DNA of 64,000 nt, from NCBI RefSeq assembly GCF_014196515.1, contig NZ_JACIDV010000005.1, positions 62,001 through 126,000 of the forward strand, written 5' to 3'. Below, piece by piece: positions 1 to 64,000 of this stretch. Made by a program: the position numbers and the translations under genes. A model generated the notes under the pieces. That model searched no databases. It saw only the letters and a list, made by a program, of their open reading frames with translations, and was not told the DNA's origin. The stretch is from Rhizobium skierniewicense (GTDB lineage Bacteria > Pseudomonadota > Alphaproteobacteria > Rhizobiales > Rhizobiaceae). How positions within the stretch are numbered: the stretch's first letter is position 1; the number at the start of each line of letters is the position of its first letter.

Positions 1-358
1 CGATGACAATCACAACGATACGATTGCCAAGCCCGTCGATATCCGCCGTCTCTGCGACAAGCTCGCGGTGCATCTGGGCCTTGCATGGGTCTATGAAGCC
101 GATACGCCCGCACCGGCCAAACCCGCCAAGGCCGAAATCAGCACGCCGGGGCCGTCGCACATCAAGGATTTGCAGCAACTGGGTGAAATTGGCTATATAC
201 GCGGTATCGAGGCAAAGCTTAAGGATCTCGCACGAACATCAGAAAACCTGCCTTTCACCGAAGAACTGGCAAGTTATGTGCACGCCTTCGATATGGCGGG
301 TTATGCCGCGTTTCTTAGCCGTTTCGAAAGTACCGGACACAAGGAGCGTCAACCATGA
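1..358 (+). CDS. C-terminal end of a hybrid sensor histidine kinase (partial)
   Basis: Only the last ~118 codons are inside the window; the frame begins at base 2. The first visible residues (AKPVDIRRLCDKLAVHL) fit the end of a receiver domain, with the conserved Lys-Pro and the last helix. A helical tail of about 60 residues follows the receiver, perhaps an extra signalling module such as Hpt. The stop overlaps the ATG of the next regulator (ATGA at 355-358), so the pair is probably co-translated and works as kinase and output. The sensor and kinase core lie outside the window, so the signal cannot be judged. Confidence 0.75.
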   Translation, partial: DDNHNDTIAKPVDIRRLCDKLAVHLGLAWVYEADTPAPAKPAKAEISTPGPSHIKDLQQLGEIGYIRGIEAKLKDLARTSENLPFTEELASYVHAFDMAGYAAFLSRFESTGHKERQP

Positions 359-1281
359 GCGTACCATCTGCCGCGATGGCGAAGGATATTGTTCTGTTGG
401 TGGATGACAGCCCTGACGCGCTGGGCTTTCTGACTGATGCGCTGGAGCAATCGGGCTTTTCCGTACTGATCGCCACCTCAGGACAATCTGCTCTCAACAT
501 CTCTGAGCGCATCACGCCCGATATCATCCTGCTCGATGCGGTCATGCCGTCGATGGATGGGTTCGAGACCTGCATGCGGCTGAAATCCAACGCGGCGGTG
601 ACGCAGGTTCCGGTCATATTCATGACCGGATTGACCGAAACGGAGCACGTCGTGCGGGCGCTCGAGGCCGGTGGCGTAGACTACTTGACCAAGCCGATCA
701 ACATTGACGAATTGCGTGCCCGGATTCGCGTCCATTTGTCTAACGCACGCTCTGCGCAAAGCGCGCGGGTCGCGCTGGATGCGGCAGGACGCCATCTCCT
801 GGCTGTGCGCAGCAACGGAGCGATCCACTGGTCAACCCCGCAGGCAACGCGGCTGGTCAACGCCGCAACAGGCCGGGATGACGGCCTTGAGATCGTCACC
901 CAGCACGTCGCAGAGTGGCTGGCCAACCGCAGAAACGATACGTCGAGAGATCTGCCGCTCACCATCCAGCAGGCGGACCGCGCCATGTTGCAATTGACAT
1001 TCCTTGGAGCGATGGGGCCGGATGAGCATCTGTTCCGGCTGATGGCAGCCAGCGACAAATCTGCGGATGTGATGTTGCGTCAGCATTTTTCACTGACCAC
1101 CCGAGAATCCGAGGTCCTGCTTTGGATCGCCAAAGGCAAATCCAACCGGGACATCGGAGACATTCTCGGGCTATCATCTCGCACTGTGAACAAGCACCTT
1201 GAACAGATCTACGTCAAACTTGGCGTTGAAAACCGTGCGTCCGCTGCCGTTAAGGCGGCCCATATCCTCCACGACACATAA
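355..1281 (+). CDS. Response regulator with receiver and LuxR-type DNA-binding domain
   Basis: 308 residues. An N-terminal receiver (about 11-125) has the acidic pair Asp17-Asp18, phospho-acceptor Asp61 (IILLDAVMP) and the TKP lysine near 112. A linker of about 110 residues without a recognised domain follows, then a C-terminal LuxR/GerE helix-turn-helix (about 243-300: LTTRESEVLLWIAKGKSNRD). It is a DNA-binding transcription factor, probably phosphorylated by the hybrid kinase whose stop codon it overlaps. A strong terminator follows the stop. Targets cannot be inferred. Domain assignment is firm; the middle linker is unexplained. Confidence 0.9.
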   Translation: MSVPSAAMAKDIVLLVDDSPDALGFLTDALEQSGFSVLIATSGQSALNISERITPDIILLDAVMPSMDGFETCMRLKSNAAVTQVPVIFMTGLTETEHVVRALEAGGVDYLTKPINIDELRARIRVHLSNARSAQSARVALDAAGRHLLAVRSNGAIHWSTPQATRLVNAATGRDDGLEIVTQHVAEWLANRRNDTSRDLPLTIQQADRAMLQLTFLGAMGPDEHLFRLMAASDKSADVMLRQHFSLTTRESEVLLWIAKGKSNRDIGDILGLSSRTVNKHLEQIYVKLGVENRASAAVKAAHILHDT

Positions 1282-1308
1282 AAACGGGCGCCTGCTGCGC
1301 CCGTTTTT
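1281..1308. terminator. Bidirectional Rho-independent terminator
   Basis: AAAACGGGCG (1281-1290) pairs with CGCCCGTTTT (1298-1307) around a short loop. A run of A on one side and T on the other suits termination of the convergent genes on both sides. Confidence 0.85.
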
Positions 1309-1332
1309 CAGATGTCAGATGCGACCGACCGA

Positions 1333-1566
1333 TCAGCGGCAAACGCGGGTTTTCTTCACAACAACCCGACCGTGATATTGGGTGCGGACCTTTTTGACGA
1401 AGCACTCGCGTGGAGCACGATGATGCCGCGGGCGGTATTCATCACGTACAGGCTGACGGACAACGCGTTCGGTTGTCGTAACCGTTACGCCCTGCGCAAA
1501 TGAAGGCGCCGCGAAGGTAATGACAGACGAGACAGCGATCAGGGACGAGATGAGAAGAGTTTTCAT
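1333..1566 (-). CDS. Small basic secreted protein, hypothetical
   Basis: 77 residues: a typical signal peptide (MKTLLISSLIAVSSVITFAA, cleavage near SFA-QG) and a mature part of about 52 residues that is very basic and holds two cysteines (CF and the C near the end), possibly one disulphide. No known domain recognised. Its upstream region carries a consensus EcfG promoter (GGAAC-N16-CGTT, 1594-1618), so it is probably a general-stress periplasmic protein. Function unknown. The signal peptide and the promoter make the gene credible despite its size. Confidence 0.7.
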   Translation of the reverse strand: MKTLLISSLIAVSSVITFAAPSFAQGVTVTTTERVVRQPVRDEYRPRHHRAPRECFVKKVRTQYHGRVVVKKTRVCR

Positions 1567-1593
1567 TTTGAGACCTCATTGATTGTCAAGCAG

Positions 1594-1618
1594 AACGTAA
1601 CATCTGGCTTTCGGTTCC
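1594..1618 (-). promoter_or_regulatory. Predicted EcfG (general stress sigma factor) promoter
   Basis: Read on the minus strand, GGAAC (1618-1614), 16 bases, then CGTT (1597-1594). This is the consensus for the alphaproteobacterial EcfG/RpoE2 sigma factor. It ends 28 bases before the start of the small secreted protein at 1566. Confidence 0.6.
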
Positions 1619-1694
1619 CATCTCCAAGATTAATACGCGGTAATGTTCCGAAACCCGAAAGCTGAAGAATTTCAAAAGTTAAAGGCACCCGAAC

Positions 1695-2240
1695 ATGAAA
1701 GAAACATCCAATAACCTGGTGGTCATTTCCGGCTGTTCAGGCGGCGGCAAATCCACCCTGCTGGCGGAGTTGGCAAAACGCGGTTACACCACCATTGAAG
1801 AACCCGGCCGACGGATCGTTTCGGCTGAACTGAGCTCAGGCGGCACCGCCCTTCCATGGATCAATATGGAAGCCTTTGCTCACCTTGCCGTCGCGATGGC
1901 ATTGGCGGATCGCACGCAAGCGCCCGGTAACGGCTGGGTATTCTTCGACAGGGGCTTGATCGATGCCGCCTCTGCCCTCCACCATGTGTCCGGAGATGGT
2001 TTGCTTCACACACTGAAGCTGCAGCACCGATATAACCCCGTCGTGTTTATGACCCCTCCCTGGGTCGAAATCTATGTGACGGACGGCGAGCGTAAACATG
2101 ATTTCGGTACGGCCGAAGCGGAATATAAGCGCCTGCTGTCCGACTATCGCGCACTGGGCTACGAAACCATTATCCTTGAGAAGACAACCACAAGCGAACG
2201 TGCCGACAGGGTTCTAAGCGTGCTGGAAGACAGACACTAA
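1695..2240 (+). CDS. AAA family ATPase (AAA_28/NadR-like P-loop protein)
   Basis: 181 residues. A P-loop GCSGGGKST at 13-21 near the N terminus and a compact kinase-like fold (FFDRGLIDAAS as a probable Walker-B/lid segment) match the small AAA_28 group, related to NadR-type nucleotide kinases. The substrate is unknown. The start is supported by AAAGG upstream (1680-1684). It converges with the deacetylase gene 10 bases away and does not form an operon with its neighbours. Family placement is fairly secure; physiological role is not. Confidence 0.8.
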   Translation: MKETSNNLVVISGCSGGGKSTLLAELAKRGYTTIEEPGRRIVSAELSSGGTALPWINMEAFAHLAVAMALADRTQAPGNGWVFFDRGLIDAASALHHVSGDGLLHTLKLQHRYNPVVFMTPPWVEIYVTDGERKHDFGTAEAEYKRLLSDYRALGYETIILEKTTTSERADRVLSVLEDRH

Positions 2241-2250
2241 AGTCCCAGCG

Positions 2251-2970
2251 TTATGTCCGGTTTTTGAGCAGCTCCGACACTGTCACGAACCCAAAGCCAC
2301 GCTGGCGTAGCCCGTCGATGATCTGAGGCAAGGCCTGACGGGAGACATCCCTTCCCCGATACATCACATGCAAGATGATGATCGAGCCGTTTCTGGCATT
2401 GTCGATGACATAGCGCGTCATGGCATCCGCATTTCCTGCAATGTCCTCGAAGGATTCCGGCTCGACATCCCACATGATCGTCTTGCGATCGTGCTGCCAA
2501 AGATACCAAGGCAGCGTCAGCAGTTTTTTGCCATAGGGCGGGCGAAAGAGAATTTCTCCCTGATATCCAGCCGTGCGGATGGCCGCATCCGTTCGCTCTA
2601 TCTCATCTTTTACCGTGCCCGCCCCCATCCACGCCATGTTGGAATGGGTGTAGGAGTGATTGCCGATCTCATGTCCGGCATCAACGATGAGCCGTGCTTG
2701 CGGCAGATTTTCAGCGGTCTCCTTGCCGATCAGGAAAAATGTCGCCGTCACGTTCCTGTCTTTCAGGATCGTCAATACCTCTTTCGTGAAGCGCGCAGAC
2801 GGGCCATCATCAAATGTGAGCGCCACGACGGGCCTGTCCGTTTCAACCCGGGCGATGATATCGCCGAACAGTTGCGTCGTTCGGGCATTGCTGAACATAT
2901 GGAGCGAGGCGATCACGACCAGCAAGATGGCAAGAATGCCGGAGCCCTTCAGAATGCGCCGCGTCGTCAT
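2251..2970 (-). CDS. Polysaccharide deacetylase (NodB-type carbohydrate esterase 4)
   Basis: 239 residues from the ATG at 2970, which has AGGGA five bases ahead; an earlier TTG at 2988 would add six residues. One N-terminal membrane anchor (about 11-27) puts the domain in the periplasm. CE4 motifs are present: TFDDG (52-56), the metal histidines in HSYTH (about 112-116), RPPYG, and a late ILH. It probably removes acetyl groups from a cell-envelope or secreted polysaccharide. There is no adjacent polysaccharide cluster, so the substrate is open. Confidence 0.88.
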   Translation of the reverse strand: MTTRRILKGSGILAILLVVIASLHMFSNARTTQLFGDIIARVETDRPVVALTFDDGPSARFTKEVLTILKDRNVTATFFLIGKETAENLPQARLIVDAGHEIGNHSYTHSNMAWMGAGTVKDEIERTDAAIRTAGYQGEILFRPPYGKKLLTLPWYLWQHDRKTIMWDVEPESFEDIAGNADAMTRYVIDNARNGSIIILHVMYRGRDVSRQALPQIIDGLRQRGFGFVTVSELLKNRT

Positions 2971-3061
2971 CGCTATCCCTAATTGCAATCCTTACACGCT
3001 GATGTTCTGATCCGCCTTGATGTCTCCATTGTGGCAACGGACATGATGCAGGCCCTTCAAC

Positions 3062-3090
3062 GAAAAAAGCCCGGCATCGCTGCCGGGCTT
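3062..3090 (-). terminator. Rho-independent terminator of the liv operon
   Basis: AAGCCCGGCA (3067-3076) and TGCCGGGCTT (3081-3090) form a perfect 10-bp stem with a four-base loop. On the minus strand it is followed by a T run (3062-3067), just beyond the livJ stop. Confidence 0.85.
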
Positions 3091-3111
3091 CTGTCGGAAT
3101 GTCGGTAGGAC

Positions 3112-4230
3112 TTAGCTGCCCTGCTGGAAGTAGCTGTACTTGCCGTCCGGGCCCTTCTTCCACTCGTACATGACGTAGCCAGGAGCCTTTGGATCGCCCT
3201 TTTCATCGAAGGAAAGTTCGCCGAGAACGGTCATGAACTTGCCTTTCTTCATGGCGGCAGCAACGGCTTCTGCGTCAACCGAGCCTGCATCCTTGGCAGC
3301 AGCAGCAATCGTCTGCACGGCAGCGTAGGAATAGAGCGTGTAGGCTTCAGGGTTGAAGCCTGCCGCCTTGAACTTGGCAACCAGATCCTTGTTGGCAGGG
3401 TTGATGGTTGGATCAGGGCCGAATGTGTTCAGCGTGCCTTCGACGGCGTCGCCTGCGATGGAAGCCAGTTCGTTGGAGACGATGCCGTCACCGGAAACGA
3501 GCTTGGCCTTCAGACCCTGGTCTGCGGCCTGGCGGATGATCAAACCGGCTTCTGTATGGAGACCACCCCAATAGATGACCGATACGCCCGATTCCTTCAT
3601 CTTCGCGATCAGAGCAGAGAAGTCCTTGTCGCCGACGTTGATGCCTTCGTAGATGACTTCTTTCGCGCCAGCTGCATTCAGGGCCTTCTTGGTTTCGTCT
3701 GCAAGACCCTGACCGTATGGGGTCTTGTCATGAACGATGGCAATCTTGGCATCTTTGAAATTTTCGGCGAGATATTTGCCGGCTACGCCGCCCTGCTGGT
3801 CGTCACGTCCGCAGGTACGGAATGTGTTCCACAGGCCGCGTTCGGTGAAAACAGGGTTGGTGGCGGCAGGCGTGATTTCGAGGATGCCGTTTTCCGCATA
3901 GACTTCGGACGCCGGAATGGAAACGCCGGAGTTGAAGTGACCGACAACGAACTTGACGCCGTCAGCAACAAACTTGTTGGCAACCGAGATACCCTGCTTC
4001 GGGTCGGACACGTCGTCGCCCAGCACAATTTTGATCTGTTCGCCGTTGATACCACCAGCAGCGTTGATGTCCGCCGCAGCCTGCTCAGCACCCTTCTGGA
4101 GCTGTGCGCCGAAAGCCGCATTCGGGCCTGTCAGCGGGCCGCCGACGCCGACGAGAATGTCAGCCCAGGCAGAACCACTGAAGGCGACCATTGCGGTCAG
4201 CGCAACTGCGGAAAGAAGAGACTTCTTCAT
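3112..4230 (-). CDS. livJ: Branched-chain amino-acid ABC transporter, periplasmic binding protein (LivJ type)
   Basis: 372 residues with a signal peptide (cleavage about SAWA-DILV) and a type I periplasmic-binding fold: [11 protein letters not shown] near the N terminus, then DDVSDPKQG and VGHFNSGVS, as in Leu/Ile/Val-binding proteins. It captures branched-chain amino acids or related compounds for the LivHMGF permease encoded upstream on the same strand. A GGGAG ribosome site sits seven bases before the ATG. The 115-base gap from the preceding small gene could hold an extra promoter, as expected for a binding protein needed in excess. Exact ligand unknown. Confidence 0.93.
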
Positions 4231-4345
4231 TATATTACTCCCAGTTCCATGGTTGGGTTGTTTATCCCCGCCTGCTCAGTACCCACCTTAACTGATCAGG
4301 CTGTTCCACTCTTGCGGGCATTCTGAATTCAGAAGAACGCCGCTG

Positions 4346-4711
4346 TCAATCTTTCTTCTTATAAGAAAATGATGAAGTTCGATCATAAAGCCAATAGTAG
4401 TTATTGACCATCTGATCGGTCCGGCGCATGCGAAAGCCGACAGTTGCAAAAGCCAGCAGAACGACCACATCCATCAGGTAATAGAAGCCGCTCAGCATGG
4501 GTCCGGCGAACAACGCATAATGCATGAACCGCATCACCACACCGAGAAGCAGGGTGTAGACCACCACGCGCGGATAATTTTCCCAGCTATCGGCTACAGA
4601 CCTGCCGGTCCGCCAAGCCGTCCAAAATCCCAGGAGAACAACCAGCCCCCGCAAGATGTAGCGAACGCCGCTATCGCTTTCGAAAAAAAGTCCCTGCATC
4701 TTTTTCCCCAT
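4346..4711 (-). CDS. Small membrane protein between livF and livJ (DUF6867-like)
   Basis: 121 residues with three to four predicted membrane helices (for example GLVVLLGFWTAW and VVVYTLLLGVVMRF) and a charged C-terminal tail. It resembles the uncharacterised DUF6867 family as I know it, which is seen beside branched-chain amino-acid transport genes in Rhizobiales. Its place inside the liv operon suggests an accessory role in assembly or regulation of that transporter; that is inference. An internal ATG four codons later also has a good GGGG site. Confidence 0.7.
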   Translation of the reverse strand: MGKKMQGLFFESDSGVRYILRGLVVLLGFWTAWRTGRSVADSWENYPRVVVYTLLLGVVMRFMHYALFAGPMLSGFYYLMDVVVLLAFATVGFRMRRTDQMVNNYYWLYDRTSSFSYKKKD

Positions 4712-4818
4712 CAGTGCCCTGCATCGTTGTGGCAGGGCCTGTCTTCGCCAGGCGCCTGCCGTTTACCCGCAGGCTTTATTGTTATCCAACGTCTACGCCA
4801 CCTGAGTGAGCGCAGAAA

Positions 4819-5547
4819 TCAGTGGCGACCACCCTCTAGATAGGCCGCACGCACTTCCGGATTGGCCAGAAGCTCTTTACCAGACCCGCTCATCGTGACC
4901 TTGCCGTTGACCATGACATAGGCCCGGTCAGACAGCTTCAAGGCGGCGAACGCATTCTGCTCGACGAGAAAGACGGTCAGCCCCTCTTCCTTGTTCAGCG
5001 TCTTGATCGCCTCGAAAATACCTTTGACGATCAGGGGCGCCAAGCCGAGCGATGGCTCGTCCAGCAAAAGCAGCTTGGGGCGCGACATGAGCGCGCGACC
5101 GATAGACAGCATCTGCTGCTCGCCACCCGACAATGTGCCGCCACGCTGGCTCTGACGTTCCTTGAGGCGCGGGAACATCGTAAAGATCTTTTCGACGTCC
5201 TCCTTGAAGTATTTCAGATTATCAAGATTGGCGCCCATCTGAAGATTTTCCAGAACGGTCATGCGCGGGAAGATGCGACGCCCCTCCGGCGACTGCGCGA
5301 TGCGCCGACGAGCAATAAGGTGTGTCGGAATTTTCGTGATGTCTTCGCCATCGAAAATCACCGACCCGGTGCGCGCCTGCGGGCTTCCGCAGATCGTCAT
5401 CATCAGCGTCGATTTGCCTGCACCATTGGCGCCGATGAGGCTAACGATTTCGCCTTTGTTCACTTCCACATCGACGCCCGCAAGCGCGCGAATGTTTCCA
5501 TAATAGGTTTCGACGTTCTGGACTTTGAGAAGGGGTTCACCGGACAT
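4819..5547 (-). CDS. livF: Branched-chain amino-acid ABC transporter, ATP-binding protein LivF
   Basis: About 242 residues. Walker A GANGAGKST, Q-loop region, signature LSGGEQQML and Walker B LLLLDEPSLGLAP are all intact, with the His-switch region following. It is one of the two cytoplasmic ATPases that power the LivHM channel. The ATG at 5547 overlaps the livG stop (TGATG); a GTG three bases earlier is also possible. Order and overlap show a single transcript with livG. Family assignment is secure. Confidence 0.93.
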   Translation of the reverse strand: MSGEPLLKVQNVETYYGNIRALAGVDVEVNKGEIVSLIGANGAGKSTLMMTICGSPQARTGSVIFDGEDITKIPTHLIARRRIAQSPEGRRIFPRMTVLENLQMGANLDNLKYFKEDVEKIFTMFPRLKERQSQRGGTLSGGEQQMLSIGRALMSRPKLLLLDEPSLGLAPLIVKGIFEAIKTLNKEEGLTVFLVEQNAFAALKLSDRAYVMVNGKVTMSGSGKELLANPEVRAAYLEGGRH

Positions 5548-6410
5548 CACACCGTTCCCCCAAGTTCTTCTGCAATCACTTCTTCCACTTCATCATCCTC
5601 GACACCCAGATAGGCGGCGATGACCTTCGGGTCATTTTTCACATGGTCCGGGGTACCATCGGAAATCTTCTGGCCGTATTCGAGAACCACGACGTGATCG
5701 GAAATCTCCATGACAACGGACATATCATGCTCGATAAGGAGCAGAGACGTGCCCTCAGCGCGAATGCCGCGCAACAGATTGTTGAGCGCCAGCGATTCTT
5801 TCGGGTTGAGACCCGCGGCCGGTTCGTCGAGGCAAAGAAGTTCTGGTTCCGTGCACATGGCCCGTGCAATTTCCAGGCGACGCTGCGCCCCATAGGGAAG
5901 ATCGCCGGCCGGATCGTCGGCACGATCCGTCAGATCGGCCTTATCGAGCCAGTATTTCGCCTTGTCGATGGCGCCGGCAGCAGCCTTTTTATAGGCTGGC
6001 ATGCCAAGCAAACCCAGGAACGTGTAGCCGGACGCCTTCATCAGCGCGTTGTGTTGGGCCACCAGCAGATTTTCCAAAACAGTCAGGCCAGAGAACAAAC
6101 GGATATTCTGGAAGGTCCGCGCGACCTTGGCCCTCTTGGTGATTTCAAAATCCGGCAGGCGTTCGAGAAGATGCTCCTCGCCCGTGGTCCGCCGCATCGT
6201 GATCATGCCCATCGTCGGCTTGTAAAAGCCGGTGATGCAGTTGAAGACGGTCGTTTTGCCTGCACCGTTCGGCCCGATCAACGCAGTGATTTCGCCGCGC
6301 TTGGCTTCAAAGGAGAAGTCGTTGATGGCCATCAGTCCACCGAACCGCATGGAGAGGTGTTCGACCTTAAGGATTGTGTCTTTTGTCATTTCAATGTTTC
6401 CGGAAGCCAT
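5547..6410 (-). CDS. livG: Branched-chain amino-acid ABC transporter, ATP-binding protein LivG
   Basis: 287 residues. Walker A GPNGAGKTT, signature-like LPYGAQRRLEIAR (Tyr-Gly instead of the usual Ser-Gly, common in LivG) and Walker B LLCLDEPAAGLNP. LivG-type insertions relative to LivF are present. An acidic C-terminal tail (EDDEVEEVIAEEL) extends beyond the usual end. The start overlaps the livM stop as TGATG; a second ATG lies seven codons in. It works with LivF on the LivHM channel. Confidence 0.93.
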   Translation of the reverse strand: MASGNIEMTKDTILKVEHLSMRFGGLMAINDFSFEAKRGEITALIGPNGAGKTTVFNCITGFYKPTMGMITMRRTTGEEHLLERLPDFEITKRAKVARTFQNIRLFSGLTVLENLLVAQHNALMKASGYTFLGLLGMPAYKKAAAGAIDKAKYWLDKADLTDRADDPAGDLPYGAQRRLEIARAMCTEPELLCLDEPAAGLNPKESLALNNLLRGIRAEGTSLLLIEHDMSVVMEISDHVVVLEYGQKISDGTPDHVKNDPKVIAAYLGVEDDEVEEVIAEELGGTV

Positions 6411-7807
6411 CAGCCGTGACCTTCCTTGGTGAAGTCGCCGGAAATGGACTTGCGCTCTTTCAGGAAGGCCGTGGGTTCACGAGAGCCGACAAAGCCGCGT
6501 GGCTTGAACAGCATCACGATGACCATCGCCAGACCGAACAACAGCATACGGTAGAGTTCAGGTGTAAAATCAGGACCGAAGATGTGCTTGAGGAATTCCA
6601 TTTCGCGCAGCAACTCCGTGCCGCCGACCATGACGACGGCAGCAATGGCGATGCCCGTCAGCGAGCCCATTCCGCCGAGAACGACGATGGCAAGGATGAC
6701 GGCCGATTCGAGGAATACAAAGCTTTCCGGTGACACGAAACCTTGACGCGCCGCAAAGAACGATCCGGCAAAACCACCGAACATCGCACCGGTTGCAAAA
6801 GCTGTCAGCTTGGTCTTGACCGTATCGATACCGAGCGAGCGGCAGGCGATTTCGTCTTCACGCAGTGCTTCCCAAGCACGACCGATCGGCATGCGACGAA
6901 GCTTGATGGTGACATAGGCCGTCAGCATGCACAGCAGCAGAATGACGTAGAACAGGAAGATTTTGTAATAGGACGAGGACATCGGCAGCCCGAAGACCTT
7001 GGCGAAGTTGTTGGGGGCACCGACATCAAAGGACCAGATGCCGAAGACGGACGCCTTCGCGATGCCGGAAATACCGAATGTTCCCTTGGTGACCTCAGTC
7101 CAGTTCAACAGCACGAGTCGGATGATTTCACCGAAAGCCAGTGTCACGATCGCCAAATAGTCACCGCGCAAACGCAGAACCGGGAAGCCGAGGATGATGC
7201 CCCAGAACGCTGCCAGAATACCGGCCATGGGAAGCAGAACCCAGAACGACAGGCCGAAGTAGCTGGACAGCAATGCGTAGGAGTAGGCGCCAACGGCGTA
7301 AAAGGCCACATAACCCAGATCCAGCAGGCCCGCGAGACCGACGACGATGTTCAGGCCCCATGCCAGCATGACGTAGATGAGGATCTGGATGCCGAAGTTG
7401 TCGACCAGCTTCAAAGATCCCTGGAACCCGAAGAGACCAACTGCGATCGCTGGATAAATCAACAGGAAGACAAGGGCAATCTTGAGGAAGTGCTTGTGAA
7501 AGAAGCCTTTATCTTCGGCAATCTCCAAAATGCCGGTCTTTGCCTTGGAAATCTTGCGCTTGTCCAGATGCGGGCGCACGAAGCCGACGACGAGAAACCG
7601 GCCGATAGCGGCAACGCCAACGAAGATGGCCAGAAGCCCCCAGCGTGTGCCCCAGATTAGCTGGTTGTTGATATCCTGATAGGTGACGATACCGACATAG
7701 AGGATGAACATCCCAAGCGACACGAGGCCCGCGAAGATGCCTTCCTTGACGGCCTGAACCATCAGGCTCGAGCCGGGCGTATCCTTTTCGGAAGCGATAT
7801 TTGCCAT
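6410..7807 (-). CDS. livM: Branched-chain amino-acid ABC transporter, permease LivM
   Basis: 465 residues, multi-helix inner-membrane permease with the conserved LivM core (GLDLGYVAFYAVGAYSYALL; FPVLRLRGDYLAIVTLAFGE; FVSPESF motif). The N-terminal ~130 residues before the core carry two further predicted helices (about 18-38 and 46-66) and a basic loop, making it longer than the minimal LivM. It follows livH by four bases and overlaps livG, so translation is coupled. Confidence 0.92.
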   Translation of the reverse strand: MANIASEKDTPGSSLMVQAVKEGIFAGLVSLGMFILYVGIVTYQDINNQLIWGTRWGLLAIFVGVAAIGRFLVVGFVRPHLDKRKISKAKTGILEIAEDKGFFHKHFLKIALVFLLIYPAIAVGLFGFQGSLKLVDNFGIQILIYVMLAWGLNIVVGLAGLLDLGYVAFYAVGAYSYALLSSYFGLSFWVLLPMAGILAAFWGIILGFPVLRLRGDYLAIVTLAFGEIIRLVLLNWTEVTKGTFGISGIAKASVFGIWSFDVGAPNNFAKVFGLPMSSSYYKIFLFYVILLLCMLTAYVTIKLRRMPIGRAWEALREDEIACRSLGIDTVKTKLTAFATGAMFGGFAGSFFAARQGFVSPESFVFLESAVILAIVVLGGMGSLTGIAIAAVVMVGGTELLREMEFLKHIFGPDFTPELYRMLLFGLAMVIVMLFKPRGFVGSREPTAFLKERKSISGDFTKEGHG

Positions 7808-7811
7808 GATC

Positions 7812-8714
7812 TCAAACCTTCTCGACTTCTGGGCGACCCAGAATACCGGTCGGCTTGAAAATCAGCACGAATGCCAGGATACCGAAGGCCGCGACGTCTT
7901 TGTAGGCGATGGAGAAATAGGCAGACCACAGGCTTTCGATCAGACCGATAAGAAGCCCGCCGAGCACAGCACCGGGTAGAGATCCAATGCCGCCGAGAAC
8001 GGCTGCGGTAAACGCCTTCACGCCAGGAATAAAGCCGTCGTTGAACGACGCAACGCCATAATACATGAGATACATGGAGCCTGCGACGGCTGCGAGTGCA
8101 GCGCCCATGACGAAAGTGATGGAAATGGTGCGATCGACATCAACGCCCAGAAGCGCCGCCATCTTGCGGTCCTGCTCGGTTGCACGCTGCGCACGGCCAA
8201 GCGGCGTCTTGTTGACGATATACCAGAAGGCGAGCAGCAGAACCGAGGTAATCGCCACGATCAACAACTGCTTCAGCGAAATGGTGATGGCACCAAAGTG
8301 GTAAACATCCGTCACAAGTGCCGGGATCGGCTTGTTGCGCGGGCCCTGCGTGACTTGAATGAAGTTGGACAATGCAATCGACATGCCGATGGCGGTGATC
8401 AACGGCGCCAGGCGGAAGGAGCCGCGAAGAGGACGATACGCGACGCGCTCAATGGCCCAGTTCCATAGACCGGTCATCAGCATTGCAACGACCATCATCA
8501 CCAAAAGCAGAACGGCGACGGGGATACCGGCAAAAAAGGATGTGAGAATAAGGAAAACGATCAATGCAGCGAAACCGCCGAGCATGAATATATCGCCATG
8601 GGCGAAGTTGATCATTCCGATAATGCCGTAAACCATCGTATAGCCAATCGCGATGAGGCCATAGATCGATCCAAGAGTCAGCCCGTTTATGAGCTGCTGG
8701 ACAAAATACTCCAT
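7812..8714 (-). CDS. livH: Branched-chain amino-acid ABC transporter, permease LivH
   Basis: 300 residues, about eight membrane helices. LivH hallmarks: QQLINGLTLGSIYGLIAIGY at the N terminus, INFAHGDIFMLGGF, and a late AAVLGGIGSLPGAVLGG. First gene of the liv operon, reading H-M-G-F-(small membrane gene)-J. The operon promoter must lie in the AT-rich stretch above 8714, where I found no box I can name with confidence. Confidence 0.93.
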   Translation of the reverse strand: MEYFVQQLINGLTLGSIYGLIAIGYTMVYGIIGMINFAHGDIFMLGGFAALIVFLILTSFFAGIPVAVLLLVMMVVAMLMTGLWNWAIERVAYRPLRGSFRLAPLITAIGMSIALSNFIQVTQGPRNKPIPALVTDVYHFGAITISLKQLLIVAITSVLLLAFWYIVNKTPLGRAQRATEQDRKMAALLGVDVDRTISITFVMGAALAAVAGSMYLMYYGVASFNDGFIPGVKAFTAAVLGGIGSLPGAVLGGLLIGLIESLWSAYFSIAYKDVAAFGILAFVLIFKPTGILGRPEVEKV

Positions 8715-9069
8715 ATCTTTCCCCCGGACCTATTCTCGACAGAAGAGGTCTCGTTATGTTGCTTCCGGGGGCTGCATTTTCTGTCCCCCTTGGTTAAAAC
8801 CCATATCGCGTTCGGAAAAAATGTGAAGTCAAAAATCTGTAAAACAGCTTTTTATTTGGTGTTTCCACATTGAATGCCACCTGAGGGTTCACAAAGATCA
8901 TATTTTTGGCAGAGAATGCTGTAAAAAGCGGCTCATCGTCATAAAATCCTAACTTGTTACCACATATTTTCGTGCCTTGGCGGGAGACCGGTTGCGTTGT
9001 AAACGAGCCCCTGAAAGCTTATGTCGGGTGCCAAATGGAACGCGTCCGGCGATCGGCAGAAGGATCTCG
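8715..9069. other. Intergenic region between livH and cysQ
   Basis: 355 bases between divergent genes. It should hold the promoters of the liv operon (minus) and of cysQ (plus). The middle, about 8800-8960, is AT-rich. I see no tRNA, stable hairpin or repeat, and no recognisable regulator site. Confidence 0.5.
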
Positions 9070-9843
9070 ATGCTCGACATCTTAACAGCGGCCACATTAA
9101 AGGCTGGCAGGGAAATCATGGCGGTGCATGCGGCCGGTCCTCATGTGACGTACAAGAACGACTGTTCGCCCGTCACAGAAGCGGATCAACGGGCAGAAGC
9201 CGTGATTCTGGCAGCACTTGCATTGAACTTCCCCAACATACCGGTCATTGCCGAAGAAGCCGCCTCCGTCGGTCTCGTCCCCAAAGCCGAAGACGAGTTT
9301 TTTCTGGTGGACCCACTCGATGGCACCAAGGAATTTATTGCCGGCAAGCAGGACTTTACGGTCAACATCGCGCTGGTGCGCAATGGAACACCAGTTCTGG
9401 GCGTCGTCTACGCACCAGCGTTGAAAGTCATGTGGACAGGAGACGGCGAAGTTGCGCGAAAGGTCCAGGTCACCGACGATTTTGAACCGAGCGACGTTCG
9501 CAATGTGCGGTGCCGGGCCAAGCCGACCATTCCAATTGCGGTCATCAGCCGTTCGCACTGCACACCAAAGACCGAAGCCTTTGTCGCAGAACATGGTTTG
9601 ATCGACAGCATTTCCATCGGCTCTTCGCTCAAATTCTGCATGCTGGCCGAGGGCGCTGCCGACGTTTATCCACGCTTCAGCCGGACCATGATGTGGGATA
9701 CGGCGGCGGGTGATGCCGTGCTACGCGCGGCCGGCGGCATAACGCTCGATATTGCCGGCCTTCCCTTGCGATACGACGTTAAGGACAGCAGCGAGGACGC
9801 ACTCGCGAACCCTGATTTCATCGCTTGGGGCGCAGCACCTTAA
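9070..9843 (+). CDS. cysQ: 3'(2'),5'-bisphosphate nucleotidase CysQ
   Basis: 257 residues from the ATG at 9070, with AAGGA six bases ahead; an in-frame start at 8977 would add an unlikely non-conserved tail. Inositol-monophosphatase superfamily motifs are present: EE in IAEEAA, the metal site DPLDGTKEF and the C-terminal WDTAAGDAVLRAAGG. CysQ removes the 3' phosphate of PAP formed in sulphate assimilation and by acyl-carrier-protein turnover. It stands alone. Homologous inositol monophosphatases are the alternative, but the KEF after DGT favours CysQ. Confidence 0.88.
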   Translation: MLDILTAATLKAGREIMAVHAAGPHVTYKNDCSPVTEADQRAEAVILAALALNFPNIPVIAEEAASVGLVPKAEDEFFLVDPLDGTKEFIAGKQDFTVNIALVRNGTPVLGVVYAPALKVMWTGDGEVARKVQVTDDFEPSDVRNVRCRAKPTIPIAVISRSHCTPKTEAFVAEHGLIDSISIGSSLKFCMLAEGAADVYPRFSRTMMWDTAAGDAVLRAAGGITLDIAGLPLRYDVKDSSEDALANPDFIAWGAAP

Positions 9844-9922
9844 CGCACAAAAATTATTTTTATTTTTTTCTCCACAGCTATCCGGACGGCCACACAATCT
9901 CCCACGCAACGGAGATTGAAAG

Positions 9923-10957
9923 ATGACCGAACAGACGTCGAGACTTGAACTACCCTACATATTGCCCTCTCAGGCGCAAAAACATGTGACGCATAACGAA
10001 GCTCTGCAAAAGCTGGATGCCGTCACACAACTGACGATCAGGCGCGAAATCAGCCAACCACCCCAAACGATGGAGGATGGCGATTGCTTCCTCATCGCTT
10101 CCGTACCCACCGGAGAATGGGAGAGACACGGTGGGAAGCTCGGCCTGTGGCAGGACGACGCGTGGGTCTACATCGTTCCGCGTGAAGGATGGCGTGCGTG
10201 GTTTCTGGAAACCGGCCAGATGAGGGTGCTGAGCAATGGGAACTGGCAGGACATCCCCCTGCCCGCAGCAGGCGCTTTCGGACGATTGGGCATCAACGCC
10301 TCTGCGGATCCGCAAAACAGGCTCACGGTGGCATCACCGGCCAGCCTGTTCACCAACGAGGGTGGCGGGCACCAGATAAAGGTCAACAAGGCAGCACCGA
10401 CCGACACGGCATCGCTGCTGTTTCAATCCGGCTGGTCGGGTCGGGCCGAAATGGGATTGGCGGGAAACGACAGCTTTTCCATCAAGATGTCGGCAAATGG
10501 CGTGGATTGGAAAACAGCCCTCTCCATTTCCGGTGCAGGGCATGTCTCGCTGCCTGAGCGTCCGCTTGTGCGGGCAGGACGCGCCGTAGAAACTGTGTCT
10601 CACACGGCTGGCACCATCTCCGGTTTCACGGACCTGCCCGTCCAGCAAGGCGGCTTTGCACTGGGAAATAGTGTGGTCGATGTGCAGAAGGATCTGGTGG
10701 TACCCCTGACAGGCCTTTATCTGATCACACTGACACTGTCCGTTGTCGCATCCTCGGGCCACACCGTCACGCTCAGGATCAATGATGCCAACAGTTCCTT
10801 TGCGCTTGCGGGCACAACGTCCGCCGAAAACAGCACGCAATCAGCAAGCTTCATTGTATCCCTAAACGAGAAGGATCGCATCTCGCTGGCGCATGGCGGC
10901 GCGTGCCAATTGGCTTACGGAGCAGGAAAAACGGAGCTCTTGGTGGCGGCGCTGTAA
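9923..10957 (+). CDS. DUF2793 domain protein, phage-structure-like
   Basis: 344 residues. The N-terminal ~110 residues (LPYILPSQAQKHVTHNEALQ, then WERHGGKLGLWQDDAWVYI) match DUF2793, a domain found in tail-associated proteins of alphaproteobacterial prophages and gene-transfer agents and in stand-alone rhizobial genes. The rest is beta-rich, with a C-terminal C1q/TNF-like sandwich style (GLYLITLTLSVVASSGHTVTLRI). No signal peptide and no phage neighbours. GGAG ahead of the ATG supports the start. It may be a surface or particle protein kept after loss of a prophage; that is inference. Confidence 0.75.
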   Translation: MTEQTSRLELPYILPSQAQKHVTHNEALQKLDAVTQLTIRREISQPPQTMEDGDCFLIASVPTGEWERHGGKLGLWQDDAWVYIVPREGWRAWFLETGQMRVLSNGNWQDIPLPAAGAFGRLGINASADPQNRLTVASPASLFTNEGGGHQIKVNKAAPTDTASLLFQSGWSGRAEMGLAGNDSFSIKMSANGVDWKTALSISGAGHVSLPERPLVRAGRAVETVSHTAGTISGFTDLPVQQGGFALGNSVVDVQKDLVVPLTGLYLITLTLSVVASSGHTVTLRINDANSSFALAGTTSAENSTQSASFIVSLNEKDRISLAHGGACQLAYGAGKTELLVAAL

Positions 10958-10970
10958 GAAGTTCTCTTCC

Positions 10971-11005
10971 GCGCCTGTCGCTTGCCAAAAGCAGGCGGCA
11001 GGCGC
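10971..11005 (+). terminator. Long GC-rich hairpin after the DUF2793 gene
   Basis: GCGCCTG at 10971-10977 pairs with CAGGCGC at 10999-11005, and inner CGC/GCG and GC/GC pairs extend it around a CAAAA loop. It lies 13 bases after the stop. No T run follows, so termination is likely but not certain. Confidence 0.5.
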
Positions 11006-11254
11006 GATCAGATCGACCAAGATTCTAAGTCCAAGATAATATTATGAAATTCAGATATGGCGTTGCTGAACGTTATTGAGACAAAAAATAATAAAATGAT
11101 TTTTTTATTATGACACAAGAATCCAGCAAAGCTCGAACAAATCAGGCGAAACCATTCAAATTCTTAACAAAATGTCTCTGACTGCTTAGGTAATTTTTAA
11201 AGGTACGGCCCTAAAGTGCATCAGATATGGTCTTGAGTTTGTGTAGAGTGTCCA
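11006..11254. other. AT-rich regulatory region upstream of sciP
   Basis: About 250 bases, far richer in A and T than the surroundings. It holds an AT hairpin near 11088-11112, GANTC sites at 11021-11025 and 11119-11123, and a CtrA-like box at 11186-11200. No coding potential seen. Confidence 0.5.
11186..11200 (+). promoter_or_regulatory. CtrA-like box upstream of sciP
   Basis: TTAG-GTAATTT-TTAA differs from the TTAA-N7-TTAA CtrA consensus by one base. It lies 55 bases before the sciP ATG. In Caulobacter, sciP transcription is CtrA-dependent, which agrees. Confidence 0.5.
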
Positions 11255-11530
11255 ATGACCGAAATGATACGCCCACGAGTTAAATATGTCATCGGCCCCG
11301 ATGGCAGCCCTCTGACGATTGCCGATTTGCCTCCTGCGGACACGCGCCGCTGGGTCATTCGTCGAAAGGCAGAAGTTGTCGCAGCGGTACGAGGAGGGTT
11401 ATTGAGCCTCGAGGAAGCCTGCGAACGTTATACACTGACAGTGGAGGAATTTCTCTCCTGGCAGTCTTCCATCAGTGACCACGGTCTTGCTGGCCTGCGC
11501 ACCACGCGCATCCAGCAGTACCGCCACTAA
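11255..11530 (+). CDS. sciP: CtrA inhibitor SciP (DUF1153)
   Basis: 91 residues. The sequence RPRVKYVIGPDGSPLTIADL, then RWVIRRKAEVV and LSLEEACERYTLTVEEF, is the SciP/DUF1153 signature with a helix-turn-helix. In Caulobacter the protein binds DNA-bound CtrA and blocks its activation of G1-type promoters in swarmer cells. Here it lies 1.2 kb from ctrA on the same strand, with fliJ on the opposite strand in between. Length and conserved core match the family. Identification is confident; the regulatory wiring in this organism is inferred. Confidence 0.9.
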   Translation: MTEMIRPRVKYVIGPDGSPLTIADLPPADTRRWVIRRKAEVVAAVRGGLLSLEEACERYTLTVEEFLSWQSSISDHGLAGLRTTRIQQYRH

Positions 11531-11905
11531 ATTCTGTCGATGCCCGTCAAGGGGCATATCGACGGCAGAGAAATCGAGCGTCACCTTTCTCCATGGATTC
11601 GGGGATTGCGTGGCGCTGATTTGTTTTGTTCTCACGAAATCCTCATCGGCAATTATCGACGCTGGGCAAACTCTCAACCACCCTTTTGCAGACATTCATG
11701 ATGCAAAGGCATGAGACAAAGCACGCCGCATAAAAAAACCGCTCGTCCATTGAGCGGTTTTTTTTGATCCCGAAACAGGAATTTGCGTCGGGCAGATCTG
11801 GTTGAATGTGTCCAACGACAAGACGTGACGTCGCGCCATTGAAAGCAGCCTCCTGATCCACTGGCCGCCGTCAATGAGGACGTCTTTGTTTCTTTGATTT
11901 ATGCC
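11531..11905. other. Intergenic region between sciP and fliJ
   Basis: 375 bases between convergent genes. A short hairpin just after sciP (about 11537-11560: GATGCCC ... GGGGCAT) and the strong terminator at 11732-11765 are the only structures I see. The open frames that cross it show no conserved protein features. Confidence 0.45.
11732..11765. terminator. Bidirectional Rho-independent terminator
   Basis: AAAAAAACCGCTC and GAGCGGTTTTTTTT form a strong stem with a six-base loop, with A and T runs on either side. It separates sciP from the convergent fliJ. Confidence 0.9.
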
Positions 11906-12262
11906 TTACGCGCGAGCGCGAATGGCAACGTCTCGGCTTTCAAGGGCCGCTGCCCGTTCGAATTCCGCCTGGACCTCTTCCAGAACGGCTTCCGCCGCCT
12001 CTTCCTGCATCTTCAGTTCGCGAATGGAGACCTGAAGGTTATCCGCGCGCTGACGAGCAGCCTTGGCGAAAGTCGGGTAGGCGAAATGCGACGGATCGGT
12101 AATTCCCGATTTGCTCTCCTCCAGAGAAATCTGATGGACCAACTCCTTGGCCATTCGTTCGAATTCGGACATCATCGACTGCAATTGTTGCAACTGACGA
12201 CGTTTTTCGTTGACCTGAAATTCCTTCAGGCGAACTAGGCTGTCACGCGACTTCATACGCAA
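11906..12262 (-). CDS. fliJ: Flagellar export chaperone FliJ-like protein
   Basis: 118 residues, almost entirely alpha-helical coiled coil (RLKEFQVNEKRRQLQQLQSM, then a second helix with many Glu, Arg and Gln). This is the pattern of FliJ, the small soluble partner of the flagellar export ATPase FliI. FliJ is weakly conserved, so the name rests on size, coiled-coil pattern, the N-terminal SRDSLVRLKEFQVNEKRRQ and on its position beside ctrA, which regulates flagellar genes. It is divergent from ctrA and shares the 437-base regulatory region. Confidence 0.7.
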   Translation of the reverse strand: MRMKSRDSLVRLKEFQVNEKRRQLQQLQSMMSEFERMAKELVHQISLEESKSGITDPSHFAYPTFAKAARQRADNLQVSIRELKMQEEAAEAVLEEVQAEFERAAALESRDVAIRARA

Positions 12263-12371
12263 TACTCCGTGGATAGCGAGACCCCGGTAAAAACTGGAAC
12301 CGGCCCTTCACTCAGGCATGTGCCGGAATAATTCTGAAAAGTTACCGGACGTTAATAAAAAATCGACGTCG

Positions 12372-12387
12372 TTAACCTTTCGTTTAC
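12372..12387 (+). promoter_or_regulatory. CtrA-like box 1 in the ctrA/fliJ promoter region
   Basis: TTAA-CCTTTCG-TTTAC fits TTAA-N7-TTAAC with one mismatch. CtrA autoregulation of ctrA is established in Caulobacter and in Rhizobiales relatives. Confidence 0.55.
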
Positions 12388-12415
12388 GGGCATCGTTAAT
12401 GATAAGGCAGATCAT

Positions 12416-12430
12416 TTAAAGGTCGGTAAA
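12416..12430 (+). promoter_or_regulatory. CtrA-like box 2 in the ctrA/fliJ promoter region
   Basis: TTAA-AGGTCGG-TAAA, one mismatch from TTAA-N7-TTAA, 44 bases from box 1, so on nearly the same helix face. Confidence 0.45.
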
Positions 12431-12466
12431 TGCCAAGCCCGAAAAACAACGGGCACGACAATGTCA

Positions 12467-12530
12467 GAGTCGGTTGAATCACTTAGCGGGATAACTTCAC
12501 GCTATGGTTCATGTTTGGCGGTGCGGATTC
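12467..12530. promoter_or_regulatory. Three GANTC (CcrM) methylation sites upstream of ctrA
   Basis: GAGTC at 12467-12471, GAATC at 12476-12480 and GATTC at 12526-12530. CcrM methylates GANTC, and the methylation state of such sites controls a ctrA promoter in Caulobacter through GcrA. Two of the sites lie nine bases apart. Confidence 0.55.
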
Positions 12531-12699
12531 ACGTTGAATATCAGCAGACTGGAGCCACTATTTAATAAATTCTACACACCTTGCCAAAGGTAATTAGAAT
12601 TTGTTAACCATTTGGTGGCAGCCTGCAAATCAGGCAACGACTGGATCCGTATCGCGCAAAAGGCAATCATTACCTTCCGCGGCGGCAAAGGGGATAATT

Positions 12700-13404
12700 A
12701 TGCGGGTTCTATTGATCGAAGACGACAGCGCAACGGCTCAGAGCATTGAGCTGATGTTGAAGTCCGAAAGTTTCAACGTCTACACAACCGACCTCGGTGA
12801 GGAAGGCGTGGATCTTGGAAAGCTCTACGATTACGATATCATTCTTCTCGACCTCAACCTGCCCGACATGTCGGGTTACGAGGTACTGAGAACGCTCCGT
12901 CTTTCCAAGGTCAAGACACCGATCCTTATTCTTTCCGGTATGGCCGGCATTGAAGACAAGGTTCGCGGTCTCGGTTTCGGTGCGGATGACTATATGACCA
13001 AGCCTTTCCACAAGGATGAGCTTGTTGCACGTATTCACGCCATCGTTCGCCGCTCCAAGGGCCATGCCCAGTCGGTGATCGCAACGGGCGAGCTGATCGT
13101 GAACCTCGATGCCAAGACGGTGGAAGTTGGCGGTCAGCGCGTTCACCTCACCGGTAAGGAATACCAGATGCTGGAGCTTCTTTCGCTCCGCAAGGGCACC
13201 ACGCTCACCAAGGAAATGTTCCTCAACCATCTCTATGGCGGCATGGATGAGCCTGAACTGAAGATTATCGACGTTTTCATCTGCAAATTGCGCAAGAAGC
13301 TGGCGAATGCCGCTGGCGGTGCAAACTATATCGAAACGGTTTGGGGCCGTGGATACGTTCTGCGCGAGCCGGACGCTGTCACCGAGTTTCTCGAAACAGC
13401 TTGA
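12700..13404 (+). CDS. ctrA: Cell-cycle master response regulator CtrA
   Basis: 234 residues from the ATG at 12700, with AAGGGG seven bases ahead; codons back to 12601 are open but not conserved. OmpR-family architecture: receiver with Glu7-Asp8-Asp9, phospho-acceptor Asp51 (IILLDLNLP) and [11 protein letters not shown], then a winged-helix domain (about 125-225, with the [19 protein letters not shown] and WGRGYVL motifs). CtrA binds TTAA-N7-TTAA and controls replication initiation, division and flagellar genes. It is phosphorylated through CckA-ChpT; chpT is 0.7 kb downstream. The C terminus ends in Thr-Ala rather than the double Ala that aids ClpXP turnover in Caulobacter. Confidence 0.95.
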
Positions 13405-13428
13405 TACTCCCCAAGCACGCCCGCATAC

Positions 13429-13458
13429 AAAAAACCGCCCCTCTCCGGCGGTTTTTTT
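13429..13458 (+). terminator. Rho-independent terminator of ctrA
   Basis: AAAAACCGCC (13430-13439) pairs with GGCGGTTTTT (13447-13456), followed by further T. It ends the ctrA transcript 25 bases after the stop. Confidence 0.88.
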
Positions 13459-13508
13459 GTCTTTACGAACATCAAATTTCCGTCAGATCTCACAGGAAGT
13501 TACAGTCC

Positions 13509-14018
13509 ATGCATTTCAGACCTGCCCGGGCAGACGACGCGGCGAGCCTGGCGGCCATCTCGGTGGAAGTCTGGATTGGTACCTATGTGCGAAAAGGCGT
13601 TAATTCCGTCTTCGCCGAGTATGCCTTGAGCGAATTCACAGCAGCCAAATTCGAAGCCTTCCTCGCGAGCGAGAACGAGGCCGTCATTGTTTCGCAAAAC
13701 GAGAATGGCATCGATGGTTTTATCCGCCTGTCGTTTGACAGTCCGGCACCGGATTGTGACCGCTGCGCAACGGAAATCTGCACCTTGTATGTCCAGCCGA
13801 GACATCACGGGCGCAAGCTTGGCTCGGGCCTGTTGCACGAAGCGCTACGCCTGTGTCAGGCGCGGGATATTTCCGAGGTCTGGCTGGCTGTCAATTCTCA
13901 GAACACAAGGGCAATCGAATTCTACAAAGCCCACAGCTTCTCCCTCTCGGGGCAGACGCATTTCCGAATCGCGGATGAGGTCTATCTCAACGAGGTGATG
14001 AAGCGGAGGACCGTATGA
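13509..14018 (+). CDS. GNAT family N-acetyltransferase
   Basis: 169 residues from the ATG at 13509, with AGGAAG nine bases ahead. GNAT features: N-terminal RPARADDAASLAAISVEVW, the acetyl-CoA loop YVQPRHHGRKLGSGLLHEA (Q-x-x-x-G-x-G/S type) and AVNSQNTRAIEFYKAHSF near the end. It transfers an acetyl group from acetyl-CoA to an amine; the target, small molecule or protein, is unknown. It lies between ctrA and chpT but has its own ribosome site and is cut off by the ctrA terminator. No evidence ties it to the cell cycle. Confidence 0.88.
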   Translation: MHFRPARADDAASLAAISVEVWIGTYVRKGVNSVFAEYALSEFTAAKFEAFLASENEAVIVSQNENGIDGFIRLSFDSPAPDCDRCATEICTLYVQPRHHGRKLGSGLLHEALRLCQARDISEVWLAVNSQNTRAIEFYKAHSFSLSGQTHFRIADEVYLNEVMKRRTV

Positions 14019-14021
14019 ATC

Positions 14022-14073
14022 GGCCCCAAGGCTAGAGCGTTCCCTTGTTAAATGGAAACGTTCTAGCGGGGCC
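14022..14073. repeat. Palindromic repeat element (CTAGAGCGTT-N12-GGAAACG type), copy 1
   Basis: A large palindrome: GGCCCC (14022-14027) and GGGGCC (14068-14073) outside, GCTAGAGCGTT (14031-14041) and AACGTTCTAGC (14057-14067) inside. The core CTAGAGCGTT-N12-GGAAACG recurs at 63105-63133. It sits between convergent genes and may also terminate transcription. Confidence 0.7.
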
Positions 14074-14113
14074 ACCAGAGGCAGCCCCGATCACCATATC
14101 GTGTTACGCTCGA

Positions 14114-14764
14114 TCAGGCGGCGTCGATGGTAAACGCCGTGAAGACGATTCGGTCGTCGTGAACGGCGTATTCAATCGTCATCCCCGCCTCATGTGCCAT
14201 CAGAAGCGTGTAATAAGACTGTACGGAATGGGCATCAACCGCTTCCTCTTCGGTGCCTTCAGACAGTGCAACGAACTTCGCAGGCAGACGCATCATGCGT
14301 CCCTTCACTGTGATTTCGAAGCGCGCGTCCGTCTCAGGGTTTTCAAGCACCACGTCCACGTTGCCACCGCGTGGAATAGCGCTGTAGGCGACGAGGAACA
14401 GGTTCAGCAGCATTTTAACGCGGTTTTTGGGCACGATGGCACGCGGACCGTTCCAGGTGACTTCGGCTTTCTTTTCGGCAGCGGCGAAATCCTTGGCTGC
14501 CTTTTCTGCCTCACCCGTGTCGATTGAGGCGCCGGCAGAGCCGGATGCGCCAAAGGCGAGACGAGCAAATTTCAGGCGAACGGAGGCGTTGACCGCGGAT
14601 GTCCTGATCAGATCGAGCGCATCGGCGTCCGAGCCGCCCTCATCCAGCAGTTCCAGTCCATTGTTGATCGCTCCGACAGGAGAAATCACGTCATGGCATA
14701 CGCGACTGCACAGAAGGGCCGCCAGATCGGCGCCGGACAGCGTCAGGTTTGGTTTGCTCGTCAT
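14114..14764 (-). CDS. chpT: Histidine phosphotransferase ChpT
   Basis: 216 residues. The N-terminal two-helix dimerisation segment carries the phospho-acceptor His24 (CSRVCHDVISPVGAINNGLE), and the C-terminal part is a degenerate, non-ATP-binding kinase-like domain. ChpT relays phosphate from the hybrid kinase CckA to CtrA and CpdR. Its presence 0.7 kb from ctrA, with sciP nearby, makes a compact cell-cycle cluster. Identification is firm from the H box and length. It is divergent from eipA, and the 154-base gap between them holds a CtrA-like box. Confidence 0.92.
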   Translation of the reverse strand: MTSKPNLTLSGADLAALLCSRVCHDVISPVGAINNGLELLDEGGSDADALDLIRTSAVNASVRLKFARLAFGASGSAGASIDTGEAEKAAKDFAAAEKKAEVTWNGPRAIVPKNRVKMLLNLFLVAYSAIPRGGNVDVVLENPETDARFEITVKGRMMRLPAKFVALSEGTEEEAVDAHSVQSYYTLLMAHEAGMTIEYAVHDDRIVFTAFTIDAA

Positions 14765-14835
14765 AAAATTCTCTCCTGCGCAAGGGTTGCGCGGACTGTG
14801 TGGAAGTTATTAAGCCATAATGACATCATATTTGG

Positions 14836-14850
14836 TAAACCGATTGTTAA
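14836..14850 (+). promoter_or_regulatory. CtrA-like box between chpT and eipA
   Basis: TAAA-CCGATTG-TTAA, one mismatch from TTAA-N7-TTAA, 68 bases before the eipA ATG. The Brucella eipA gene is a reported CtrA target, which fits. Confidence 0.45.
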
Positions 14851-14918
14851 TATCATAGTTTCAAAATGCCAAATGCCTTAACAGGGCAAAACGAATAAAC
14901 AGACGGACGGACTTGACG

Positions 14919-15509
14919 ATGCGATTTACCGAACTCCGCACCATTGCACGCCTGGGACTGGTAAAGATTTTCGTGGTACTCGCGAGCCTTTGCATTTCCT
15001 CGGGCCATGCCGCTGCCCAAAGCAGTGACCAATATTCATTTCAGGAAATTATTGATGCAGGTCACGGTTTCTTTGGTGAAACGACCGGCGGGCTTGCGAA
15101 GGTCGTCGAGCGTGCTTTTCAACAATATGGCCTGCCCAACGGCTACATTCTCGGCCAGGAAGGTTCCGGTGCCTTTGTTGCTGGCCTGACCTATGGAGAA
15201 GGCCAGCTTTACACCAAGAACGCCGGTCAGCACCCCGTTTTCTGGCAGGGTCCGTCGCTGGGACTGGATTATGGCGGCCAGGGCACGCGCGCCATGATGC
15301 TGGTCTACAACCTTCCCGCAGTCGATTCGCTTTACCGTCGTTATGGCGGCGTCAGCGGCTCTGCCTTCATCGTCGCGGGTGTGGGCATGACCGTTTTGAA
15401 AAACAGCGATGTCACCATTGCTCCGATCAGAACCGGCATCGGCGCACGTCTCGGCATCAATGTCGGTTACCTCAAGCTCACCCAGCAGCCAACTTGGAAC
15501 CCGTTCTGA
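14919..15509 (+). CDS. eipA: Envelope integrity protein A (DUF1134)
   Basis: 196 residues from the ATG at 14919; a TTG two codons earlier is possible. A signal peptide (cleavage near GHAAA-QSS) precedes the DUF1134 domain (FQEIIDAGHGFFGETTGGLA, then SGAFVAGLTYGEGQLY and a basic C-terminal strand). In Brucella, EipA is a periplasmic beta-barrel-like protein needed for envelope integrity and for O-polysaccharide-dependent fitness, and its gene is under CtrA control. The local CtrA-like box and the chpT neighbour agree. High confidence for the family, moderate for the same role here. Confidence 0.88.
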   Translation: MRFTELRTIARLGLVKIFVVLASLCISSGHAAAQSSDQYSFQEIIDAGHGFFGETTGGLAKVVERAFQQYGLPNGYILGQEGSGAFVAGLTYGEGQLYTKNAGQHPVFWQGPSLGLDYGGQGTRAMMLVYNLPAVDSLYRRYGGVSGSAFIVAGVGMTVLKNSDVTIAPIRTGIGARLGINVGYLKLTQQPTWNPF

Positions 15510-15665
15510 TTCGCAATATCAGCAATTGTGCATAATATGGTCACCGTCGATCAGGTCTGGCGCAAGTTTGACGTGGGATGATCGAAGGCTTGTAGTAACA
15601 GACCCAACCGTTGAAATGCCATCATGGATGGCCATCATTGCCTTTTGTGAGTGGAGACGACCCGC

Positions 15666-16763
15666 GTGATCGAATACGCCCTTCTTTTCGGACTCGGTTT
15701 TCTCTCTGCCATTTTGCTGGTTTCGCTGTTGGCGCCGTCGATCCATCGCCGCATCGTCGTTTATACAGAAAAGCGATTGCGCGCGACGATGCCGATCAGT
15801 CCGCAGGAGGTTCGCGCACAGAAAGACATGGCGCGCGCGCTCTATGCGGCAGAAAATGCCCGCACCCGCCAGGAACTGGACGCGGAACGTGAAAAAGCAC
15901 ATTCCCTGAAGTTCAGAAACGACAGCGCACTGAGCGACACCACGGCCCTTCTGGCCGAAACGCGTGAACTGAAAAGCCAGATCGAAACGCTGACACTGGA
16001 GGCAAGCGAGTTACGCGCCAAAGCGCTTCGCCACGAAGATGCATCGGCACGCTTGAAGGCTGCCTTGAACGACGCCGAGGAAACCGCGATCTCCCGCACG
16101 CAGGAAATCTCCAACCTCACCAAACGCGTCAGTGCCATTTCCCGCGAGCTCGATGACCTGAAAATAGCGCTGTCGGCCCGCGACATCGAAGTGGAGCAAG
16201 CAAAACACAAGCTCGCCTCCTGGCGCAAAGAGCGTGAGACGATCACAAAGGAATTGGAAGAGGCCGCAGCGAGAAACCGCGAAGCCGCTCACCAGATGAC
16301 CCGCGAAAGCCGCAAGATCGCCAGGCTCGAAGAACAGCTTGCAACGGAAGCAGCCCGCAATGCCGACAACGAAACCCTCTTGGAACGTCGGGCTCAGGAA
16401 ATCAGCCGCCTGAAAGGCGTCGCCACCGGGAACGGTGGAAGCAACCGACTCGAACCCGCACACACTGAAAAACCCCTGCCCCAAATTATCGCCACGCCTG
16501 AGCAGATTGCGCGGGAAATTGAAGACATTCGTCATCAAGGAACCGCACTGACCGAGCGTTTGTTGAATGGCAAGGGCACTGGCAATGACGATGCGATCCG
16601 CAACGAGATTTCACAGATTGCCGCGCGTATGATCGCCTTGACCGCAGCCCAGGAGGGCACGGCCTCGACCCTACCCTCACTCATTTCGAATGTCTCGAAC
16701 AAAAGCAGCCGAAAAAACCTCGCGAGCCGTGCAAGCGACATCATGGCGGGGCAAAAAGCCTAA
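15666..16763 (+). CDS. Membrane-anchored coiled-coil protein, hypothetical
   Basis: About 365 residues from the GTG at 15666, with GGAG nine bases ahead; an upstream GTG at 15651 is also open. One N-terminal membrane helix (YALLFGLGFLSAILLVSLLA) is followed by about 270 residues of nearly unbroken coiled coil rich in Glu, Arg, Lys and Ala, with a less regular C-terminal ~80 residues. It is the type of conserved rhizobial protein without a named family that spans or organises the envelope. It starts about 160 bases after eipA and may be co-expressed with it. No enzymatic motif. Confidence 0.7.
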   Translation: MIEYALLFGLGFLSAILLVSLLAPSIHRRIVVYTEKRLRATMPISPQEVRAQKDMARALYAAENARTRQELDAEREKAHSLKFRNDSALSDTTALLAETRELKSQIETLTLEASELRAKALRHEDASARLKAALNDAEETAISRTQEISNLTKRVSAISRELDDLKIALSARDIEVEQAKHKLASWRKERETITKELEEAAARNREAAHQMTRESRKIARLEEQLATEAARNADNETLLERRAQEISRLKGVATGNGGSNRLEPAHTEKPLPQIIATPEQIAREIEDIRHQGTALTERLLNGKGTGNDDAIRNEISQIAARMIALTAAQEGTASTLPSLISNVSNKSSRKNLASRASDIMAGQKA

Positions 16764-16808
16764 CACCTTCAAGCGTCTATCCGGTCGCTACAAACAGGAT
16801 GGAATCAA

Positions 16809-17762
16809 GTGAAGCGTCGTCAACGACCAGCCAACCAGCCAGAGCAGTACCTCTACCGGTTCAATCAGACGCCCCCAGATGCGGCTATGTGTCTTGAGGC
16901 CGTGTACGTTGCGTTTTCCCATTACCGCCCTGTCTGGAACTGGTGCCGTCAATGTTTTACGTCCCAGAACGAAGAACGCACCAGAGCGGCGGGGCCGTTA
17001 CATCGCGCCAAATTAGAAGATTTTGACCAGATTTACTACGAGCATCCCAACTGCTCAGGTGGGCGCGACACGTTCCTACATTTCCTGCCACGTGCGCTTG
17101 AACTGGCGTTTTTGAAATCCGAAACCGATTACTTCCTTATCCACTACACTTTGCGAGTTGGTCTCTGGCGATTTGATAAAACAGAGCAGGATGCGCTTCG
17201 GACCCTGTTCTGTCGTGTGGCGATAAACTGGTTTATCCATAACGACACAGCACCACTTTTATTGCCACTAGCCATGAAGGAAAATCGCCACGAAGGTTAC
17301 GTCTCGGACTGTATCATCCAAGCACTCTTAACGCTTCGGGTAGACCCATTCGATCTCGTTTGCTGGCTGGCTAGGCTAAAAAACTCGAAAGCTTGCATTG
17401 CGCTTCTGGACCTATCGATTACCGCATATCCAATCGAAAACCCATCCTATTACGTGCTTGATGACAAAGCCGATGAGGTGGTGCAGCGCCGCGCGGTCGA
17501 CGCGCTCATACGGCTGACTCGCGATGCGAGTGGACGTGTGGCAAGTGACAAAAGGCTTCTCCGGCTTTGGCTCTGGGCCGAAAGTGCAAATCCGCCTCTC
17601 GCTAGAGAGATCGAAGAAGTGCAATCATCTCTTTCAGACCAAAGGCAACGTCTGACACGGTCCGAGCGGATCCAAGCACGCATTGAATTGTGTGCAGCTG
17701 TTAGAAAGCCCGAAGAAATGCACAAAAACGCGATAAATCGCATTAAAATTAAAGACCGATAA
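16809..17762 (+). CDS. Unrecognised protein, lower-GC orphan gene
   Basis: 317 residues from a GTG at 16809, with AGGA ahead. I recognise no family. The protein is soluble, rich in Arg, Leu, Trp and Cys (WNWCRQC near residue 41), with a helical C-terminal half (QRRAVDALIRLTRDASGRV) that may be HEAT- or TPR-like. Base composition and codon choice (TTA, AAA, ATA codons) differ from the core genes around it, which suggests acquisition by transfer. It lies between the coiled-coil gene and a small secreted protein, with no mobile-element trace. Function unknown. Confidence 0.65.
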   Translation: MKRRQRPANQPEQYLYRFNQTPPDAAMCLEAVYVAFSHYRPVWNWCRQCFTSQNEERTRAAGPLHRAKLEDFDQIYYEHPNCSGGRDTFLHFLPRALELAFLKSETDYFLIHYTLRVGLWRFDKTEQDALRTLFCRVAINWFIHNDTAPLLLPLAMKENRHEGYVSDCIIQALLTLRVDPFDLVCWLARLKNSKACIALLDLSITAYPIENPSYYVLDDKADEVVQRRAVDALIRLTRDASGRVASDKRLLRLWLWAESANPPLAREIEEVQSSLSDQRQRLTRSERIQARIELCAAVRKPEEMHKNAINRIKIKDR

Positions 17763-17903
17763 AATTGTAGCTATTGGCTTAAATCCGCTGAAAAGACTGC
17801 CCTGTAACGTCGTGATCACTGGCCCGGACAAGACGTCCAGCGCCAAAAGGATACGCGGATAAGACCGGCAACAAGCTGGCCGACGCAAAAATAGGGTTTG
17901 ACA

Positions 17904-18143
17904 ATGCTGAAGAAACTCTTTGCTGCTGCCATCTGTGGTATCGTTATCGCCTCGATCACCAGCCATGCTGACGCGGCAGGCCCTGCCGGTTTCGCCCGCG
18001 GATTTTCAGCCCTGGAATATCGGGGCATCGCATCTGTCGCGCCATTGAACAGCGCCGACAGGATCAACGTAACTCGCGACCAGACCATGTCCGCAATCGA
18101 CCAATATTTTTCCGGCTTTGATCAAGCACAGGCCGCTGAGTAA
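17904..18143 (+). CDS. Small secreted protein, hypothetical
   Basis: 79 residues from the ATG at 17904. A signal peptide (MLKKLFAAAICGIVIASITS, cleavage after HADA) leaves a mature protein of about 56 residues with no cysteines and a C-terminal amphipathic segment (MSAIDQYFSGFDQAQ). No family recognised. A good terminator follows. The signal peptide and its own terminator support a real gene. Confidence 0.6.
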   Translation: MLKKLFAAAICGIVIASITSHADAAGPAGFARGFSALEYRGIASVAPLNSADRINVTRDQTMSAIDQYFSGFDQAQAAE

Positions 18144-18175
18144 CCCCACATCATTTTCGAATCATGACTGACTTG

Positions 18176-18208
18176 CCGCCGCTTCCTCACCGAAGCGGCG
18201 GTTTTTTT
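18176..18208 (+). terminator. Rho-independent terminator
   Basis: CCGCCGCTT (18176-18184) pairs with AAGCGGCGG (18193-18201), followed by seven T. It closes the small secreted gene and overlaps the 3' end of the convergent transporter gene. Confidence 0.85.
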
Positions 18209-19074
18209 CTTTCAGCCACGGCAATTCCGCCAAGTGTCAGCAGCAATGCGAAAATTTGATAGGGATGAAGCGTCTCTCCGAGAATCATGACAGACAGGAG
18301 CGTGCCGAAAACTGGAATAAGGTTGATGAAAAGCCCAGCACGGTTGGGCCCGATGCGCTCCACGCCGAGAATGAAGAAGATTTGCGCAATAAGCGAGGCA
18401 AACAGCGCCGTGTAGACAGTGATCATCCAGCCCTTGGCATCGGGCCAGACCGCTGTGTTCTGCGACACTTCCCATAATAGAAGCGGAAGGGAGGACATCA
18501 GAGCAGCCACCGCCGGAATGGCCATCAGCGTACGCCAGTTCACCTTTGGTTTCCACCGCAACATGACGGTGTAGATCGCATAGGCAAGGACGGCGAGCAG
18601 CATGATCGCATCACCAATATTCACTTTCAGCGCCAAAAGGGAGATGAGATCGCCACGCGATGCAAGAAGCGCCACCCCAGTGATGGTCAAAATGAAGCCG
18701 ACGATCTGACCAATAAAAATACGGGTCCGAAACAGCGCGAAATTGAACGCGAAAATCACTGTTGGAATGACCGCCTGAATAACGGCCACGTTGACGGCCG
18801 AGGTGTATTTCAGTGCCGTGTAGAGCGTTGCGTTGAAGCAGGTGTAGCCGATAGCGCCCAATGCAAAGAAATAAGGCAGGCGTGTTTTCACCACCGGCCA
18901 ATCGCGCACAAGCTGCGGCAACGAAATGGCGGTGATAAGAGCAACAGCGATCGTCCACCTGAGACTGGTCAACACCATGGGGCTGATATGACCCACCGCC
19001 ATCTTTCCAGCAACGGCGTTTCCGCCCCAGCATAATGTGGCGATGATCAAAACAAGATAGGCTTTCGATGACAC
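18187..19074 (-). CDS. DMT/EamA family transporter
   Basis: About 295 residues from a GTG at 19074, with AAAGG about 11 bases ahead. An in-frame upstream extension to 19242 is open but hydrophilic and atypical. Ten membrane helices in two EamA repeats (first repeat about TLCWGGNAVAGKMAVGHISP; second repeat ends with GEXLHPYQIFALLLTLGG-like motif). Drug/metabolite exporters of this kind often export amino acids or nucleosides. The substrate is unknown. It is divergent from purA with a 219-base gap. Confidence 0.85.
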   Translation of the reverse strand: MSSKAYLVLIIATLCWGGNAVAGKMAVGHISPMVLTSLRWTIAVALITAISLPQLVRDWPVVKTRLPYFFALGAIGYTCFNATLYTALKYTSAVNVAVIQAVIPTVIFAFNFALFRTRIFIGQIVGFILTITGVALLASRGDLISLLALKVNIGDAIMLLAVLAYAIYTVMLRWKPKVNWRTLMAIPAVAALMSSLPLLLWEVSQNTAVWPDAKGWMITVYTALFASLIAQIFFILGVERIGPNRAGLFINLIPVFGTLLSVMILGETLHPYQIFALLLTLGGIAVAERKKPPLR

Positions 19075-19293
19075 GGAAACTTTGACCTTTAGCTCAACAA
19101 CCGCCGTTGTTCTGCACCGCGGATTCGCGTTCCGCAAGGACGGATACCACCACAAGAGACGAGCCCGAACCGAATTATGCCGGAAAAACAAGGTTTCGCC
19201 CCATAAACAGGGTCGCTTTCCGCAAAACAACGCAGTATACATTCGCGGGTTTGAGTTAGGGGCGTTTCAACGCCATGAGCAGGAAAGCAGCAA

Positions 19294-20592
19294 ATGACGA
19301 ATGTCGTGGTGGTCGGCTCGCAGTGGGGCGATGAAGGCAAAGGTAAGATCGTAGACTGGCTATCCGAGCGCGCCGACGTCGTCGTGCGCTATCAGGGTGG
19401 TCACAATGCAGGTCACACCCTTGTGATCGATGGCGTCAGCTACAAGCTGTCGCTCCTGCCATCCGGCGTTGTTCGTCCCGGCAAGCTTGCCGTGATCGGC
19501 AATGGCGTCGTGGTCGATCCGCATGCGCTAATCGCGGAAATCGGCCGTCTCGACGCCCAGGGCGTGAAGGTCACACCTGAGAACCTGCGCATTGCAGACA
19601 ATGCGACGCTCATTCTGTCGCTTCACCGCGAACTGGACGGCATGCGCGAAGACGCAGCCTCCAACAGCGGCACAAAAATCGGCACCACCCGTCGTGGCAT
19701 CGGCCCGGCCTATGAAGACAAGGTTGGCCGTCGCGCCATCCGCGTCATGGATCTGGAAGACACCGAGGCGCTTTCTGCCAAGGTTGACCGTATTCTGACG
19801 CACCACAATGCGCTTCGCCGGGGCTTTGGTGCAGCGGAAGTCAGCCATGAAAACATCATGCAGGAACTGACATCAGTTGCCGACCAGATACTGCCGTTCA
19901 GCGAAACCGTATGGCTGCTGCTCGACAAGAAGCGCCGCGCAGGTGCGCGTATCCTGTTCGAAGGCGCACAAGGATCTCTGCTCGATATAGATCACGGTAC
20001 CTATCCCTATGTGACCTCGTCCAACACGGTTGCAGGACAGGCCGCCGCCGGATCGGGCATGGGTCCTGGCTCGCTCGGCTATATCCTCGGCATCACCAAG
20101 GCCTATACGACACGTGTCGGTGAAGGCCCCTTCCCCACGGAACTGCACGATGAAGTCGGACAGTTCCTTGGCGAAAAAGGACATGAATTCGGCACAGTCA
20201 CGGGCCGCAAGCGCCGTTGCGGCTGGTTTGACGCCGCACTGGTTCGCCAGTCTGTCGCAACCAATGGCATTACCGGCATTGCGCTCACCAAGCTTGACGT
20301 TCTCGATGGTCTGGAAGAGTTGAAAATCTGCGTCGGCTACAAGCTCGACGGACAAGAAATCGACCATCTTCCGGCAAGCCAGGGTGCCCAGGCGCGCGTG
20401 GAGCCCATCTACATCACGCTTGAAGGCTGGAAAGAATCCACCGTCGGTGCCCGTAAATGGGCGGATTTGCCTGCTCAAGCTATCAAGTATGTCCGTCAGG
20501 TCGAAGAGTTGATCGGAGCGCCTGTCGCTCTTCTCTCCACCAGCCCTGAGCGGGATGACACAATACTTGTGACTGATCCATTTGAGGATTAA
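19294..20592 (+). CDS. purA: Adenylosuccinate synthetase PurA
   Basis: 432 residues, the normal bacterial length. The GTP-binding signature QWGDEGKGK (10-18), the catalytic Asp/His region (GHNAGHTLV) and the later [18 protein letters not shown] and [11 protein letters not shown] are intact. It condenses IMP and aspartate with GTP hydrolysis to form adenylosuccinate, the first step to AMP. CAGGAAAG lies about nine bases before the ATG. It is followed 70 bases later by an unrelated acidic protein gene. Identification is certain. Confidence 0.97.
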
Positions 20593-20662
20593 TGTCCCCA
20601 GCGATCAAGTTTCATAAACCATATCGGGCCAGAACGTCATTGGCCTCGACGAGAAAGTGCTT

Positions 20663-22903
20663 ATGGCGGATTTTGTAGCAGTCATTCGCAAGGCCGTGGA
20701 TGGCTTGGCGAACAATACCCCCGAAAACCGGGTGAAGGTGTACGACAAGGCGCGTAGCGCTGTGGTGCGCCAGCTTGAAAATATGAAGCCGCGCCCGCCG
20801 GAAGAGCTGCTGAAGCGGCAAATCCTCAAGCTCGACACCGCTATTGCCGAGGTAGAGGGCGAATATTCGGAGGCGCTTCCCGCCATCGATGAAGACGAAG
20901 ACGATTTGGTCGCCGCAGGTGCATCGGTTGCGATTCCGCCGGCACCGGATGTCTCTTCCCCCTATTACGAAGAAACCGTCGCGGAAGAGCAGCGCGTCTA
21001 TGAGCAAACACCTGTAGCGGTGGAGCCACAGGATTACGCGCCCGTCGAGCCTGCTGCTGTCGAGCCTGAAACATACTATGAAGATCCGAAGGCCGAAGAG
21101 CCCCACGCCGAGCCGGTAGAAGACTATGTTTCCCGCGACCCTGAAGGGCCGACCTACTTTACGACGGCGACGGAAGAGGCGCGCTATACCCCTGATCCTA
21201 TCGATGCTGAGGTAGATCACGCACCTACATCAGTAGAGAGTGAAGATCATGCCCATCAAGGCTGGGTTGGACAGGATAGCCCTGCGGAAGAGCGCTATGC
21301 ATATCAGACTGAAGAACCTGCTCATCAGCCTGTAGACGACCTTCATCAGGAACCGGTTCCCCACGCCGGTGAGAGCGACGTCTTCCACAAAAACACGCCA
21401 CAGCCCTATGATGCGAGCTACTCGGCCCCATCGCCCTATTATCAGGACGTTGCGAAAGAGGAGCCTTATGCGGAAAAGCGCGCTGACGACGTCCACTTCG
21501 GCGAAGCTCCGACCTTCGCAGATGACGATAAACTCTACAAAGATCAGGAGCAGGAAGCACCAAAACAGTCTCCGGCCGTTGTCGAGGATTACTCGACCTA
21601 TTTTCAGGACACATCGCTCGATCTGACGACAAAATCCAGCCCAAGCCTTCCCCGTGCAGACGAAGATCCCTTCGCACCGCAATCGGGCAAAAAGGACGAC
21701 AGGGAACGTACGCCCTGGGACGATCTGGAAGAACTGATCGGTTACGACGGCACGTCCGGCAATACGTCTGGTAATGCCAATAAGAATGATTTTGATTCTG
21801 GAATCTCTGCCGATGGTATTCCCGCGTCTGCCTACAGAACGAAGAAAAAGCAGAAGCGCAATTATGCCGGCATGGTTCTGGGCTTGTGTGGTGTCGTTCT
21901 TCTCGCGGGCGGCGCTTATGCTTTGTGGATCAACCGCGACACATTGAACGACATGGTTGGCGGCCTCGTACAATCGGCCAAAACCGGTACCAGCACTCCA
22001 TCGACAGAGACGGCGTCCGCGCCGGCCAACACACCTGCGACTACGACTCCACCGGCGCAAAGCGGGACCACTGGCCAGCAGCCAGCCGCGTCCAATACGC
22101 CACCTGTTGATGATGGCTCTGTGACGGGCACCAAGTTCACTCAGCGCCTTCTGGCCAATGGTACGGAAAAAGATGAAGGAGCGGGTCCAGGACCCAATGG
22201 CCAGCCTGTGACGGCCGAAGGCCAATCCGTGTACCAGCAGACGGAAGCTGTGCCAGAAGCGCCGGCTCAGACACCGGCTGCAGCAAGCGGAACGGCAACG
22301 CCACCAGCCGGGGCAGCGCCTGCCCAACAGGCAGCGGCAGCCGCAGCCGGCCATCGCATGTTCCTCTACGAAGAGGTGCTTGGCCAGACTGTCCCAACAG
22401 CAATCGAAGGAACAGTGTCCTGGTCGTTGCAAAATGACGCGGATGCAGAGGGCAAGCCATCCGCGACCGTTCAGGGTCAGATCACCATCCCCGGACGTGG
22501 CCTGAGTGCCTTGATTACCTTCAAACGCAACACCGATCCTTCATTGCCCGCCAGCCATCTGGTCGAGATCGTGTTCTCGGTTGGAGCTGGTTTCGAAGGC
22601 GGTGCCATCGACAGCGTTCAGCGCATAGCCATGAAGAGCACTGAACAGGATCGCGGCAACGCATTGATCGCCGTTCCGGCAAAGATTACGGACGACTTCC
22701 ACATGATCGCGCTGAACGACTTCCCGGATGCGTTGAAGACCAATCTGGAGCTCATGCGAACGCGTGACTGGATCGACATTCCAGTCTCGTATCGTAATGG
22801 CCGCCGCGCGCTTCTCACACTGCAAAAGGGTGCCGACGGCAAAGCCGCTTTCGATACGGCCTTGCGCGAGTGGAGTGCAGCCACGCCGGCAAACAATCAG
22901 TGA
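20663..22903 (+). CDS. Large acidic membrane protein, conserved hypothetical
   Basis: 746 residues from the ATG at 20663, with GAGAAAG ahead. Three parts: an N-terminal helical module (about 1-75: VIRKAVDGLANNTPENRVKV), a long low-complexity stretch rich in Glu, Asp, Pro, Tyr and His (about 80-385), then one membrane helix (about 395-420: AGMVLGLCGVVLLAGGAYAL) and a Pro/Ala/Thr linker leading to a folded periplasmic domain (about 565-740). The N terminus is cytoplasmic. No enzymatic motif and no family name I am sure of. A scaffold between cytoplasm and envelope is a reasonable guess. Confidence 0.75.
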   Translation: MADFVAVIRKAVDGLANNTPENRVKVYDKARSAVVRQLENMKPRPPEELLKRQILKLDTAIAEVEGEYSEALPAIDEDEDDLVAAGASVAIPPAPDVSSPYYEETVAEEQRVYEQTPVAVEPQDYAPVEPAAVEPETYYEDPKAEEPHAEPVEDYVSRDPEGPTYFTTATEEARYTPDPIDAEVDHAPTSVESEDHAHQGWVGQDSPAEERYAYQTEEPAHQPVDDLHQEPVPHAGESDVFHKNTPQPYDASYSAPSPYYQDVAKEEPYAEKRADDVHFGEAPTFADDDKLYKDQEQEAPKQSPAVVEDYSTYFQDTSLDLTTKSSPSLPRADEDPFAPQSGKKDDRERTPWDDLEELIGYDGTSGNTSGNANKNDFDSGISADGIPASAYRTKKKQKRNYAGMVLGLCGVVLLAGGAYALWINRDTLNDMVGGLVQSAKTGTSTPSTETASAPANTPATTTPPAQSGTTGQQPAASNTPPVDDGSVTGTKFTQRLLANGTEKDEGAGPGPNGQPVTAEGQSVYQQTEAVPEAPAQTPAAASGTATPPAGAAPAQQAAAAAAGHRMFLYEEVLGQTVPTAIEGTVSWSLQNDADAEGKPSATVQGQITIPGRGLSALITFKRNTDPSLPASHLVEIVFSVGAGFEGGAIDSVQRIAMKSTEQDRGNALIAVPAKITDDFHMIALNDFPDALKTNLELMRTRDWIDIPVSYRNGRRALLTLQKGADGKAAFDTALREWSAATPANNQ

Positions 22904-22930
22904 TACTCTTATGAGTGTTTGTATAAATGT

Positions 22931-22964
22931 AAAAAGCCCCGAATGTCTCCATTCGGGGCTTTTT
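22931..22964. terminator. Bidirectional Rho-independent terminator
   Basis: AAAAAGCCCCGAAT (22931-22944) is the perfect complement of ATTCGGGGCTTTTT (22951-22964). It serves both the large acidic protein gene and rpoH. Confidence 0.92.
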
Positions 22965-22993
22965 GCTAACAACAAAAGCAAGAAACGTGAGCG

Positions 22994-23896
22994 TTACGCG
23001 TCCACGACGCGCAGTGCCTTTGCAGTCTCCAATGCTTCTTTCTGAACCGCTTCCTGAACTTTTTCGAAAGCGCGAACTTCGATCTGGCGAACACGCTCGC
23101 GGCTGATATCGAACTCGGTCGACAAGTCCTCCAGTGTGACGGGATCTTCCGACAGACGGCGCGCCTCAAAGATGCGACGTTCACGGTCGTTCAACACACC
23201 CATAGCCTTGGCCAACATCCGACGGCGCGTCTCCAGCTCGTCCTGCTGTATCAGCACCGTTTCCTGACTTTCGTGATCGTCAACCAGCCAATCCTGCCAC
23301 TGCCCTGCTTCGCCTTCCGCAGCCCGGATCGGCGCGTTCAGGGACGCATCGCCATGAAGACGGCGGTTCATCGAGATCACTTCCTCCTCGGAAACCTGAA
23401 GCTTGGTCGCAATCTCGGTCACATGTTCAGGCTTCAGATCACCCTCGTCGATAGCCTGAATCTTACCCTTCAGACGCCGCAGATTAAAGAATAGGCGCTT
23501 TTGATTGGCCGTCGTTCCCATTTTGACGAGAGACCACGAGCGCAAAATATACTCCTGAATGGATGCCTTAATCCACCACATCGCATAGGTCGCAAGACGG
23601 AAGCCGCGCTCCGGGTCAAATTTCTTGACCGCCTGCATCAGTCCGACGTTGCCTTCCGACACGACTTCGCCGATCGGCAGGCCGTAGCCGCGATATCCCA
23701 TGGCGATCTTCGCCACAAGACGCAAATGGCTCGTCACAAGCCTGTGAGCTGCATCGCGATCGCCGTGTTCGGCGTATCGCTTACCGAGCATATATTCCTC
23801 TTGCGGCTCAAGCATTGGGAACTTACGAATTTCGTCGAGATATCGATTGAGGCCGGCTTCACCGGCAGTAATCGAAGGCAAACTGTTGCGGGCCAT
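22994..23896 (-). CDS. rpoH: RNA polymerase heat-shock sigma factor RpoH
   Basis: 300 residues. All sigma-32 landmarks are present: region 1.2/2.1 (LNRYLDEIRKFPMLEPQEEY), region 2.4 (FRLATYAMWWIKASIQEYIL), the RpoH-type QKRLFFNLRRLK box and region 4.2 (LEDLSTEFDISRERVRQIEV). It directs RNA polymerase to heat-shock promoters. AAGGGGG lies six bases before the ATG. Rhizobia often carry more than one rpoH; this copy alone cannot tell which paralogue it is. Confidence 0.96.
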   Translation of the reverse strand: MARNSLPSITAGEAGLNRYLDEIRKFPMLEPQEEYMLGKRYAEHGDRDAAHRLVTSHLRLVAKIAMGYRGYGLPIGEVVSEGNVGLMQAVKKFDPERGFRLATYAMWWIKASIQEYILRSWSLVKMGTTANQKRLFFNLRRLKGKIQAIDEGDLKPEHVTEIATKLQVSEEEVISMNRRLHGDASLNAPIRAAEGEAGQWQDWLVDDHESQETVLIQQDELETRRRMLAKAMGVLNDRERRIFEARRLSEDPVTLEDLSTEFDISRERVRQIEVRAFEKVQEAVQKEALETAKALRVVDA

Positions 23897-24079
23897 AAAG
23901 CACCCCCTTATCTATGTTCCGGGCTGGCTCCCCTCTCAGGCAAACCAAAATTGCGTGTCGAACTCCGACCCCGCACGAACCCACATGACAAATATGTATT
24001 GGAAACTCACGTTTCAAGAGCGCGCAATTGAAATGCGCGTCACAGAATGATGTCGCTCCAGTCTGCTGTTAAAAACAGA

Positions 24080-24862
24080 TCAACGATAAATTCGTTCCGA
24101 AAAATTCGTGAGCCCGGAACGGATCATCAATTCATAGATCATGCGACGACCCATGGGGTTATGCAGGCGCGTAACTTTGGCCCCCAGGAACTCCGTTTCC
24201 ACATGATCGAACGCCAACAGTTCCGGTGATTGCAGCACGACCTGCTGATAGTAGTCATGATACTCGCGACGGCAGACATAGGTCTTGTATTTGGTCATGC
24301 AAAACGCGCTGAAACGGTCGCCCTGCGCACGGAGAAAGTCGGCAACGCCGACGGTCACTTCGGGCCATTGCGGATTGAAGGTATCGTCAAAAGCAATAAC
24401 GCCGTGATCCGCTAGGACGTCCATCGCAAGTCTGCTGTCAGCCAGAACGTGGTGCAGCATGTGGCCACCATCGACACTGAAAAAACGGACCTTTCCGACT
24501 TTCGCAAGCACCTCGTCCGGGCTGAGTTGCGTACTGTCACCCTTGATGACGAGGTCTTCATCGACCTTCAGATTCAGACGCTTGCCATTGTCGAGAAAGC
24601 GCTCGTACTGACGACTTTGGCCATCGCCATCTTCCAGATCGAAGAGGTCTACGGCCAGAACACGGCAATCATTACCGACGACCTTGCGCAGGAGAAAATA
24701 AGAGCGCCCGTAAAACACGCCGATTTCGGCAACGCCTCCCTCGAAAGCTCTTTTCTGCTGGGCATGCAACAGTGATGTAAAGACGAGGGCATCGGGTGGA
24801 TCAATATAGCCTTCTATTTTTTGCAGATCATGAAAGATGAATTTACGGTCATGGACATTCAC
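24080..24862 (-). CDS. Class I SAM-dependent methyltransferase-like protein
   Basis: About 260 residues, taken from the GTG at 24862 because AGGGG lies nine bases ahead; a TTG at 24871 would add three residues. The glycine-rich motif GGVAEIGVFYGRSYFLL and the acidic end of strand 2 (VLAVDLFDLED) fit the Methyltransf_24 group, as does FFSVDGGHMLHHVLADSRLA. Such proteins often act on sugars or in polysaccharide and natural-product loci. No such locus is adjacent. The AT-rich DNA beyond its 5' end hints at past insertion. Confidence 0.78.
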   Translation of the reverse strand: MNVHDRKFIFHDLQKIEGYIDPPDALVFTSLLHAQQKRAFEGGVAEIGVFYGRSYFLLRKVVGNDCRVLAVDLFDLEDGDGQSRQYERFLDNGKRLNLKVDEDLVIKGDSTQLSPDEVLAKVGKVRFFSVDGGHMLHHVLADSRLAMDVLADHGVIAFDDTFNPQWPEVTVGVADFLRAQGDRFSAFCMTKYKTYVCRREYHDYYQQVVLQSPELLAFDHVETEFLGAKVTRLHNPMGRRMIYELMIRSGLTNFSERIYR

Positions 24863-25152
24863 AGCGCTCAACCCCTAGTTTAGGCATTCTAGCGAACAGG
24901 TTGCAAAGTAGATTTCAACCCTCAACGGCTCAATTTTTGAGGGAATACTGGCTTCGACTGGACGCTTTATTGCAATGCAAAAAAGTAGGAGTAATTGAAG
25001 CAAAAATGAGACAGTAATATAGATCGTTTATTTAAGTAATTATCATAAACTAATTTATAAGCGTAATTTAATACTTACAAAAATTTTGGGCAAAAAAAGT
25101 CACTCGGGACGTTGATGTATCCCGGAGTGACTGTGTTGGTAATTGGGCAATT
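24863..25152. other. AT-rich intergenic region
   Basis: 290 bases, strikingly AT-rich from about 24960 to 25095. It contains the rluD terminator and, before it, no gene, repeat or RNA that I can support. The composition suggests foreign or decayed DNA beside the methyltransferase gene. Confidence 0.5.
25092..25132 (-). terminator. Rho-independent terminator of rluD
   Basis: AGTCACTCGGGA (25099-25110) pairs with TCCCGGAGTGACT (ends 25132) with a single bulge, and on the minus strand a run of seven T follows (25098-25092). Confidence 0.85.
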
Positions 25153-26175
25153 TCAGGCTCGAAGGGCCTGCGCCAGCTCTTCCATATCGGTTGGCATGTC
25201 TGTTTCGAACTCCATGACCTCCCCTGTGCGGGGGTGTTCGAAAGCAAGCAGATAAGCATGCAGGGCCTGCCGCGGGAACCGGTTGACCACCTCTTTGGCC
25301 TCGGCTGGCAACAGGTTGGCCTTGGTGCGGAAGGCCGCACCATATTCAGGATCACCGATCAGCGGATGGCCGATATGCGCCATGTGCACGCGGATCTGAT
25401 GGGTCCTCCCGGTTTCGAGACGGCATTCCACCAGAGAGGCAAGGCAGGTCGCATCCGGCTTTTCGTGATAGCGCTCGATCACCTCGTAATGGGTAATGGC
25501 CTCACGCGCGTCATCAACGTCATCACGCTTGACGGCACGCTTTGTGCGGTCGGCACCGCGACCCAGCGCAGCATCGATTGTCCCACGCAAGGTCTTGGGG
25601 CGGCCCCAGACGATGGCCTTATAGGCGCGTTCCAGCGGCCCGGTGCGTCCGTGGTCTGCAAATTGGGCGGCCAGCTTGCGGTGGGCGTTGTCGTTTTTGG
25701 CCACGACCATGACACCGCTGGTTTCCTTGTCCAAGCGGTGAACGATGCCGGGACGCTTGACGCCGCCGATACCCGAGAGGCTATTGCCACAATGGTGGAT
25801 CAATGCATTGACAAGCGTTCCCGTCCAGTTACCGGCGCCTGGGTGCACGACGAGGCCGGGTGGCTTTAACAGCACGATGAGGTCTTCGTCCTCGTATTCC
25901 ACATCTAGCGGAATATCCTCACCCTTAGGTTCAGGGTCTTCCGCTTCCGGCATGGTGATCTCGATGTGATCGCCGGGATGGACCTTCTTCTTCGGCTCGG
26001 TCACAGGCTTCCCGTTGAGGAAAACTGCGCCCTGCTCGATCAAGGCCTTGATGCGGCTGCGCGACAGATCGCCTTCGACTTCGGCTGCGAGCCAAGCATC
26101 GAGGCGGCCTTCGGCGTTTTCCCCGGCAATCAGGACTTTCCTTGCGTCTCCGCCTTGTTTAAAGGGGTCGTTCAT
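25153..26175 (-). CDS. rluD: Ribosomal large subunit pseudouridine synthase RluD-type
   Basis: About 340 residues from the ATG at 26175 (MNDPFKQGG); 19 further upstream codons are open but not typical. An N-terminal S4 RNA-binding domain (SRSRIKALIEQGAVFLNGKP) and an RluA-family catalytic domain with the active Asp in GIVHRLDKETSGVMVVAKN, then LETGRTHQIRVHMAHIGHPL. It makes pseudouridines in helix 69 of 23S rRNA. Choice of RluD over RluC rests on the S4 domain and length. Divergent from the next gene by 39 bases. Confidence 0.9.
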   Translation of the reverse strand: MNDPFKQGGDARKVLIAGENAEGRLDAWLAAEVEGDLSRSRIKALIEQGAVFLNGKPVTEPKKKVHPGDHIEITMPEAEDPEPKGEDIPLDVEYEDEDLIVLLKPPGLVVHPGAGNWTGTLVNALIHHCGNSLSGIGGVKRPGIVHRLDKETSGVMVVAKNDNAHRKLAAQFADHGRTGPLERAYKAIVWGRPKTLRGTIDAALGRGADRTKRAVKRDDVDDAREAITHYEVIERYHEKPDATCLASLVECRLETGRTHQIRVHMAHIGHPLIGDPEYGAAFRTKANLLPAEAKEVVNRFPRQALHAYLLAFEHPRTGEVMEFETDMPTDMEELAQALRA

Positions 26176-26214
26176 TCTTATGTTCCGATCACTCAACAAT
26201 ATCCAAGGATCCCG

Positions 26215-26595
26215 ATGACGCAGATCGAGCAAGCCGAACAGGACGACCAGCCGTTAGATCCGGCCATGGAAAAAGTTCGCCGCAAGATGATCCGTTTGCA
26301 GATCGTGTCGGGCTCCGTAATGTTTATCAGCCTTATGGCTGTCTTCGGAGCCGTTGTCTACAAGGCGGTCGGCCCTTCCAAGACAGCAACCACAGCCGCA
26401 ACGAACCCCGTTCCATCGGACGCGCCGGTTGCCGCCACCGCCAGCCTTCCACAAGGTTTTACCATTGAGACCGTCTCGTTTGCCAACGGTGATATGCTGT
26501 TCTACGGACGGCTCGCCAACGGCACCCGCAAGGCACTGGTGTTCAACGTACAGGCTGGCCGTTTCGTAGCAGACATCACCATCGATGCCCGCTGA
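26215..26595 (+). CDS. Small membrane protein, conserved (DUF6476-like)
   Basis: 126 residues from the ATG at 26215, with AAGGA five bases ahead. A short acidic N terminus, one membrane helix (about 30-50: GSVMFISLMAVFGAVVYKAV), an Ala/Thr/Pro linker, and a small beta-rich periplasmic domain (FTIETVSFANGDMLFYGRLA) ending with the motif of the last strands. It resembles DUF6476 proteins beside rluD in Alphaproteobacteria, but I am not certain of the family number. It overlaps the following methyltransferase gene by 11 bases, so the two are translated together. Confidence 0.7.
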   Translation: MTQIEQAEQDDQPLDPAMEKVRRKMIRLQIVSGSVMFISLMAVFGAVVYKAVGPSKTATTAATNPVPSDAPVAATASLPQGFTIETVSFANGDMLFYGRLANGTRKALVFNVQAGRFVADITIDAR

Positions 26596-27418
26596 TCTCG
26601 CGCTGACCGCGATCACCGACCCACACGATCCACGCATCGCCGTCTTTCGCGACATCCGTGAGCGTGACCTGACCGGCAGGCACGGTCGTTTCATTGTCGA
26701 AGGCACCGTCGTGCTGCGCATGTTGGCGCAGGCGAACAAGGCCGGTCTCGATTTCGAAGCGGAAAGCATCCTGATCCTCGAAAATCGCCTTGCAGGCGTG
26801 GCGGAGATTCTCAGCGAATTTCCATCTGATGTCCCGATCTATGTGGCCAAGGCATCGGTGCTGGACGCGATCGTTGGCTTCAACCTGCATCGCGGCATCC
26901 TGGCGCTCGGACGGCGCAAGAGCGAGACGGACCTGGAGGCGACCATCGGCCGATTGCCGCAATCATCACTGGTTCTCGTCGGCTGCGGTATTTCCAACCA
27001 CGACAATCTCGGTTCGATGTTCCGGAATGCAGCTGCCTTCTACGCCGATGCCGTCTTCATGGACAGCACCTGCTGCGATCCCCTTTACCGGAAGTCGCTG
27101 CGCGTCTCGGTCGGCTCGGTGTTGTCCGTCCCCTATCATCGCGGCGGCAATGCCGTCGAATTGCTGGAAACAATGGCAGCAAAAGATTTCAACATTTGGA
27201 GCCTATCCCCAACAGGCACTCTGGAAATCAGGGAGATACCGGCTTCCAACCGCATGGCCCTCGTCATAGGCACGGAAGGTGATGGCCTGCCGCCGGACGT
27301 GCTGAACCGTTTCAACACCGCTCGCATTGCCCAATCGCCGCAACTGGACAGCTTGAATGCTGGTACAGCCTCTGGACTGGCGCTTTACCAGATGGCAGGC
27401 GCTATCGGCCGTCTCTGA
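26585..27418 (+). CDS. TrmH-family (SpoU) RNA 2'-O-methyltransferase
   Basis: 277 residues. An N-terminal substrate-binding part (HGRFIVEGTVVLRMLAQ) is followed by the SpoU knot: motif 1 NHDNLGSMFRNAAAFYAD, motif 2 ALVIGTEGDGLP and motif 3 LNAGTASGLALYQ. The usual LNVSVA in motif 3 is replaced by LNAGTA, seen in some relatives. It methylates ribose in tRNA or rRNA; the target site cannot be read from sequence. The start lies inside the preceding gene (26585-26595 overlap). Confidence 0.85.
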   Translation: MPADLALTAITDPHDPRIAVFRDIRERDLTGRHGRFIVEGTVVLRMLAQANKAGLDFEAESILILENRLAGVAEILSEFPSDVPIYVAKASVLDAIVGFNLHRGILALGRRKSETDLEATIGRLPQSSLVLVGCGISNHDNLGSMFRNAAAFYADAVFMDSTCCDPLYRKSLRVSVGSVLSVPYHRGGNAVELLETMAAKDFNIWSLSPTGTLEIREIPASNRMALVIGTEGDGLPPDVLNRFNTARIAQSPQLDSLNAGTASGLALYQMAGAIGRL

Positions 27419-27519
27419 TTGTTGACAAAACCTTAATAGATCGCATTTGCGTTAACCTTGTCTCAAAACCGAGCGTTAACATTTACAATTTAGTAATGGG
27501 CGGAACGAGAGGTTTCGCG

Positions 27520-28104
27520 ATGCGTGGCGTATTTGTCGTCGTTTTTCTTTTGACTGTTCTGGCTGGCTGTGCGACCGCGCCGTCGCAGATTGGCAATGCC
27601 TGCGCGATCTTCGAACAGCGAGACGGCATATTCAACAACTGGAAGAAGGACGCGCAGGCGGCGGAACGGGAGTTCGGCGTGCCCGTGCCTGTCATGATGG
27701 CCACCATCTACACGGAATCCAGCTTCCAGCCCTATGCGCGCCCACCTCGCAACAAACTCTTCGGTTTCATTCCCTGGGGACGCAAATCGACCGCCTATGG
27801 CTATGCGCAGGCGCTGGATGGCACATGGAAGGTTTATCAGCGCGAAACCGGACGCTGGAACGCCAGCCGCACGGATTTCACCGACGCCATTCACTTCGTC
27901 GGCTGGTACCATGCCAAGAGCAACCGCCAGAATGGCATCGCACTCAACGATCCCTACAATCTTTATCTGGCCTACTATTCCGGCCATACGGGCTATGCGA
28001 ACGGCGTCTGGCGCAGCAATACCGCTATCAAGAATGCGGCACGCCGCTCTGCCAACATTGCCATGCGTTACGAGAAGCAGTTACAGGATTGCGGCTACCG
28101 GTAG
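27520..28104 (+). CDS. Lytic transglycosylase-like lipoprotein
   Basis: 194 residues from the ATG at 27520, with GAGAGG eight bases ahead; 27496 is a weaker alternative. A lipoprotein signal (VFLLTVLAGC, Cys at residue 17) anchors it to a membrane. The domain resembles the SLT transglycosylase fold: catalytic-type Glu in ATIYTESSFQP, then AYGYAQALDGTW and the YLAYYSGHTGY motif. It should cleave peptidoglycan between MurNAc and GlcNAc. A TTAA-N7-TCAA sequence at 27452-27466 upstream is a weak CtrA-box match. Confidence 0.82.
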   Translation: MRGVFVVVFLLTVLAGCATAPSQIGNACAIFEQRDGIFNNWKKDAQAAEREFGVPVPVMMATIYTESSFQPYARPPRNKLFGFIPWGRKSTAYGYAQALDGTWKVYQRETGRWNASRTDFTDAIHFVGWYHAKSNRQNGIALNDPYNLYLAYYSGHTGYANGVWRSNTAIKNAARRSANIAMRYEKQLQDCGYR

Positions 28105-28177
28105 ACATGTCGTCATCTCCGGCGCGTCGTGTGCTTAAAGCGGTTTCGCATATTGAGCGCCATTAGATAATGGCCAC

Positions 28178-28206
28178 GTCATCCTCAAGCTCAGCCCGAG
28201 GATGAC
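28178..28206. repeat. Short palindromic intergenic repeat (GTCATCCTC / GAGGATGAC)
   Basis: GTCATCCTC (28178-28186) and GAGGATGAC (28198-28206) are perfect complements with an 11-base loop (AAGCTCAGCCC). Sequences of this form are common dispersed palindromes in alphaproteobacterial genomes. It lies between convergent genes and may terminate both. Confidence 0.6.
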
Positions 28207-28239
28207 AGTGACGGGTTTCGCTAAACCCTTCCGGGACCG

Positions 28240-28851
28240 CTACACGTATCGCGCCAGAAACGCCTTCGCCGCCTCTATCTCATTCCCGCGAATTTCATGG
28301 CCGCCAGCGTGCCACTCCATCTCGACCTCACCGCCCTGTGCTTTCAGGTATTGCATCAGACCATTGGTCAGGGGCACGGGGCAGATCGGGTCACGTTCAC
28401 CCGCCGTGATCAGCACCCGACGTGAGGCAGGTGCGGGTGCAGGTTTCGGCTCGAACGGGATCAGCGGGTGCATTAACACCGCGGCATCGAACAGATCAGG
28501 AAACTCGATCAGTGTATTGGCTAGAATGTTCGCGCCATTGGAAAAACCGAGTCCCAGCACGAGACCTGACGCATGATGATCGCGGTTGGCTTTGACGAAG
28601 GCCGCCATTTGCTGGGTCGCACGATCGAGATCGGCCATATCGTAAACGCCCTCGGCCGTCCTGCGGAAGAAGCGTGCGGCACCGAATTCGGAAACGTCGC
28701 CACGGGGCGAAATGACCGTCGCATTCGGTAACAGCCTGGTACCGAAGTCGAAGAACTGGTTCTCGTCCCCACCCGTGCCGTGAAAGACGAAAAAGACCGG
28801 CTGGCCCGGCGCACCGGCGCGCACCTTGTGAGAATAAGCATCCTTGCTCAT
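28240..28851 (-). CDS. Alpha/beta hydrolase (carboxylesterase, MhqD-like)
   Basis: 203 residues. VFFVFHGTGGDENQFFDF (oxyanion region), nucleophile elbow GLGFSNGANI with Ser, Asp in GERDPICPV and His in WHAGGHEI complete the catalytic triad of the phospholipase/carboxylesterase family. AGGAG sits eight bases before the ATG. It lies 65 bases downstream of the ring-cleavage dioxygenase gene on the same strand. In Bacillus the same pair (mhqD, mhqO) responds to quinones and catechols. An analogous detoxification pair is inferred here. Confidence 0.86.
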   Translation of the reverse strand: MSKDAYSHKVRAGAPGQPVFFVFHGTGGDENQFFDFGTRLLPNATVISPRGDVSEFGAARFFRRTAEGVYDMADLDRATQQMAAFVKANRDHHASGLVLGLGFSNGANILANTLIEFPDLFDAAVLMHPLIPFEPKPAPAPASRRVLITAGERDPICPVPLTNGLMQYLKAQGGEVEMEWHAGGHEIRGNEIEAAKAFLARYV

Positions 28852-28916
28852 GACAATATCTCCTGAGAACAGCCTGCGGCGCTCAAGCCACAGGCGTCCT
28901 CTTCTTTTCGAAAAAA

Positions 28917-29849
28917 TCAGTTTTCAAGTGGCTCGAGATGCTGCTCAAGCGTCGCGCGCAGATGGGCGTGCTGAGATGGCAACTGCAACGCTTCGCCCAG
29001 ATGCGCCGTATCCTCATCCCGATCGAAACCGGGCTCGTTGGTGGCGATCTCAAACAGCACACCGCCTGGTGTCCGGAAGTAGATCGCCCAGAAGTAATCG
29101 CGATCGATGACCGGTGTGACCTGATAGCCCGTATCCAGTAGCGCTTTACGCACCTCGAGTTGCGTCTGACGATTATCGACGGCAAATGCGATGTGGTGAA
29201 CAGAACCAGCGCCCAGACGCGCGCCAGAAATATTCGGCATCGTCTCTATGTCGATAAAATCGGCACCATTGCCACCGGGCATGCCCAACCGCAGCACACC
29301 GTCCTGCCGATCGACCTCCTGATAGCCCATGAATTTCAGAAGTTCGGCGGTTGCTCCTTCATCTGCAAGCCGCAGCGATGCACCTTGAAAACCCCTGATG
29401 GCCTGATCTTCGCCAACGCCATTGCCCGTCCACTGCGCCCGTGCATCGTCTTTGAGTTCGACCAGCGCAAAACCATCCCCGTCGGGACCTGCAAAATGGA
29501 GGCGCCTGTTCCCAAAGGCGTCATCGGCTTTCAAACCGTCCACATTGGCTTTGGCAAGGCGGTCCTGCCAATAGGCAAGCGAACCTTCGGGCACCGAGAA
29601 CAACGTCGTGCCAACTTCGCCGGTGCCCTGGCGACCACGTGCAATGTGTGGGAACGGGAAGTAGGTCATGACAGAGCCCGGTGTGCCGACCTCATCGCCA
29701 TAATAGAGGTGGTAAACATCCGGCGCGTCGAAGTTGACGGTCTTCTTAACCCGGCGCAGACCAAGCGTGTCCGTGAAGAAATGGTTGTTCCCACGCGCAC
29801 TCGCTGCCATGGATGTGACGTGGTGCAGACCTCTGATCTGGTTCAACAT
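28917..29849 (-). CDS. Ring-cleaving dioxygenase, VOC family (MhqO-like)
   Basis: 310 residues, with two vicinal-oxygen-chelate domains. Metal-site histidines appear in LHHVTSMAAS at the N terminus and in VHHIAFAVDN in the second half, with Glu in GVLFEIATNEPGF. This is the family of MhqO and LinE-like extradiol dioxygenases, which open hydroquinone or catechol rings. GGAGGG lies six bases before the ATG. It probably forms an operon with the esterase that follows it. Substrate is inferred only. Confidence 0.87.
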   Translation of the reverse strand: MLNQIRGLHHVTSMAASARGNNHFFTDTLGLRRVKKTVNFDAPDVYHLYYGDEVGTPGSVMTYFPFPHIARGRQGTGEVGTTLFSVPEGSLAYWQDRLAKANVDGLKADDAFGNRRLHFAGPDGDGFALVELKDDARAQWTGNGVGEDQAIRGFQGASLRLADEGATAELLKFMGYQEVDRQDGVLRLGMPGGNGADFIDIETMPNISGARLGAGSVHHIAFAVDNRQTQLEVRKALLDTGYQVTPVIDRDYFWAIYFRTPGGVLFEIATNEPGFDRDEDTAHLGEALQLPSQHAHLRATLEQHLEPLEN

Positions 29850-30009
29850 TTTAAACCCTCCGATTGGATGAGCTCGCAGGAAAGCGATGCCCTTCTTTCA
29901 TGGGTTCAAGATGGTGCAGATCAGGGCGCGCGCATAGACTGGACGTTCAGAACGGATTGTTCTCAATTTGTGAACGACGAACCGAACTGTTCAGCAAATG
30001 ACATGATGG

Positions 30010-31074
30010 TCAGTGGTCATCATTGGCACCCCTGACCCAGTAACCCGCGGTCACGAACGCGGTCTTTGGAAGACCGGCTTCTTCGCCAAGCATTTTCTTG
30101 ACGGAACGCGCTTCGCCCTTCTCGCAGCCAACGAAAACATGCAGTCCATCGGCACCGGACCATGGATGGGACCGCAGTGCCCGCTCCAGCAATCCCGCCG
30201 TTCCAGCCGCTTGACCGTTGCGATAGAGCCAGTTCCAATTGACATTTGCCTGAGATGAAATCTCCTGCCGCTCCTGCGGATTGTCGATTTCGGCATACAC
30301 CGTCAGCGTCTTACCCGCTGGCATTTCCTCAGCCATTCGCAACATCACAGGCAGCGCGGTTTCGTCACCGGCAAAAACGTAATGATCTGCATCCGGAAGC
30401 TCACCGCCAGGACCAACGATGCCGACGAGATCGCCGGGAGCCGCCGTCGCACCAAAATGTGCACCCGGCATATCGTCGCCCTCGTGCATCACGAAATCGA
30501 GATTGATCTCCCCGCGTAAGACACTGCCCGTACGGATGGTGTAGACACGGCGCGACTGCTCGTCCTCGCCCTTGGCCCAAACGATGGCGCCAGTTTTCGA
30601 CAGATATGGCCAAACCGGCGCCCGGTCCTGATCGGGAAGGATCAGAATGCGGACATGCAGACCGCCACTCATCAACCGCTCAATGCCCTTGTCGATGGCA
30701 ATCACGACCCGTCGCATTCTTGGCGTCAGATTGTAAGCCCGCACGACCCGGCCGCTGAAGAGGTTGGGCATTTCTCGCACATCCGAGCCGTGGCCTTCCC
30801 AGCGAAAGTCCAGAGACGTATCACCGGTAAACTCGACGATATGTTCAGCCACCATGGCTTTGACGGACAGCAGGACATTTTCCGAAACACAATTGATCCT
30901 CGCCGCAAACCGCCCATTCTCGGCACCGAATGTGCCATTGCCGTAATCAGCTTCGAAGTGCAGCGCCTCCCCCTCGCGGGTCATCGTCATGTACTCGGCG
31001 AAATGTTCGTGGAAGGCATCCACGATGGCGGATGGATCGGGAAGAACGACAGATGTTTGCGCAGACAGAAGCAC
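30010..31074 (-). CDS. Siderophore-interacting protein (ferric-siderophore reductase) with N-terminal DUF2218
   Basis: 354 residues from a GTG at 31074. The first ~90 residues match DUF2218; the rest is the FAD-binding SIP domain (NLTPRMRRVVIAI) and the NAD(P)H domain (DHYVFAGDETALPVMLRM), ending in a ViuB-like GYWVRG. Such proteins reduce Fe(III) in imported siderophores in the cytoplasm to free iron. No siderophore receptor gene is adjacent, and the hmu heme locus is 2 kb away. The fusion with DUF2218 is known in rhizobial members. Confidence 0.87.
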   Translation of the reverse strand: MLLSAQTSVVLPDPSAIVDAFHEHFAEYMTMTREGEALHFEADYGNGTFGAENGRFAARINCVSENVLLSVKAMVAEHIVEFTGDTSLDFRWEGHGSDVREMPNLFSGRVVRAYNLTPRMRRVVIAIDKGIERLMSGGLHVRILILPDQDRAPVWPYLSKTGAIVWAKGEDEQSRRVYTIRTGSVLRGEINLDFVMHEGDDMPGAHFGATAAPGDLVGIVGPGGELPDADHYVFAGDETALPVMLRMAEEMPAGKTLTVYAEIDNPQERQEISSQANVNWNWLYRNGQAAGTAGLLERALRSHPWSGADGLHVFVGCEKGEARSVKKMLGEEAGLPKTAFVTAGYWVRGANDDH

Positions 31075-31156
31075 CAGCTTAAATCCTTCAGATTACAGTC
31101 CGGTTATCTTTAGATCACCCTACTTCAAAGTGCAAAGCAGTTTTTGCCAAGGTCGA

Positions 31157-31849
31157 TCACAGTTTTTCAGGCAATTGCCAATCGATCGGCTCGCGGCCAC
31201 GCGAAACGAGAAAGTCATTGGCTTTCGAAAAGTGGTGATTTCCGAAAAACCCGTTATGGGCAGAGAGCGGGGATGGATGGGGCGACTTCAGCACCAGATG
31301 TTTCGCCTGGTCCACGAAGGACGCTTTCTTCTGCGCATAAGAGCCCCACAGCAGGAAGACCACGCCGTCGCATTCGTCATTGACGGTGCGGATAATGGCA
31401 TCGGTAAACCTCTCCCACCCCTGCCCTTGATGGGACGCAGCGCGCGCTTCTTCCACCGTAAGAACGCTGTTGAGCAACAACACACCCTGACTGGCCCAGC
31501 TCTCCAGAAAGCCATGCTTCACCGGTGAAATACCGAGATCACTCTGCAATTCCTTATAGATATTGACGAGCGACGGTGGCGTGCGAACACCCGGCTGCAC
31601 GGAAAAACACAAGCCGTGCGCCTGTCCCGCGCCGTGATAGGGATCTTGACCCAGAATGACGACCTTCACCTCATTCAGAGGCGTCAGATCGAGGGCGCGA
31701 AAATATTCGCTCCCTTTGGGGAAGATGTGCTTGCCGGCGTTCTTTTCAGCCAGCAGGAACTCTTTAAGCTTGAGCATGTAGGGGCTGGCGAATTCGGCAG
31801 AAAGCGCACGCTTCCAGCTCTCGTCAAGTTTCACACCCACCTCTGCCAT
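31157..31849 (-). CDS. ung: Uracil-DNA glycosylase
   Basis: 230 residues. Family 1 UDG motifs: the water-activating [28 protein letters not shown] and the DNA-intercalation loop [10 protein letters not shown]. It removes uracil from DNA at the start of base-excision repair. AGGA lies five bases before the ATG. It follows the glyoxalase-like gene on the same strand, but with its own ribosome site. Assignment is certain. Confidence 0.95.
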
Positions 31850-31863
31850 GAAAATCCTCTTGC

Positions 31864-32259
31864 CTATTTGAACCGTTTGCTGCGCTCGAGCACTTCGATC
31901 TTGTATCCATCGGGATCACAAATGAAGAAATATTTTGCGAAGGGCGCGCCCCTGTATTCAGCGTTGATGATCTTTCCCACGACAAGGCCAAGCGCGGTGA
32001 GGCGGGTGTGTTCTGCTTCTACATCGTCGACGCTGACAGCGATATGGCCATAGCCATCGCCCAGCGCGTAAGGCACTTCGCGGCCTTTGTTGATGGTCAG
32101 CTCAAGCTCGAAATCACCTTCGGCATTGCTGAGATAGACGAGCGTGAACGTGTCGAACTCGAACCGTTCGGCGATCTCGAGGCCGAAAGCCCGATGATAA
32201 AAACTGACCGAACGCTTTTCGTCCAGCACCCGGACCATAGAGTGAATAAGTTTGGCCAT
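31864..32259 (-). CDS. Glyoxalase I-like VOC protein
   Basis: 131 residues from the ATG at 32259 ([20 protein letters not shown]); 29 upstream codons are open but atypical. A single VOC domain with His6, [14 protein letters not shown] and the final [13 protein letters not shown]. These are the metal ligands of lactoylglutathione lyase, which converts the methylglyoxal-glutathione adduct. Several residues ([10 protein letters not shown] rather than FYTKVLGM) diverge from classical GloA, so a related glyoxalase is possible. Confidence 0.82.
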
Positions 32260-32447
32260 GGTGTTTCCCTTACCCTGAATCCTGCTGGCCCGCGAAAGAC
32301 GCGGGTGTCCGGGCAGCCAAATAACGGCTGGAGTCCGGATTTTCAACCCATGAGGCTTTTTCGCGACTTTCAGCGGATAGTCACATACCCGATTGGCATC
32401 ACAGCTTTCACACTATCATGACATGGATACTCATGATAACGGCAGTC

Positions 32448-32804
32448 ATGCGCATCCTCTATCTCTGTCTTGGCTGGCTTATGGTCGCAACCGGCGTCGT
32501 CGGTGCTGTCACGCCCGTTTTGCCGACCACACCGTTTCTGCTGATCGCGCTCTGGTGCTTTTCCAAATCATCGCCAAAGCTTGAGGCGTGGCTTCTATCC
32601 CACCCCAAATTCGGTCCGTCCTTGCGCAACTGGCGTGACAAAGGCGCCATCCCGCGTAAGGCAAAGATCGCCGCTGTGTCTTTGATGACAATGAGTTACG
32701 CCATTTTTTGGTTCGCTACGGAGCCAACGCCCCTCAGAGCCGCAATCGTTGCCGCGGTGATGCTGGGTGCAGCGCTGTTCGTCACCACCCGACCGGAACC
32801 TTGA
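32448..32804 (+). CDS. DUF454 (YbaN-like) inner-membrane protein
   Basis: 118 residues from the ATG at 32448, chosen because the family begins exactly with this segment (MRILYLCLGWLMVATGVVGA); an ATG 30 bases earlier is open. PVLPTTPFLLIALWCFSKSS is the DUF454 hallmark, followed by LSHPKFGPSLRNWRDKGAIP and two C-terminal helices. Four membrane helices in all. Role unknown; homologues often neighbour heme or iron genes, as here with hmuV 10 bases downstream on the other strand. Confidence 0.85.
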   Translation: MRILYLCLGWLMVATGVVGAVTPVLPTTPFLLIALWCFSKSSPKLEAWLLSHPKFGPSLRNWRDKGAIPRKAKIAAVSLMTMSYAIFWFATEPTPLRAAIVAAVMLGAALFVTTRPEP

Positions 32805-32813
32805 CGTCCAGGC

Positions 32814-33596
32814 TCATCGGTGGCGCGATTGCGGCAGCACATAGGGAATGTGCCGCGCAGGAATGCGCCCGACCGTCCCGCCAATGCCGTAGACCCGAGC
32901 AATGATGTCGTCGTTGATGGTGTCAAGTGATGAGCCAAAGGCTGTGATTTGCCCGTGATGCATGACGATAAGTTGATCGGCAAACTCGGCGGCGAGATTG
33001 AGGTCATGCAGAACAGCAAGCACGGTCCCACCTTCACGCGCAAAGTCGCGCGCGGTCTCCAGCACGGAAATCTGGTGGCCGAGATCGAGGCTCGATGTCG
33101 GCTCGTCCAGCAAAAGCGCTCTCGCCTCGCCATTCTCCACGGCATTGGGCACCTGCGCCAAGGCGCGCGCAAACTGCACGCGCTGTTGCTCGCCCCCGGA
33201 TAGCATATTGTAGGACCGCCCCTCGAAACCGCTGAGGCCGACCTGGGCAAGCGCCTGCCTCGCCTGCGCCTCCGGCTTCACGGAGCCTTGCGCCACGGCC
33301 CCCATGCGCACGATTTCCAGCGCCGTAAAGGGAAAGGACAGAACTGTGCTCTGCGGCAAAACGGCACGAATGCGTGCCAGTTGCGCAGGCTTGAACACGC
33401 CAACATCGATCTTGTGATAGGCGACATGTCCAGCATCGGCGGTCATCTCACCTGACAGCACCTTCATCAAGGTCGATTTTCCAGCGCCATTTGGGCCGAT
33501 GATGACGCTGAACGTGCCGGGCTCGAGCCTGATCGTGACCTCGTCCAGCAATCTACGACCCGAACGGATGACGGTGACGCCGCGTGTGGAAATCAT
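32814..33596 (-). CDS. hmuV: Heme ABC transporter, ATP-binding protein HmuV
   Basis: 260 residues. Walker A GPNGAGKSTLM, signature MLSGGEQQRVQFARALAQ and Walker B ALLLDEPTSSLDLGHQ, all intact; VLAVLHDLNLAAEFAD carries the switch His. It energises heme import across the inner membrane with HmuU. The GTG/ATG start overlaps the hmuU stop by four bases. Last gene of the hmuTUV operon. Confidence 0.93.
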   Translation of the reverse strand: MISTRGVTVIRSGRRLLDEVTIRLEPGTFSVIIGPNGAGKSTLMKVLSGEMTADAGHVAYHKIDVGVFKPAQLARIRAVLPQSTVLSFPFTALEIVRMGAVAQGSVKPEAQARQALAQVGLSGFEGRSYNMLSGGEQQRVQFARALAQVPNAVENGEARALLLDEPTSSLDLGHQISVLETARDFAREGGTVLAVLHDLNLAAEFADQLIVMHHGQITAFGSSLDTINDDIIARVYGIGGTVGRIPARHIPYVLPQSRHR

Positions 33597-34684
33597 GACA
33601 CATTCCTCAGACCGAGACCGTTGCCTTTGCCCAGAAGTAGAAACAGGAAGACCGGAGCGCCAATCAGCGCGGTCACGACGCCAATCGGCAACTCGGCGGG
33701 AGCGGCCACCGTGCGCGCAAAACTATCCGCCAGAAGGAGCAGCCCTGCGCCACCAATAGCCGACGCGGGCAAAAGGAAGCGATGCGAGGAACCGATGACC
33801 AGCCGTAAAAGATGCGGCACGACGATACCGACAAAACCGATGGACCCGGCTGCGGCGACACTTGCCCCGCAGGCAGCGGCGACCGCCAGAATGACGGTCC
33901 GCTTCAGACGTTGAACCGGAATACCCATGTGAAAAGCAGCCGCATCTCCCAGGATCAACGCATCCAGCCCTTTCGACACGAAGGGAATGCTGGCCAGGAT
34001 GATCAGGAAGAACGGTAGCGTCGTCCATATCTTCAGCGGCGTTGCCCCACCCAGTGAACCCAGGCTCCAGAAGGTGATGTCGCGCAGGGCGCGGTCATCG
34101 GCCATGAAGATCATCAAACCCATCAAGGCTGCACTCAGCGCTGCAACGGCGATACCGGCGAGGATCAGAACCGTTGTCGATGTTGCGCCGTTCCGCGTCG
34201 CGATCATGTAGAGCAGCAGCGTATTCATCAAACCGCCGAAGAACGCCATCAGCGGCAGAAAGTGAATGCCGAACAGAAGAGACAGTGGCGCAAGCAGGCT
34301 GCCACCCAGCGCCAGCGCGGCAACTGCAAAAAGTGCTGCCCCGGAGGTGACACCAACAAGACCGGGATCGGCCAGTGGATTGCGGAACAGGCCCTGCATC
34401 ATGGCACCGGAGACGGCAAGGGCTGCCCCGATCATAAGACCCAGGCCCGTGCGCGGCAAACGGACCGCTTCCAGAATGACGCGGTCGCGTGGTTCCATGC
34501 TTTGCGAATGACCGGTGAAATAAAGCCACAGCTCATACAGGCCCACACCCGTCGGCCCGCTGGCGAGGGAGACGAGACAGGCTACGACAAGAAAAATACA
34601 CAACGCCGCAAGGGTGATGGCCCCCTTGCGCGAACGATCGCCGGGAATCGGACCTGCGACCTCGGTCACAGCCAACGCGCTCAC
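33593..34684 (-). CDS. hmuU: Heme ABC transporter, permease HmuU
   Basis: 363 residues, FecCD/BtuC-type permease with about ten helices. Hallmarks: RLPRTGLGLMIGAALAVSGA, GLFRNPLADPGLVGVTSGAA and VGIVVPHLLRLVIGSSHR. It forms the inner-membrane channel for heme. Its start overlaps the hmuT stop by four bases and its stop overlaps hmuV, so the three are tightly coupled. Confidence 0.93.
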   Translation of the reverse strand: MSALAVTEVAGPIPGDRSRKGAITLAALCIFLVVACLVSLASGPTGVGLYELWLYFTGHSQSMEPRDRVILEAVRLPRTGLGLMIGAALAVSGAMMQGLFRNPLADPGLVGVTSGAALFAVAALALGGSLLAPLSLLFGIHFLPLMAFFGGLMNTLLLYMIATRNGATSTTVLILAGIAVAALSAALMGLMIFMADDRALRDITFWSLGSLGGATPLKIWTTLPFFLIILASIPFVSKGLDALILGDAAAFHMGIPVQRLKRTVILAVAAACGASVAAAGSIGFVGIVVPHLLRLVIGSSHRFLLPASAIGGAGLLLLADSFARTVAAPAELPIGVVTALIGAPVFLFLLLGKGNGLGLRNVS

Positions 34685-35568
34685 GGTTTAACGATCTCGG
34701 GATACAGTTGCGAAGCCAGTTCACGACCGGCAGCGGGCGTGCGCGGACCAAATCCGATCAGATACAATCCATCCATGCTGATCAGCGATTTGGAAGCGGC
34801 AGCAGGCGTCGACTGGAAGGCGGGGAGCGCAAAAAGCTCGTCTGGCTTTGCCGCATGGTTGCCGCGCTGCATGGTCAAAACAACATCGGGCGCGGCTGCA
34901 ATCACGGCTTCATCGGTCAGCGGTTTGTAGCCGGTAATTTCCTCGGCGGCATTGATACCACCGGCCATTTCGATGATCGCCGCAGCCTCCGTATCCTTGC
35001 CAGCAGCCATGATGCGCCCGCCTGCGGCCGACAGAACGAACAAGACGCGCTTCTTCTTGTCGCCAACAGCGGCAACGTCCTTCGCCAGCGCATCGAGACC
35101 AGCGTCAACATCGCCCGCAAGCGCCTTTGCCTTGTCTTCAAGCCCAATAGCTGCGCCAACATCCTCGATTTTCTTGGCAATAGCACGGCCTTCCGGCGGC
35201 GTGTCGACTGTCACCATCGGCACTTCGCTGGCTTTCAAAATGCCGATCACATCTGCCGGACCTGCCCCATCCTCCGACAAAATGAGATCCGGCTTTTGCG
35301 ACAAAATACCTTCCGAGGAGAGCGCGCGCATATAACCGACATCCGGTTTGGACAACGCTTCAGCGGGAAAACTGCTGGTCGAGTCACGCGCGACGATCCG
35401 ATCTCCGGCACCCAGCGCGTAGAGAATTTCCGTCACCGTACCGCCAAGTGCAACAATCCGCTTCGCGTCGGGGTTGCCCTTGTCGGACGCGTGGGCAGCG
35501 AGCGGAGACAGTGCCAGCGCCACGGGAAGAGCGGCACCAAAAGCAATCGAGCGAAGCAGAAGCGGCAT
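34681..35568 (-). CDS. hmuT: Periplasmic heme-binding protein HmuT
   Basis: About 295 residues from the ATG at 35568, with AGGA seven bases ahead; 13 codons upstream are open. A signal peptide (cleavage near AHA-SDKG) and a type III binding fold: KRIVALGGTVTEILYALGAG, then DRIVARDSTSSFP and GYMRALSSEGIL. It carries heme in the periplasm to HmuUV. First gene of the operon; the region above it contains two copies of ATAAGTTGA that may be regulator sites. Confidence 0.92.
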   Translation of the reverse strand: MPLLLRSIAFGAALPVALALSPLAAHASDKGNPDAKRIVALGGTVTEILYALGAGDRIVARDSTSSFPAEALSKPDVGYMRALSSEGILSQKPDLILSEDGAGPADVIGILKASEVPMVTVDTPPEGRAIAKKIEDVGAAIGLEDKAKALAGDVDAGLDALAKDVAAVGDKKKRVLFVLSAAGGRIMAAGKDTEAAAIIEMAGGINAAEEITGYKPLTDEAVIAAAPDVVLTMQRGNHAAKPDELFALPAFQSTPAAASKSLISMDGLYLIGFGPRTPAAGRELASQLYPEIVKP

Positions 35569-35612
35569 GACATGATCCTGAACAATGCGGTGTGCGACAG
35601 CCTGCACACCAT

Positions 35613-35664
35613 ATAAGTTGAGTTAATTACACATCTTTTAAAGTCGCACAATCCGATAAGTTGA
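35613..35664. promoter_or_regulatory. Divergent heme-locus control region with duplicated ATAAGTTGA
   Basis: The 9-mer ATAAGTTGA occurs at 35613-35621 and 35656-35664, 43 bases apart start to start (four helical turns), in the 179 bases between hmuT and the monooxygenase gene. Each copy begins TGA-N9 but lacks the TCA of a RirA box. Function as an iron-regulator site is a guess. Confidence 0.35.
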
Positions 35665-35747
35665 CTATTTCCGTTATCTTTTATATCTCCGCTTTTCAGG
35701 GGTAGCGTACCACCATCCGGTGCCGCACATTCAAAGGGAGACTATCG

Positions 35748-36101
35748 ATGTTTATTGCCATGAACCGATTCCGCGTCGTGCCAGGCTTTGAAGAGGCTTT
35801 CGAAACCATCTGGCGTGACCGTAAGCGTCACCTGGCCGAGATGCCCGGCTATCTGGAGTTTCACATGCTGAAGGGTGCGAAGGCTGACGATCATACGCTT
35901 TACGCCTCCCACACCGTATGGGCCACCAAAGATGACTTCACCGCATGGACAAAGTCCGAGCAGTTCCGTGCCGCCCACGCCAATGCCGGTAACAATCGCG
36001 GCAAGGTCGAATATCTCTCTGGTCCGCATTTCGAAGGTTTTGACGTTATTATACACGAGGGCCAGAACGGCGAAGACCTACCCGTGGCAGCGCAAGCATG
36101 A
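35748..36101 (+). CDS. Heme-degrading monooxygenase, IsdG/HmuQ-like (ABM fold)
   Basis: 117 residues of the antibiotic-biosynthesis-monooxygenase fold: MFIAMNRFRVVPGFEEAFET, then LEFHMLKGAKADDHTLYASH with a candidate heme-ligand His, and WTKSEQFRAAHANAG. Members of this type (IsdG, HmuQ, HmuD) open heme in the cytoplasm and release iron. The position, divergent from hmuTUV and translationally coupled to hutX, supports this role. GGGAG precedes the ATG. Confidence 0.85.
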   Translation: MFIAMNRFRVVPGFEEAFETIWRDRKRHLAEMPGYLEFHMLKGAKADDHTLYASHTVWATKDDFTAWTKSEQFRAAHANAGNNRGKVEYLSGPHFEGFDVIIHEGQNGEDLPVAAQA

Positions 36102-36604
36102 GCGACACTGCCATGATAGCGCGCGCGAAAGCCGCTCTTGCCGAAAATCCGGATGGGGTGGTGGAGGCCATCGCCGCCAAGGCAGAGGTGACACCAGCAG
36201 ATATTCTCAAGGTTTTGCCGCGTGGTGCCGCCGTCTCAGCTCCTGCCGACAAATTCGACGACATATGGAATGAACTGCGCAGCTGGGGCGAAGTCCTGAT
36301 GATCGTTCAGACACCCGATATCGTCTTCGAGGTTCCCGGGCATCTTCCCGAGGGAACAGAGGGCCACGGCTGGTTCAACATTCATGGCGATAGCCCCATT
36401 GGCGGACATATCAGGAAAGACAATTGCGCCTCGATCGCCTTCATCGATCGGGAATTCCATGGGCGCCGCTCGCTTTCGGTCTGGTTCATGAATGCCAGTG
36501 GCAGCGCCATGTTCAAGCTCTTCGTGCGCCGTGACGAGAACAAGGAATTGCTGGCGGACCAGCTCTCGAAATTCGAGACGCTGCGCGATAGCTTTCTCGC
36601 CTGA
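36098..36604 (+). CDS. hutX: Cytosolic heme carrier HutX
   Basis: 168 residues. The match to HutX/ChuX-type heme-utilisation carriers covers DGVVEAIAAKAEVTPADILK, then FDDIWNELRSWGEVLMIVQT and FMNASGSAMFKLFVRRDENK near the end. It binds heme in the cytoplasm and hands it to the monooxygenase. The start overlaps the stop of that gene (ATGA, 36098-36101). A Rho-independent terminator follows 11 bases after the stop. Confidence 0.88.
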   Translation: MSDTAMIARAKAALAENPDGVVEAIAAKAEVTPADILKVLPRGAAVSAPADKFDDIWNELRSWGEVLMIVQTPDIVFEVPGHLPEGTEGHGWFNIHGDSPIGGHIRKDNCASIAFIDREFHGRRSLSVWFMNASGSAMFKLFVRRDENKELLADQLSKFETLRDSFLA

Positions 36605-36614
36605 CAAGATTGGC

Positions 36615-36649
36615 AAGCCGCCGCCGGAAATCGGGTGGCGGCTTTTCCT
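36615..36649 (+). terminator. Rho-independent terminator after hutX
   Basis: AAGCCGCC (36615-36622) pairs with GGCGGCTT (36637-36644), extended inside by CC/GG, followed by TTTCCTTT. Confidence 0.8.
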
Positions 36650-36789
36650 TTGAACATAGAATGTCGCTTCCGGCATGTCTCACCCCTCCCGACATGCCCT
36701 ATCCATTCAAGGCTTGGTAAAGCACGAGAGGCTTTGCGCCACTCTCGACCTGCGCTATAGGCCGTTCGACACATGATGAGGGAAAGCCG

Positions 36790-37674
36790 ATGACGACCTA
36801 TGTTTTGACCGTGGCCTGCCAATCCAAACGCGGCATCGTCGCTGCTATCTCGGGTTATCTGGCGGCGAAGGGTTGCAACATTGTCGACAGCTCCCAGTTC
36901 GACGACCTCGAAACCGGCAAGTTCTTCATGCGCGTCTCCTTCATTTCCGAAGAGGGCGAGAGCATGGAAGCGCTACAGGCCGGCTTTGCTCCCATCTCTG
37001 CGGAGTTCGGCATGGATGCTGCTATCTACAGCGATGGCGAGCGCACCAAGACACTGCTGATGGTCTCGCGTTTCGGGCACTGCCTCAACGACCTGCTCTA
37101 CCGCTGGAAAATCGGCGCGCTGCCCATCGATATCGTCGGTGTTGTCTCCAACCACTTCGAGTATCAGAAGGTCGTCGTCAATCACGATATCCCTTTCCAC
37201 CACATCAAGGTGACGAAGGACAACAAGCCGAAAGCCGAAGCGCAACTGATCGACCTGATCGAGACCAGCGGCACGGAACTGGTGGTGCTGGCCCGTTACA
37301 TGCAGGTGCTCTCGGATGAAATGTGCCGCAAGATGTCGGGCCGCATCATCAACATCCACCACTCGTTTCTTCCCAGTTTCAAGGGTGCGAACCCTTACAA
37401 GCAGGCCTATGAGCGCGGTGTGAAGCTGATCGGCGCCACGGCCCATTACGTCACAGCCGATCTCGATGAAGGTCCGATCATCGAACAGGACACGGTCCGC
37501 GTCACCCACGCACAATCGGCAGAAGATTACGTGTCGCTCGGGCGCGATGTGGAAAGCCAGGTATTGGCCCGCGCGATCCACGCCCACATCCACCACCGCA
37601 CCTTCATCAACGGCAACCGCACCGTCGTCTTCCCACCCAGCCCAGGCTCATACGCATCAGAGCGGATGGGCTAA
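36790..37674 (+). CDS. purU: Formyltetrahydrofolate deformylase PurU
   Basis: 294 residues: an N-terminal ACT domain (YVLTVACQSKRGIVAAISGY) and a formyl-transferase-type catalytic domain with the conserved NIHHSFLPSFKGANPY, GATAHYVTADLDEGPII and an essential Asp. It hydrolyses 10-formyl-THF to formate and THF, balancing one-carbon units; the ACT domain senses Met/Gly in E. coli. GAGGGAAA precedes the ATG. It stands alone. Rhizobial genomes often carry several PurU paralogues. Confidence 0.93.
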   Translation: MTTYVLTVACQSKRGIVAAISGYLAAKGCNIVDSSQFDDLETGKFFMRVSFISEEGESMEALQAGFAPISAEFGMDAAIYSDGERTKTLLMVSRFGHCLNDLLYRWKIGALPIDIVGVVSNHFEYQKVVVNHDIPFHHIKVTKDNKPKAEAQLIDLIETSGTELVVLARYMQVLSDEMCRKMSGRIINIHHSFLPSFKGANPYKQAYERGVKLIGATAHYVTADLDEGPIIEQDTVRVTHAQSAEDYVSLGRDVESQVLARAIHAHIHHRTFINGNRTVVFPPSPGSYASERMG

Positions 37675-37777
37675 AGTTTTTCATCCACAAAAACTTGGAA
37701 TTTATTTTCGGTGGTGAGCAACCGACTGCCTCGTGCAACCGTTTGTTCTGCGTTGTCACACACCAGAGGTGTCCCTC

Positions 37778-38173
37778 ATGAAAAAGTTGATTATCGCCAG
37801 CGCCGCGCTTCTTCTCGCGGCAGGGTCTTCGTTCGCCCAACAGCCACCGCCACCACCACCAGCCGGTGGACCGGTCCCCGGTCAACAGGTCGATGCACCG
37901 CCACCACCACCACCACCACCGCCAGGTCCCGGCGCGCAGGCGGATGCGCCTCCGCCACCTCCGCCCGGCCATTGGGGTCCACGTGACGGTGGTCCGAAAG
38001 ACGGCGGCCCGCGTGACCGCATGATGATGCCGCCACCGCCACCGCCATCGAAGGGCGCGCACTTCCGCCTTGAACAGGGCGAGACGAAGATTGACATCAA
38101 ATGTGCCGATGACGAGCCGATGAAGGCCTGCGCCGATATCATGATGCAGTTGATCGACAAGATTAACGAGTAA
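37778..38173 (+). CDS. Secreted proline-rich protein
   Basis: 131 residues from the ATG at 37778, with AGAGGT eight bases ahead. A signal peptide (MKKLIIASAALLLAAGSSFA-QQ) is followed by about 70 residues of proline runs (six to nine prolines each) broken by Ala-Gly and Gly-Pro, then a folded-looking C-terminal 40 residues with two cysteines (IKCADDEPMKACADIMMQL) that may form a disulphide. The low-complexity tract could span peptidoglycan. No family named with confidence. Confidence 0.7.
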   Translation: MKKLIIASAALLLAAGSSFAQQPPPPPPAGGPVPGQQVDAPPPPPPPPPGPGAQADAPPPPPPGHWGPRDGGPKDGGPRDRMMMPPPPPPSKGAHFRLEQGETKIDIKCADDEPMKACADIMMQLIDKINE

Positions 38174-38189
38174 GTTCGCCAGCATAAAT

Positions 38190-38215
38190 GGAAGTGGCGC
38201 AAGCGCGCCGCTTCC
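38190..38215. terminator. Hairpin between convergent genes
   Basis: GGAAGTGGCGC (38190-38200) pairs with GCGCCGCTTCC (38205-38215) with one mismatch and a four-base loop. No T run, so termination is probable but not sure. Confidence 0.5.
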
Positions 38216-39589
38216 TCAAAAGCGCACAGTCGCCTTCAGACCTCTTCCAGATGCGCCGTCGTCCAGCACAAGCCGCCCGTTGAAAAGCGAGGCAATCTCC
38301 TCGACGATTGCAAGCCCCAGACCCGCACCGGGTGCCGCGTTTCCGTCTCCCCTGGCAAAACGCTGGCGCACCACATTGCGTTTTTCGGCTGAGATCCCGG
38401 GGCCGTTGTCCTCCACCTCGATGTAGGCCAACCCGTTTGTTTTCCCCACCCTGACCGTCACTTCCGCTCCCCGCCCCGCATAGGCGATGGCGTTGCTGAT
38501 GAGATTGCCGAGGAGCTCGCCGAGCAAAAGCGGCTCTGCCGGGATGCTGGTCGCTTCCACGTGTTCGAACCCCAGATCGATGCCCGCTTCTGCGGCGACA
38601 GGGACGTAATCTGCGGTCACGGATTGAGCCAAGGAGACAAGATCGACATCGACAAGGCTCTGCTTTTCTCCTGATCCGGCAGCATCAATGTTGGCCATGC
38701 GCAAAAGCTGCGCCAGAATATGCTCGGCATGCGCGACAGAAGCATCCCCCTTGTGCGCCGCGGCCTGTGCCTCCTGCAAGGTGGATGCCCGCGCCGACAG
38801 CGCGAGCTGGGTGCGGATGATGGCCAGCGGTGTGCGCAGCTGATGGCTGGCATTGCCGGTGAAATGCCTCAGCGCATCCAGCGCCGACTGCAACCGCACC
38901 ATGAAGGAGTTGACGGTTTCCACGAGGTTTTCGACCTCCACCGGCACCGATTGGCGGATGGGGTGCAAATCATTGGGGCTGCGTTCATCAATAGCTTCGC
39001 TGAGCCGATAGAGCGGACGCAGCGAGATCGTCACGGCAATCCAGACGATAATGGCGGCACCGACGATCATGAAGAGAAGACGCAGGGCCGAGCGAATGAT
39101 AATCGCCTGCGCCAAGCGACTGCGGGCAATCGTGGTTTCTGCAACAGTGACGGTAAACGGCACGGAATTCACACCCGTCGATGCAAAGCGCTCGATTGCG
39201 GCCACACGGATGGGCTCGCCGCGAAATTCGGCATCCACGAAAATGGGCGTGTCACTGCGGACCTTTTCCACCGAAGGCAAGTTTTGGTAGCCCGTCAGAA
39301 ACTGACCGTTCGGGCCGTCCACCCGATAAAACACCCTGTCTTGCGCCGCCGATGTCAGCATTTCCAGCGCGACATATGGGATATCCACCTCAAGTGACCC
39401 ATTCTCGGAGACAACGACCCGCTCGGCGATGGCCAGGGCGGAACCGGACAGCACCCGGTCAGAGACGATATTGGCTGTATTGGTGGCTTCGCGGTAGGTA
39501 TCGGCCAGCGCAATGCAGCCGATGATCGCCGTGGAAATCAGAAGCCAGCCCAGCAGGCGCCGCCGCAGCGAATAGGCGGCCTGCTTCAT
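38216..39589 (-). CDS. tctE: Sensor histidine kinase TctE-like
   Basis: 457 residues: N-terminal membrane helix (LLGWLLISTAIIGCIALA), a periplasmic sensor of about 140 residues, a second helix (LLFMIVGAAIIVWIAV), HAMP-like linker, HisKA with the H box ASHQLRTPLAIIRTQL, and HATPase with N box NLISNAIAYA and G boxes DNGPGI and GAGLGLAIV. The pair with the next regulator and linkage to tctCBA identify it as the tricarboxylate sensor. Its start overlaps the regulator stop by four bases. Confidence 0.9.
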   Translation of the reverse strand: MKQAAYSLRRRLLGWLLISTAIIGCIALADTYREATNTANIVSDRVLSGSALAIAERVVVSENGSLEVDIPYVALEMLTSAAQDRVFYRVDGPNGQFLTGYQNLPSVEKVRSDTPIFVDAEFRGEPIRVAAIERFASTGVNSVPFTVTVAETTIARSRLAQAIIIRSALRLLFMIVGAAIIVWIAVTISLRPLYRLSEAIDERSPNDLHPIRQSVPVEVENLVETVNSFMVRLQSALDALRHFTGNASHQLRTPLAIIRTQLALSARASTLQEAQAAAHKGDASVAHAEHILAQLLRMANIDAAGSGEKQSLVDVDLVSLAQSVTADYVPVAAEAGIDLGFEHVEATSIPAEPLLLGELLGNLISNAIAYAGRGAEVTVRVGKTNGLAYIEVEDNGPGISAEKRNVVRQRFARGDGNAAPGAGLGLAIVEEIASLFNGRLVLDDGASGRGLKATVRF

Positions 39590-40266
39590 TGCGCCATCTC
39601 CGGCAACTTCTCGAGATAATAACCAATGCCGCGCGCCGTCTTCACCGTCAGCCCATGCGGAGCAAGTCGCTTGCGCAGACGGCTGACATATTGCTCGATC
39701 GCATTGCCGGACAGTTCGTCATCGAAACCCGTCAGCGATTGGACGATGGCTTCCTTGGCCACCACCTTTCCGGCACGCATGAACAGCACTTCCAGAAGCG
39801 CCACCTCACGCGCAGGAATATCGAGCGGAATGCCCTCGGCGGAAAAGGTGCGCGACGTCAGATCGAACGACACCTTGCCGAAACTGACCAGCGAGGAACG
39901 CAAACCGGCGTTGCGGCGCAGGAGAACCCTCACCCGCGCTTCGAACTCGGTGATATCGAACGGCTTGGTCATATAGTCGTCAGCGCCGAGATCCAGTCCT
40001 TTCACCCGCTCTTCCGGCGTGCCGCGCGCCGTCAGAATCATCACCGCTGCCTTATCCTGGCGGTCACGCATCGAACGCAGCACCTCGATGCCGTCCATTT
40101 CCGGCAGGTTGAGATCGAGAATGACCAGATCGAAATTTTCAGCGGCAATGGCGGCGTCCGCCGAAGCGCCATCGGACACTACATCCACGGCATAGCCGCT
40201 ACCCCGCAGCAGCGCGGAAAGTCCTTCCGACAGCACCTGATTGTCCTCCACAAGCAGAATTCGCAA
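39586..40266 (-). CDS. tctD: OmpR-family response regulator TctD-like
   Basis: About 226 residues from a TTG at 40266, which has GGAGGG exactly seven bases ahead and gives the normal N terminus (LRILLVEDNQVLSEGL); the ATG at 40281 would lie inside the ribosome site. Receiver with phospho-acceptor Asp in LVILDLNLPEMDG and TKPFD, and a winged helix ending TARGIGYYL. It should activate the divergent solute-binding gene and the tct transporter in response to a tricarboxylate. Confidence 0.9.
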   Translation of the reverse strand: MRILLVEDNQVLSEGLSALLRGSGYAVDVVSDGASADAAIAAENFDLVILDLNLPEMDGIEVLRSMRDRQDKAAVMILTARGTPEERVKGLDLGADDYMTKPFDITEFEARVRVLLRRNAGLRSSLVSFGKVSFDLTSRTFSAEGIPLDIPAREVALLEVLFMRAGKVVAKEAIVQSLTGFDDELSGNAIEQYVSRLRKRLAPHGLTVKTARGIGYYLEKLPEMAQ

Positions 40267-40335
40267 GCAGACGCCCTCCATTTGGATCGAATTTATCCAA
40301 GCCTACCCGTCTTGTGAATGGCAAGGGCCTGCGGC

Positions 40336-41415
40336 ATGATCTTTTCCATGCGTATTCTTCTATCCCTCTGTCTTTTCTTTGGTATCGCCACCTGTTTGCA
40401 GGCGCAGCCAATGGTGTTTCCTGCCCTGTCCGGCAAGGTGGATGCAGAAACGCTCGTGGTCTATTCCTCGTTGGACGAACCTCTGGCAACCCCTATGATC
40501 GAGGGGTTTCAGAGAGCGAACCCGGATGTCGCGGTTTCCTATGAAGATATGCTGACCGGCGAGATTTACGACCGCATCGTGCGCGAAACGGATGCGGGTG
40601 AAAAAACCGCCGATTTCGCCTTCTCCTCCGCCATGGATCTTCAGGTCAAACTCAGCAATGACGGCTATGCGCAGCGATCCGACCTGCCGATGAGCGCCCG
40701 ATGGCCCGCCTGGGCCAACTGGCGCAACACGGCCTATGCGCTGACCTTCGAGCCCGCCGTCTTCGTCTACCATAAGCCGAGTTTTATTACGGAAAAGCCC
40801 CCGGCCAGTCGTGCCGAATTCGTGGATTATCTGGAACGCCACGCCAAAGAGGTGCATGGGCGCATCGCGACCTATGACATCGAACGCTCCGGCGTCGGCT
40901 TCCTGTTCATGTCACGCGATCAGGAACAGTTCGGCGATATCTGGAACGTCATCAAATCAATGGGAACGGCGGGCGTGAAGGTTTACTCCACCAGCTCCGC
41001 CATTCTGGAGCGCATTTCCGATGGTCGGTTCCTGCTGGGCTACAACATCCTCGGTTCCTATGCCGCAGATTGGGCCTCTCGCCATCCCGATGTCGGTATC
41101 GTGCTGCCGAAGGACTACACGGTCGTCATGTCGCGTATCGGGCTGGTGCCGCAGGCGGCCAGAAACGCCGAACTCGGACGCCGCTACCTGGAGTTCTTCA
41201 TGTCGAAGGAAGGTCAGACCATCATGGCGCGGCAGTTGCAGATACCCGCCGTCAGTCCGGATGTGGCGGGGGAAAACACCGCCAACATGATGCAGGCCAT
41301 CCACGGCGCACAATTGCGGCCGGTTCCGGTCAGTCCGGGACTGATGGTCTATCTCGATCAGGTCAAGCGCGCCCGCATCATCGAGCGCTGGAACGAAGCT
41401 CTGCGTGCCCAGTAG
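40336..41415 (+). CDS. Periplasmic solute-binding protein of the TctDE locus
   Basis: About 359 residues from the ATG at 40336, with AAGGGC ahead; ATGs at 40318 and 40348 are alternatives. Signal peptide (cleavage near LQAQP), then a type II binding fold resembling iron(III)-type proteins (LVVYSSLDEPLATPMIEGFQ; late GLVPQAARNAEL). No ABC permease genes are adjacent. Proteins of this kind between tctDE and tctCBA may act as a periplasmic co-sensor that presents ligand to the kinase; that is inference. Confidence 0.8.
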   Translation: MIFSMRILLSLCLFFGIATCLQAQPMVFPALSGKVDAETLVVYSSLDEPLATPMIEGFQRANPDVAVSYEDMLTGEIYDRIVRETDAGEKTADFAFSSAMDLQVKLSNDGYAQRSDLPMSARWPAWANWRNTAYALTFEPAVFVYHKPSFITEKPPASRAEFVDYLERHAKEVHGRIATYDIERSGVGFLFMSRDQEQFGDIWNVIKSMGTAGVKVYSTSSAILERISDGRFLLGYNILGSYAADWASRHPDVGIVLPKDYTVVMSRIGLVPQAARNAELGRRYLEFFMSKEGQTIMARQLQIPAVSPDVAGENTANMMQAIHGAQLRPVPVSPGLMVYLDQVKRARIIERWNEALRAQ

Positions 41416-41657
41416 ACGGATTTCAAAAATTAATAGACAGTAAATGTGTCGAGGAGTTGCCAAGCGTCAGTTAGATGACAGCTTTCTATGGTGCTGTACA
41501 ATTCTTCGTTCATCCGTGGAGGCGGACTGAAGAAGCGGGAGGAAAGTCTCACAGGACAGATGGTTCGGGTTGCTATTGCCACCCTTGATGTCGTCCATGC
41601 GCGCCCCTTCCGCGATCACAACAACAATGCCAAAACGGCATACAAGGAGGGTTCCCT

Positions 41658-42602
41658 TTGAAGCATTTTCTCATCGCTTCGCTTCTCGCAGGCGCAATCG
41701 CACTTCCGGCAGCAGCAGCTGACTACACCATCATCGCCCCGGCAAACCCTGGCGGCGGCTGGGACCAGACGGCGCGTTCGTTGCAGAGCGTGCTGCAGGA
41801 AGAAGGCATCTCCAAGCGCGTTCAGGTTCAGAACGTTCCAGGCGCGGGCGGCACCATCGGTCTTGCACAGTTCGCAAGCCAGCAGAGCGGCAACCCGAAT
41901 GCGTTGATCGTCGGCGGCTACGTGATGGTTGGCGCCATTCTCACCAACAAGGCTCCGGTTACGCTGAAGGACGTCACGCCCATTGCGCGTCTAACCGGTG
42001 AGTACGAAGCCATCGTCGTTCCTGCATCGTCGCCCATCGAAAACATCGGACAGCTCATCGAGCAGCTCAAGAAAGATCCGGGCAGCGTATCCTGGGGCGG
42101 CGGTTCCGCTGGCGGCACCGACCACATTACGGCTGGCCTGATTGCCAAGGCTGCAGGCGTCGACCCGACCAAGATCAACTACATCGCCTATTCCGGTGGC
42201 GGCGAAGCACTCGCTTCCATTCTTGGCGCACAGGTCACCGCCGGCATCTCCAGCTACGGCGAATTCGAAAGCCAGGTTAAATCAGGCACGGTTCGCATTC
42301 TGGCGATTTCCAGCGAGCAGAAGCTCGAAGGCATCGATGCGCCCACACTGAAGGAAAGCGGCCTTGATGTCGTCATCCAGAACTGGCGCATGGTTGCAGC
42401 TCCTCCAGGCCTGACGCCTGAGCAGGAAAAGGCTGTTGGCGCCGATATCGAAAAGCTGGTGAAGTCTGCCAAGTGGCAGGAAACACTGAAGACCAAGGGC
42501 TGGATGGACACCTACCTCGCTGGCGATGCCTTCAAGGCACAGCTTGAAAAAGACACGGCGTCGACCGAAACCATTCTTAAAGACATCGGACTGGTAAAAT
42601 GA
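41658..42602 (+). CDS. tctC: Tripartite tricarboxylate transporter, binding protein TctC
   Basis: 314 residues from a TTG at 41658, with a perfect AAGGAGG seven bases ahead. Signal peptide (cleavage near PAAAA-DYT) and the Bug/TctC fold: IIAPANPGGGWDQTARSLQS near the start and GAGGTIGLAQFASQ. It captures citrate or a similar acid in the periplasm for TctAB. The stop overlaps the tctB start (ATGA). The 240-base gap upstream probably contains the TctD-controlled promoter. Confidence 0.92.
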   Translation: MKHFLIASLLAGAIALPAAAADYTIIAPANPGGGWDQTARSLQSVLQEEGISKRVQVQNVPGAGGTIGLAQFASQQSGNPNALIVGGYVMVGAILTNKAPVTLKDVTPIARLTGEYEAIVVPASSPIENIGQLIEQLKKDPGSVSWGGGSAGGTDHITAGLIAKAAGVDPTKINYIAYSGGGEALASILGAQVTAGISSYGEFESQVKSGTVRILAISSEQKLEGIDAPTLKESGLDVVIQNWRMVAAPPGLTPEQEKAVGADIEKLVKSAKWQETLKTKGWMDTYLAGDAFKAQLEKDTASTETILKDIGLVK

Positions 42603-43093
42603 GCCAGGGTTCATCCCCTTCCCAACCCACAAAGCGCCGCCCTGATTGGGCGGCGTTCGCCATCGCCGTGTTTTTGGTGGCCGTTGCAGCCGTCATCTTC
42701 TGGGATTCTGCACGGCTTGCCAGCGTCACCGGCTATTCTCCGGTTGGCCCGGCAACCGTTCCTTACGCCATTGGTATCTGTCTTATCGGGCTGGCGATCT
42801 GGACGGCGATCGAGGCGTGGCGCAATGAGTTTCCGACCCGTGACAAACAGGAAATGGGACCTGTTTTCTGGGTCATCGCGGGTCTTGCCGCACAGATGCT
42901 GCTCCTGAAAATCGCCGGGTTTTCGATCGCGACAGGTCTGCTCTTTGCCCTTACGGCGCGTGCTTTCGGTAAACGCAAGCTCTGGTATTCGATCCCCATC
43001 GGCATCGTTTTCAGCTTCGTCATCTGGGTTATCTTTGCGCAACTGCTGCAATTGTCGCTGCCCGCTGGACCCTTGGAACGGCTGTTTTTCTAA
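42599..43093 (+). CDS. tctB: Tripartite tricarboxylate transporter, small membrane subunit TctB
   Basis: 164 residues with four predicted helices, the length and topology of TctB (IAVFLVAVAAVIFWDSA; VIAGLAAQMLLLKIAGF; FSFVIWVIFAQLLQLSLP). Sequence conservation is low in this family, so order between tctC and tctA is the main evidence. Confidence 0.88.
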   Translation: MSQGSSPSQPTKRRPDWAAFAIAVFLVAVAAVIFWDSARLASVTGYSPVGPATVPYAIGICLIGLAIWTAIEAWRNEFPTRDKQEMGPVFWVIAGLAAQMLLLKIAGFSIATGLLFALTARAFGKRKLWYSIPIGIVFSFVIWVIFAQLLQLSLPAGPLERLFF

Positions 43094-43189
43094 CGGCCGA
43101 TCCACCCGATAAACAATGAAGACATGAAGCCTGGGCGCTCCGTATATGGGGCGCAACCGCCGCTTCACCCGACAGGGGGACAACTGTCC

Positions 43190-44707
43190 ATGAGCACTTT
43201 TGAATTTCTGCTGCAAGGTATCGCGATTGCGGCGCAACCGATGAACCTTCTCTATGCGCTGATCGGGGTCACGCTCGGCACCGCTGTTGGCGTTCTGCCC
43301 GGCATTGGCCCTGCGCTGACCGTCGCGCTCCTGTTGCCGGTCACCTACCAGCTTGATCCTGCGGGATCGCTGATCATGTTTGCTGGAATTTATTACGGCG
43401 GCATGTATGGCGGCTCTACCACGTCGATCCTGCTCAACACACCCGGCGAAAGCGCTTCCATCGTCACCGCACTGGAAGGCAACAAAATGGCACGCGCGGG
43501 GCGCGGAGGACCGGCCCTGGCAACCGCTGCCATCGGCTCGTTCGTTGCAGGCCTCATCGCCACCATCGCGCTGGCCTTCGTGGCACCTTACATTGTCAAG
43601 CTGGCGCTTGTATTTGGACCGCGCGAATATTTCGCGCTGATGGTTCTGGCCTTCGTAACCGTCTCATCCGCCTTCGGTGATTCCGCCCTGCGCGGTCTCA
43701 CTTCGCTCTTTATCGGCTTCACGCTTGCGATCGTCGGCATCGACCAGTTGACCGGGCAGACACGCATGAGCTTCGGCGTTCCCGACCTGCTGGATGGTGT
43801 TGAGGTCACCACGCTTGCCGTTGCCATGTTCGCCATCGGCGAAACGCTGTTCATCGTCGCCCAAGGCCAGAGCGGCGACGAAAAGGTCGAAGCCGTCAAG
43901 GGGTCGGTCTGGATGAGCGCGCAGGATTGGGCTCGTTCGTGGAAGCCATGGTTGCGTGGCACGCTGATCGGCTTCCCCATCGGCGCCATGCCGGCGGGCG
44001 GCGCTGAAATCGGCACGTTCCTGTCCTATGCCACGGAAAAGAAGCTATCGAAGCACCCGGAAGAATTCGGCCACGGCGCCATCGAGGGTGTTGCCGGTCC
44101 GGAAGCCGCCAACAATGCATCGGCTGCCGGTACGCTGGTGCCGCTTTTGACGCTTGGTCTACCGACAACCGCGACAGCTGCGATCATGCTGGCCGGTTTC
44201 CAGCAGTTCGGCCTTCAGCCAGGTCCGCTGCTATTCGCAACGAACCCGCAACTCGTCTGGGGCCTGATTGCCAGCCTGTTCATCGCCAATGTGATGCTGC
44301 TGGTTCTCAACCTGCCACTGATCGGCCTGTGGGTAAAGCTGCTGACGATTCCCAAGCCTTGGCTCTATGCAGGTATTCTTCTGTTCGCAACGCTCGGTAC
44401 GATTGGCGCGAACCCATCCGTGTTCGAACTCGGTATGCTGCTCGCCTTTGGTATCCTCGGCTATATTATGCGGATTTTCGGCTACCCGATCGCGCCTGCC
44501 GTCGTTGGTCTCATCCTCGGACCTCTTGCCGAACAGCAATTGCGCCGTGCGCTCGCCATCGGTCAGGGAGACCCCTCCGTGCTCTTCACGTCGTGGATTG
44601 CGGTCGCCCTGTTTATCGTTGCCGCTGCCGCCTTCCTCATTCCGCTCATCATGCGTATTCGGGGTCGTGGTCAGGTGCTGACGCAGCTTGCCGCCAACGA
44701 AGACTGA
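43190..44707 (+). CDS. tctA: Tripartite tricarboxylate transporter, large permease TctA
   Basis: About 505 residues from the ATG at 43190, with AGGGGGA nine bases ahead; an ATG at 43124 lies upstream of this site and is unlikely. TctA hallmarks: [40 protein letters not shown] and later [20 protein letters not shown]. It forms the proton- or sodium-coupled channel with TctB. A strong terminator ends the operon. Confidence 0.94.
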
Positions 44708-44730
44708 TAAAACAATCCTCCCAAGGACCG

Positions 44731-44762
44731 GCCCCGCATTCGAAAGGATGCGGGGCTTTTTT
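44731..44762 (+). terminator. Rho-independent terminator of tctCBA
   Basis: GCCCCGCAT (44731-44739) pairs with ATGCGGGGC (44748-44756), followed by six T. Confidence 0.9.
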
Positions 44763-44768
44763 ATGTCC

Positions 44769-44793
44769 GGAACGCAAAGGCTACAGGTTGGTT
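44769..44793 (+). promoter_or_regulatory. Predicted EcfG promoter of the small lipoprotein gene
   Basis: GGAAC (44769-44773), 16 bases, GGTT (44790-44793). Spacing fits EcfG; the first base of the -10 element is G rather than C. It lies just beyond the tctA terminator and 39 bases before the lipoprotein ATG. Confidence 0.55.
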
Positions 44794-44831
44794 ATAATTG
44801 TATGACTGAGCTTGAACAGAGGAACACGGGA

Positions 44832-45098
44832 ATGAAGAAAACCGCCGCTCTCTTGTGCGCCGTCGCACTTGCCTCATGCACAACAGCGACATCCCCTATC
44901 GAACCCATCCCAGGCAGCATCACCTATGGCGGACAGCCGCGAACAAAGCTCACCAAGTCGCCCGTTGGAAGCACGCTGAGGCACGATTTCAACATGGGAG
45001 ATGGCCGGCGTGCTTACGAGACCTACCGCATCGCGCCGGACCGCTCCCTCGTCCTGATGAACCGTGTGATCATGAGCGATGTGCCGCCTGACCGGTGA
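44832..45098 (+). CDS. Small lipoprotein, hypothetical
   Basis: 88 residues from the ATG at 44832, with GAGGA about nine bases ahead. A lipoprotein signal (MKKTAALLCAVALASC, Cys at residue 16) precedes a mature part of about 70 residues with ITYGGQPRTKLTKSPVGSTL and a C-terminal beta segment. No known family. A predicted EcfG promoter upstream suggests general-stress expression. Confidence 0.68.
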   Translation: MKKTAALLCAVALASCTTATSPIEPIPGSITYGGQPRTKLTKSPVGSTLRHDFNMGDGRRAYETYRIAPDRSLVLMNRVIMSDVPPDR

Positions 45099-45134
45099 GC
45101 GTCACACGAAATGTTTCATACACGGACAGATTTT

Positions 45135-45159
45135 GGAACGACTGACGCTCCCACTCGTT
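45135..45159 (+). promoter_or_regulatory. Predicted EcfG promoter of dps
   Basis: GGAAC (45135-45139), exactly 16 bases, CGTT (45156-45159): a full match to the EcfG/RpoE2 consensus, 56 bases before the dps ATG. Confidence 0.65.
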
Positions 45160-45215
45160 GCTTTCCCGAACGTCTCAAAACAATAAAGTAACGAGTGGTG
45201 TTTCAGGAGAAGAAA

Positions 45216-45704
45216 ATGAGAACCCATAAGACCAGAAACGATTTACCCTCCAATGCAAAAGCAACGGTCATCGGACTCCTGAACGAGGCGCTGGCCTCTG
45301 TCATCGACCTGTCACTGGTCACCAAGCAGGCCCACTGGAACCTCAAAGGTCCACAATTCATCGCGATCCACGAGCTTTTGGATACGTTTCGCACATCGCT
45401 CGACAAGCACAGCGACACAATCGCCGAGCGCGCTGTACAGCTCGGAGGAACCGCGCTGGGAAGCGTCCAGTCGGTGTCTTCGACCTCGAAACTCAAAGCC
45501 TACCCGACAGACATCTTCAAAATTCACGACCATCTGGATGAGCTTATCGAGCGCTACGGCGACGTTGCGAACCTGATCCGTAAATCAATCGATGAAGCTG
45601 ATGATGCCGGTGATGCCAATACTGCGGATATCTTCACTGCCGCATCGCGCGATCTGGATAAGTCTCTTTGGTTTCTGGAAGCCCACATTCAGGAAAAAGC
45701 CTGA
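45216..45704 (+). CDS. dps: DNA-protecting ferritin-like protein Dps
   Basis: 162 residues from the ATG at 45216, with AGGAG six bases ahead; a start at 45195 lies before the ribosome site. The inter-subunit ferroxidase site is intact: His and Trp in KQAHWNLKGPQFIAIHELLD, then Asp and Glu in HSDTIAERAVQLGG. Dps stores iron oxide, removes peroxide and in some species coats DNA. The length equals the Agrobacterium protein as I know it. The perfect EcfG promoter upstream places it in the general stress response. Confidence 0.95.
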   Translation: MRTHKTRNDLPSNAKATVIGLLNEALASVIDLSLVTKQAHWNLKGPQFIAIHELLDTFRTSLDKHSDTIAERAVQLGGTALGSVQSVSSTSKLKAYPTDIFKIHDHLDELIERYGDVANLIRKSIDEADDAGDANTADIFTAASRDLDKSLWFLEAHIQEKA

Positions 45705-45712
45705 TACACAGA

Positions 45713-45738
45713 AAAGCGCCCGGGCAACCGGGCGCTTT
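45713..45738. terminator. Terminator hairpin after dps
   Basis: AAAGCGCCCGG (45713-45723) is the perfect complement of CCGGGCGCTTT (45728-45738) with a four-base loop. The T run is short. Confidence 0.7.
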
Positions 45739-45759
45739 AACCACTCATGTTTTTAAACA

Positions 45760-45981
45760 TCAATGACGTCTGAGAACCGCTTTACCGATATCACGCAACA
45801 TATCATGATCCCAGATACCACGTTGAGCACTTCGGATGAGAACGGCTGCACATTTACTGGCGACTTCGCTGCTGCGGTCTTCAAGGCATTCAAAACAAAC
45901 GCCATCGAATATGGTCTGCAGATCAGTGACCTGCTGCGGCGACAACTGCGCGCCGACACGTTCAAAAGCCACATAAGACAA
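45760..45981 (-). CDS. Small soluble protein with TTG start, hypothetical
   Basis: 73 residues from a TTG at 45981, with GGGAGG exactly seven bases ahead, a near-ideal ribosome site. The protein (SYVAFERVGAQLSPQQVTDL) is helical with two close cysteines (VCFECLE). An overlapping frame (45753-46001) has an ATG but no ribosome site and an improbable composition. Function unknown. It is convergent with dps. The ribosome site and the regular helical content are the reasons I keep it. Confidence 0.55.
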   Translation of the reverse strand: MSYVAFERVGAQLSPQQVTDLQTIFDGVCFECLEDRSSEVASKCAAVLIRSAQRGIWDHDMLRDIGKAVLRRH

Positions 45982-46170
45982 GACTTATCCTCCCAAGACA
46001 TGCCAAATGCTGACGTTCATTTTACTGAACGCTTAAGTTCTACACCGCATCGAATCGGATGTCGAATCTGATTTTAACGAATTATCAATGATTGATTTCG
46101 TGAGTTAGCGGAATATGCCTGACCGTTGCCATATTATCATCTCTTGAATAAGACCCGCAGCAGCACAGAA

Positions 46171-46188
46171 GGAAAATATATATTTTCC
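46171..46188. repeat. Perfect 18-bp AT-rich palindrome
   Basis: GGAAAATATATATTTTCC reads the same on both strands. It ends on the last base of the downstream regulator's stop codon. It could be a weak terminator or a protein-binding site. Confidence 0.55.
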
Positions 46189-46559
46189 TAAAGCGAGAGA
46201 ACGCCAATGGCCGAGAGAGCCTTTTCAACGCTATGCTGTGAAACGGGCTTGGTTATAAATATCGCTCCGGGTGGCAAGATACCCTCCGCTGGATTGTAAC
46301 GTCCTGAAATCACCACGACCTTGATATGCGGCCAGCGTCGATGAGCGACATTAGCCAGGCCCAGACCGTTGATTGAACCGGGCATGTCAATATCGGTCAA
46401 GATGGCACTGATCGAGTGCTGCCGCTCGAGCAAAGTCACCGCCTGATCAGCCGTCGAGGCCTCATATGCCAGACAACCAAGGTCCGACACCATATCGACA
46501 AGGTCGAGGCGTATGAGCCCGTCGTCTTCGACGACGAGAAGGCGTGGTGGCTCTTGCAT
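46188..46559 (-). CDS. Single-domain response regulator
   Basis: 123 residues, receiver only. Acidic pair Glu-Asp-Asp (VVEDDGLIRLDLV), phospho-acceptor Asp in AILTDIDMPGSINGLGL, and Lys in FITKPVS. No output domain, as in phosphate sinks or allosteric regulators that pair with HWE kinases. It starts two bases after the stop of the HWE kinase gene, so the two form an operon. The FATGUY-type insertion seen in some stress regulators is not present. Confidence 0.87.
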   Translation of the reverse strand: MQEPPRLLVVEDDGLIRLDLVDMVSDLGCLAYEASTADQAVTLLERQHSISAILTDIDMPGSINGLGLANVAHRRWPHIKVVVISGRYNPAEGILPPGAIFITKPVSQHSVEKALSAIGVLSL

Positions 46560-46561
46560 GA

Positions 46562-48046
46562 TTAATGCTCCCGCTGGAAACTGACCAGCTCTGCCGAAAT
46601 CCGACAGCTTACGCCACGTGCGTCATACTCGATATCGACGCGGCTATCATCGGCCCCGGCAAGGCCTGCCTTGATCAAACGGGAACCGGACCCTTCCTTC
46701 TCGGGCGCGACGACCGCAGGGCCTCCCCTTTCCGTCCAGACAAGTTCAAACCGTTCCGGATGATGCTCAATGACGTCCCAATGGATATCCACTTTACCGT
46801 CCGGCGATGACAAAGCCCCGTATTTGATCGCGTTGGTCGCCAGCTCATGCAGAATGAGTGATAGGGAGAGAGACGGGCGCGAGCCGACACGTAATTTCGG
46901 TCCCGACACAAAAATCCTTGGCGCCATCGGATCGTCGTGCAGTTCCACCATCTGGTTGACAAGCTTGTGGACCTCGGATGTTCCAATTCCGCCCAGAATA
47001 ACGGTATCATGCGCTGCGCTCAATACGCCGATACGGTCCGAGAGCGTGCGCCTGGCGGATGCAATATCCTTGGCCGTTCTTAGTGTTTGCGACGCGATCG
47101 CCTGCACCATGGCAAGTTGGTTTTTCAGACGATGACCCAACTCATGGGATATCAACTCCCGGTGCTTCTGCTCTGCAAGACGCTCCGTCACATCCTGGGC
47201 TTGAACGAGAATACCGATGATTTCTCCACAGGACGACCGCATAGCCTGATAGACAAGATCGATCATACGTTTTTGCCGCTCGCCGGACGGCCCGCGATTC
47301 AGCTCGACCGGCACGGCACGCGCTGAAAAAGGCTCCCCCGTGCGGTAGACCGTATCAAGCAGATCGATAAAGCCCTGCCGAACAACCTCGGAAACAGCCT
47401 CCGCCACGGGCTTTCCAATGATATCGCGGCCAACGCCGATCATCGAGTAATATTCCTCGTTTGCAAATTCGAACACGTGCGTCGGGCCATTCAGCATCGC
47501 GATGCCCGCAGGCGACATTTCGAAGATCTGAAGCAACTTCTCCTGCTGACTCTTCTGTTCTCGCCGAAGCATGATTTCGTTGGTGATTTCAGAGCATGCG
47601 CAGAACATGCCCAACACCACACCATCACGGTCGCGGACAGGGGTATATGAGAAAGAGAAATGCGTTTCCTCCGGATAGCCCTTGCGATGCATGATAAATT
47701 CGATGTCATCCATCGAAGTCCCCTGCCCGGCATAGGCCGCCGATATGATCGGCTCTACCCCATCCCAGATATCGAACCAAAGATCCTTGAAGGGATGCCC
47801 AAAAGCAGCCGGGTGACGATTGCCGCACATCTCTGCGTAGCCATCATTGTAAAGTGTGATCTGCTTTGGTCCCCACACCATCAACATGGGCTGGAGCGAC
47901 CCGAGCATCACGTTGACGAGCGTCTGCAATTCAACGGGCCATTCATCCGGCAATCCCAACGGACTTTGCTCCCAAGCAAAATCCCGGAATAGATCTCCGC
48001 ATTCGCCACCGCCGATGAATTTCAAAGTCGTCCCCACACGTACCAC
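46562..48046 (-). CDS. PAS-containing HWE-family sensor histidine kinase
   Basis: 494 residues, no membrane helices. Two PAS domains (about 35-160 and 170-290) with PAC segments (HFSFSYTPVRDRDGVVLGMF), then the HWE kinase core: H box SHELGHRLKNQLAMVQAIA, N box LHELATNAIKYGALS and the Trp-x-Glu (LVWTERGGP). HWE kinases often feed the PhyR-NepR-EcfG general stress pathway. The surrounding EcfG-type promoters make that link plausible. Its partner is the following single-domain regulator. Confidence 0.9.
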   Translation of the reverse strand: MVRVGTTLKFIGGGECGDLFRDFAWEQSPLGLPDEWPVELQTLVNVMLGSLQPMLMVWGPKQITLYNDGYAEMCGNRHPAAFGHPFKDLWFDIWDGVEPIISAAYAGQGTSMDDIEFIMHRKGYPEETHFSFSYTPVRDRDGVVLGMFCACSEITNEIMLRREQKSQQEKLLQIFEMSPAGIAMLNGPTHVFEFANEEYYSMIGVGRDIIGKPVAEAVSEVVRQGFIDLLDTVYRTGEPFSARAVPVELNRGPSGERQKRMIDLVYQAMRSSCGEIIGILVQAQDVTERLAEQKHRELISHELGHRLKNQLAMVQAIASQTLRTAKDIASARRTLSDRIGVLSAAHDTVILGGIGTSEVHKLVNQMVELHDDPMAPRIFVSGPKLRVGSRPSLSLSLILHELATNAIKYGALSSPDGKVDIHWDVIEHHPERFELVWTERGGPAVVAPEKEGSGSRLIKAGLAGADDSRVDIEYDARGVSCRISAELVSFQREH

Positions 48047-48489
48047 ACCTGAGCGTTACAATTCCGGGTGTCGGATTTCGTTCCAAAAAACGACAGGCTT
48101 TCCGTCGCATGTAAAAATTTGCGTTAATCCCTTGGAGCGCAAGCGCTTCGGCGATTATCAGCGGAAGATCGGATGACGTATCCGACGTTGAGATCAGCGC
48201 CGCAAACATCATGCATCAACGCGTAAGGCATAAGTCGATTTTTTAAGTTGCCGTGCGGTGCTTAGCAAACGCGCGATCGAATTATCCTCAAGATTATCAT
48301 CTCCTCCTTGTCAATGTTGTCGATATCTAGAATCGCTGTCGTTCCCAAACGCAGATGTCCTTTCCAGAACACATGATGTGGCAACGCCGCGCTTATTAAT
48401 TTTATGTAACTAATATGGAACGAAAGACTGGAGTGGCGGTTAGATCATCACGGAGCCGCAGAGACTGGCCCGCATGAGAGGAAACCACC
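48047..48489. other. Intergenic region between the HWE kinase and a small secreted gene
   Basis: 443 bases between divergent genes. It holds a predicted EcfG promoter for the plus-strand gene (48417-48441) and, on the minus strand near 48085, a GGAAC without a good partner. No RNA gene or repeat recognised. Confidence 0.5.
48417..48441 (+). promoter_or_regulatory. Predicted EcfG promoter of the 48.5 kb gene pair
   Basis: GGAAC (48417-48421), 16 bases, GGTT (48438-48441), 49 bases before the ATG at 48490. Spacing fits; the -10 has G in place of C. Confidence 0.55.
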
Positions 48490-48807
48490 ATGAAGAAGAT
48501 CATTGTTGCGGCAGCGCTGCTCGGCGCGTCCGCTCTTTCCGCTATGGCCCAGACGACACCAGCACCGACCGCTGACGGCAGCACCCCCGCAGTCGCCACG
48601 CCGGGTGCAAACAATGCACCCGCTCCTGTGGAAGGCGCCAACAGCTTCACGGAAGAACAGGCCAAGACACGCATGGAAGAAACCGGCGTAACGGGCGTCA
48701 AAGACCTCATGAAGAACGACAAGGGCATCTGGATGGCATCGGGCATGAAGGACGGCAAGACCGTCTCTGTCGCTCTGGACTACCAGGGTAACGTCGTCGC
48801 CAAGTAA
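48490..48807 (+). CDS. Small secreted stress-type protein (PepSY-like)
   Basis: 105 residues: signal peptide (MKKIIVAAALLGASALSAMA-QT), a Pro/Ala/Thr linker, then a domain of about 55 residues (SFTEEQAKTRMEETGVTGVK, then GIWMASGMKDGKTVSVALDY) with the outline of a PepSY domain. GAGAGG precedes the ATG. It lies 26 bases before the next stress-protein gene and shares its predicted EcfG promoter. Confidence 0.72.
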   Translation: MKKIIVAAALLGASALSAMAQTTPAPTADGSTPAVATPGANNAPAPVEGANSFTEEQAKTRMEETGVTGVKDLMKNDKGIWMASGMKDGKTVSVALDYQGNVVAK

Positions 48808-48832
48808 GCCAACACAATTTGAGGATGAATCC

Positions 48833-49453
48833 ATGAAAACTGTTACCGGACTATTCGATGACCACTCCGATGCGCGCGCTGCGGTGAACGCCCTTGAGGC
48901 ACATGGTGTCCCGTCGGGCGACATCAGCATTGTTTCGAACAATCACAACACAGATGGCCATCACCATGGCGATGTTGATGGTGAATCCAAAGCAGCCGAA
49001 GGCGCGGGCACTGGTGCTGGTATTGGCGCAGTCGTCGGTGGCGCAGGCGGCCTGCTGACAGGTCTCGGCATTATGGCGATCCCGGGCGTTGGCCCCGTCG
49101 TCGCAGCAGGCTGGCTCGCAGCAACGGCCGCTGGCGTTGTCGCAGGCGCGGTAACTGGTGGTGCAGCAGGCGGTATCGTCGGCGCGCTCACGGGCTCCGG
49201 CGTCTCCGAGGAAGATGCACATGTGTATGCCGAAGGCGTCCGCCGGGGCGGCACGATTGTGACGGCTCGTGTCGATGAAGCAATGGTTCCAGAAGCAGAA
49301 GCGATCCTGCAGCGATCCAACTGGGTCGACCCAACCGAACGCAGAACAGCTTACAATCAGGAGGGCTGGAAGCAGTTCGACGACACGCTCGATCCGTACA
49401 ATGCCGACCAGATCGCCAAGGAACGCGACCGTTACCGCCGCCCAGGCCTTTAA
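48833..49453 (+). CDS. General stress protein 17M-like, glycine-zipper protein
   Basis: 206 residues. N-terminal ferredoxin-like segment (MKTVTGLFDDHSDARAAVNA; GVPSGDISIVS) and a middle glycine-zipper hydrophobic region (about 60-125) that may insert in a membrane, followed by a second alpha-beta segment (DAHVYAEGVRRGGTIVTARV) and a basic tail. The architecture is that of GsiB/YflT-type general stress proteins seen in many rhizobia. Exact role unknown. GAGGA precedes the ATG. Confidence 0.75.
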   Translation: MKTVTGLFDDHSDARAAVNALEAHGVPSGDISIVSNNHNTDGHHHGDVDGESKAAEGAGTGAGIGAVVGGAGGLLTGLGIMAIPGVGPVVAAGWLAATAAGVVAGAVTGGAAGGIVGALTGSGVSEEDAHVYAEGVRRGGTIVTARVDEAMVPEAEAILQRSNWVDPTERRTAYNQEGWKQFDDTLDPYNADQIAKERDRYRRPGL

Positions 49454-49519
49454 GTTTCAACTGGATGTTCAGGCGCGCCTGATGCCAAGGCTGACACATC
49501 CGAACAGCAAAAGAGAAAT

Positions 49520-49548
49520 AAGGGCCGCCCGCAAAGGTGGCCCTTTGC
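49520..49548 (+). terminator. Terminator hairpin after the stress-protein pair
   Basis: AAGGGCC (49520-49526) pairs with GGCCCTT (49539-49545), with extra inner CC/GG pairs. The T run is weak. It marks the left edge of the accessory patch. Confidence 0.6.
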
Positions 49549-49746
49549 TTTGCGTGAGATTTTCGCTGGAACGGCAAAATAAGCCTGAACACAGAAAGCG
49601 GATATCACGGCCCTTTGTGGCGGCGGGAACATTCACACATGTGAGGAAGATTTCCCTGAAAGTGTCCCCGGCAGAACAAGGCGCCCGGATTCAGGAGACG
49701 CCTTACCAAACGAAATATAGGTGGAAACGGACGTATCTCCACAGCG

Positions 49747-50241
49747 CTGAGCCGACGACGCAGACTGATCAAACGTGCAGCGCGCTTCCTTTACCTGCAA
49801 CGCACCGCATTCGGCGGCAAAGTTGACCGTCAGAGTTTCGGTGTTTCCATGCAATGTGCACGGTTCAATCTGATGAAGATAGGACCACAGCTAGAAGCCA
49901 TTCACGAGCGAATGACCGGCGTCGTCATCGAACAGCTCCAGTGGTGCCAGTTTATCGAGCGGTATGACCGGCCTGGCATGCTATTTTATCTTGATCCGCC
50001 CTACTGGGGAAACGAGCGCGACTATGGTTATGGTATCTTAGGTCGGGCAGACTTCGCGGAGATGGCCAAGGTTCTGAGTGCTCTTAAAGGGCACGTCATC
50101 CCGTCCTTAAACGCCGTTCCAGGCGTCTTCGAAACCTTCTCGGCCTTTAGAACGGAGGAGGTCGATTGTACCTATTCAGTGGCTGGTGGAACCAATAGTA
50201 AAGTGGTGCGTGAAGTGATTATATCCAACACACGAAGCTAA
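49747..50241 (+). pseudogene. 5'-truncated DNA adenine methylase (Dam, D12 class)
   Basis: The frame is open from upstream of 49747 and the protein is recognisable from about 49770 (AARFLYLQRTAFGGKVDRQS) through MTGVVIEQLQWCQFIERYDR and the catalytic motif LDPPYWGNERDYG to the C terminus at 50241. D12-class methylases are about 280 residues and begin with the SAM-binding PFVGAGG-type segment; that whole part, about 100 residues, is missing, so the enzyme cannot bind SAM. An ATG at 49849 gives only 130 residues. It is a phage-type methylase remnant. Confidence 0.75.
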
Positions 50242-50259
50242 TCGAAAAGGGGTGGACAG

Positions 50260-51167
50260 ATGACAGAAGACAGTAACAAAGCATCAAAACAGCTAAAAAC
50301 GTGCTTTGTCGTCGGGCCAATAGGTGCCAGTTCCACCCCAACTCGCACGCACGCAGATTGGCTGCTTAATGGAATAATCAAGCCAACCTTTTCTGACCAC
50401 TTCAGTGATTTTGAGGTCATCCGTTCAGACACTATCTCGTCCCCTGGTATGATCGACACTCAAATGATCACTCATCTGCTGGAAGCAGAGTTGGTGATCG
50501 TAGATATGAGCCTTTTGAACGCTAACGCATTTTATGAAATGGGTATTCGACATATGGTCGCAAAACCCGTGATCCATATGTTCCTAGAGGGAACAGAGAT
50601 TCCTTTTGATGTGAAGCCTTACAGAGCCATCCCTTTTCAGCTTCAAGAGCATTTTCACTTATTTGATGCACAGAAGCGTTTGGCAAGCGCTGTCAGTTAC
50701 GCGGTCGGGCTGGACTACGTCTCAGAAAACCCTGTCACGAAGGCTAAGGGCTTCCAGCAATTTGAGCAAGCCGCCACGCCAGCTGACAGACTAATGCTGC
50801 ACGAGATGGAGGCTTAAGGCAAGAACTGAACATACTCAAACGCTCACTAGAACACGGAAATCGCCCAAACTTAAAAAGCATTTCGGGACATCAGCAAAGG
50901 CTGAAGTTTGATGACGATTTCGCAGATATCCTTGGTCGTTCCCCAATCTCGGTCGTCCAAATTGACGGCTACACCACAGAGATTTCACCCAAACAGATCA
51001 ACCAGGTCCGAGGTTTAATAGACGGTATCGTCCACCAAGCTCAATGGGTGATTGGTGAAAATGGCCTGACTGTTTTACTCGAAAGCGAAACCGAAGAGAA
51101 TATTACTCGCGTCATTTCTGCGCTGCGAGGTGCCGGAGTTACAAATATAAAGGTACATGGCCAATGA
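50260..51167 (+). pseudogene. TIR/nucleoside-deoxyribosyltransferase-like gene split by a -1 frameshift
   Basis: The first part (50260-50817, 185 residues) carries an NDT/TIR-like fold: CFVVGPIGASSTPTRTHADW, SPGMIDTQMITHLLEAELVI, NANAFYEMGIRH with the candidate catalytic Glu, and IPFDVKPYRAIPF. It stops in the middle of a helix (RLMLHEMEA). In the -1 frame the helix continues at once (LRQELNILKRSLEHG), and 117 codons without a start run to 51165-51167, ending in an alpha-beta domain. One base lost near 50811-50815 explains both. Intact length would be about 302 residues. Such NAD/nucleotide-acting domains often serve defence; that is inference. Confidence 0.7.
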
Positions 51168-51442
51168 GCCCTGAACATCTTGAATTAGATTGTGGATGGA
51201 CCAATCCTCCGCAGCCGGTAACGGAGTGGTCAGCCTGGATGCGGCGTATGCGTGGCGAACTCTTAAAGATGCCCACTTCAAGGGGGTTTAAAAGGTCGCT
51301 TAAATCGAGTTTGACAGGGCGGTTGCAAAACTCAAAATTTGCAAAACGTGCTGTCAAATTTGCAAAACCGCGCTACAGGGTACAACCGAACACTGGTTGG
51401 GTTGGCACAGCGCGAATAGCGACCCAGAAGTGCGAAGAGTAA
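51164..51442 (+). CDS. Small basic protein overlapping the split gene, hypothetical
   Basis: 92 residues. Its ATG overlaps the stop of the frameshifted frame (ATGA at 51164-51167), the usual sign of an operon in this genome. The composition is basic, with Trp-rich start (LDCGWTNPPQPVTEWSAWMR), and the last 35 codons run through the first copy of the direct repeats. No family recognised. It may be genuine or a chance frame; the overlap is the only support. Confidence 0.3.
   Translation: MSPEHLELDCGWTNPPQPVTEWSAWMRRMRGELLKMPTSRGFKRSLKSSLTGRLQNSKFAKRAVKFAKPRYRVQPNTGWVGTARIATQKCEE
51356..51386 (+). repeat. Direct repeat copy A (31 bp)
   Basis: AAATTTGCAAAACCGCGCTA, then CAGGGTACAAC. It matches copies B and C in the order AAATT - (C/G)AAAC - CG - TACA - GGG - ACAAC. 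A half copy (AAATTTGCAAAAC) precedes it at 51335-51347. Confidence 0.7.
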
Positions 51443-51498
51443 TGGGACCGGTGCAAGGAAACAATGCGCCCTAAGAAAGCCTGACGAGGAAATCAGAA

Positions 51499-51524
51499 AC
51501 ACGAGAAATTCCGGTTTCTCGTGT
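51499..51524. repeat. Perfect hairpin in the repeat region
   Basis: ACACGAGAAA (51499-51508) and TTTCTCGTGT (51515-51524) are exact complements with the loop TTCCGG. The left arm plus loop recurs as ACACGAGAAATTCCG at 51556-51570. No T run follows. Confidence 0.75.
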
Positions 51525-51526
51525 CA

Positions 51527-51557
51527 AAATTCCGAAACCGCGGTACAAGGGTACAAC
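51527..51557 (+). repeat. Direct repeat copy B (31 bp)
   Basis: AAATTCCGAAACCGCGGTAC, then AAGGGTACAAC. It differs from copy A at a few positions and from copy C mainly by one indel. Confidence 0.7.
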
Positions 51558-51562
51558 ACGAG

Positions 51563-51592
51563 AAATTCCGAAACGCCGTTACAGGGCACAAC
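51563..51592 (+). repeat. Direct repeat copy C (30 bp)
   Basis: AAATTCCGAAACGCCGTTAC, then AGGGCACAAC. It begins 36 bases after copy B and ends 20 bases before the tRNA 3' end. Confidence 0.7.
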
Positions 51593-51612
51593 AGGCTCGA
51601 TTTAAGAATTTT

Positions 51613-51689
51613 TGGTAGCGGGAGAGGGACTTGAACCCCCGACACGCGGATTATGATTCCGCTGCTCTAACCACCTGAGCTACCCCGCC
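51613..51689 (-). tRNA. tRNA-Met (anticodon CAT)
   Basis: 77 nt on the minus strand, beginning GGCGGGGTAGCTCAGG and ending CTCCCGCTACCA with an encoded CCA. The anticodon stem GCGGA/TCCGC encloses ATCATAA, anticodon CAT. T-arm GGGGGTTCAAGTCCC. The acceptor stem suits elongator tRNA-Met rather than initiator or Ile2. Its 3' end faces the accessory patch, the usual site for integrases. Confidence 0.92.
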
Positions 51690-51823
51690 ACAGAGGAACG
51701 TGACAGTTGCGTTACTGTCGGTCCCTAAGGATGAGCGGCTTATAAGGTGCCGCTCCCTTGAGTGTCAAGCGCAAGATGCGCAAAAACGTCGCTTTATGTC
51801 TTGTGACAAAAACATCAGCGACT

Positions 51824-53020
51824 TCAGGCTGCAACCTTGTTCTGGAGCAGGGCTTTCAGTGCTGCTTCTGCGTCCGCGGAGCGTTCCGAACGCTCGATGA
51901 AGCCACCGCCGTAGACCCGCGCATCGGCGCCGGGGGCCGAGTAGAGAACGCAGGCTTGTCCCGGTGCCACACCCGCCTCGCCGACTGCAAGATCCACATA
52001 GATACCCCTGTCGTCGGCATACAGCACGGCCTCGCCCGGCGGACGTGTGGAGCGGACCTTTGCGAAGCAGGAAAAGCCTCCGATGGCGTCGTCCAGAAGT
52101 GCGTTGTCTCCCAGCCAGTTCATGTCCCGCAAATAGACGCGGTGGGTTTCCAGCGCCTCGCGCGGACCGACGATAACGCGGCGGCCACGGGCGTCCAGAT
52201 GCACCACATAAAGCGGCTCGCCGGTGGCGACGCCAATGCCGCGACGCTGTCCAATCGTATAGTGTACGATACCATCGTGACGACCCAGCACACGACCGTC
52301 GAGATGGACGATATCACCCACCAGCGCCGCGTTTGGTTTCAGCTTGTTGATGATATCGGTATATTTGCCCTGCGGCACAAAACAGATGTCCTGGCTATCG
52401 GCCTTCTGGGCGACGACCAACCCCATCTCTTCCGCGAGCTCACGCGTTTCTGCTTTGGAGAGCCCCCCCAACGGAAAGCGCAGATAATCGATCTGCTCCT
52501 GCGTGGTGGCAAACAGGAACCAGCTTTGGTCACGGTCGCTATCGATGGGGCGATAGAGCGCACGGCGGTTCGGGTGGCCGGGGACGGGATTGAGCCGCGA
52601 TCGAATGTAGTGGCCGGTCGCTAGCGCATCCGCTCCGAGTTCCTGCGCAGTTGCCAGAAGATCAGCGAATTTGACCGTCTGGTTACAGGCCACACACGGC
52701 ACAGGCGTTTCACCCATGGCATAGGCTTCAGCAAAGGGGTTGATCACAGTTTCGCGAAAGCGGGCTTCGTAATCGAGCACGTAATGAGGAATGCCCAGCG
52801 TCTCACAGACGCGACGGGCGTCATCGATGTCCTGTCCAGCACAGCAGGAGCCAGCGCGGTGAACGGCTGCACCGTGGTCATACAGTTGAAGCGTTATGCC
52901 GAGGACATCGTAGCCTTCGCGCTTCAGGATGCCGGCCACCACCGAGGAATCGACCCCACCGGACATGGCGACGACAATACGGGTGTCTTCCGGCTTCTTA
53001 TCAAAGTCGAGCGTATTCAC
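51824..53020 (-). CDS. mnmA: tRNA 2-thiouridylase MnmA
   Basis: 398 residues. PP-loop SGGVDSS (20-26), catalytic Cys in [11 protein letters not shown], the partner Cys in [10 protein letters not shown] and the tRNA-binding [19 protein letters not shown] region. It thiolates U34 of tRNA-Lys, -Glu and -Gln. The C-terminal extension is slightly longer than in E. coli. Identification is certain. It lies upstream of the tRNA-Met gene on the same strand. Confidence 0.95.
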
Positions 53021-53216
53021 GTGTTTTCCAATCGTCAGTCATACCGGGGTTCAAGGCCCCGCCGCCTGTCGTGTCTGGTCCACCGATGAAGGATCACGCG
53101 ATCCACACGGGCGTCAGCCAGATTTTTCTGGCCTGCATATAGAAAAAATTGAGCGAAGACGCAAGTAGAGGGCGGCATGGCCGCCCCCAGGGCTTAGAAA
53201 CTCGGGTAATCGTGCT

Positions 53217-54404
53217 TTAAGCGCCAGCTGTTTTCTGGCCACTGCCAATCCACTTGTCCCGCTCGCGCCACAGGGCAGGAAGAGCCAGCATCGCCACGCC
53301 AACCAGCGCAATGATGGTCTTTTCGAATTGCGTAAGCTCCGCGGTACGACCGTCGAGATAGTAGATGCCGTAGACAATCGCGACATGCCAGACGTAGACC
53401 TGAAGCGAGTGGCGGCCCAGCAGCTGCAGGAATTTCAGTGACAAAACCCAGATCACAGCGCCGGCAGCCCTCTGAACCAGAGGGTTGTGGTGCTTGGGGC
53501 CAGCGATCAGCAACCACGTCAGACCAACAGCCACAGCCAGGAAGTTGATCAGGTAAACGGGACCGAAGTCAGCCCGGATTTCCATGGTGGAGAACTTGCC
53601 CAGCATGAATTCGGGCATCAGGTTCCATGCCGTTGCAATGCGCAGCGGGACAAAAAACAGGCAGACAAGGAGGGCAGCCTTCGGGATCCAGCTGCGTTGG
53701 GGCGAAAAGATCTTCGTCCAAGCGATCTTGTTCTGCGCTGTCATCGCACCCAAAACCAGACCGGAGTAGAACACCAGCTGCCAACCGAACAGGTTGAAGC
53801 TGACGCGAATGCCCTGCTCGTCAGCACCCTTGACAAGCTCGTTGACAGGCGCCGTGAACAGCTGCTGCAAGCCGAGTTGACCAGCCATCCACACCAGCAA
53901 TGAACCGGCGATGACATAGGCCCACTTCCCATCGAGGCAAAGCTTCACCAACAGCGGAGCGAAGATCATGTAGACGATGTATTGTGGGAGAATGTCCATA
54001 AAAGTCGGCTGGAACAGGAAGGTGGCAATTGCTGCGAGGCGCAGCGGATCGTCGAACGACGTCATGCCCAGCCAATTGTACCAGATATAAGGCGCATGCG
54101 GGATTATCATGCGGACAAACATCACCGCGATCACAAGGCCCATCGCGTACTTGTAGAGCTCGAGTGCGCGTGCCCAGATGAGGTCGCGACCCTGCTCATA
54201 TCCGTATTTCATCATCTTGCGGGCATAAACCATACCGATCAGCAGACCGGACAGGAACACGAAGCCCTGAGCGTCTTCAACGAAGGCAAGCTGTCTATGG
54301 TTGATTTCCATCAGCCATAGACCACCCGCAAAGACGAGGTGGTTGATGAGCATAAAGACGAGGAAATACCCGCGCATTCCGTCGATCAGGTCGAAGCGTT
54401 TCAT
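53217..54404 (-). CDS. opgC: OpgC-family glucan succinyltransferase
   Basis: 395 residues, about ten membrane helices. The N-terminal RFDLIDGMRGYFLVFMLINH and later EDAQGFVFLSGLLIGMVYAR are OpgC signatures (acyltransferase-3 superfamily). OpgC adds succinyl groups to osmoregulated periplasmic or cyclic beta-1,2 glucans. It stands alone, as in other rhizobia. A 14-base palindrome (GGATGGT/ACCATCC, 54466-54488) lies upstream. Confidence 0.88.
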   Translation of the reverse strand: MKRFDLIDGMRGYFLVFMLINHLVFAGGLWLMEINHRQLAFVEDAQGFVFLSGLLIGMVYARKMMKYGYEQGRDLIWARALELYKYAMGLVIAVMFVRMIIPHAPYIWYNWLGMTSFDDPLRLAAIATFLFQPTFMDILPQYIVYMIFAPLLVKLCLDGKWAYVIAGSLLVWMAGQLGLQQLFTAPVNELVKGADEQGIRVSFNLFGWQLVFYSGLVLGAMTAQNKIAWTKIFSPQRSWIPKAALLVCLFFVPLRIATAWNLMPEFMLGKFSTMEIRADFGPVYLINFLAVAVGLTWLLIAGPKHHNPLVQRAAGAVIWVLSLKFLQLLGRHSLQVYVWHVAIVYGIYYLDGRTAELTQFEKTIIALVGVAMLALPALWRERDKWIGSGQKTAGA

Positions 54405-54777
54405 CTTGCTTGCTCTCCATACTCGCAGGAACCTAACGAGCTAAGGTTGCCTGATCCGGTTGATGGGATGGTTCTTGGGGTACCATCCGAACGTGGATCG
54501 TGAACGCCGTTTTAGAGCTACGGTTCCGCTGAAAAAAGCGTTTTGCTGCTCGCGTCAGTTTCACATTGCTGTGTCCCGGCTCTGGTTAGAGGGAGACGAC
54601 TGAACGCTGGATGAACAGAAAAAGGCATTTGCGTGGAAAGATCGTGTGCAACAGAAACAAACACTTGATGGCCGAGAAGGCGCTTTTACCTACCCCGCAA
54701 GGCATCTGAAAAACAAAAGGCCGGTCCAGAACACGTCCTGCACCGGCCACAATTCCCGCGAGATTTATTTCAAGCGA
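54405..54777. other. Intergenic region upstream of opgC
   Basis: 373 bases. Contents: the opgC promoter side, the palindrome GGATGGT (54466-54472) / ACCATCC (54482-54488) and, near 54710-54748, the terminator of the Tim44-like gene. No gene seen. Confidence 0.45.
54710..54748 (-). terminator. Terminator of the Tim44-like gene
   Basis: GGCCGGT (54719-54725) pairs with ACCGGCC (54742-54748), and on the minus strand CCTTTTGTTT follows. Confidence 0.65.
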
Positions 54778-55842
54778 TCAAGCGGCTTCCTGAATGGCCG
54801 CCACCTGCCATTCCGCCTTGCCGTTGCGAACGAACGTCCACATCTCGACTGATTCTTCCGGCTCGTGTTCATTGCCCTGAACGATCTTGCCGGTATTGCG
54901 ATCGCGCATGACGTCGATGGCGGAATACCGCATGGCCACCGTCGCGTAATCCTTGCCCTCTTCGTGCCAGGCTTCGGCAACGTCACCCTGCAGCAGCGTC
55001 ACATCGCGAACGTCGTTCTTAACGCCGCTGGTCGCGTTATCGCTCAGCTCTTCGGCCAGATAGGACATCGCCTCCGGCGTGGTCAGCTTGCGAAGCGTGC
55101 CATAGTCCTCGGCGGCATAGGCCGATTGCACGTCTTGCAACGTTTTCTGGAACGTTTCGAGGTCTACCGGCGTCACGCCAATCTCGTCACCCTGCGAGAC
55201 CGCATTTTCATGCGGCGTCCCCCGGGGCGCGACGGTGGCTGCCGCAGCTCCTGCAACAGCACCGGCCTTGGAGCCCATCTGCGGAATCTTGAACCCGCCG
55301 GTCGAGCCCTGATTGGTCTGCGGGGCAGAATAATCATGACGCGACGACGCGTTGCCGGGTGCACCACCAAACGCTGGCTGACCCTTGCGGCGCGATGCGA
55401 AGAAACGCATCGCCAGCATGATCAGACCGCCGATCAGCAAACCCTGAAGCAACATGCCGAAGAAACCTGCCATGCCACCGAAGCCGCCGCCCATGAGCAT
55501 GCCGAACAGGCCACCCATCAGCAAACCACCCATAAGACCGCCCATCATGCCACCGAACATACCGCGGCTCTGTTGCGGTGCCTGCGCGCCCGGACGTGCC
55601 GGCTGAGCAGCGCCCGGTTGGGTCGCCTGATTGGTGTTGGGCGTCATGCTGCGATTGATCGGAGCAGCCTGACCAGGAGCGGTGTTGGTTGTCGGCGGCG
55701 CAGAAAAGGTGCGCGTCCCACGGCTGCCAAATCCGCCACTCGCACGTCTGGCCTCAGCCATATCAACGGCAATGAATGAAACGGCAATCCCCAGCGCGGC
55801 AACCGCAAAAACACCCCTAAAGCGCCTGATGGCAGCAAACAT
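54778..55842 (-). CDS. Tim44-like domain membrane protein
   Basis: About 354 residues from the ATG at 55842; AGGAG ends just before a second ATG at 55848, so the later start has the proper six-base spacing. A signal or anchor helix (about 13-28), a Pro/Gln-rich linker, a glycine/methionine-rich hydrophobic region (about 94-145: GMFGGMMGGLMGGLLMGGLF) and a C-terminal Tim44-like domain (about 220-350: LETFQKTLQDVQSAYAAEDY). The family is common in Proteobacteria without a settled role. An AT-rich 5' region precedes it. Confidence 0.82.
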   Translation of the reverse strand: MFAAIRRFRGVFAVAALGIAVSFIAVDMAEARRASGGFGSRGTRTFSAPPTTNTAPGQAAPINRSMTPNTNQATQPGAAQPARPGAQAPQQSRGMFGGMMGGLMGGLLMGGLFGMLMGGGFGGMAGFFGMLLQGLLIGGLIMLAMRFFASRRKGQPAFGGAPGNASSRHDYSAPQTNQGSTGGFKIPQMGSKAGAVAGAAAATVAPRGTPHENAVSQGDEIGVTPVDLETFQKTLQDVQSAYAAEDYGTLRKLTTPEAMSYLAEELSDNATSGVKNDVRDVTLLQGDVAEAWHEEGKDYATVAMRYSAIDVMRDRNTGKIVQGNEHEPEESVEMWTFVRNGKAEWQVAAIQEAA

Positions 55843-55980
55843 CGTCATCTCCTGTTATGCCACCCTCCCATCGAGCGGCTCGTTATCGTCGATATAGCAA
55901 CTATGGATCATCATTTTTAGGGACATGGCATAAAATTTTTCGTGATATGCAACCATAGATAAATGTTTGACCATAAACAC

Positions 55981-56014
55981 AAAAAACCCGACACAGAATG
56001 TCTTCTGTGCCGGG
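55981..56014 (-). terminator. Rho-independent terminator of serA
   Basis: CCCGACACAGA (55987-55997) pairs with TCTGTGCCGGG (56004-56014), one wobble pair, followed on the minus strand by six T. Confidence 0.87.
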
Positions 56015-56046
56015 TGATGATGGCTGTTTGTTGGTATCAGAAGTGC

Positions 56047-57642
56047 TCAGTCGATGTTGAACGACAGCGACTTGACCTGACGGATGGCCGGGTTGGCGCG
56101 CAGCTTGTCCAGCACCTCTTCAGACACGGGACCATCGACGTAGAGAAGTGCGATAGCATCGCCGCTTTCCTTTTCGCGGCCCAGCTGGAAGTTGGCGATG
56201 TTGACGCCCGCTTCACCCAACGTCATGCCCATGAAGCCGATCATGCCGGGCACGTCGGTGTTGGTGATGTAGATCATGTGCTTGCCAACATCGGCATCCA
56301 TGTTGATGTTCTTGATCTGGATGAAGCGTGCCTTGCCATCCGAAAACACCGTACCGGCTACCGAACGGACCTGATTTTCCGTCTTCACGGTCACCTTGAT
56401 GAAGCCATCATAGACGCCGGTCTTGTCGCGCTTGACCTCGGAAAGGATGATGCCCTTCTCCTTGATCATGATCGGGGCAGAAACCATGTTGACGTCGGCC
56501 ACCTGCGGACGGATGAGACCTGCCAGCAGCGCGGATGTCAGCGCCTTGGTGTTCATGTTGGCGGTTGCACCATCGTAGAGAATTTCGATTTCCTTGGTAG
56601 CGCTTTCCTGCACCTGACCCACGAAGGAACCGAGGACGTCTGCCAGCTTGATGAAAGGCTTCAGGCGTGGTGCTTCGTCAGCCGTGATCGACGGCATGTT
56701 GATGGCGTTGGAAACGGCACCCTTGACGAGGTAATCCGACATCTGCTCGGCAACCTGAAGCGCGACATTTTCCTGTGCTTCGGTGGTCGATGCACCCAGG
56801 TGCGGCGTGCAGACGACGTTTGGAAGACCAAACAGCGGGCTTTCCGTCGCAGGCTCAACTTCGAACACGTCGAAACCGGCACCGGCAACATGGCCGGACT
56901 TGATGGCGTCGGCAAGTGCAGCCTCATCCACCAGACCACCACGGGCGCAGTTGATGATACGAACGCCGGGCTTGGTCTTGGCGATGTTTTCAGCGCCCAG
57001 AATACCGCGCGTCTTGTCGGTCATCGGCACATGCAGCGTGATGAAATCGGACTGTGCGAGCAACTCGTCCAGCTCGACCTTGGTCACACCCATTTCCTGC
57101 GCACGCTCTGGCGACAGGAAGGGGTCGTAGGCCAGAACATTCATCTTCAGGCCAAGGGCACGCGAGCAGACGATGCCGCCAATATTACCCGCACCGATAA
57201 CGCCCAACGTCTTGCCGGTGATTTCGACACCCATGAACTTCGACTTCTCCCACTTGCCAGCCTGCGTGGACGTGTCAGCGGCAGGAAGCTGGCGGGCGAC
57301 GGCAAACATCAGCGCGATCGCGTGTTCGGCTGTCGTAATGGAGTTGCCGAACGGCGTGTTCATGACGATGATACCGCGGCGCGAGGCTGCTGGAATATCG
57401 ACGTTATCGACACCGATACCGGCGCGACCGATGACCTTGAGATTGGTCGCGGCTTCGATCAGCTTTTCCGTCGCCTTGGTGGCGGAACGGATAGCGAGAC
57501 CATCGTAATTGCCGATGATTTCGGCCAGCTTGTCTTTATCCTTGCCAAGCTTCGGCTGGAAATCGACGTCGACGCCGCGATCACGGAAAATCTGGACGGC
57601 GGTTTCCGACAATTCGTCAGATACGAGTACGCGAGGTGCCAT
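56047..57642 (-). CDS. serA: D-3-phosphoglycerate dehydrogenase SerA
   Basis: 531 residues, the long form with substrate-, NAD-, ASB- and ACT domains. NAD site VIGAGNIGGIVCSRAL near 150, catalytic Arg in INCARGGLVDEAAL, Glu, and the His of CTPHLGASTTEAQ. The ACT domain at the end (MIGFMGMTLGEAGVNIANFQ) suggests feedback by serine. It converts 3-phosphoglycerate to phosphohydroxypyruvate, the first step to serine, and follows serC by 77 bases. Confidence 0.95.
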   Translation of the reverse strand: MAPRVLVSDELSETAVQIFRDRGVDVDFQPKLGKDKDKLAEIIGNYDGLAIRSATKATEKLIEAATNLKVIGRAGIGVDNVDIPAASRRGIIVMNTPFGNSITTAEHAIALMFAVARQLPAADTSTQAGKWEKSKFMGVEITGKTLGVIGAGNIGGIVCSRALGLKMNVLAYDPFLSPERAQEMGVTKVELDELLAQSDFITLHVPMTDKTRGILGAENIAKTKPGVRIINCARGGLVDEAALADAIKSGHVAGAGFDVFEVEPATESPLFGLPNVVCTPHLGASTTEAQENVALQVAEQMSDYLVKGAVSNAINMPSITADEAPRLKPFIKLADVLGSFVGQVQESATKEIEILYDGATANMNTKALTSALLAGLIRPQVADVNMVSAPIMIKEKGIILSEVKRDKTGVYDGFIKVTVKTENQVRSVAGTVFSDGKARFIQIKNINMDADVGKHMIYITNTDVPGMIGFMGMTLGEAGVNIANFQLGREKESGDAIALLYVDGPVSEEVLDKLRANPAIRQVKSLSFNID

Positions 57643-57719
57643 GAGTTGGGCTCCTTGAAAATGGGTTTATTTTTGAGAATGAGGTATGAGCGGCCCTACC
57701 ATAGCAGGGCCGGAATAGA

Positions 57720-58898
57720 TTAGGCCGCAGCCTTGAAAACCGCAGCTTTCTGCGTTTCAAAAGCCCATTTCAGCCAAGGCATGACGGCTTTCATGTCAGC
57801 CGTTTCAATCGTGGCACCGGCCCAGATGCGAAGACCGGACGGCGCATCGCGGTAAGCGCCGATATCGAGCGCCACGTTTTCTTTTTCGAGAAGAGCAACC
57901 ATGCCCTTGGCGAAATCGGCCTGTGCAGCTGCGTCCAGAGCTGCGACGTCCTTGCAGACGATCTTGAGGCAGACGGAGGTGTTGGAACGTGTCTCGTCAA
58001 CGACCGCGAGATTGGCGATCCAGTTGTGCTCGGCCACGAAGTCGAAGATGACCTGGGCGTTGGCATCGGCACGCGCCATCAGGGCGTTGAGGCCGCCGAG
58101 GCTCTTCGCCCACAGCAGCGCATCGATGTAATCTTCGACGCACAGCATGGACGGTGTGTTGATCGTCTCACCGGTGAAAATGCCTTCGATCAGCTTGCCG
58201 CCAGATGTCATGCGGAAAATCTTCGGCAGCGGCCATGCAGGCACGTAGCTCGTCAGACGCTCGACCGCACGCGGAGACAGAATGATGACGCCGTGGCCAC
58301 CCTCGCCGCCCAGAACCTTCTGCCAGGAGAAGGTCACGACATCAAGCTTGGAGAAGTCCATGTCCTGCGCAAATGCCGCAGAGGTCGCGTCGCAGATCGT
58401 CAGACCCTGACGGTCGGCCGGAATGAAATCGGCATTGGGCACTCGAACACCAGACGTCGTACCGTTCCAGGTAAAGACCACATCACGGTCGAAATCGATC
58501 GTGGAAAGATCAGGCAGAACGCCGTAATCGGCTTCAATTCTGCGAACGTCCTTCAGCTTCAGCTGCTTGACGACATCGGTGACCCAACCGGCACCGAAGC
58601 TTTCCCACGCAACCATGTCCACACCGCGCTCACCGAGCAGCGACCACAGAGCCATTTCAACGGCACCGGTGTCAGACGCGGGAACAATACCGATGCGATA
58701 ATCGGCGGGAACATTCAGAACTTCGCGGGTGAGATCGATGGCCTGCTTGAGCTTGGCTTTGCCAACCTTGGCGCGATGCGAGCGACCGAGCGGTGCATCA
58801 GCGAGAGCGTCTAGCGACCAACCGGGGCGCTTCGAGCAGGGACCAGAAGAGAAATGGGAATTTTGCGGACGAAGGTCCGGCTTCGTAATCTGTGTCAT
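57720..58898 (-). CDS. serC: Phosphoserine aminotransferase SerC
   Basis: About 392 residues from the ATG at 58898, with AGGA seven bases ahead; 58901 is an alternative ATG with only four. The alphaproteobacterial class-V aminotransferase form: PNFSS-type N terminus ([20 protein letters not shown]), PLP-Lys in [20 protein letters not shown]. It makes phosphoserine from phosphohydroxypyruvate and glutamate. It is the first gene of the serC-serA operon and is preceded by a structured leader. Confidence 0.93.
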
Positions 58899-58902
58899 CA
58901 TG

Positions 58903-58940
58903 CTATCCTTCCAGATAGAAAGCCTCTCGTTAGGGAGAGG
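58903..58940 (-). promoter_or_regulatory. serC-type structured leader RNA
   Basis: Read on the minus strand: hairpin CCTCTC/GAGAGG (58940-58923, loop CCTAAC), then CTATC/GATAG (58918-58903, loop TGGAAG), ending one base before the first ATG. The ribosome site overlaps the second hairpin. Two small hairpins placed directly before serC match the description of the alphaproteobacterial serC RNA motif. Confidence 0.6.
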
Positions 58941-59047
58941 TGGCCTGCCGTCGTTGCTATTCTTCTCGTCCGGTCCGGTCAAGTGAAATATGTTGCAGCT
59001 GACAAGAATTTCGCACTGCGACCCCCCCGGCCAGACGCCCAAACAGC

Positions 59048-59084
59048 AAAAACCGCCCGCATCCAGCGTGGACGCGAACGGTTT
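59048..59084 (-). terminator. Rho-independent terminator of the porin gene
   Basis: AACCG (59051-59055) with CGGTT (59079-59083), and inner GCATCC/GGACGC pairs, form an interrupted stem followed on the minus strand by a T run. Confidence 0.7.
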
Positions 59085-59108
59085 ATCTCTAAAGCTTGAA
59101 CGTGACGG

Positions 59109-59915
59109 TTATTTGTAAACGGCAGGCTGAAGCGGAATGTCTGCGGGCGGAATATACTGGGCGGTATCGCAGCCGTTAAAGACGTAACGACCACCGACGC
59201 GCACTTCATGCGAGGTCAAACCCTTGTCGCGTCCTGGACCGACAGCACCACGGCCACCGAACATGTCACCACTGCCGATCTGCCGGAAACGATAACCAAC
59301 ATCGGCCTTGAGATTACACGTCACATCGATGGATGCGCCGGCCATCAATGCGTAAGCAAAGCGCCAATCACCCTTGCCTTCAAACTCGCAGCAACCGCTA
59401 TCAAGTTTAACGGTATCCCACTTCACGTGTGCTCCACCGATACCCGCACCCAGATAAGGGGTAATACGACCGTATGTACCCAGATCGACATAGGCGTTGG
59501 CCAACAGGCTGTAGGCACGCAGCGACGAGCTGAAGTTGTCGACACCGCCGCCCGCTGCATTAGCTTGACCGTGATAGTCCGATTTTCCCATGTAGTCGAA
59601 CGTCAAGTCCGTACGCAGGTAATTGTTGATCTGATAACCCACACCCGCGCCGAAGAGGAAACTGTCATCTGCCTCGGTTCTGTCGGATTGGATAAGAGTG
59701 TTCGTTCCACCGCTCGCACGGCTAAACTCGAAGCGACGCGCATCGTTGAACGAATAGCCGACATCACCACGAAGGTACCAGCCACTGGCTTCCTGAACGG
59801 CGACTTCAGGCGCCTGATCGGCAAATGCCGGAGGCGGCTCTTGATAGACATCGGCAGCAAATGCGGTATGGCTTCCAAATAAAACGGCAACAAGACCGAT
59901 CAGGCTCTTTTTCAT
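59109..59915 (-). CDS. Omp25/Omp31-family outer-membrane protein
   Basis: 268 residues. Signal peptide (cleavage near AFA-ADVY) and an eight-stranded OmpA-like barrel: SGWYLRGDVGYSFNDARRFE, YLRTDLTFDYMGKSDYHG, then LGAGIGGAHVKW and a C-terminal HEVRVGGRYVF that ends short of a terminal Phe. These are the main surface proteins of Brucella and Agrobacterium. An exact TTAA-N7-TTAA CtrA box lies 83 bases upstream; Brucella omp25 is a CtrA target. Confidence 0.88.
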   Translation of the reverse strand: MKKSLIGLVAVLFGSHTAFAADVYQEPPPAFADQAPEVAVQEASGWYLRGDVGYSFNDARRFEFSRASGGTNTLIQSDRTEADDSFLFGAGVGYQINNYLRTDLTFDYMGKSDYHGQANAAGGGVDNFSSSLRAYSLLANAYVDLGTYGRITPYLGAGIGGAHVKWDTVKLDSGCCEFEGKGDWRFAYALMAGASIDVTCNLKADVGYRFRQIGSGDMFGGRGAVGPGRDKGLTSHEVRVGGRYVFNGCDTAQYIPPADIPLQPAVYK

Positions 59916-60350
59916 GATTGCGGCTCCATAAAAGGTAAAGCGCCCAGCGCGGCAAGACCCGTTAATTTGTTCATGCCTGAAATCTAAAGGAAAATGGTTA
60001 AATCACTCTTAAAAATCCCTATGTAGCCGCCTCATTTCCTAACATTTACGGTTAAGAGGCGGTGAATACAGGCTAAGCACCCTTTCAATGCGCGCGCGCC
60101 GGGCTTGGAAATATCTGCTTGCGATGCTTTTAAGTAATAATATCAATATAAAATAATGTTTCATTAGCTAATATTGTTGTGCCTATCGCAACAATCATAC
60201 GACATCATCAGTACAAGCCCTGCGATGACTTGAAAGATCCAAGGTTTAGGGCAGCCATGATGCGCTGACCGGTCAGCAAAATAACTTTCCACACGACCGC
60301 GCGATGCATTCTCGCAAACATCACCGGAACGACTGCAGGATCGTCACGCC
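59916..60350. other. Intergenic region between the porin and the GGDEF-EAL gene
   Basis: 435 bases, AT-rich in 60120-60200. It contains the CtrA box and an inverted repeat CCGCCTC (60027-60033) / GAGGCGG (60056-60062). No gene or named RNA recognised. Confidence 0.5.
59998..60012. promoter_or_regulatory. Exact CtrA box upstream of the porin gene
   Basis: TTAA-ATCACTC-TTAA, a full TTAA-N7-TTAA match and the only perfect one I found in the window. It is 83 bases from the porin ATG and 339 from the GGDEF-EAL start. Confidence 0.6.
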
Positions 60351-62309
60351 TTGAGCAGTACTTTGAACCACATTATCGAATTCCTCCGCATTCCAGATAA
60401 CAATCCGGACCTGCTGAAGGCAAAATATCGCGCGTTTTGCAAGCAGATGCCGATGATGTACTTCATTCTGATTTCAAGCACGTGGGCGCTCGCGGCAACG
60501 CACATGTCCATTGCACCGGCGTTGCTAACCATCCTCGTTCCGTCTCTCTTCACATTGATCAGCGCCGTCAGAGTCGTGTTCTGGTGGACATCCCGCAAGC
60601 AGTCCCCGTCGGCAGTCCAGGCGCTTTCGGCTCTGAAACGCACACAACGCCTGTCCATCGGCATAGCAGCTGCATTCACACTCTGGTCTTTCCTGCTTTA
60701 CCCCTATGGCAACGCCTACCAGCAATCCCACGTCGCTTTTTATATGGCCATAACGGTCATTTCCTGCATTTTCTGTCTGATGCATGTTCGCTCTGCCGCC
60801 TTTATCGTGGCGATCATCGTCAACGGCACCTTCATCGTCTTTTTCGCCACCACCGGCCAGCCGACTTTCCTCGCCATCGCGATCAACATTTTGCTGGTCA
60901 GTTTTGGCATGCTCGCGGTGCTGACTGTAAATTATGGCAATTTCGAACGAATGATCGTTGCGCAGCAGCAGACCCAGGCACTTAGCAACGAAAACCTCCG
61001 GCTGGCAAATATCGACAGCCTCACGGGATTGCCAAACCGCCGGGCATTTTTCCAGCACCTTTCAAGCGCATTCGAGTCCGCGAAGACCGGGAACAAACGG
61101 CTGGCGGTCGGCGTGATCGATCTGGACGGTTTCAAACCCGTCAATGACCTCTACGGGCACTCGGCGGGCGACCGGCTTCTGGTGGAAGTCAGCAACCGTC
61201 TCGGCCGGCCCGTCTCTTCATCAGACCTGTTTTTATCCCGTCTCGGCGGCGACGAGTTTGCGTTCGTCATCTCGGAGGTCGCTGACGATCATGACATCGT
61301 GGGAGACGGCAACCGCATGTGCGACCTGCTACGCTCGCCGTTCAACCTCCCCGACGCGACGATCATGATTTCCGGCTCCATCGGCATCGCCGTTTTTCCA
61401 GATCTTGCATCCTCGCCTGATGAACTCTTCGACCGTGCCGATTATGCGCTTTATCACGGCAAACGAAGAAAGCGGGGCAACAGCACGCTCTTTACGGCAC
61501 AGCATGTGGCAGAAATTCATCGCGATGCGCGCGTAGAACAGACGCTGAAGCAGGCGGACCTCACCAGCGAACTCTCGACTGTCTTCCAACCCATTGTCGA
61601 TATCGCCCAGCATCGAACAACGGGCTTTGAGGCATTAGCACGCTGGAACAGCCCGCATTTGGGCCAGGTCTCACCCGGCCAGTTTATTCCCATTGCCGAA
61701 CGCGCGGGCATCATCGGAAGTCTCACGCGACCTTTGTTGAAAAAGGCACTCGACGCCGCCGTCAAATGGCCCGCCGATATTCGTCTGTCCTTCAATCTGT
61801 CGGCACAGGATTTAAACAGCTCGGAAGCCGTGATCGGCATCATTGCTATCATCGAGACGAGCGGCTTTCCCGCATCCCGCCTGGATCTCGAAATTACCGA
61901 AACGGCATTCATCCACGATACGTGGCAAGCACGGCAATCGGTGGAAATGCTGAGACAGATCGGCTGCGGTATTTCGCTGGATGACTTCGGAACCGGCTAT
62001 TCCAGCCTCACATCGCTCCATTCCCTGCCGCTCACCAAGATCAAGATTGACCACACCTTCGTCCATGAAGTGCAAAGCAATCCGGCCAGCTACAAGATTG
62101 TCAAATCCGTGCTGATCCTCAGCCGTGAAATGGGGTTGGACGCTATTGTTGAAGGCGTTGAAACCGCAGAACAAATGGCTGTCATTCGCAATCTCGGGGC
62201 CACATTGGTACAGGGATATTACTTCTCTCGCCCCATGGCGGAGAGTGATATAGCCGATTTCCTGTGCGCGGAGGAAATATCGAGAGCCGCAGAACCGCTC
62301 GCTTCCTGA
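60351..62309 (+). CDS. Membrane GGDEF-EAL protein (cyclic-di-GMP turnover)
   Basis: 652 residues from a TTG at 60351, with CAGGA about ten bases ahead. An N-terminal region of about five or six membrane helices, then GGDEF (about 225-385) with intact LSRLGGDEFAF and NRRAFFQHL, and EAL (about 400-640) with GFEALARW, FNLSAQD, DDFGTGYSSL, KIDHTFV and EGVETAEQ. Both active sites look complete. The Arg-x-x-Asp inhibitory site before GGDEF is absent (SSSD). It may make or break c-di-GMP; the direction cannot be read from sequence. Confidence 0.9.
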   Translation: MSSTLNHIIEFLRIPDNNPDLLKAKYRAFCKQMPMMYFILISSTWALAATHMSIAPALLTILVPSLFTLISAVRVVFWWTSRKQSPSAVQALSALKRTQRLSIGIAAAFTLWSFLLYPYGNAYQQSHVAFYMAITVISCIFCLMHVRSAAFIVAIIVNGTFIVFFATTGQPTFLAIAINILLVSFGMLAVLTVNYGNFERMIVAQQQTQALSNENLRLANIDSLTGLPNRRAFFQHLSSAFESAKTGNKRLAVGVIDLDGFKPVNDLYGHSAGDRLLVEVSNRLGRPVSSSDLFLSRLGGDEFAFVISEVADDHDIVGDGNRMCDLLRSPFNLPDATIMISGSIGIAVFPDLASSPDELFDRADYALYHGKRRKRGNSTLFTAQHVAEIHRDARVEQTLKQADLTSELSTVFQPIVDIAQHRTTGFEALARWNSPHLGQVSPGQFIPIAERAGIIGSLTRPLLKKALDAAVKWPADIRLSFNLSAQDLNSSEAVIGIIAIIETSGFPASRLDLEITETAFIHDTWQARQSVEMLRQIGCGISLDDFGTGYSSLTSLHSLPLTKIKIDHTFVHEVQSNPASYKIVKSVLILSREMGLDAIVEGVETAEQMAVIRNLGATLVQGYYFSRPMAESDIADFLCAEEISRAAEPLAS

Positions 62310-62795
62310 CGGGCCGGGAGAGACCAACAAACCGCTGGCAGGAAAGTATTTTCGTTCCGGGCAAACCCTTTGGGCGCAAACCCTGAAACCAGTCCGGCCC
62401 CGCTACGCGTCGCATGCCCCATGCTAAATCTAGCTATTTCCTCGCCATGCAACTTTCGCTACGGTTGCAGCGAGACCGGGCGTAACGGACCGGTCTTGGG
62501 GCTCGTAACCCCTTAACTGGCGGCCGGTGTCGGCCGTGATGACACCCCTCAGCCATATATAATTATGGCTGAGGCGGTCCATTGTGACTATATAGCTCAT
62601 CTGCCTACGGCCGGGGAGGCTCTGACGTATGTTCAAGGCGCAAGCCTAAAGGTCAGGGCGGTCGTCCAGTTACGGCTTACGAACTCCCCGGCCACCAGAG
62701 GTCCGTTTCCTCCGGTGGTCGATTTCCCGTTTCAACAAGATGGCGATGGTACTGCGCGTCTTTCGCGTGAGCACCTCTGCCGATGGGGAAATGCG
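62310..62795. other. Intergenic region with strong RNA-like structure
   Basis: 486 bases between the GGDEF-EAL gene and a small membrane-protein gene. The first 130 bases contain little. From 62447 to 62718 there are at least seven hairpins (described separately). Frames that cross the region show no protein features. Confidence 0.6.
62447..62718. other. Multi-hairpin region, putative structured RNA or palindromic mosaic
   Basis: In order: TGCAAC/GTTGCA (62448-62469), AGACCGG/CCGGTCT (62473-62496), GGGG/CCCC (62498-62512), CGGCCG/CGGCCG (62521-62536), CCTCAGCCATA/TATGGCTGAGG (62547-62574), a 10-bp outer stem GGCCGGGGAG/CTCCCCGGCC (62609-62618 with 62684-62693) that encloses CTCTGAC/GTCAGGG and a GCAA-capped AGGC/GCCT, and CCACCAGAGG/CCTCCGGTGG (62692-62718). 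The GCAA tetraloop inside nested stems favours RNA. Strand is unknown. I cannot match it to RNase P, 6S, SRP or tmRNA. Confidence 0.5.
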
Positions 62796-63092
62796 ATGGA
62801 ATCCTATAGTTTTTGGGCCGATCTCTTACACACCTTCCGCATGATGTCCGATCAGGTGAAGGTCTTGCTCATCTACATGCCCTGCGTCTTCGCGCTGGGG
62901 TTTGCGGCGCTCTACCTCTATCATTTGCGTAAGCTCAATCCGCCCGTCTGGAAGGAGCCGCAGCCTTACACGCTGCTGCCGCCGGACAGGACGCCACCAA
63001 ACGAGCGTGTTCAGCCCAGTCTGGAGCGCTTGCGAAGGTTGGACGACCGCATGGCCCAGATGAAAGGCGAGCGGGATATCGACCGCCTATAA
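62796..63092 (+). CDS. Small membrane protein, conserved hypothetical
   Basis: 98 residues from the ATG at 62796, with GGGGAA five bases ahead. One membrane helix (about 23-42: LIYMPCVFALGFAALYLYHL) then a proline-rich, basic cytoplasmic tail (PPVWKEPQPYTLLPPDRTPP) and an Arg/Glu helix at the end. The open frame extends back through the structured region to 62565, but that part is not protein-like. No named family. Function unknown. Confidence 0.65.
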   Translation: MESYSFWADLLHTFRMMSDQVKVLLIYMPCVFALGFAALYLYHLRKLNPPVWKEPQPYTLLPPDRTPPNERVQPSLERLRRLDDRMAQMKGERDIDRL

Positions 63093-63104
63093 GCGCCTTC
63101 TTGC

Positions 63105-63133
63105 CTAGAGCGTTTACGTACGAGATGGAAACG
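63105..63133. repeat. Palindromic repeat element, copy 2 (one arm decayed)
   Basis: CTAGAGCGTT (63105-63114), 12 bases, GGAAACG (63127-63133). Same core and spacing as 14032-14060; the closing TCTAG arm is replaced by GCAAAC. Confidence 0.6.
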
Positions 63134-63142
63134 GCAAACCGA

Positions 63143-64000
63143 CTATGCCGCCGTCTTCGCGTTCGATATCACACCGACGAGATCGTTGACGATACGCTCG
63201 ACCTGCGCGCTATCATCGCCTTCCGCCATCACACGGATAAGCGGCTCGGTGCCGGATGGGCGAATGACCAAACGACCATTATTGGCCAGAGCGCTTTCCG
63301 CATCGGCGATAGCCTGCTTGACCACCGGGTTTTCCAATGGCTTGCCACCTGAAATACGGACGTTTTTCAGCAGCTGCGGCACCGGCTCGAACTTGCGGCA
63401 GACTTCGCTCACCGTGCGACCAGACCGCTTGACGCGTGCCAGCACCTGAAGCGCTGCAACCAGGCCATCGCCCGTCGTGCCATAATCCGAGAGAACGATG
63501 TGACCCGACTGTTCACCACCCACGTTGAAATCGTTGTTGCGCATGTGCTCGACGACGTAACGGTCGCCGACCTTGGTGCGCGCAAGCGTCAGACCCTTAT
63601 CATCCAGGAAACGCTCAAGCCCAAGGTTGGACATGACGGTTGCAACGATACCGCCGCCGCGCAGGATATTGTCGTCAGCCCAGCTTGCGGCAATCGTCGC
63701 CATCAACTGGTCGCCATCGACAATCTGGCCGCGCTCGTCCACGATGATCACCCGGTCTGCATCACCATCCAGTGCAATACCGATATCTGCCCGGACCTCA
63801 TGCACCTTCTTTTGCAAGGCATCGGGGTGGGTCGAGCCACATTCGAAATTGATGTTGGTGCCATTCGGCTCGTTACCGATCGTCACGACCTCGGCACCCA
63901 ACTCCCAAAGCGCGGCAGGCGCGACCTTATAGGCGGCGCCATTGGCACAATCGATGGCAATCCTCAAGCCGCTCAAGGTCACGTCGCGCGGCAGGGTGCG
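63143..64000 (-). CDS. glmM: Phosphoglucosamine mutase GlmM (partial, 3' portion)
   Basis: The C-terminal ~285 residues; the gene runs past the window end. Metal-binding loop [18 protein letters not shown], substrate motif GGEQSGHIV and the phosphate-binding [12 protein letters not shown] are present. GlmM converts glucosamine-6-phosphate to glucosamine-1-phosphate for UDP-GlcNAc synthesis. The N-terminal part with the catalytic phosphoserine lies outside. A repeat element adjoins the stop codon. Confidence 0.95.

What the first reader, a model, noticed from the sequence alone, without database searches (positions are those of the whole stretch)
50260..51167. Hidden second half of a TIR/NDT-like gene after a one-base frameshift
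Seen: the gene at 50260 stops inside a helix (HEMEA-stop), and the -1 frame continues without a break for 117 codons, from LRQELNILKRSLEHG to a C-terminal alpha-beta domain, ending at 51167 in an ATGA overlap with the next frame. That second half has no start codon, so ordinary gene calling misses it. Known: NDT/TIR-like domains (NANAFYE-GIRH, IPFD-KPYRAI) act on nucleotides or NAD and occur in defence proteins. Inferred: a recently broken two-domain defence effector of about 302 residues, or a gene read by frameshifting.
Basis: partly seen in the sequence, partly recalled or inferred. Interest (0 to 1): 0.72.

Follow-up and report, generated by a model that had tools for sequence, protein, structure and literature searches.

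The report
Broken phage-borne sensor-enzyme gene
In this Agrobacterium genome a gene next to a tRNA is split by a one-base frame break into an enzyme-like half and a fast-evolving second half that relatives carry as one protein, so a protein predicted to work as a single-gene phage defence is likely no longer made whole here.

Summary
50260-50817 encodes 185 residues; the -1 frame then runs open to 51167 and carries the missing C-terminal domain. The nearest intact relative joins both in 301 residues (77% identical over the first half), and 104 of 119 listed relatives run at least 60 residues past the stop. It models as a TIR/nucleoside-deoxyribosyltransferase fold, a helical stalk and a ferredoxin-like C-domain; the window's second half, modelled separately, gives the same strand and helix order. 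No slippery site or start codon supports frameshifting, so I read it as a broken gene; a sequencing error is not excluded. It sits in a 2.2-kb low-GC insert beside tRNA-Met. The only other copy found in this genome appears cut by an IS66-type element. Beyond the finding: the N-domain is nearly constant (a Glu invariant in 96 of 96) and the C-domain hypervariable; pairs at least 90% identical in N share 35-71% in C. In Streptococcus-phage relatives dN/dS is 0.05 (N) against 0.64 (C) at equal dS. That suggests, without proving, a solo effector with a diversifying sensor, like the DUF4062 system Swarozyc but not matching its Pfam model. Activity and defence role are inferred.

The parts
50260..50817 (+). 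N-terminal half (185 aa): TIR/NDT-fold domain plus the start of the helical stalk; predicted catalytic Glu93 at 50536-50538
50814..51167 (+). C-terminal half in the -1 frame (117 aa): rest of the stalk and a beta-alpha-beta-beta-alpha-beta (ferredoxin-like) domain
50787..50817 (+). 31-nt overlap of the two open frames, where the break lies; no slippery heptamer
50247..50252 (+). AAGGGG, likely ribosome-binding site of the N-half
   Evidence: read from sequence; function inferred
49454..51612 (.). about 2.2 kb insert between a chromosomal gene and tRNA-Met; the same interval is about 0.18 kb in A. rubi TR3; GC of its genes 0.46-0.51 against 0.60 immediately on both sides (window mean 0.56)
49849..50241 (+). 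relic of a D12-class adenine methylase (130 aa, below the Pfam cut-off; an intact 265-aa relative lies among phage tail genes on contig C9)
51613..51689 (-). tRNA-Met (CAT), used as an integration site: in G022 an integrase-bearing island sits at the same tRNA next to a repeat of its 3' end

Best explanation
The gene at 50260-51167 is a two-domain gene whose reading frame is broken at codon 186, likely disarming what is predicted to be a single-protein phage-defence enzyme. Shown: relatives carry both halves in one frame, the first half is nearly constant and the second hypervariable, and the gene sits in a small insert beside a tRNA. Predicted: the first half has a TIR/nucleoside-deoxyribosyltransferase fold and would split an N-glycosidic bond of NAD or another nucleotide with the conserved Glu93; the second half is a small ferredoxin-like domain on a helical stalk. 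Inferred: the second domain senses a phage component, the stalk passes the signal, and nucleotide loss stops the infected cell. In this strain the split would leave at most an enzyme half without its sensor; since the cell lives with it, that half is probably inactive by itself.
Against: No enzymatic or phage assay of this family in what I read. The ferredoxin-like fold is very common and does not by itself mean sensing. In a Staphylococcus phage the gene lies among replication genes, not in the lysogeny module. Fast C-domain change could be relaxed constraint rather than an arms race: omega in C exceeds 1 in only 1 of 8, 0 of 4 and 14 of 236 pairs of three clades. C-domains are also exchanged: P0096 shares 65-74% of its C-domain with three relatives that match its N-domain at only 50-53%. 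The direct sequence match of the window's C-half to relatives is weak: best BLASTP E 0.069, 19% identity, and no phmmer hit at E 10; hhalign probability 9%. The C-half model has mean pLDDT only 64. Sequence models see TIR only weakly (PADLOC E 7e-7 for the window half), and no Pfam or NCBIfam model reaches its cut-off.
Confidence: 0.6

Rival explanations
1. The break is a sequencing or assembly error and the gene is intact in the cell.
For: Draft assembly of 33 contigs; the C-half has no further stop and keeps its predicted fold; no second strain was available to compare.
Against: The same 185-aa protein is listed on 2 contigs, though these may be one assembly held twice. The neighbouring methylase is a relic, so the insert is decaying, and the genome's other copy appears broken by other means.
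Confidence: 0.12
2. It is an enzyme of nucleotide metabolism, such as a CMP or hydroxymethyl-CMP hydrolase serving phage DNA chemistry, not a defence gene.
For: Top structural match MilB, a CMP N-glycosidase; best viral model match named 'CMP/hydroxymethyl CMP hydrolase' (27% identity over 264 columns); in Staphylococcus phage SAP-26 it lies next to replication genes.
Against: Sporadic distribution (9 of 394 genomes of the bacterial family, the window's own included), no recurrent neighbour, and a hypervariable C-domain are unusual for a metabolic enzyme; the viral name looks like an automatic annotation.
Confidence: 0.22
3. The two halves are both still made, either by programmed -1 frameshifting or as a functional truncated N-half with the rest discarded.
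For: The N-half keeps 40 of 40 columns invariant in 50 relatives and has a likely ribosome-binding site; a few relatives are short (5 of 119 end within 20 residues of the stop position or earlier).
Against: No X XXY YYZ heptamer in the 31-nt overlap and no ATG or TTG start in the C-half; 104 of 119 listed relatives are one long frame.
Confidence: 0.08

Closest known systems
DUF4062 TIR-like NADase system 'Swarozyc' (PMC13174449, bioRxiv 2026; passages read)
   Same: Single protein; N-terminal TIR-like domain with one catalytic Glu (E97 there, E93 here by motif and position), helical stalk, C-terminal auxiliary domain; there the auxiliary domain binds the phage portal and the enzyme depletes NAD.
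   Different: No DUF4062 match in the Pfam scans. Here the C-domain is predicted as a small ferredoxin-like fold and is hypervariable; trigger and substrate unknown.
TIR-DrHyd-SLOG (TDS) class of Rossmannoid domains (PMC9503650, passages read); NDT, MilB and DNPH1 share the fold
   Different: No Pfam or NCBIfam model reaches its cut-off; substrate not established.
TIR genes of Firmicute phages linked to SLATT genes (PMC9503650: Javan281, SN10)
   Same: TIR-fold gene carried by Streptococcus and Staphylococcus phages.
   Different: Neither named phage is among the 41 phage records matched here; no recurrent partner among the 27 proteobacterial and viral loci compared (the Firmicute loci were not in that comparison).
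CBASS TIR effector (PADLOC PDLC00733)
   Same: Weak profile match, E 3e-6 to 6e-11 in four intact relatives and 7e-7 in the window half.
   Different: Match covers only part of a 388-position profile; no recurrent neighbour that could be a nucleotide cyclase.

Membership tests
TIR/NDT (TDS) superfamily | Rossmann-like alpha/beta fold of the TIR/NDT type | tested here: met
[quoted passage not shown]
   Glu93 in 96 of 96 rows with a letter there; its match to the MilB/SARM1 nucleophile is by motif and position (recalled), no residue-level superposition was made
TIR/NDT (TDS) superfamily | N-glycosidic bond cleavage | not testable with these tools
   needs an enzyme assay
DUF4062 / Swarozyc | Match to the Pfam DUF4062 model | tested here: not met
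   No DUF4062 row at E up to 1 for the two window halves or eight intact relatives
DUF4062 / Swarozyc | Single protein: TIR-like domain, helical stalk, C-terminal sensing domain | tested here: inconclusive
   Order of elements is alike; sensing not testable
Thoeris (ThsA/ThsB) | TIR gene paired with a ThsA effector gene | tested here: not met
   No neighbour family shared by more than 2 of 27 loci within 3.5 kb; no further full-length gene in the window insert
CBASS | CD-NTase gene beside the effector | tested here: inconclusive
   No recurrent neighbour, but neighbours were not scanned against CD-NTase models
Retron NDT effector | Reverse transcriptase and msr/msd RNA beside the gene | tested here: inconclusive
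   No recurrent neighbour in 27 loci; RNA and RT models were not searched
Programmed -1 frameshift gene | Slippery heptamer in the overlap of frames | tested here: not met
   none in 50787-50817
Programmed -1 frameshift gene | Split conserved in relatives | tested here: not met
   104 of 119 listed relatives run at least 60 residues past the stop in one frame

The most novel reading that the evidence does not exclude
This is an unnamed, Pfam-less family of one-gene, phage-carried immune proteins in which one constant nucleotide-cleaving domain is coupled to a ferredoxin-like C-domain that diversifies, and is sometimes exchanged, as a phage sensor. In this Agrobacterium both copies found have been knocked out independently, one by a frame break and one by an insertion sequence, as expected if carrying the protein is costly.
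Probability: 0.35. Interest if true: 0.66.

Novelty: new variant of a known kind. Interest (0 to 1): 0.43.

Why it matters
The broken gene is ordinary decay of a mobile insert. Its family is not: no Pfam or NCBIfam model names it, it occurs in Proteobacteria, Firmicutes and Actinobacteria and in temperate phages, and it pairs a constant enzyme domain with a C-terminal part that changes about eleven times faster at amino-acid level in the Streptococcus-phage clade with equal synonymous divergence. Natural alleles with almost the same enzyme and different C-domains would let one test directly whether a small variable domain sets which phage is sensed.

Tried and rejected
Programmed frameshifting: no slippery heptamer, and 104 of 119 listed relatives are one long frame. 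Independent translation of the C-half: no ATG or TTG start, and one GTG leaving 39 residues. A coupled downstream gene at 51164: no family match, poor codon score, no relative in fetched loci. A conserved operon partner: none in 27 loci. A flanking att repeat in the window: none found by the repeat finder on 48000-52000. A solved relative by sequence: six rows, led by a designed coiled-coil protein, read as chance. C-half against phage records: no match. Residue-level match of Glu93 to a solved active site: not available from the tools. dN/dS in the proteobacterial clade: no pair with N dS 0.1-1.0 ('Proteo'), so for that clade allele divergence and domain swapping cannot be told apart by DNA. 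Papers: seven searches (two returned nothing) gave listings in which I saw no text on this family; passages of three papers were read. bioRxiv at large and subscription journals are not in the library.

Dropped rows and limits: one search lists 120 of 363 proteins, and counts rest on the 119 besides the window's own. One search used 27 loci (proteobacterial genome loci and viral loci; one Nitrospinaceae and all Firmicute and actinobacterial loci left out). Searches left out the window copy and ORFs without a full N-domain (91 of the 100 distinct family ORFs counted were kept), and one search kept only pairs with N dS 0.1-1.0 and at least 30 aligned C codons. Clade labels were first assigned by locus number; the Streptococcus label was checked afterwards (all eight ORFs), the host of the L091-L103 clade was not. 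One search used 10 of 119 relatives, searches used 50. One search misaligned the C-half to the N-domain when 23 rows were aligned together; with the ten nearest rows placed it at the C-domain.

Full report
Host and setting. The window lies in a 4.8-Mb, 33-contig genome. Two genomes listed as the same genus have contigs of the same lengths as Agrobacterium tumefaciens MEJ076 and A. rubi TR3 records that hold the same family gene, so the host is taken to be an Agrobacterium species. The gene sits between a chromosomal gene ending at 49453 and tRNA-Met(CAT) at 51613-51689. In A. rubi, the only one of ten fetched relatives where the flanking 48399-49453 stretch lies next to the tRNA, the interval is about 0.18 kb instead of 2.16 kb. 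The genes of the insert have GC 0.46-0.51 against 0.60 immediately on both sides and 0.56 for the window. The insert also holds a 130-aa remnant of an adenine methylase (below the Pfam cut-off; PHROG methyltransferase) whose intact 265-aa relative lies beside tail-fibre and baseplate genes on contig C9. A. tumefaciens MEJ076 has an 85-aa ORF with a DNA match to the same remnant (76% over 136 bases) near the same tRNA; it matches no Pfam family. In a third species (G022) an island with a phage-type integrase sits at this tRNA beside a repeat of its 3' end. So this is a used integration site and the insert is most likely a decayed mobile element. I read no integrase among the insert's ORFs and found no second att repeat.

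The break. The first ORF (50260-50817) stops inside a predicted helix; the -1 frame is open from 50787 to 51167. The N-half keeps 40 of 40 columns that are invariant in 50 relatives. In the relatives the two parts form one protein: of 119 listed relatives (363 found) 104 continue at least 60 residues beyond the stop position and 5 end within 20 residues of it or earlier. Aligned with ten near relatives, the C-half begins exactly after the break (LRQELNILKR against LRQELAAVKR) and follows the homologous domain to its end, with an invariant Gly and a nearly invariant Trp. Sequence similarity of the C-domain itself is weak (best BLASTP E 0.069 and no phmmer hit; hhalign 9%), which is the rule in this family. 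Modelled with that alignment, the C-half gives E45-51 H59-72 E76-80 E84-90 H94-106 E112-116 (mean pLDDT 64; blocks from residue 61 on 71-83), the same order as E230-236 H242-256 E259-263 E267-273 H277-289 E293-299 in the intact homologue. There is no slippery heptamer, and only a GTG leaving 39 residues as a usual start codon in the second half. The simplest reading is inactivation. A read error cannot be excluded because no second strain was available.

Constant and variable halves. Among 50 relatives split at the position of the break, 23 pairs with 90% or more N identity have C identity 35-71% (mean 48). At N identity 50-69% the mean C identity (23%) is that of shuffled sequences (22%). In 3 of 1225 pairs, all with P0096, the order is reversed (N 50-53%, C 65-74%): that protein's C-domain has evidently been exchanged. 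Where DNA was at hand, synonymous divergence is alike on both sides while amino-acid change is not. Streptococcus-phage clade, 8 pairs of 8 ORFs, all eight loci matching named Streptococcus phages: median dN 0.027 and dS 0.56 for N, dN 0.306 and dS 0.58 for C, omega 0.047 against 0.640. A second viral clade (L091-L103, hosts not checked), 4 pairs: 0.042 against 0.229, with C dN above N dN in 3 of 4 and dS 0.74 against 1.18. Actinobacteria, 236 non-independent pairs: 0.260 against 0.473. A within-N control, first against second half, differs little in the two viral clades (0.016 and 0.027; 0.037 and 0.038) but clearly in Actinobacteria (0.316 and 0.084), so the contrast there is less telling. 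In the viral clades the C part compared is short (31-72 codons), so it is probably not the same ferredoxin-like domain. Equal dS speaks against plain domain swapping in the Streptococcus-phage clade; for the proteobacterial clade no usable DNA pairs were available. Omega above 1 is rare, so relaxed constraint remains an alternative to diversifying selection.

Distribution and company. Strong relatives occur in 9 of 394 genomes of the bacterial family, the window's own included (E 1e-20 or better), at 64 loci in the species-level genome set, 42 in viral contigs, in 41 of 50,697 phage records, 40 of them named after Firmicute genera, and in 67 of 72,556 plasmid records. No neighbour family recurs in more than 2 of 27 compared loci, so it works alone if it works as a system. 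In Streptococcus phage Javan527 it lies near the repressor and integrase and in IPP5 near repressor and Cro genes; in Staphylococcus phage SAP-26 it is reversed among replication genes. What appears to be one second copy in this genome lies on two contig ends, each cut by what reads as one end of an IS66-type element with an 8-bp repeat of the target. The same end occurs exactly on C18, and a 2-mismatch version lies just beyond an IS66 transposase on C22. In the genome set, 3 of 64 loci (L032, L039, L079) also show a clear stop or frame break inside the gene; L055 and L082 are short for reasons not resolved and L078 is at a contig edge.

Mechanism and standing. The architecture of enzyme domain, helical stalk and C-terminal domain, all in one protein, is that reported for the DUF4062 system Swarozyc, where the C-terminal domain binds the phage portal and the TIR-like domain depletes NAD (PMC13174449, passages). 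A survey of viral NAD systems places TIR, DrHyd and SLOG domains in one class of N-glycosidic enzymes and nucleotide sensors of immunity, and notes rare TIR genes in Firmicute phages (PMC9503650, passages). This family fails the DUF4062 sequence test, so I call it like Swarozyc in plan, not a member. Shown: the break, the intact relatives, the low-GC insert at the tRNA, the constant/variable contrast. Predicted: folds and the catalytic Glu. Inferred: substrate, sensing, defence, and that the window copy is dead.

Noticed in passing
L125 8596-9450 (-) and L126 8349-8567 (+), contigs C8 and C12 of the window's genome: A likely second copy of the same family, its two parts on two contig ends, each bordered by one end of an IS66-type element with an 8-bp target repeat.
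   Followed up: partly
P0096 with P0056, P0073, P0074: A natural chimera: C-domain 65-74% identical to three relatives whose N-domains match at only 50-53%, so C-domains are sometimes exchanged.
   Followed up: no
L131 5542-12250 (genome G022): An integrase-bearing island at the same tRNA-Met, between a 51-base repeat of the tRNA 3' end and the tRNA itself.
   Followed up: partly
L135 8354-8611 (A. tumefaciens MEJ076): An 85-aa ORF with a DNA match to the same methylase relic near the same tRNA, suggesting repeated or old insertion at this site.
   Followed up: partly
L032, L039, L079: Other family copies with a stop or frame break inside the gene (a Beijerinckiaceae MAG, Bradyrhizobium cenepequi, Skermanella aerolata).
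   Followed up: partly
plasmid records H26, H31, H34, H35, H37: Distant relatives of the N-domain annotated 'TRAFs-binding domain-containing protein', so the enzyme domain may be joined to other C-terminal parts elsewhere.
   Followed up: no
window 51300-51600: Cluster of short direct repeats and palindromes (CACGAGAAATTCCG, TTGCAAAAC) between the gene and tRNA-Met, with a partial match at the same place in genome G010 (L137 9319-9370).
   Followed up: no
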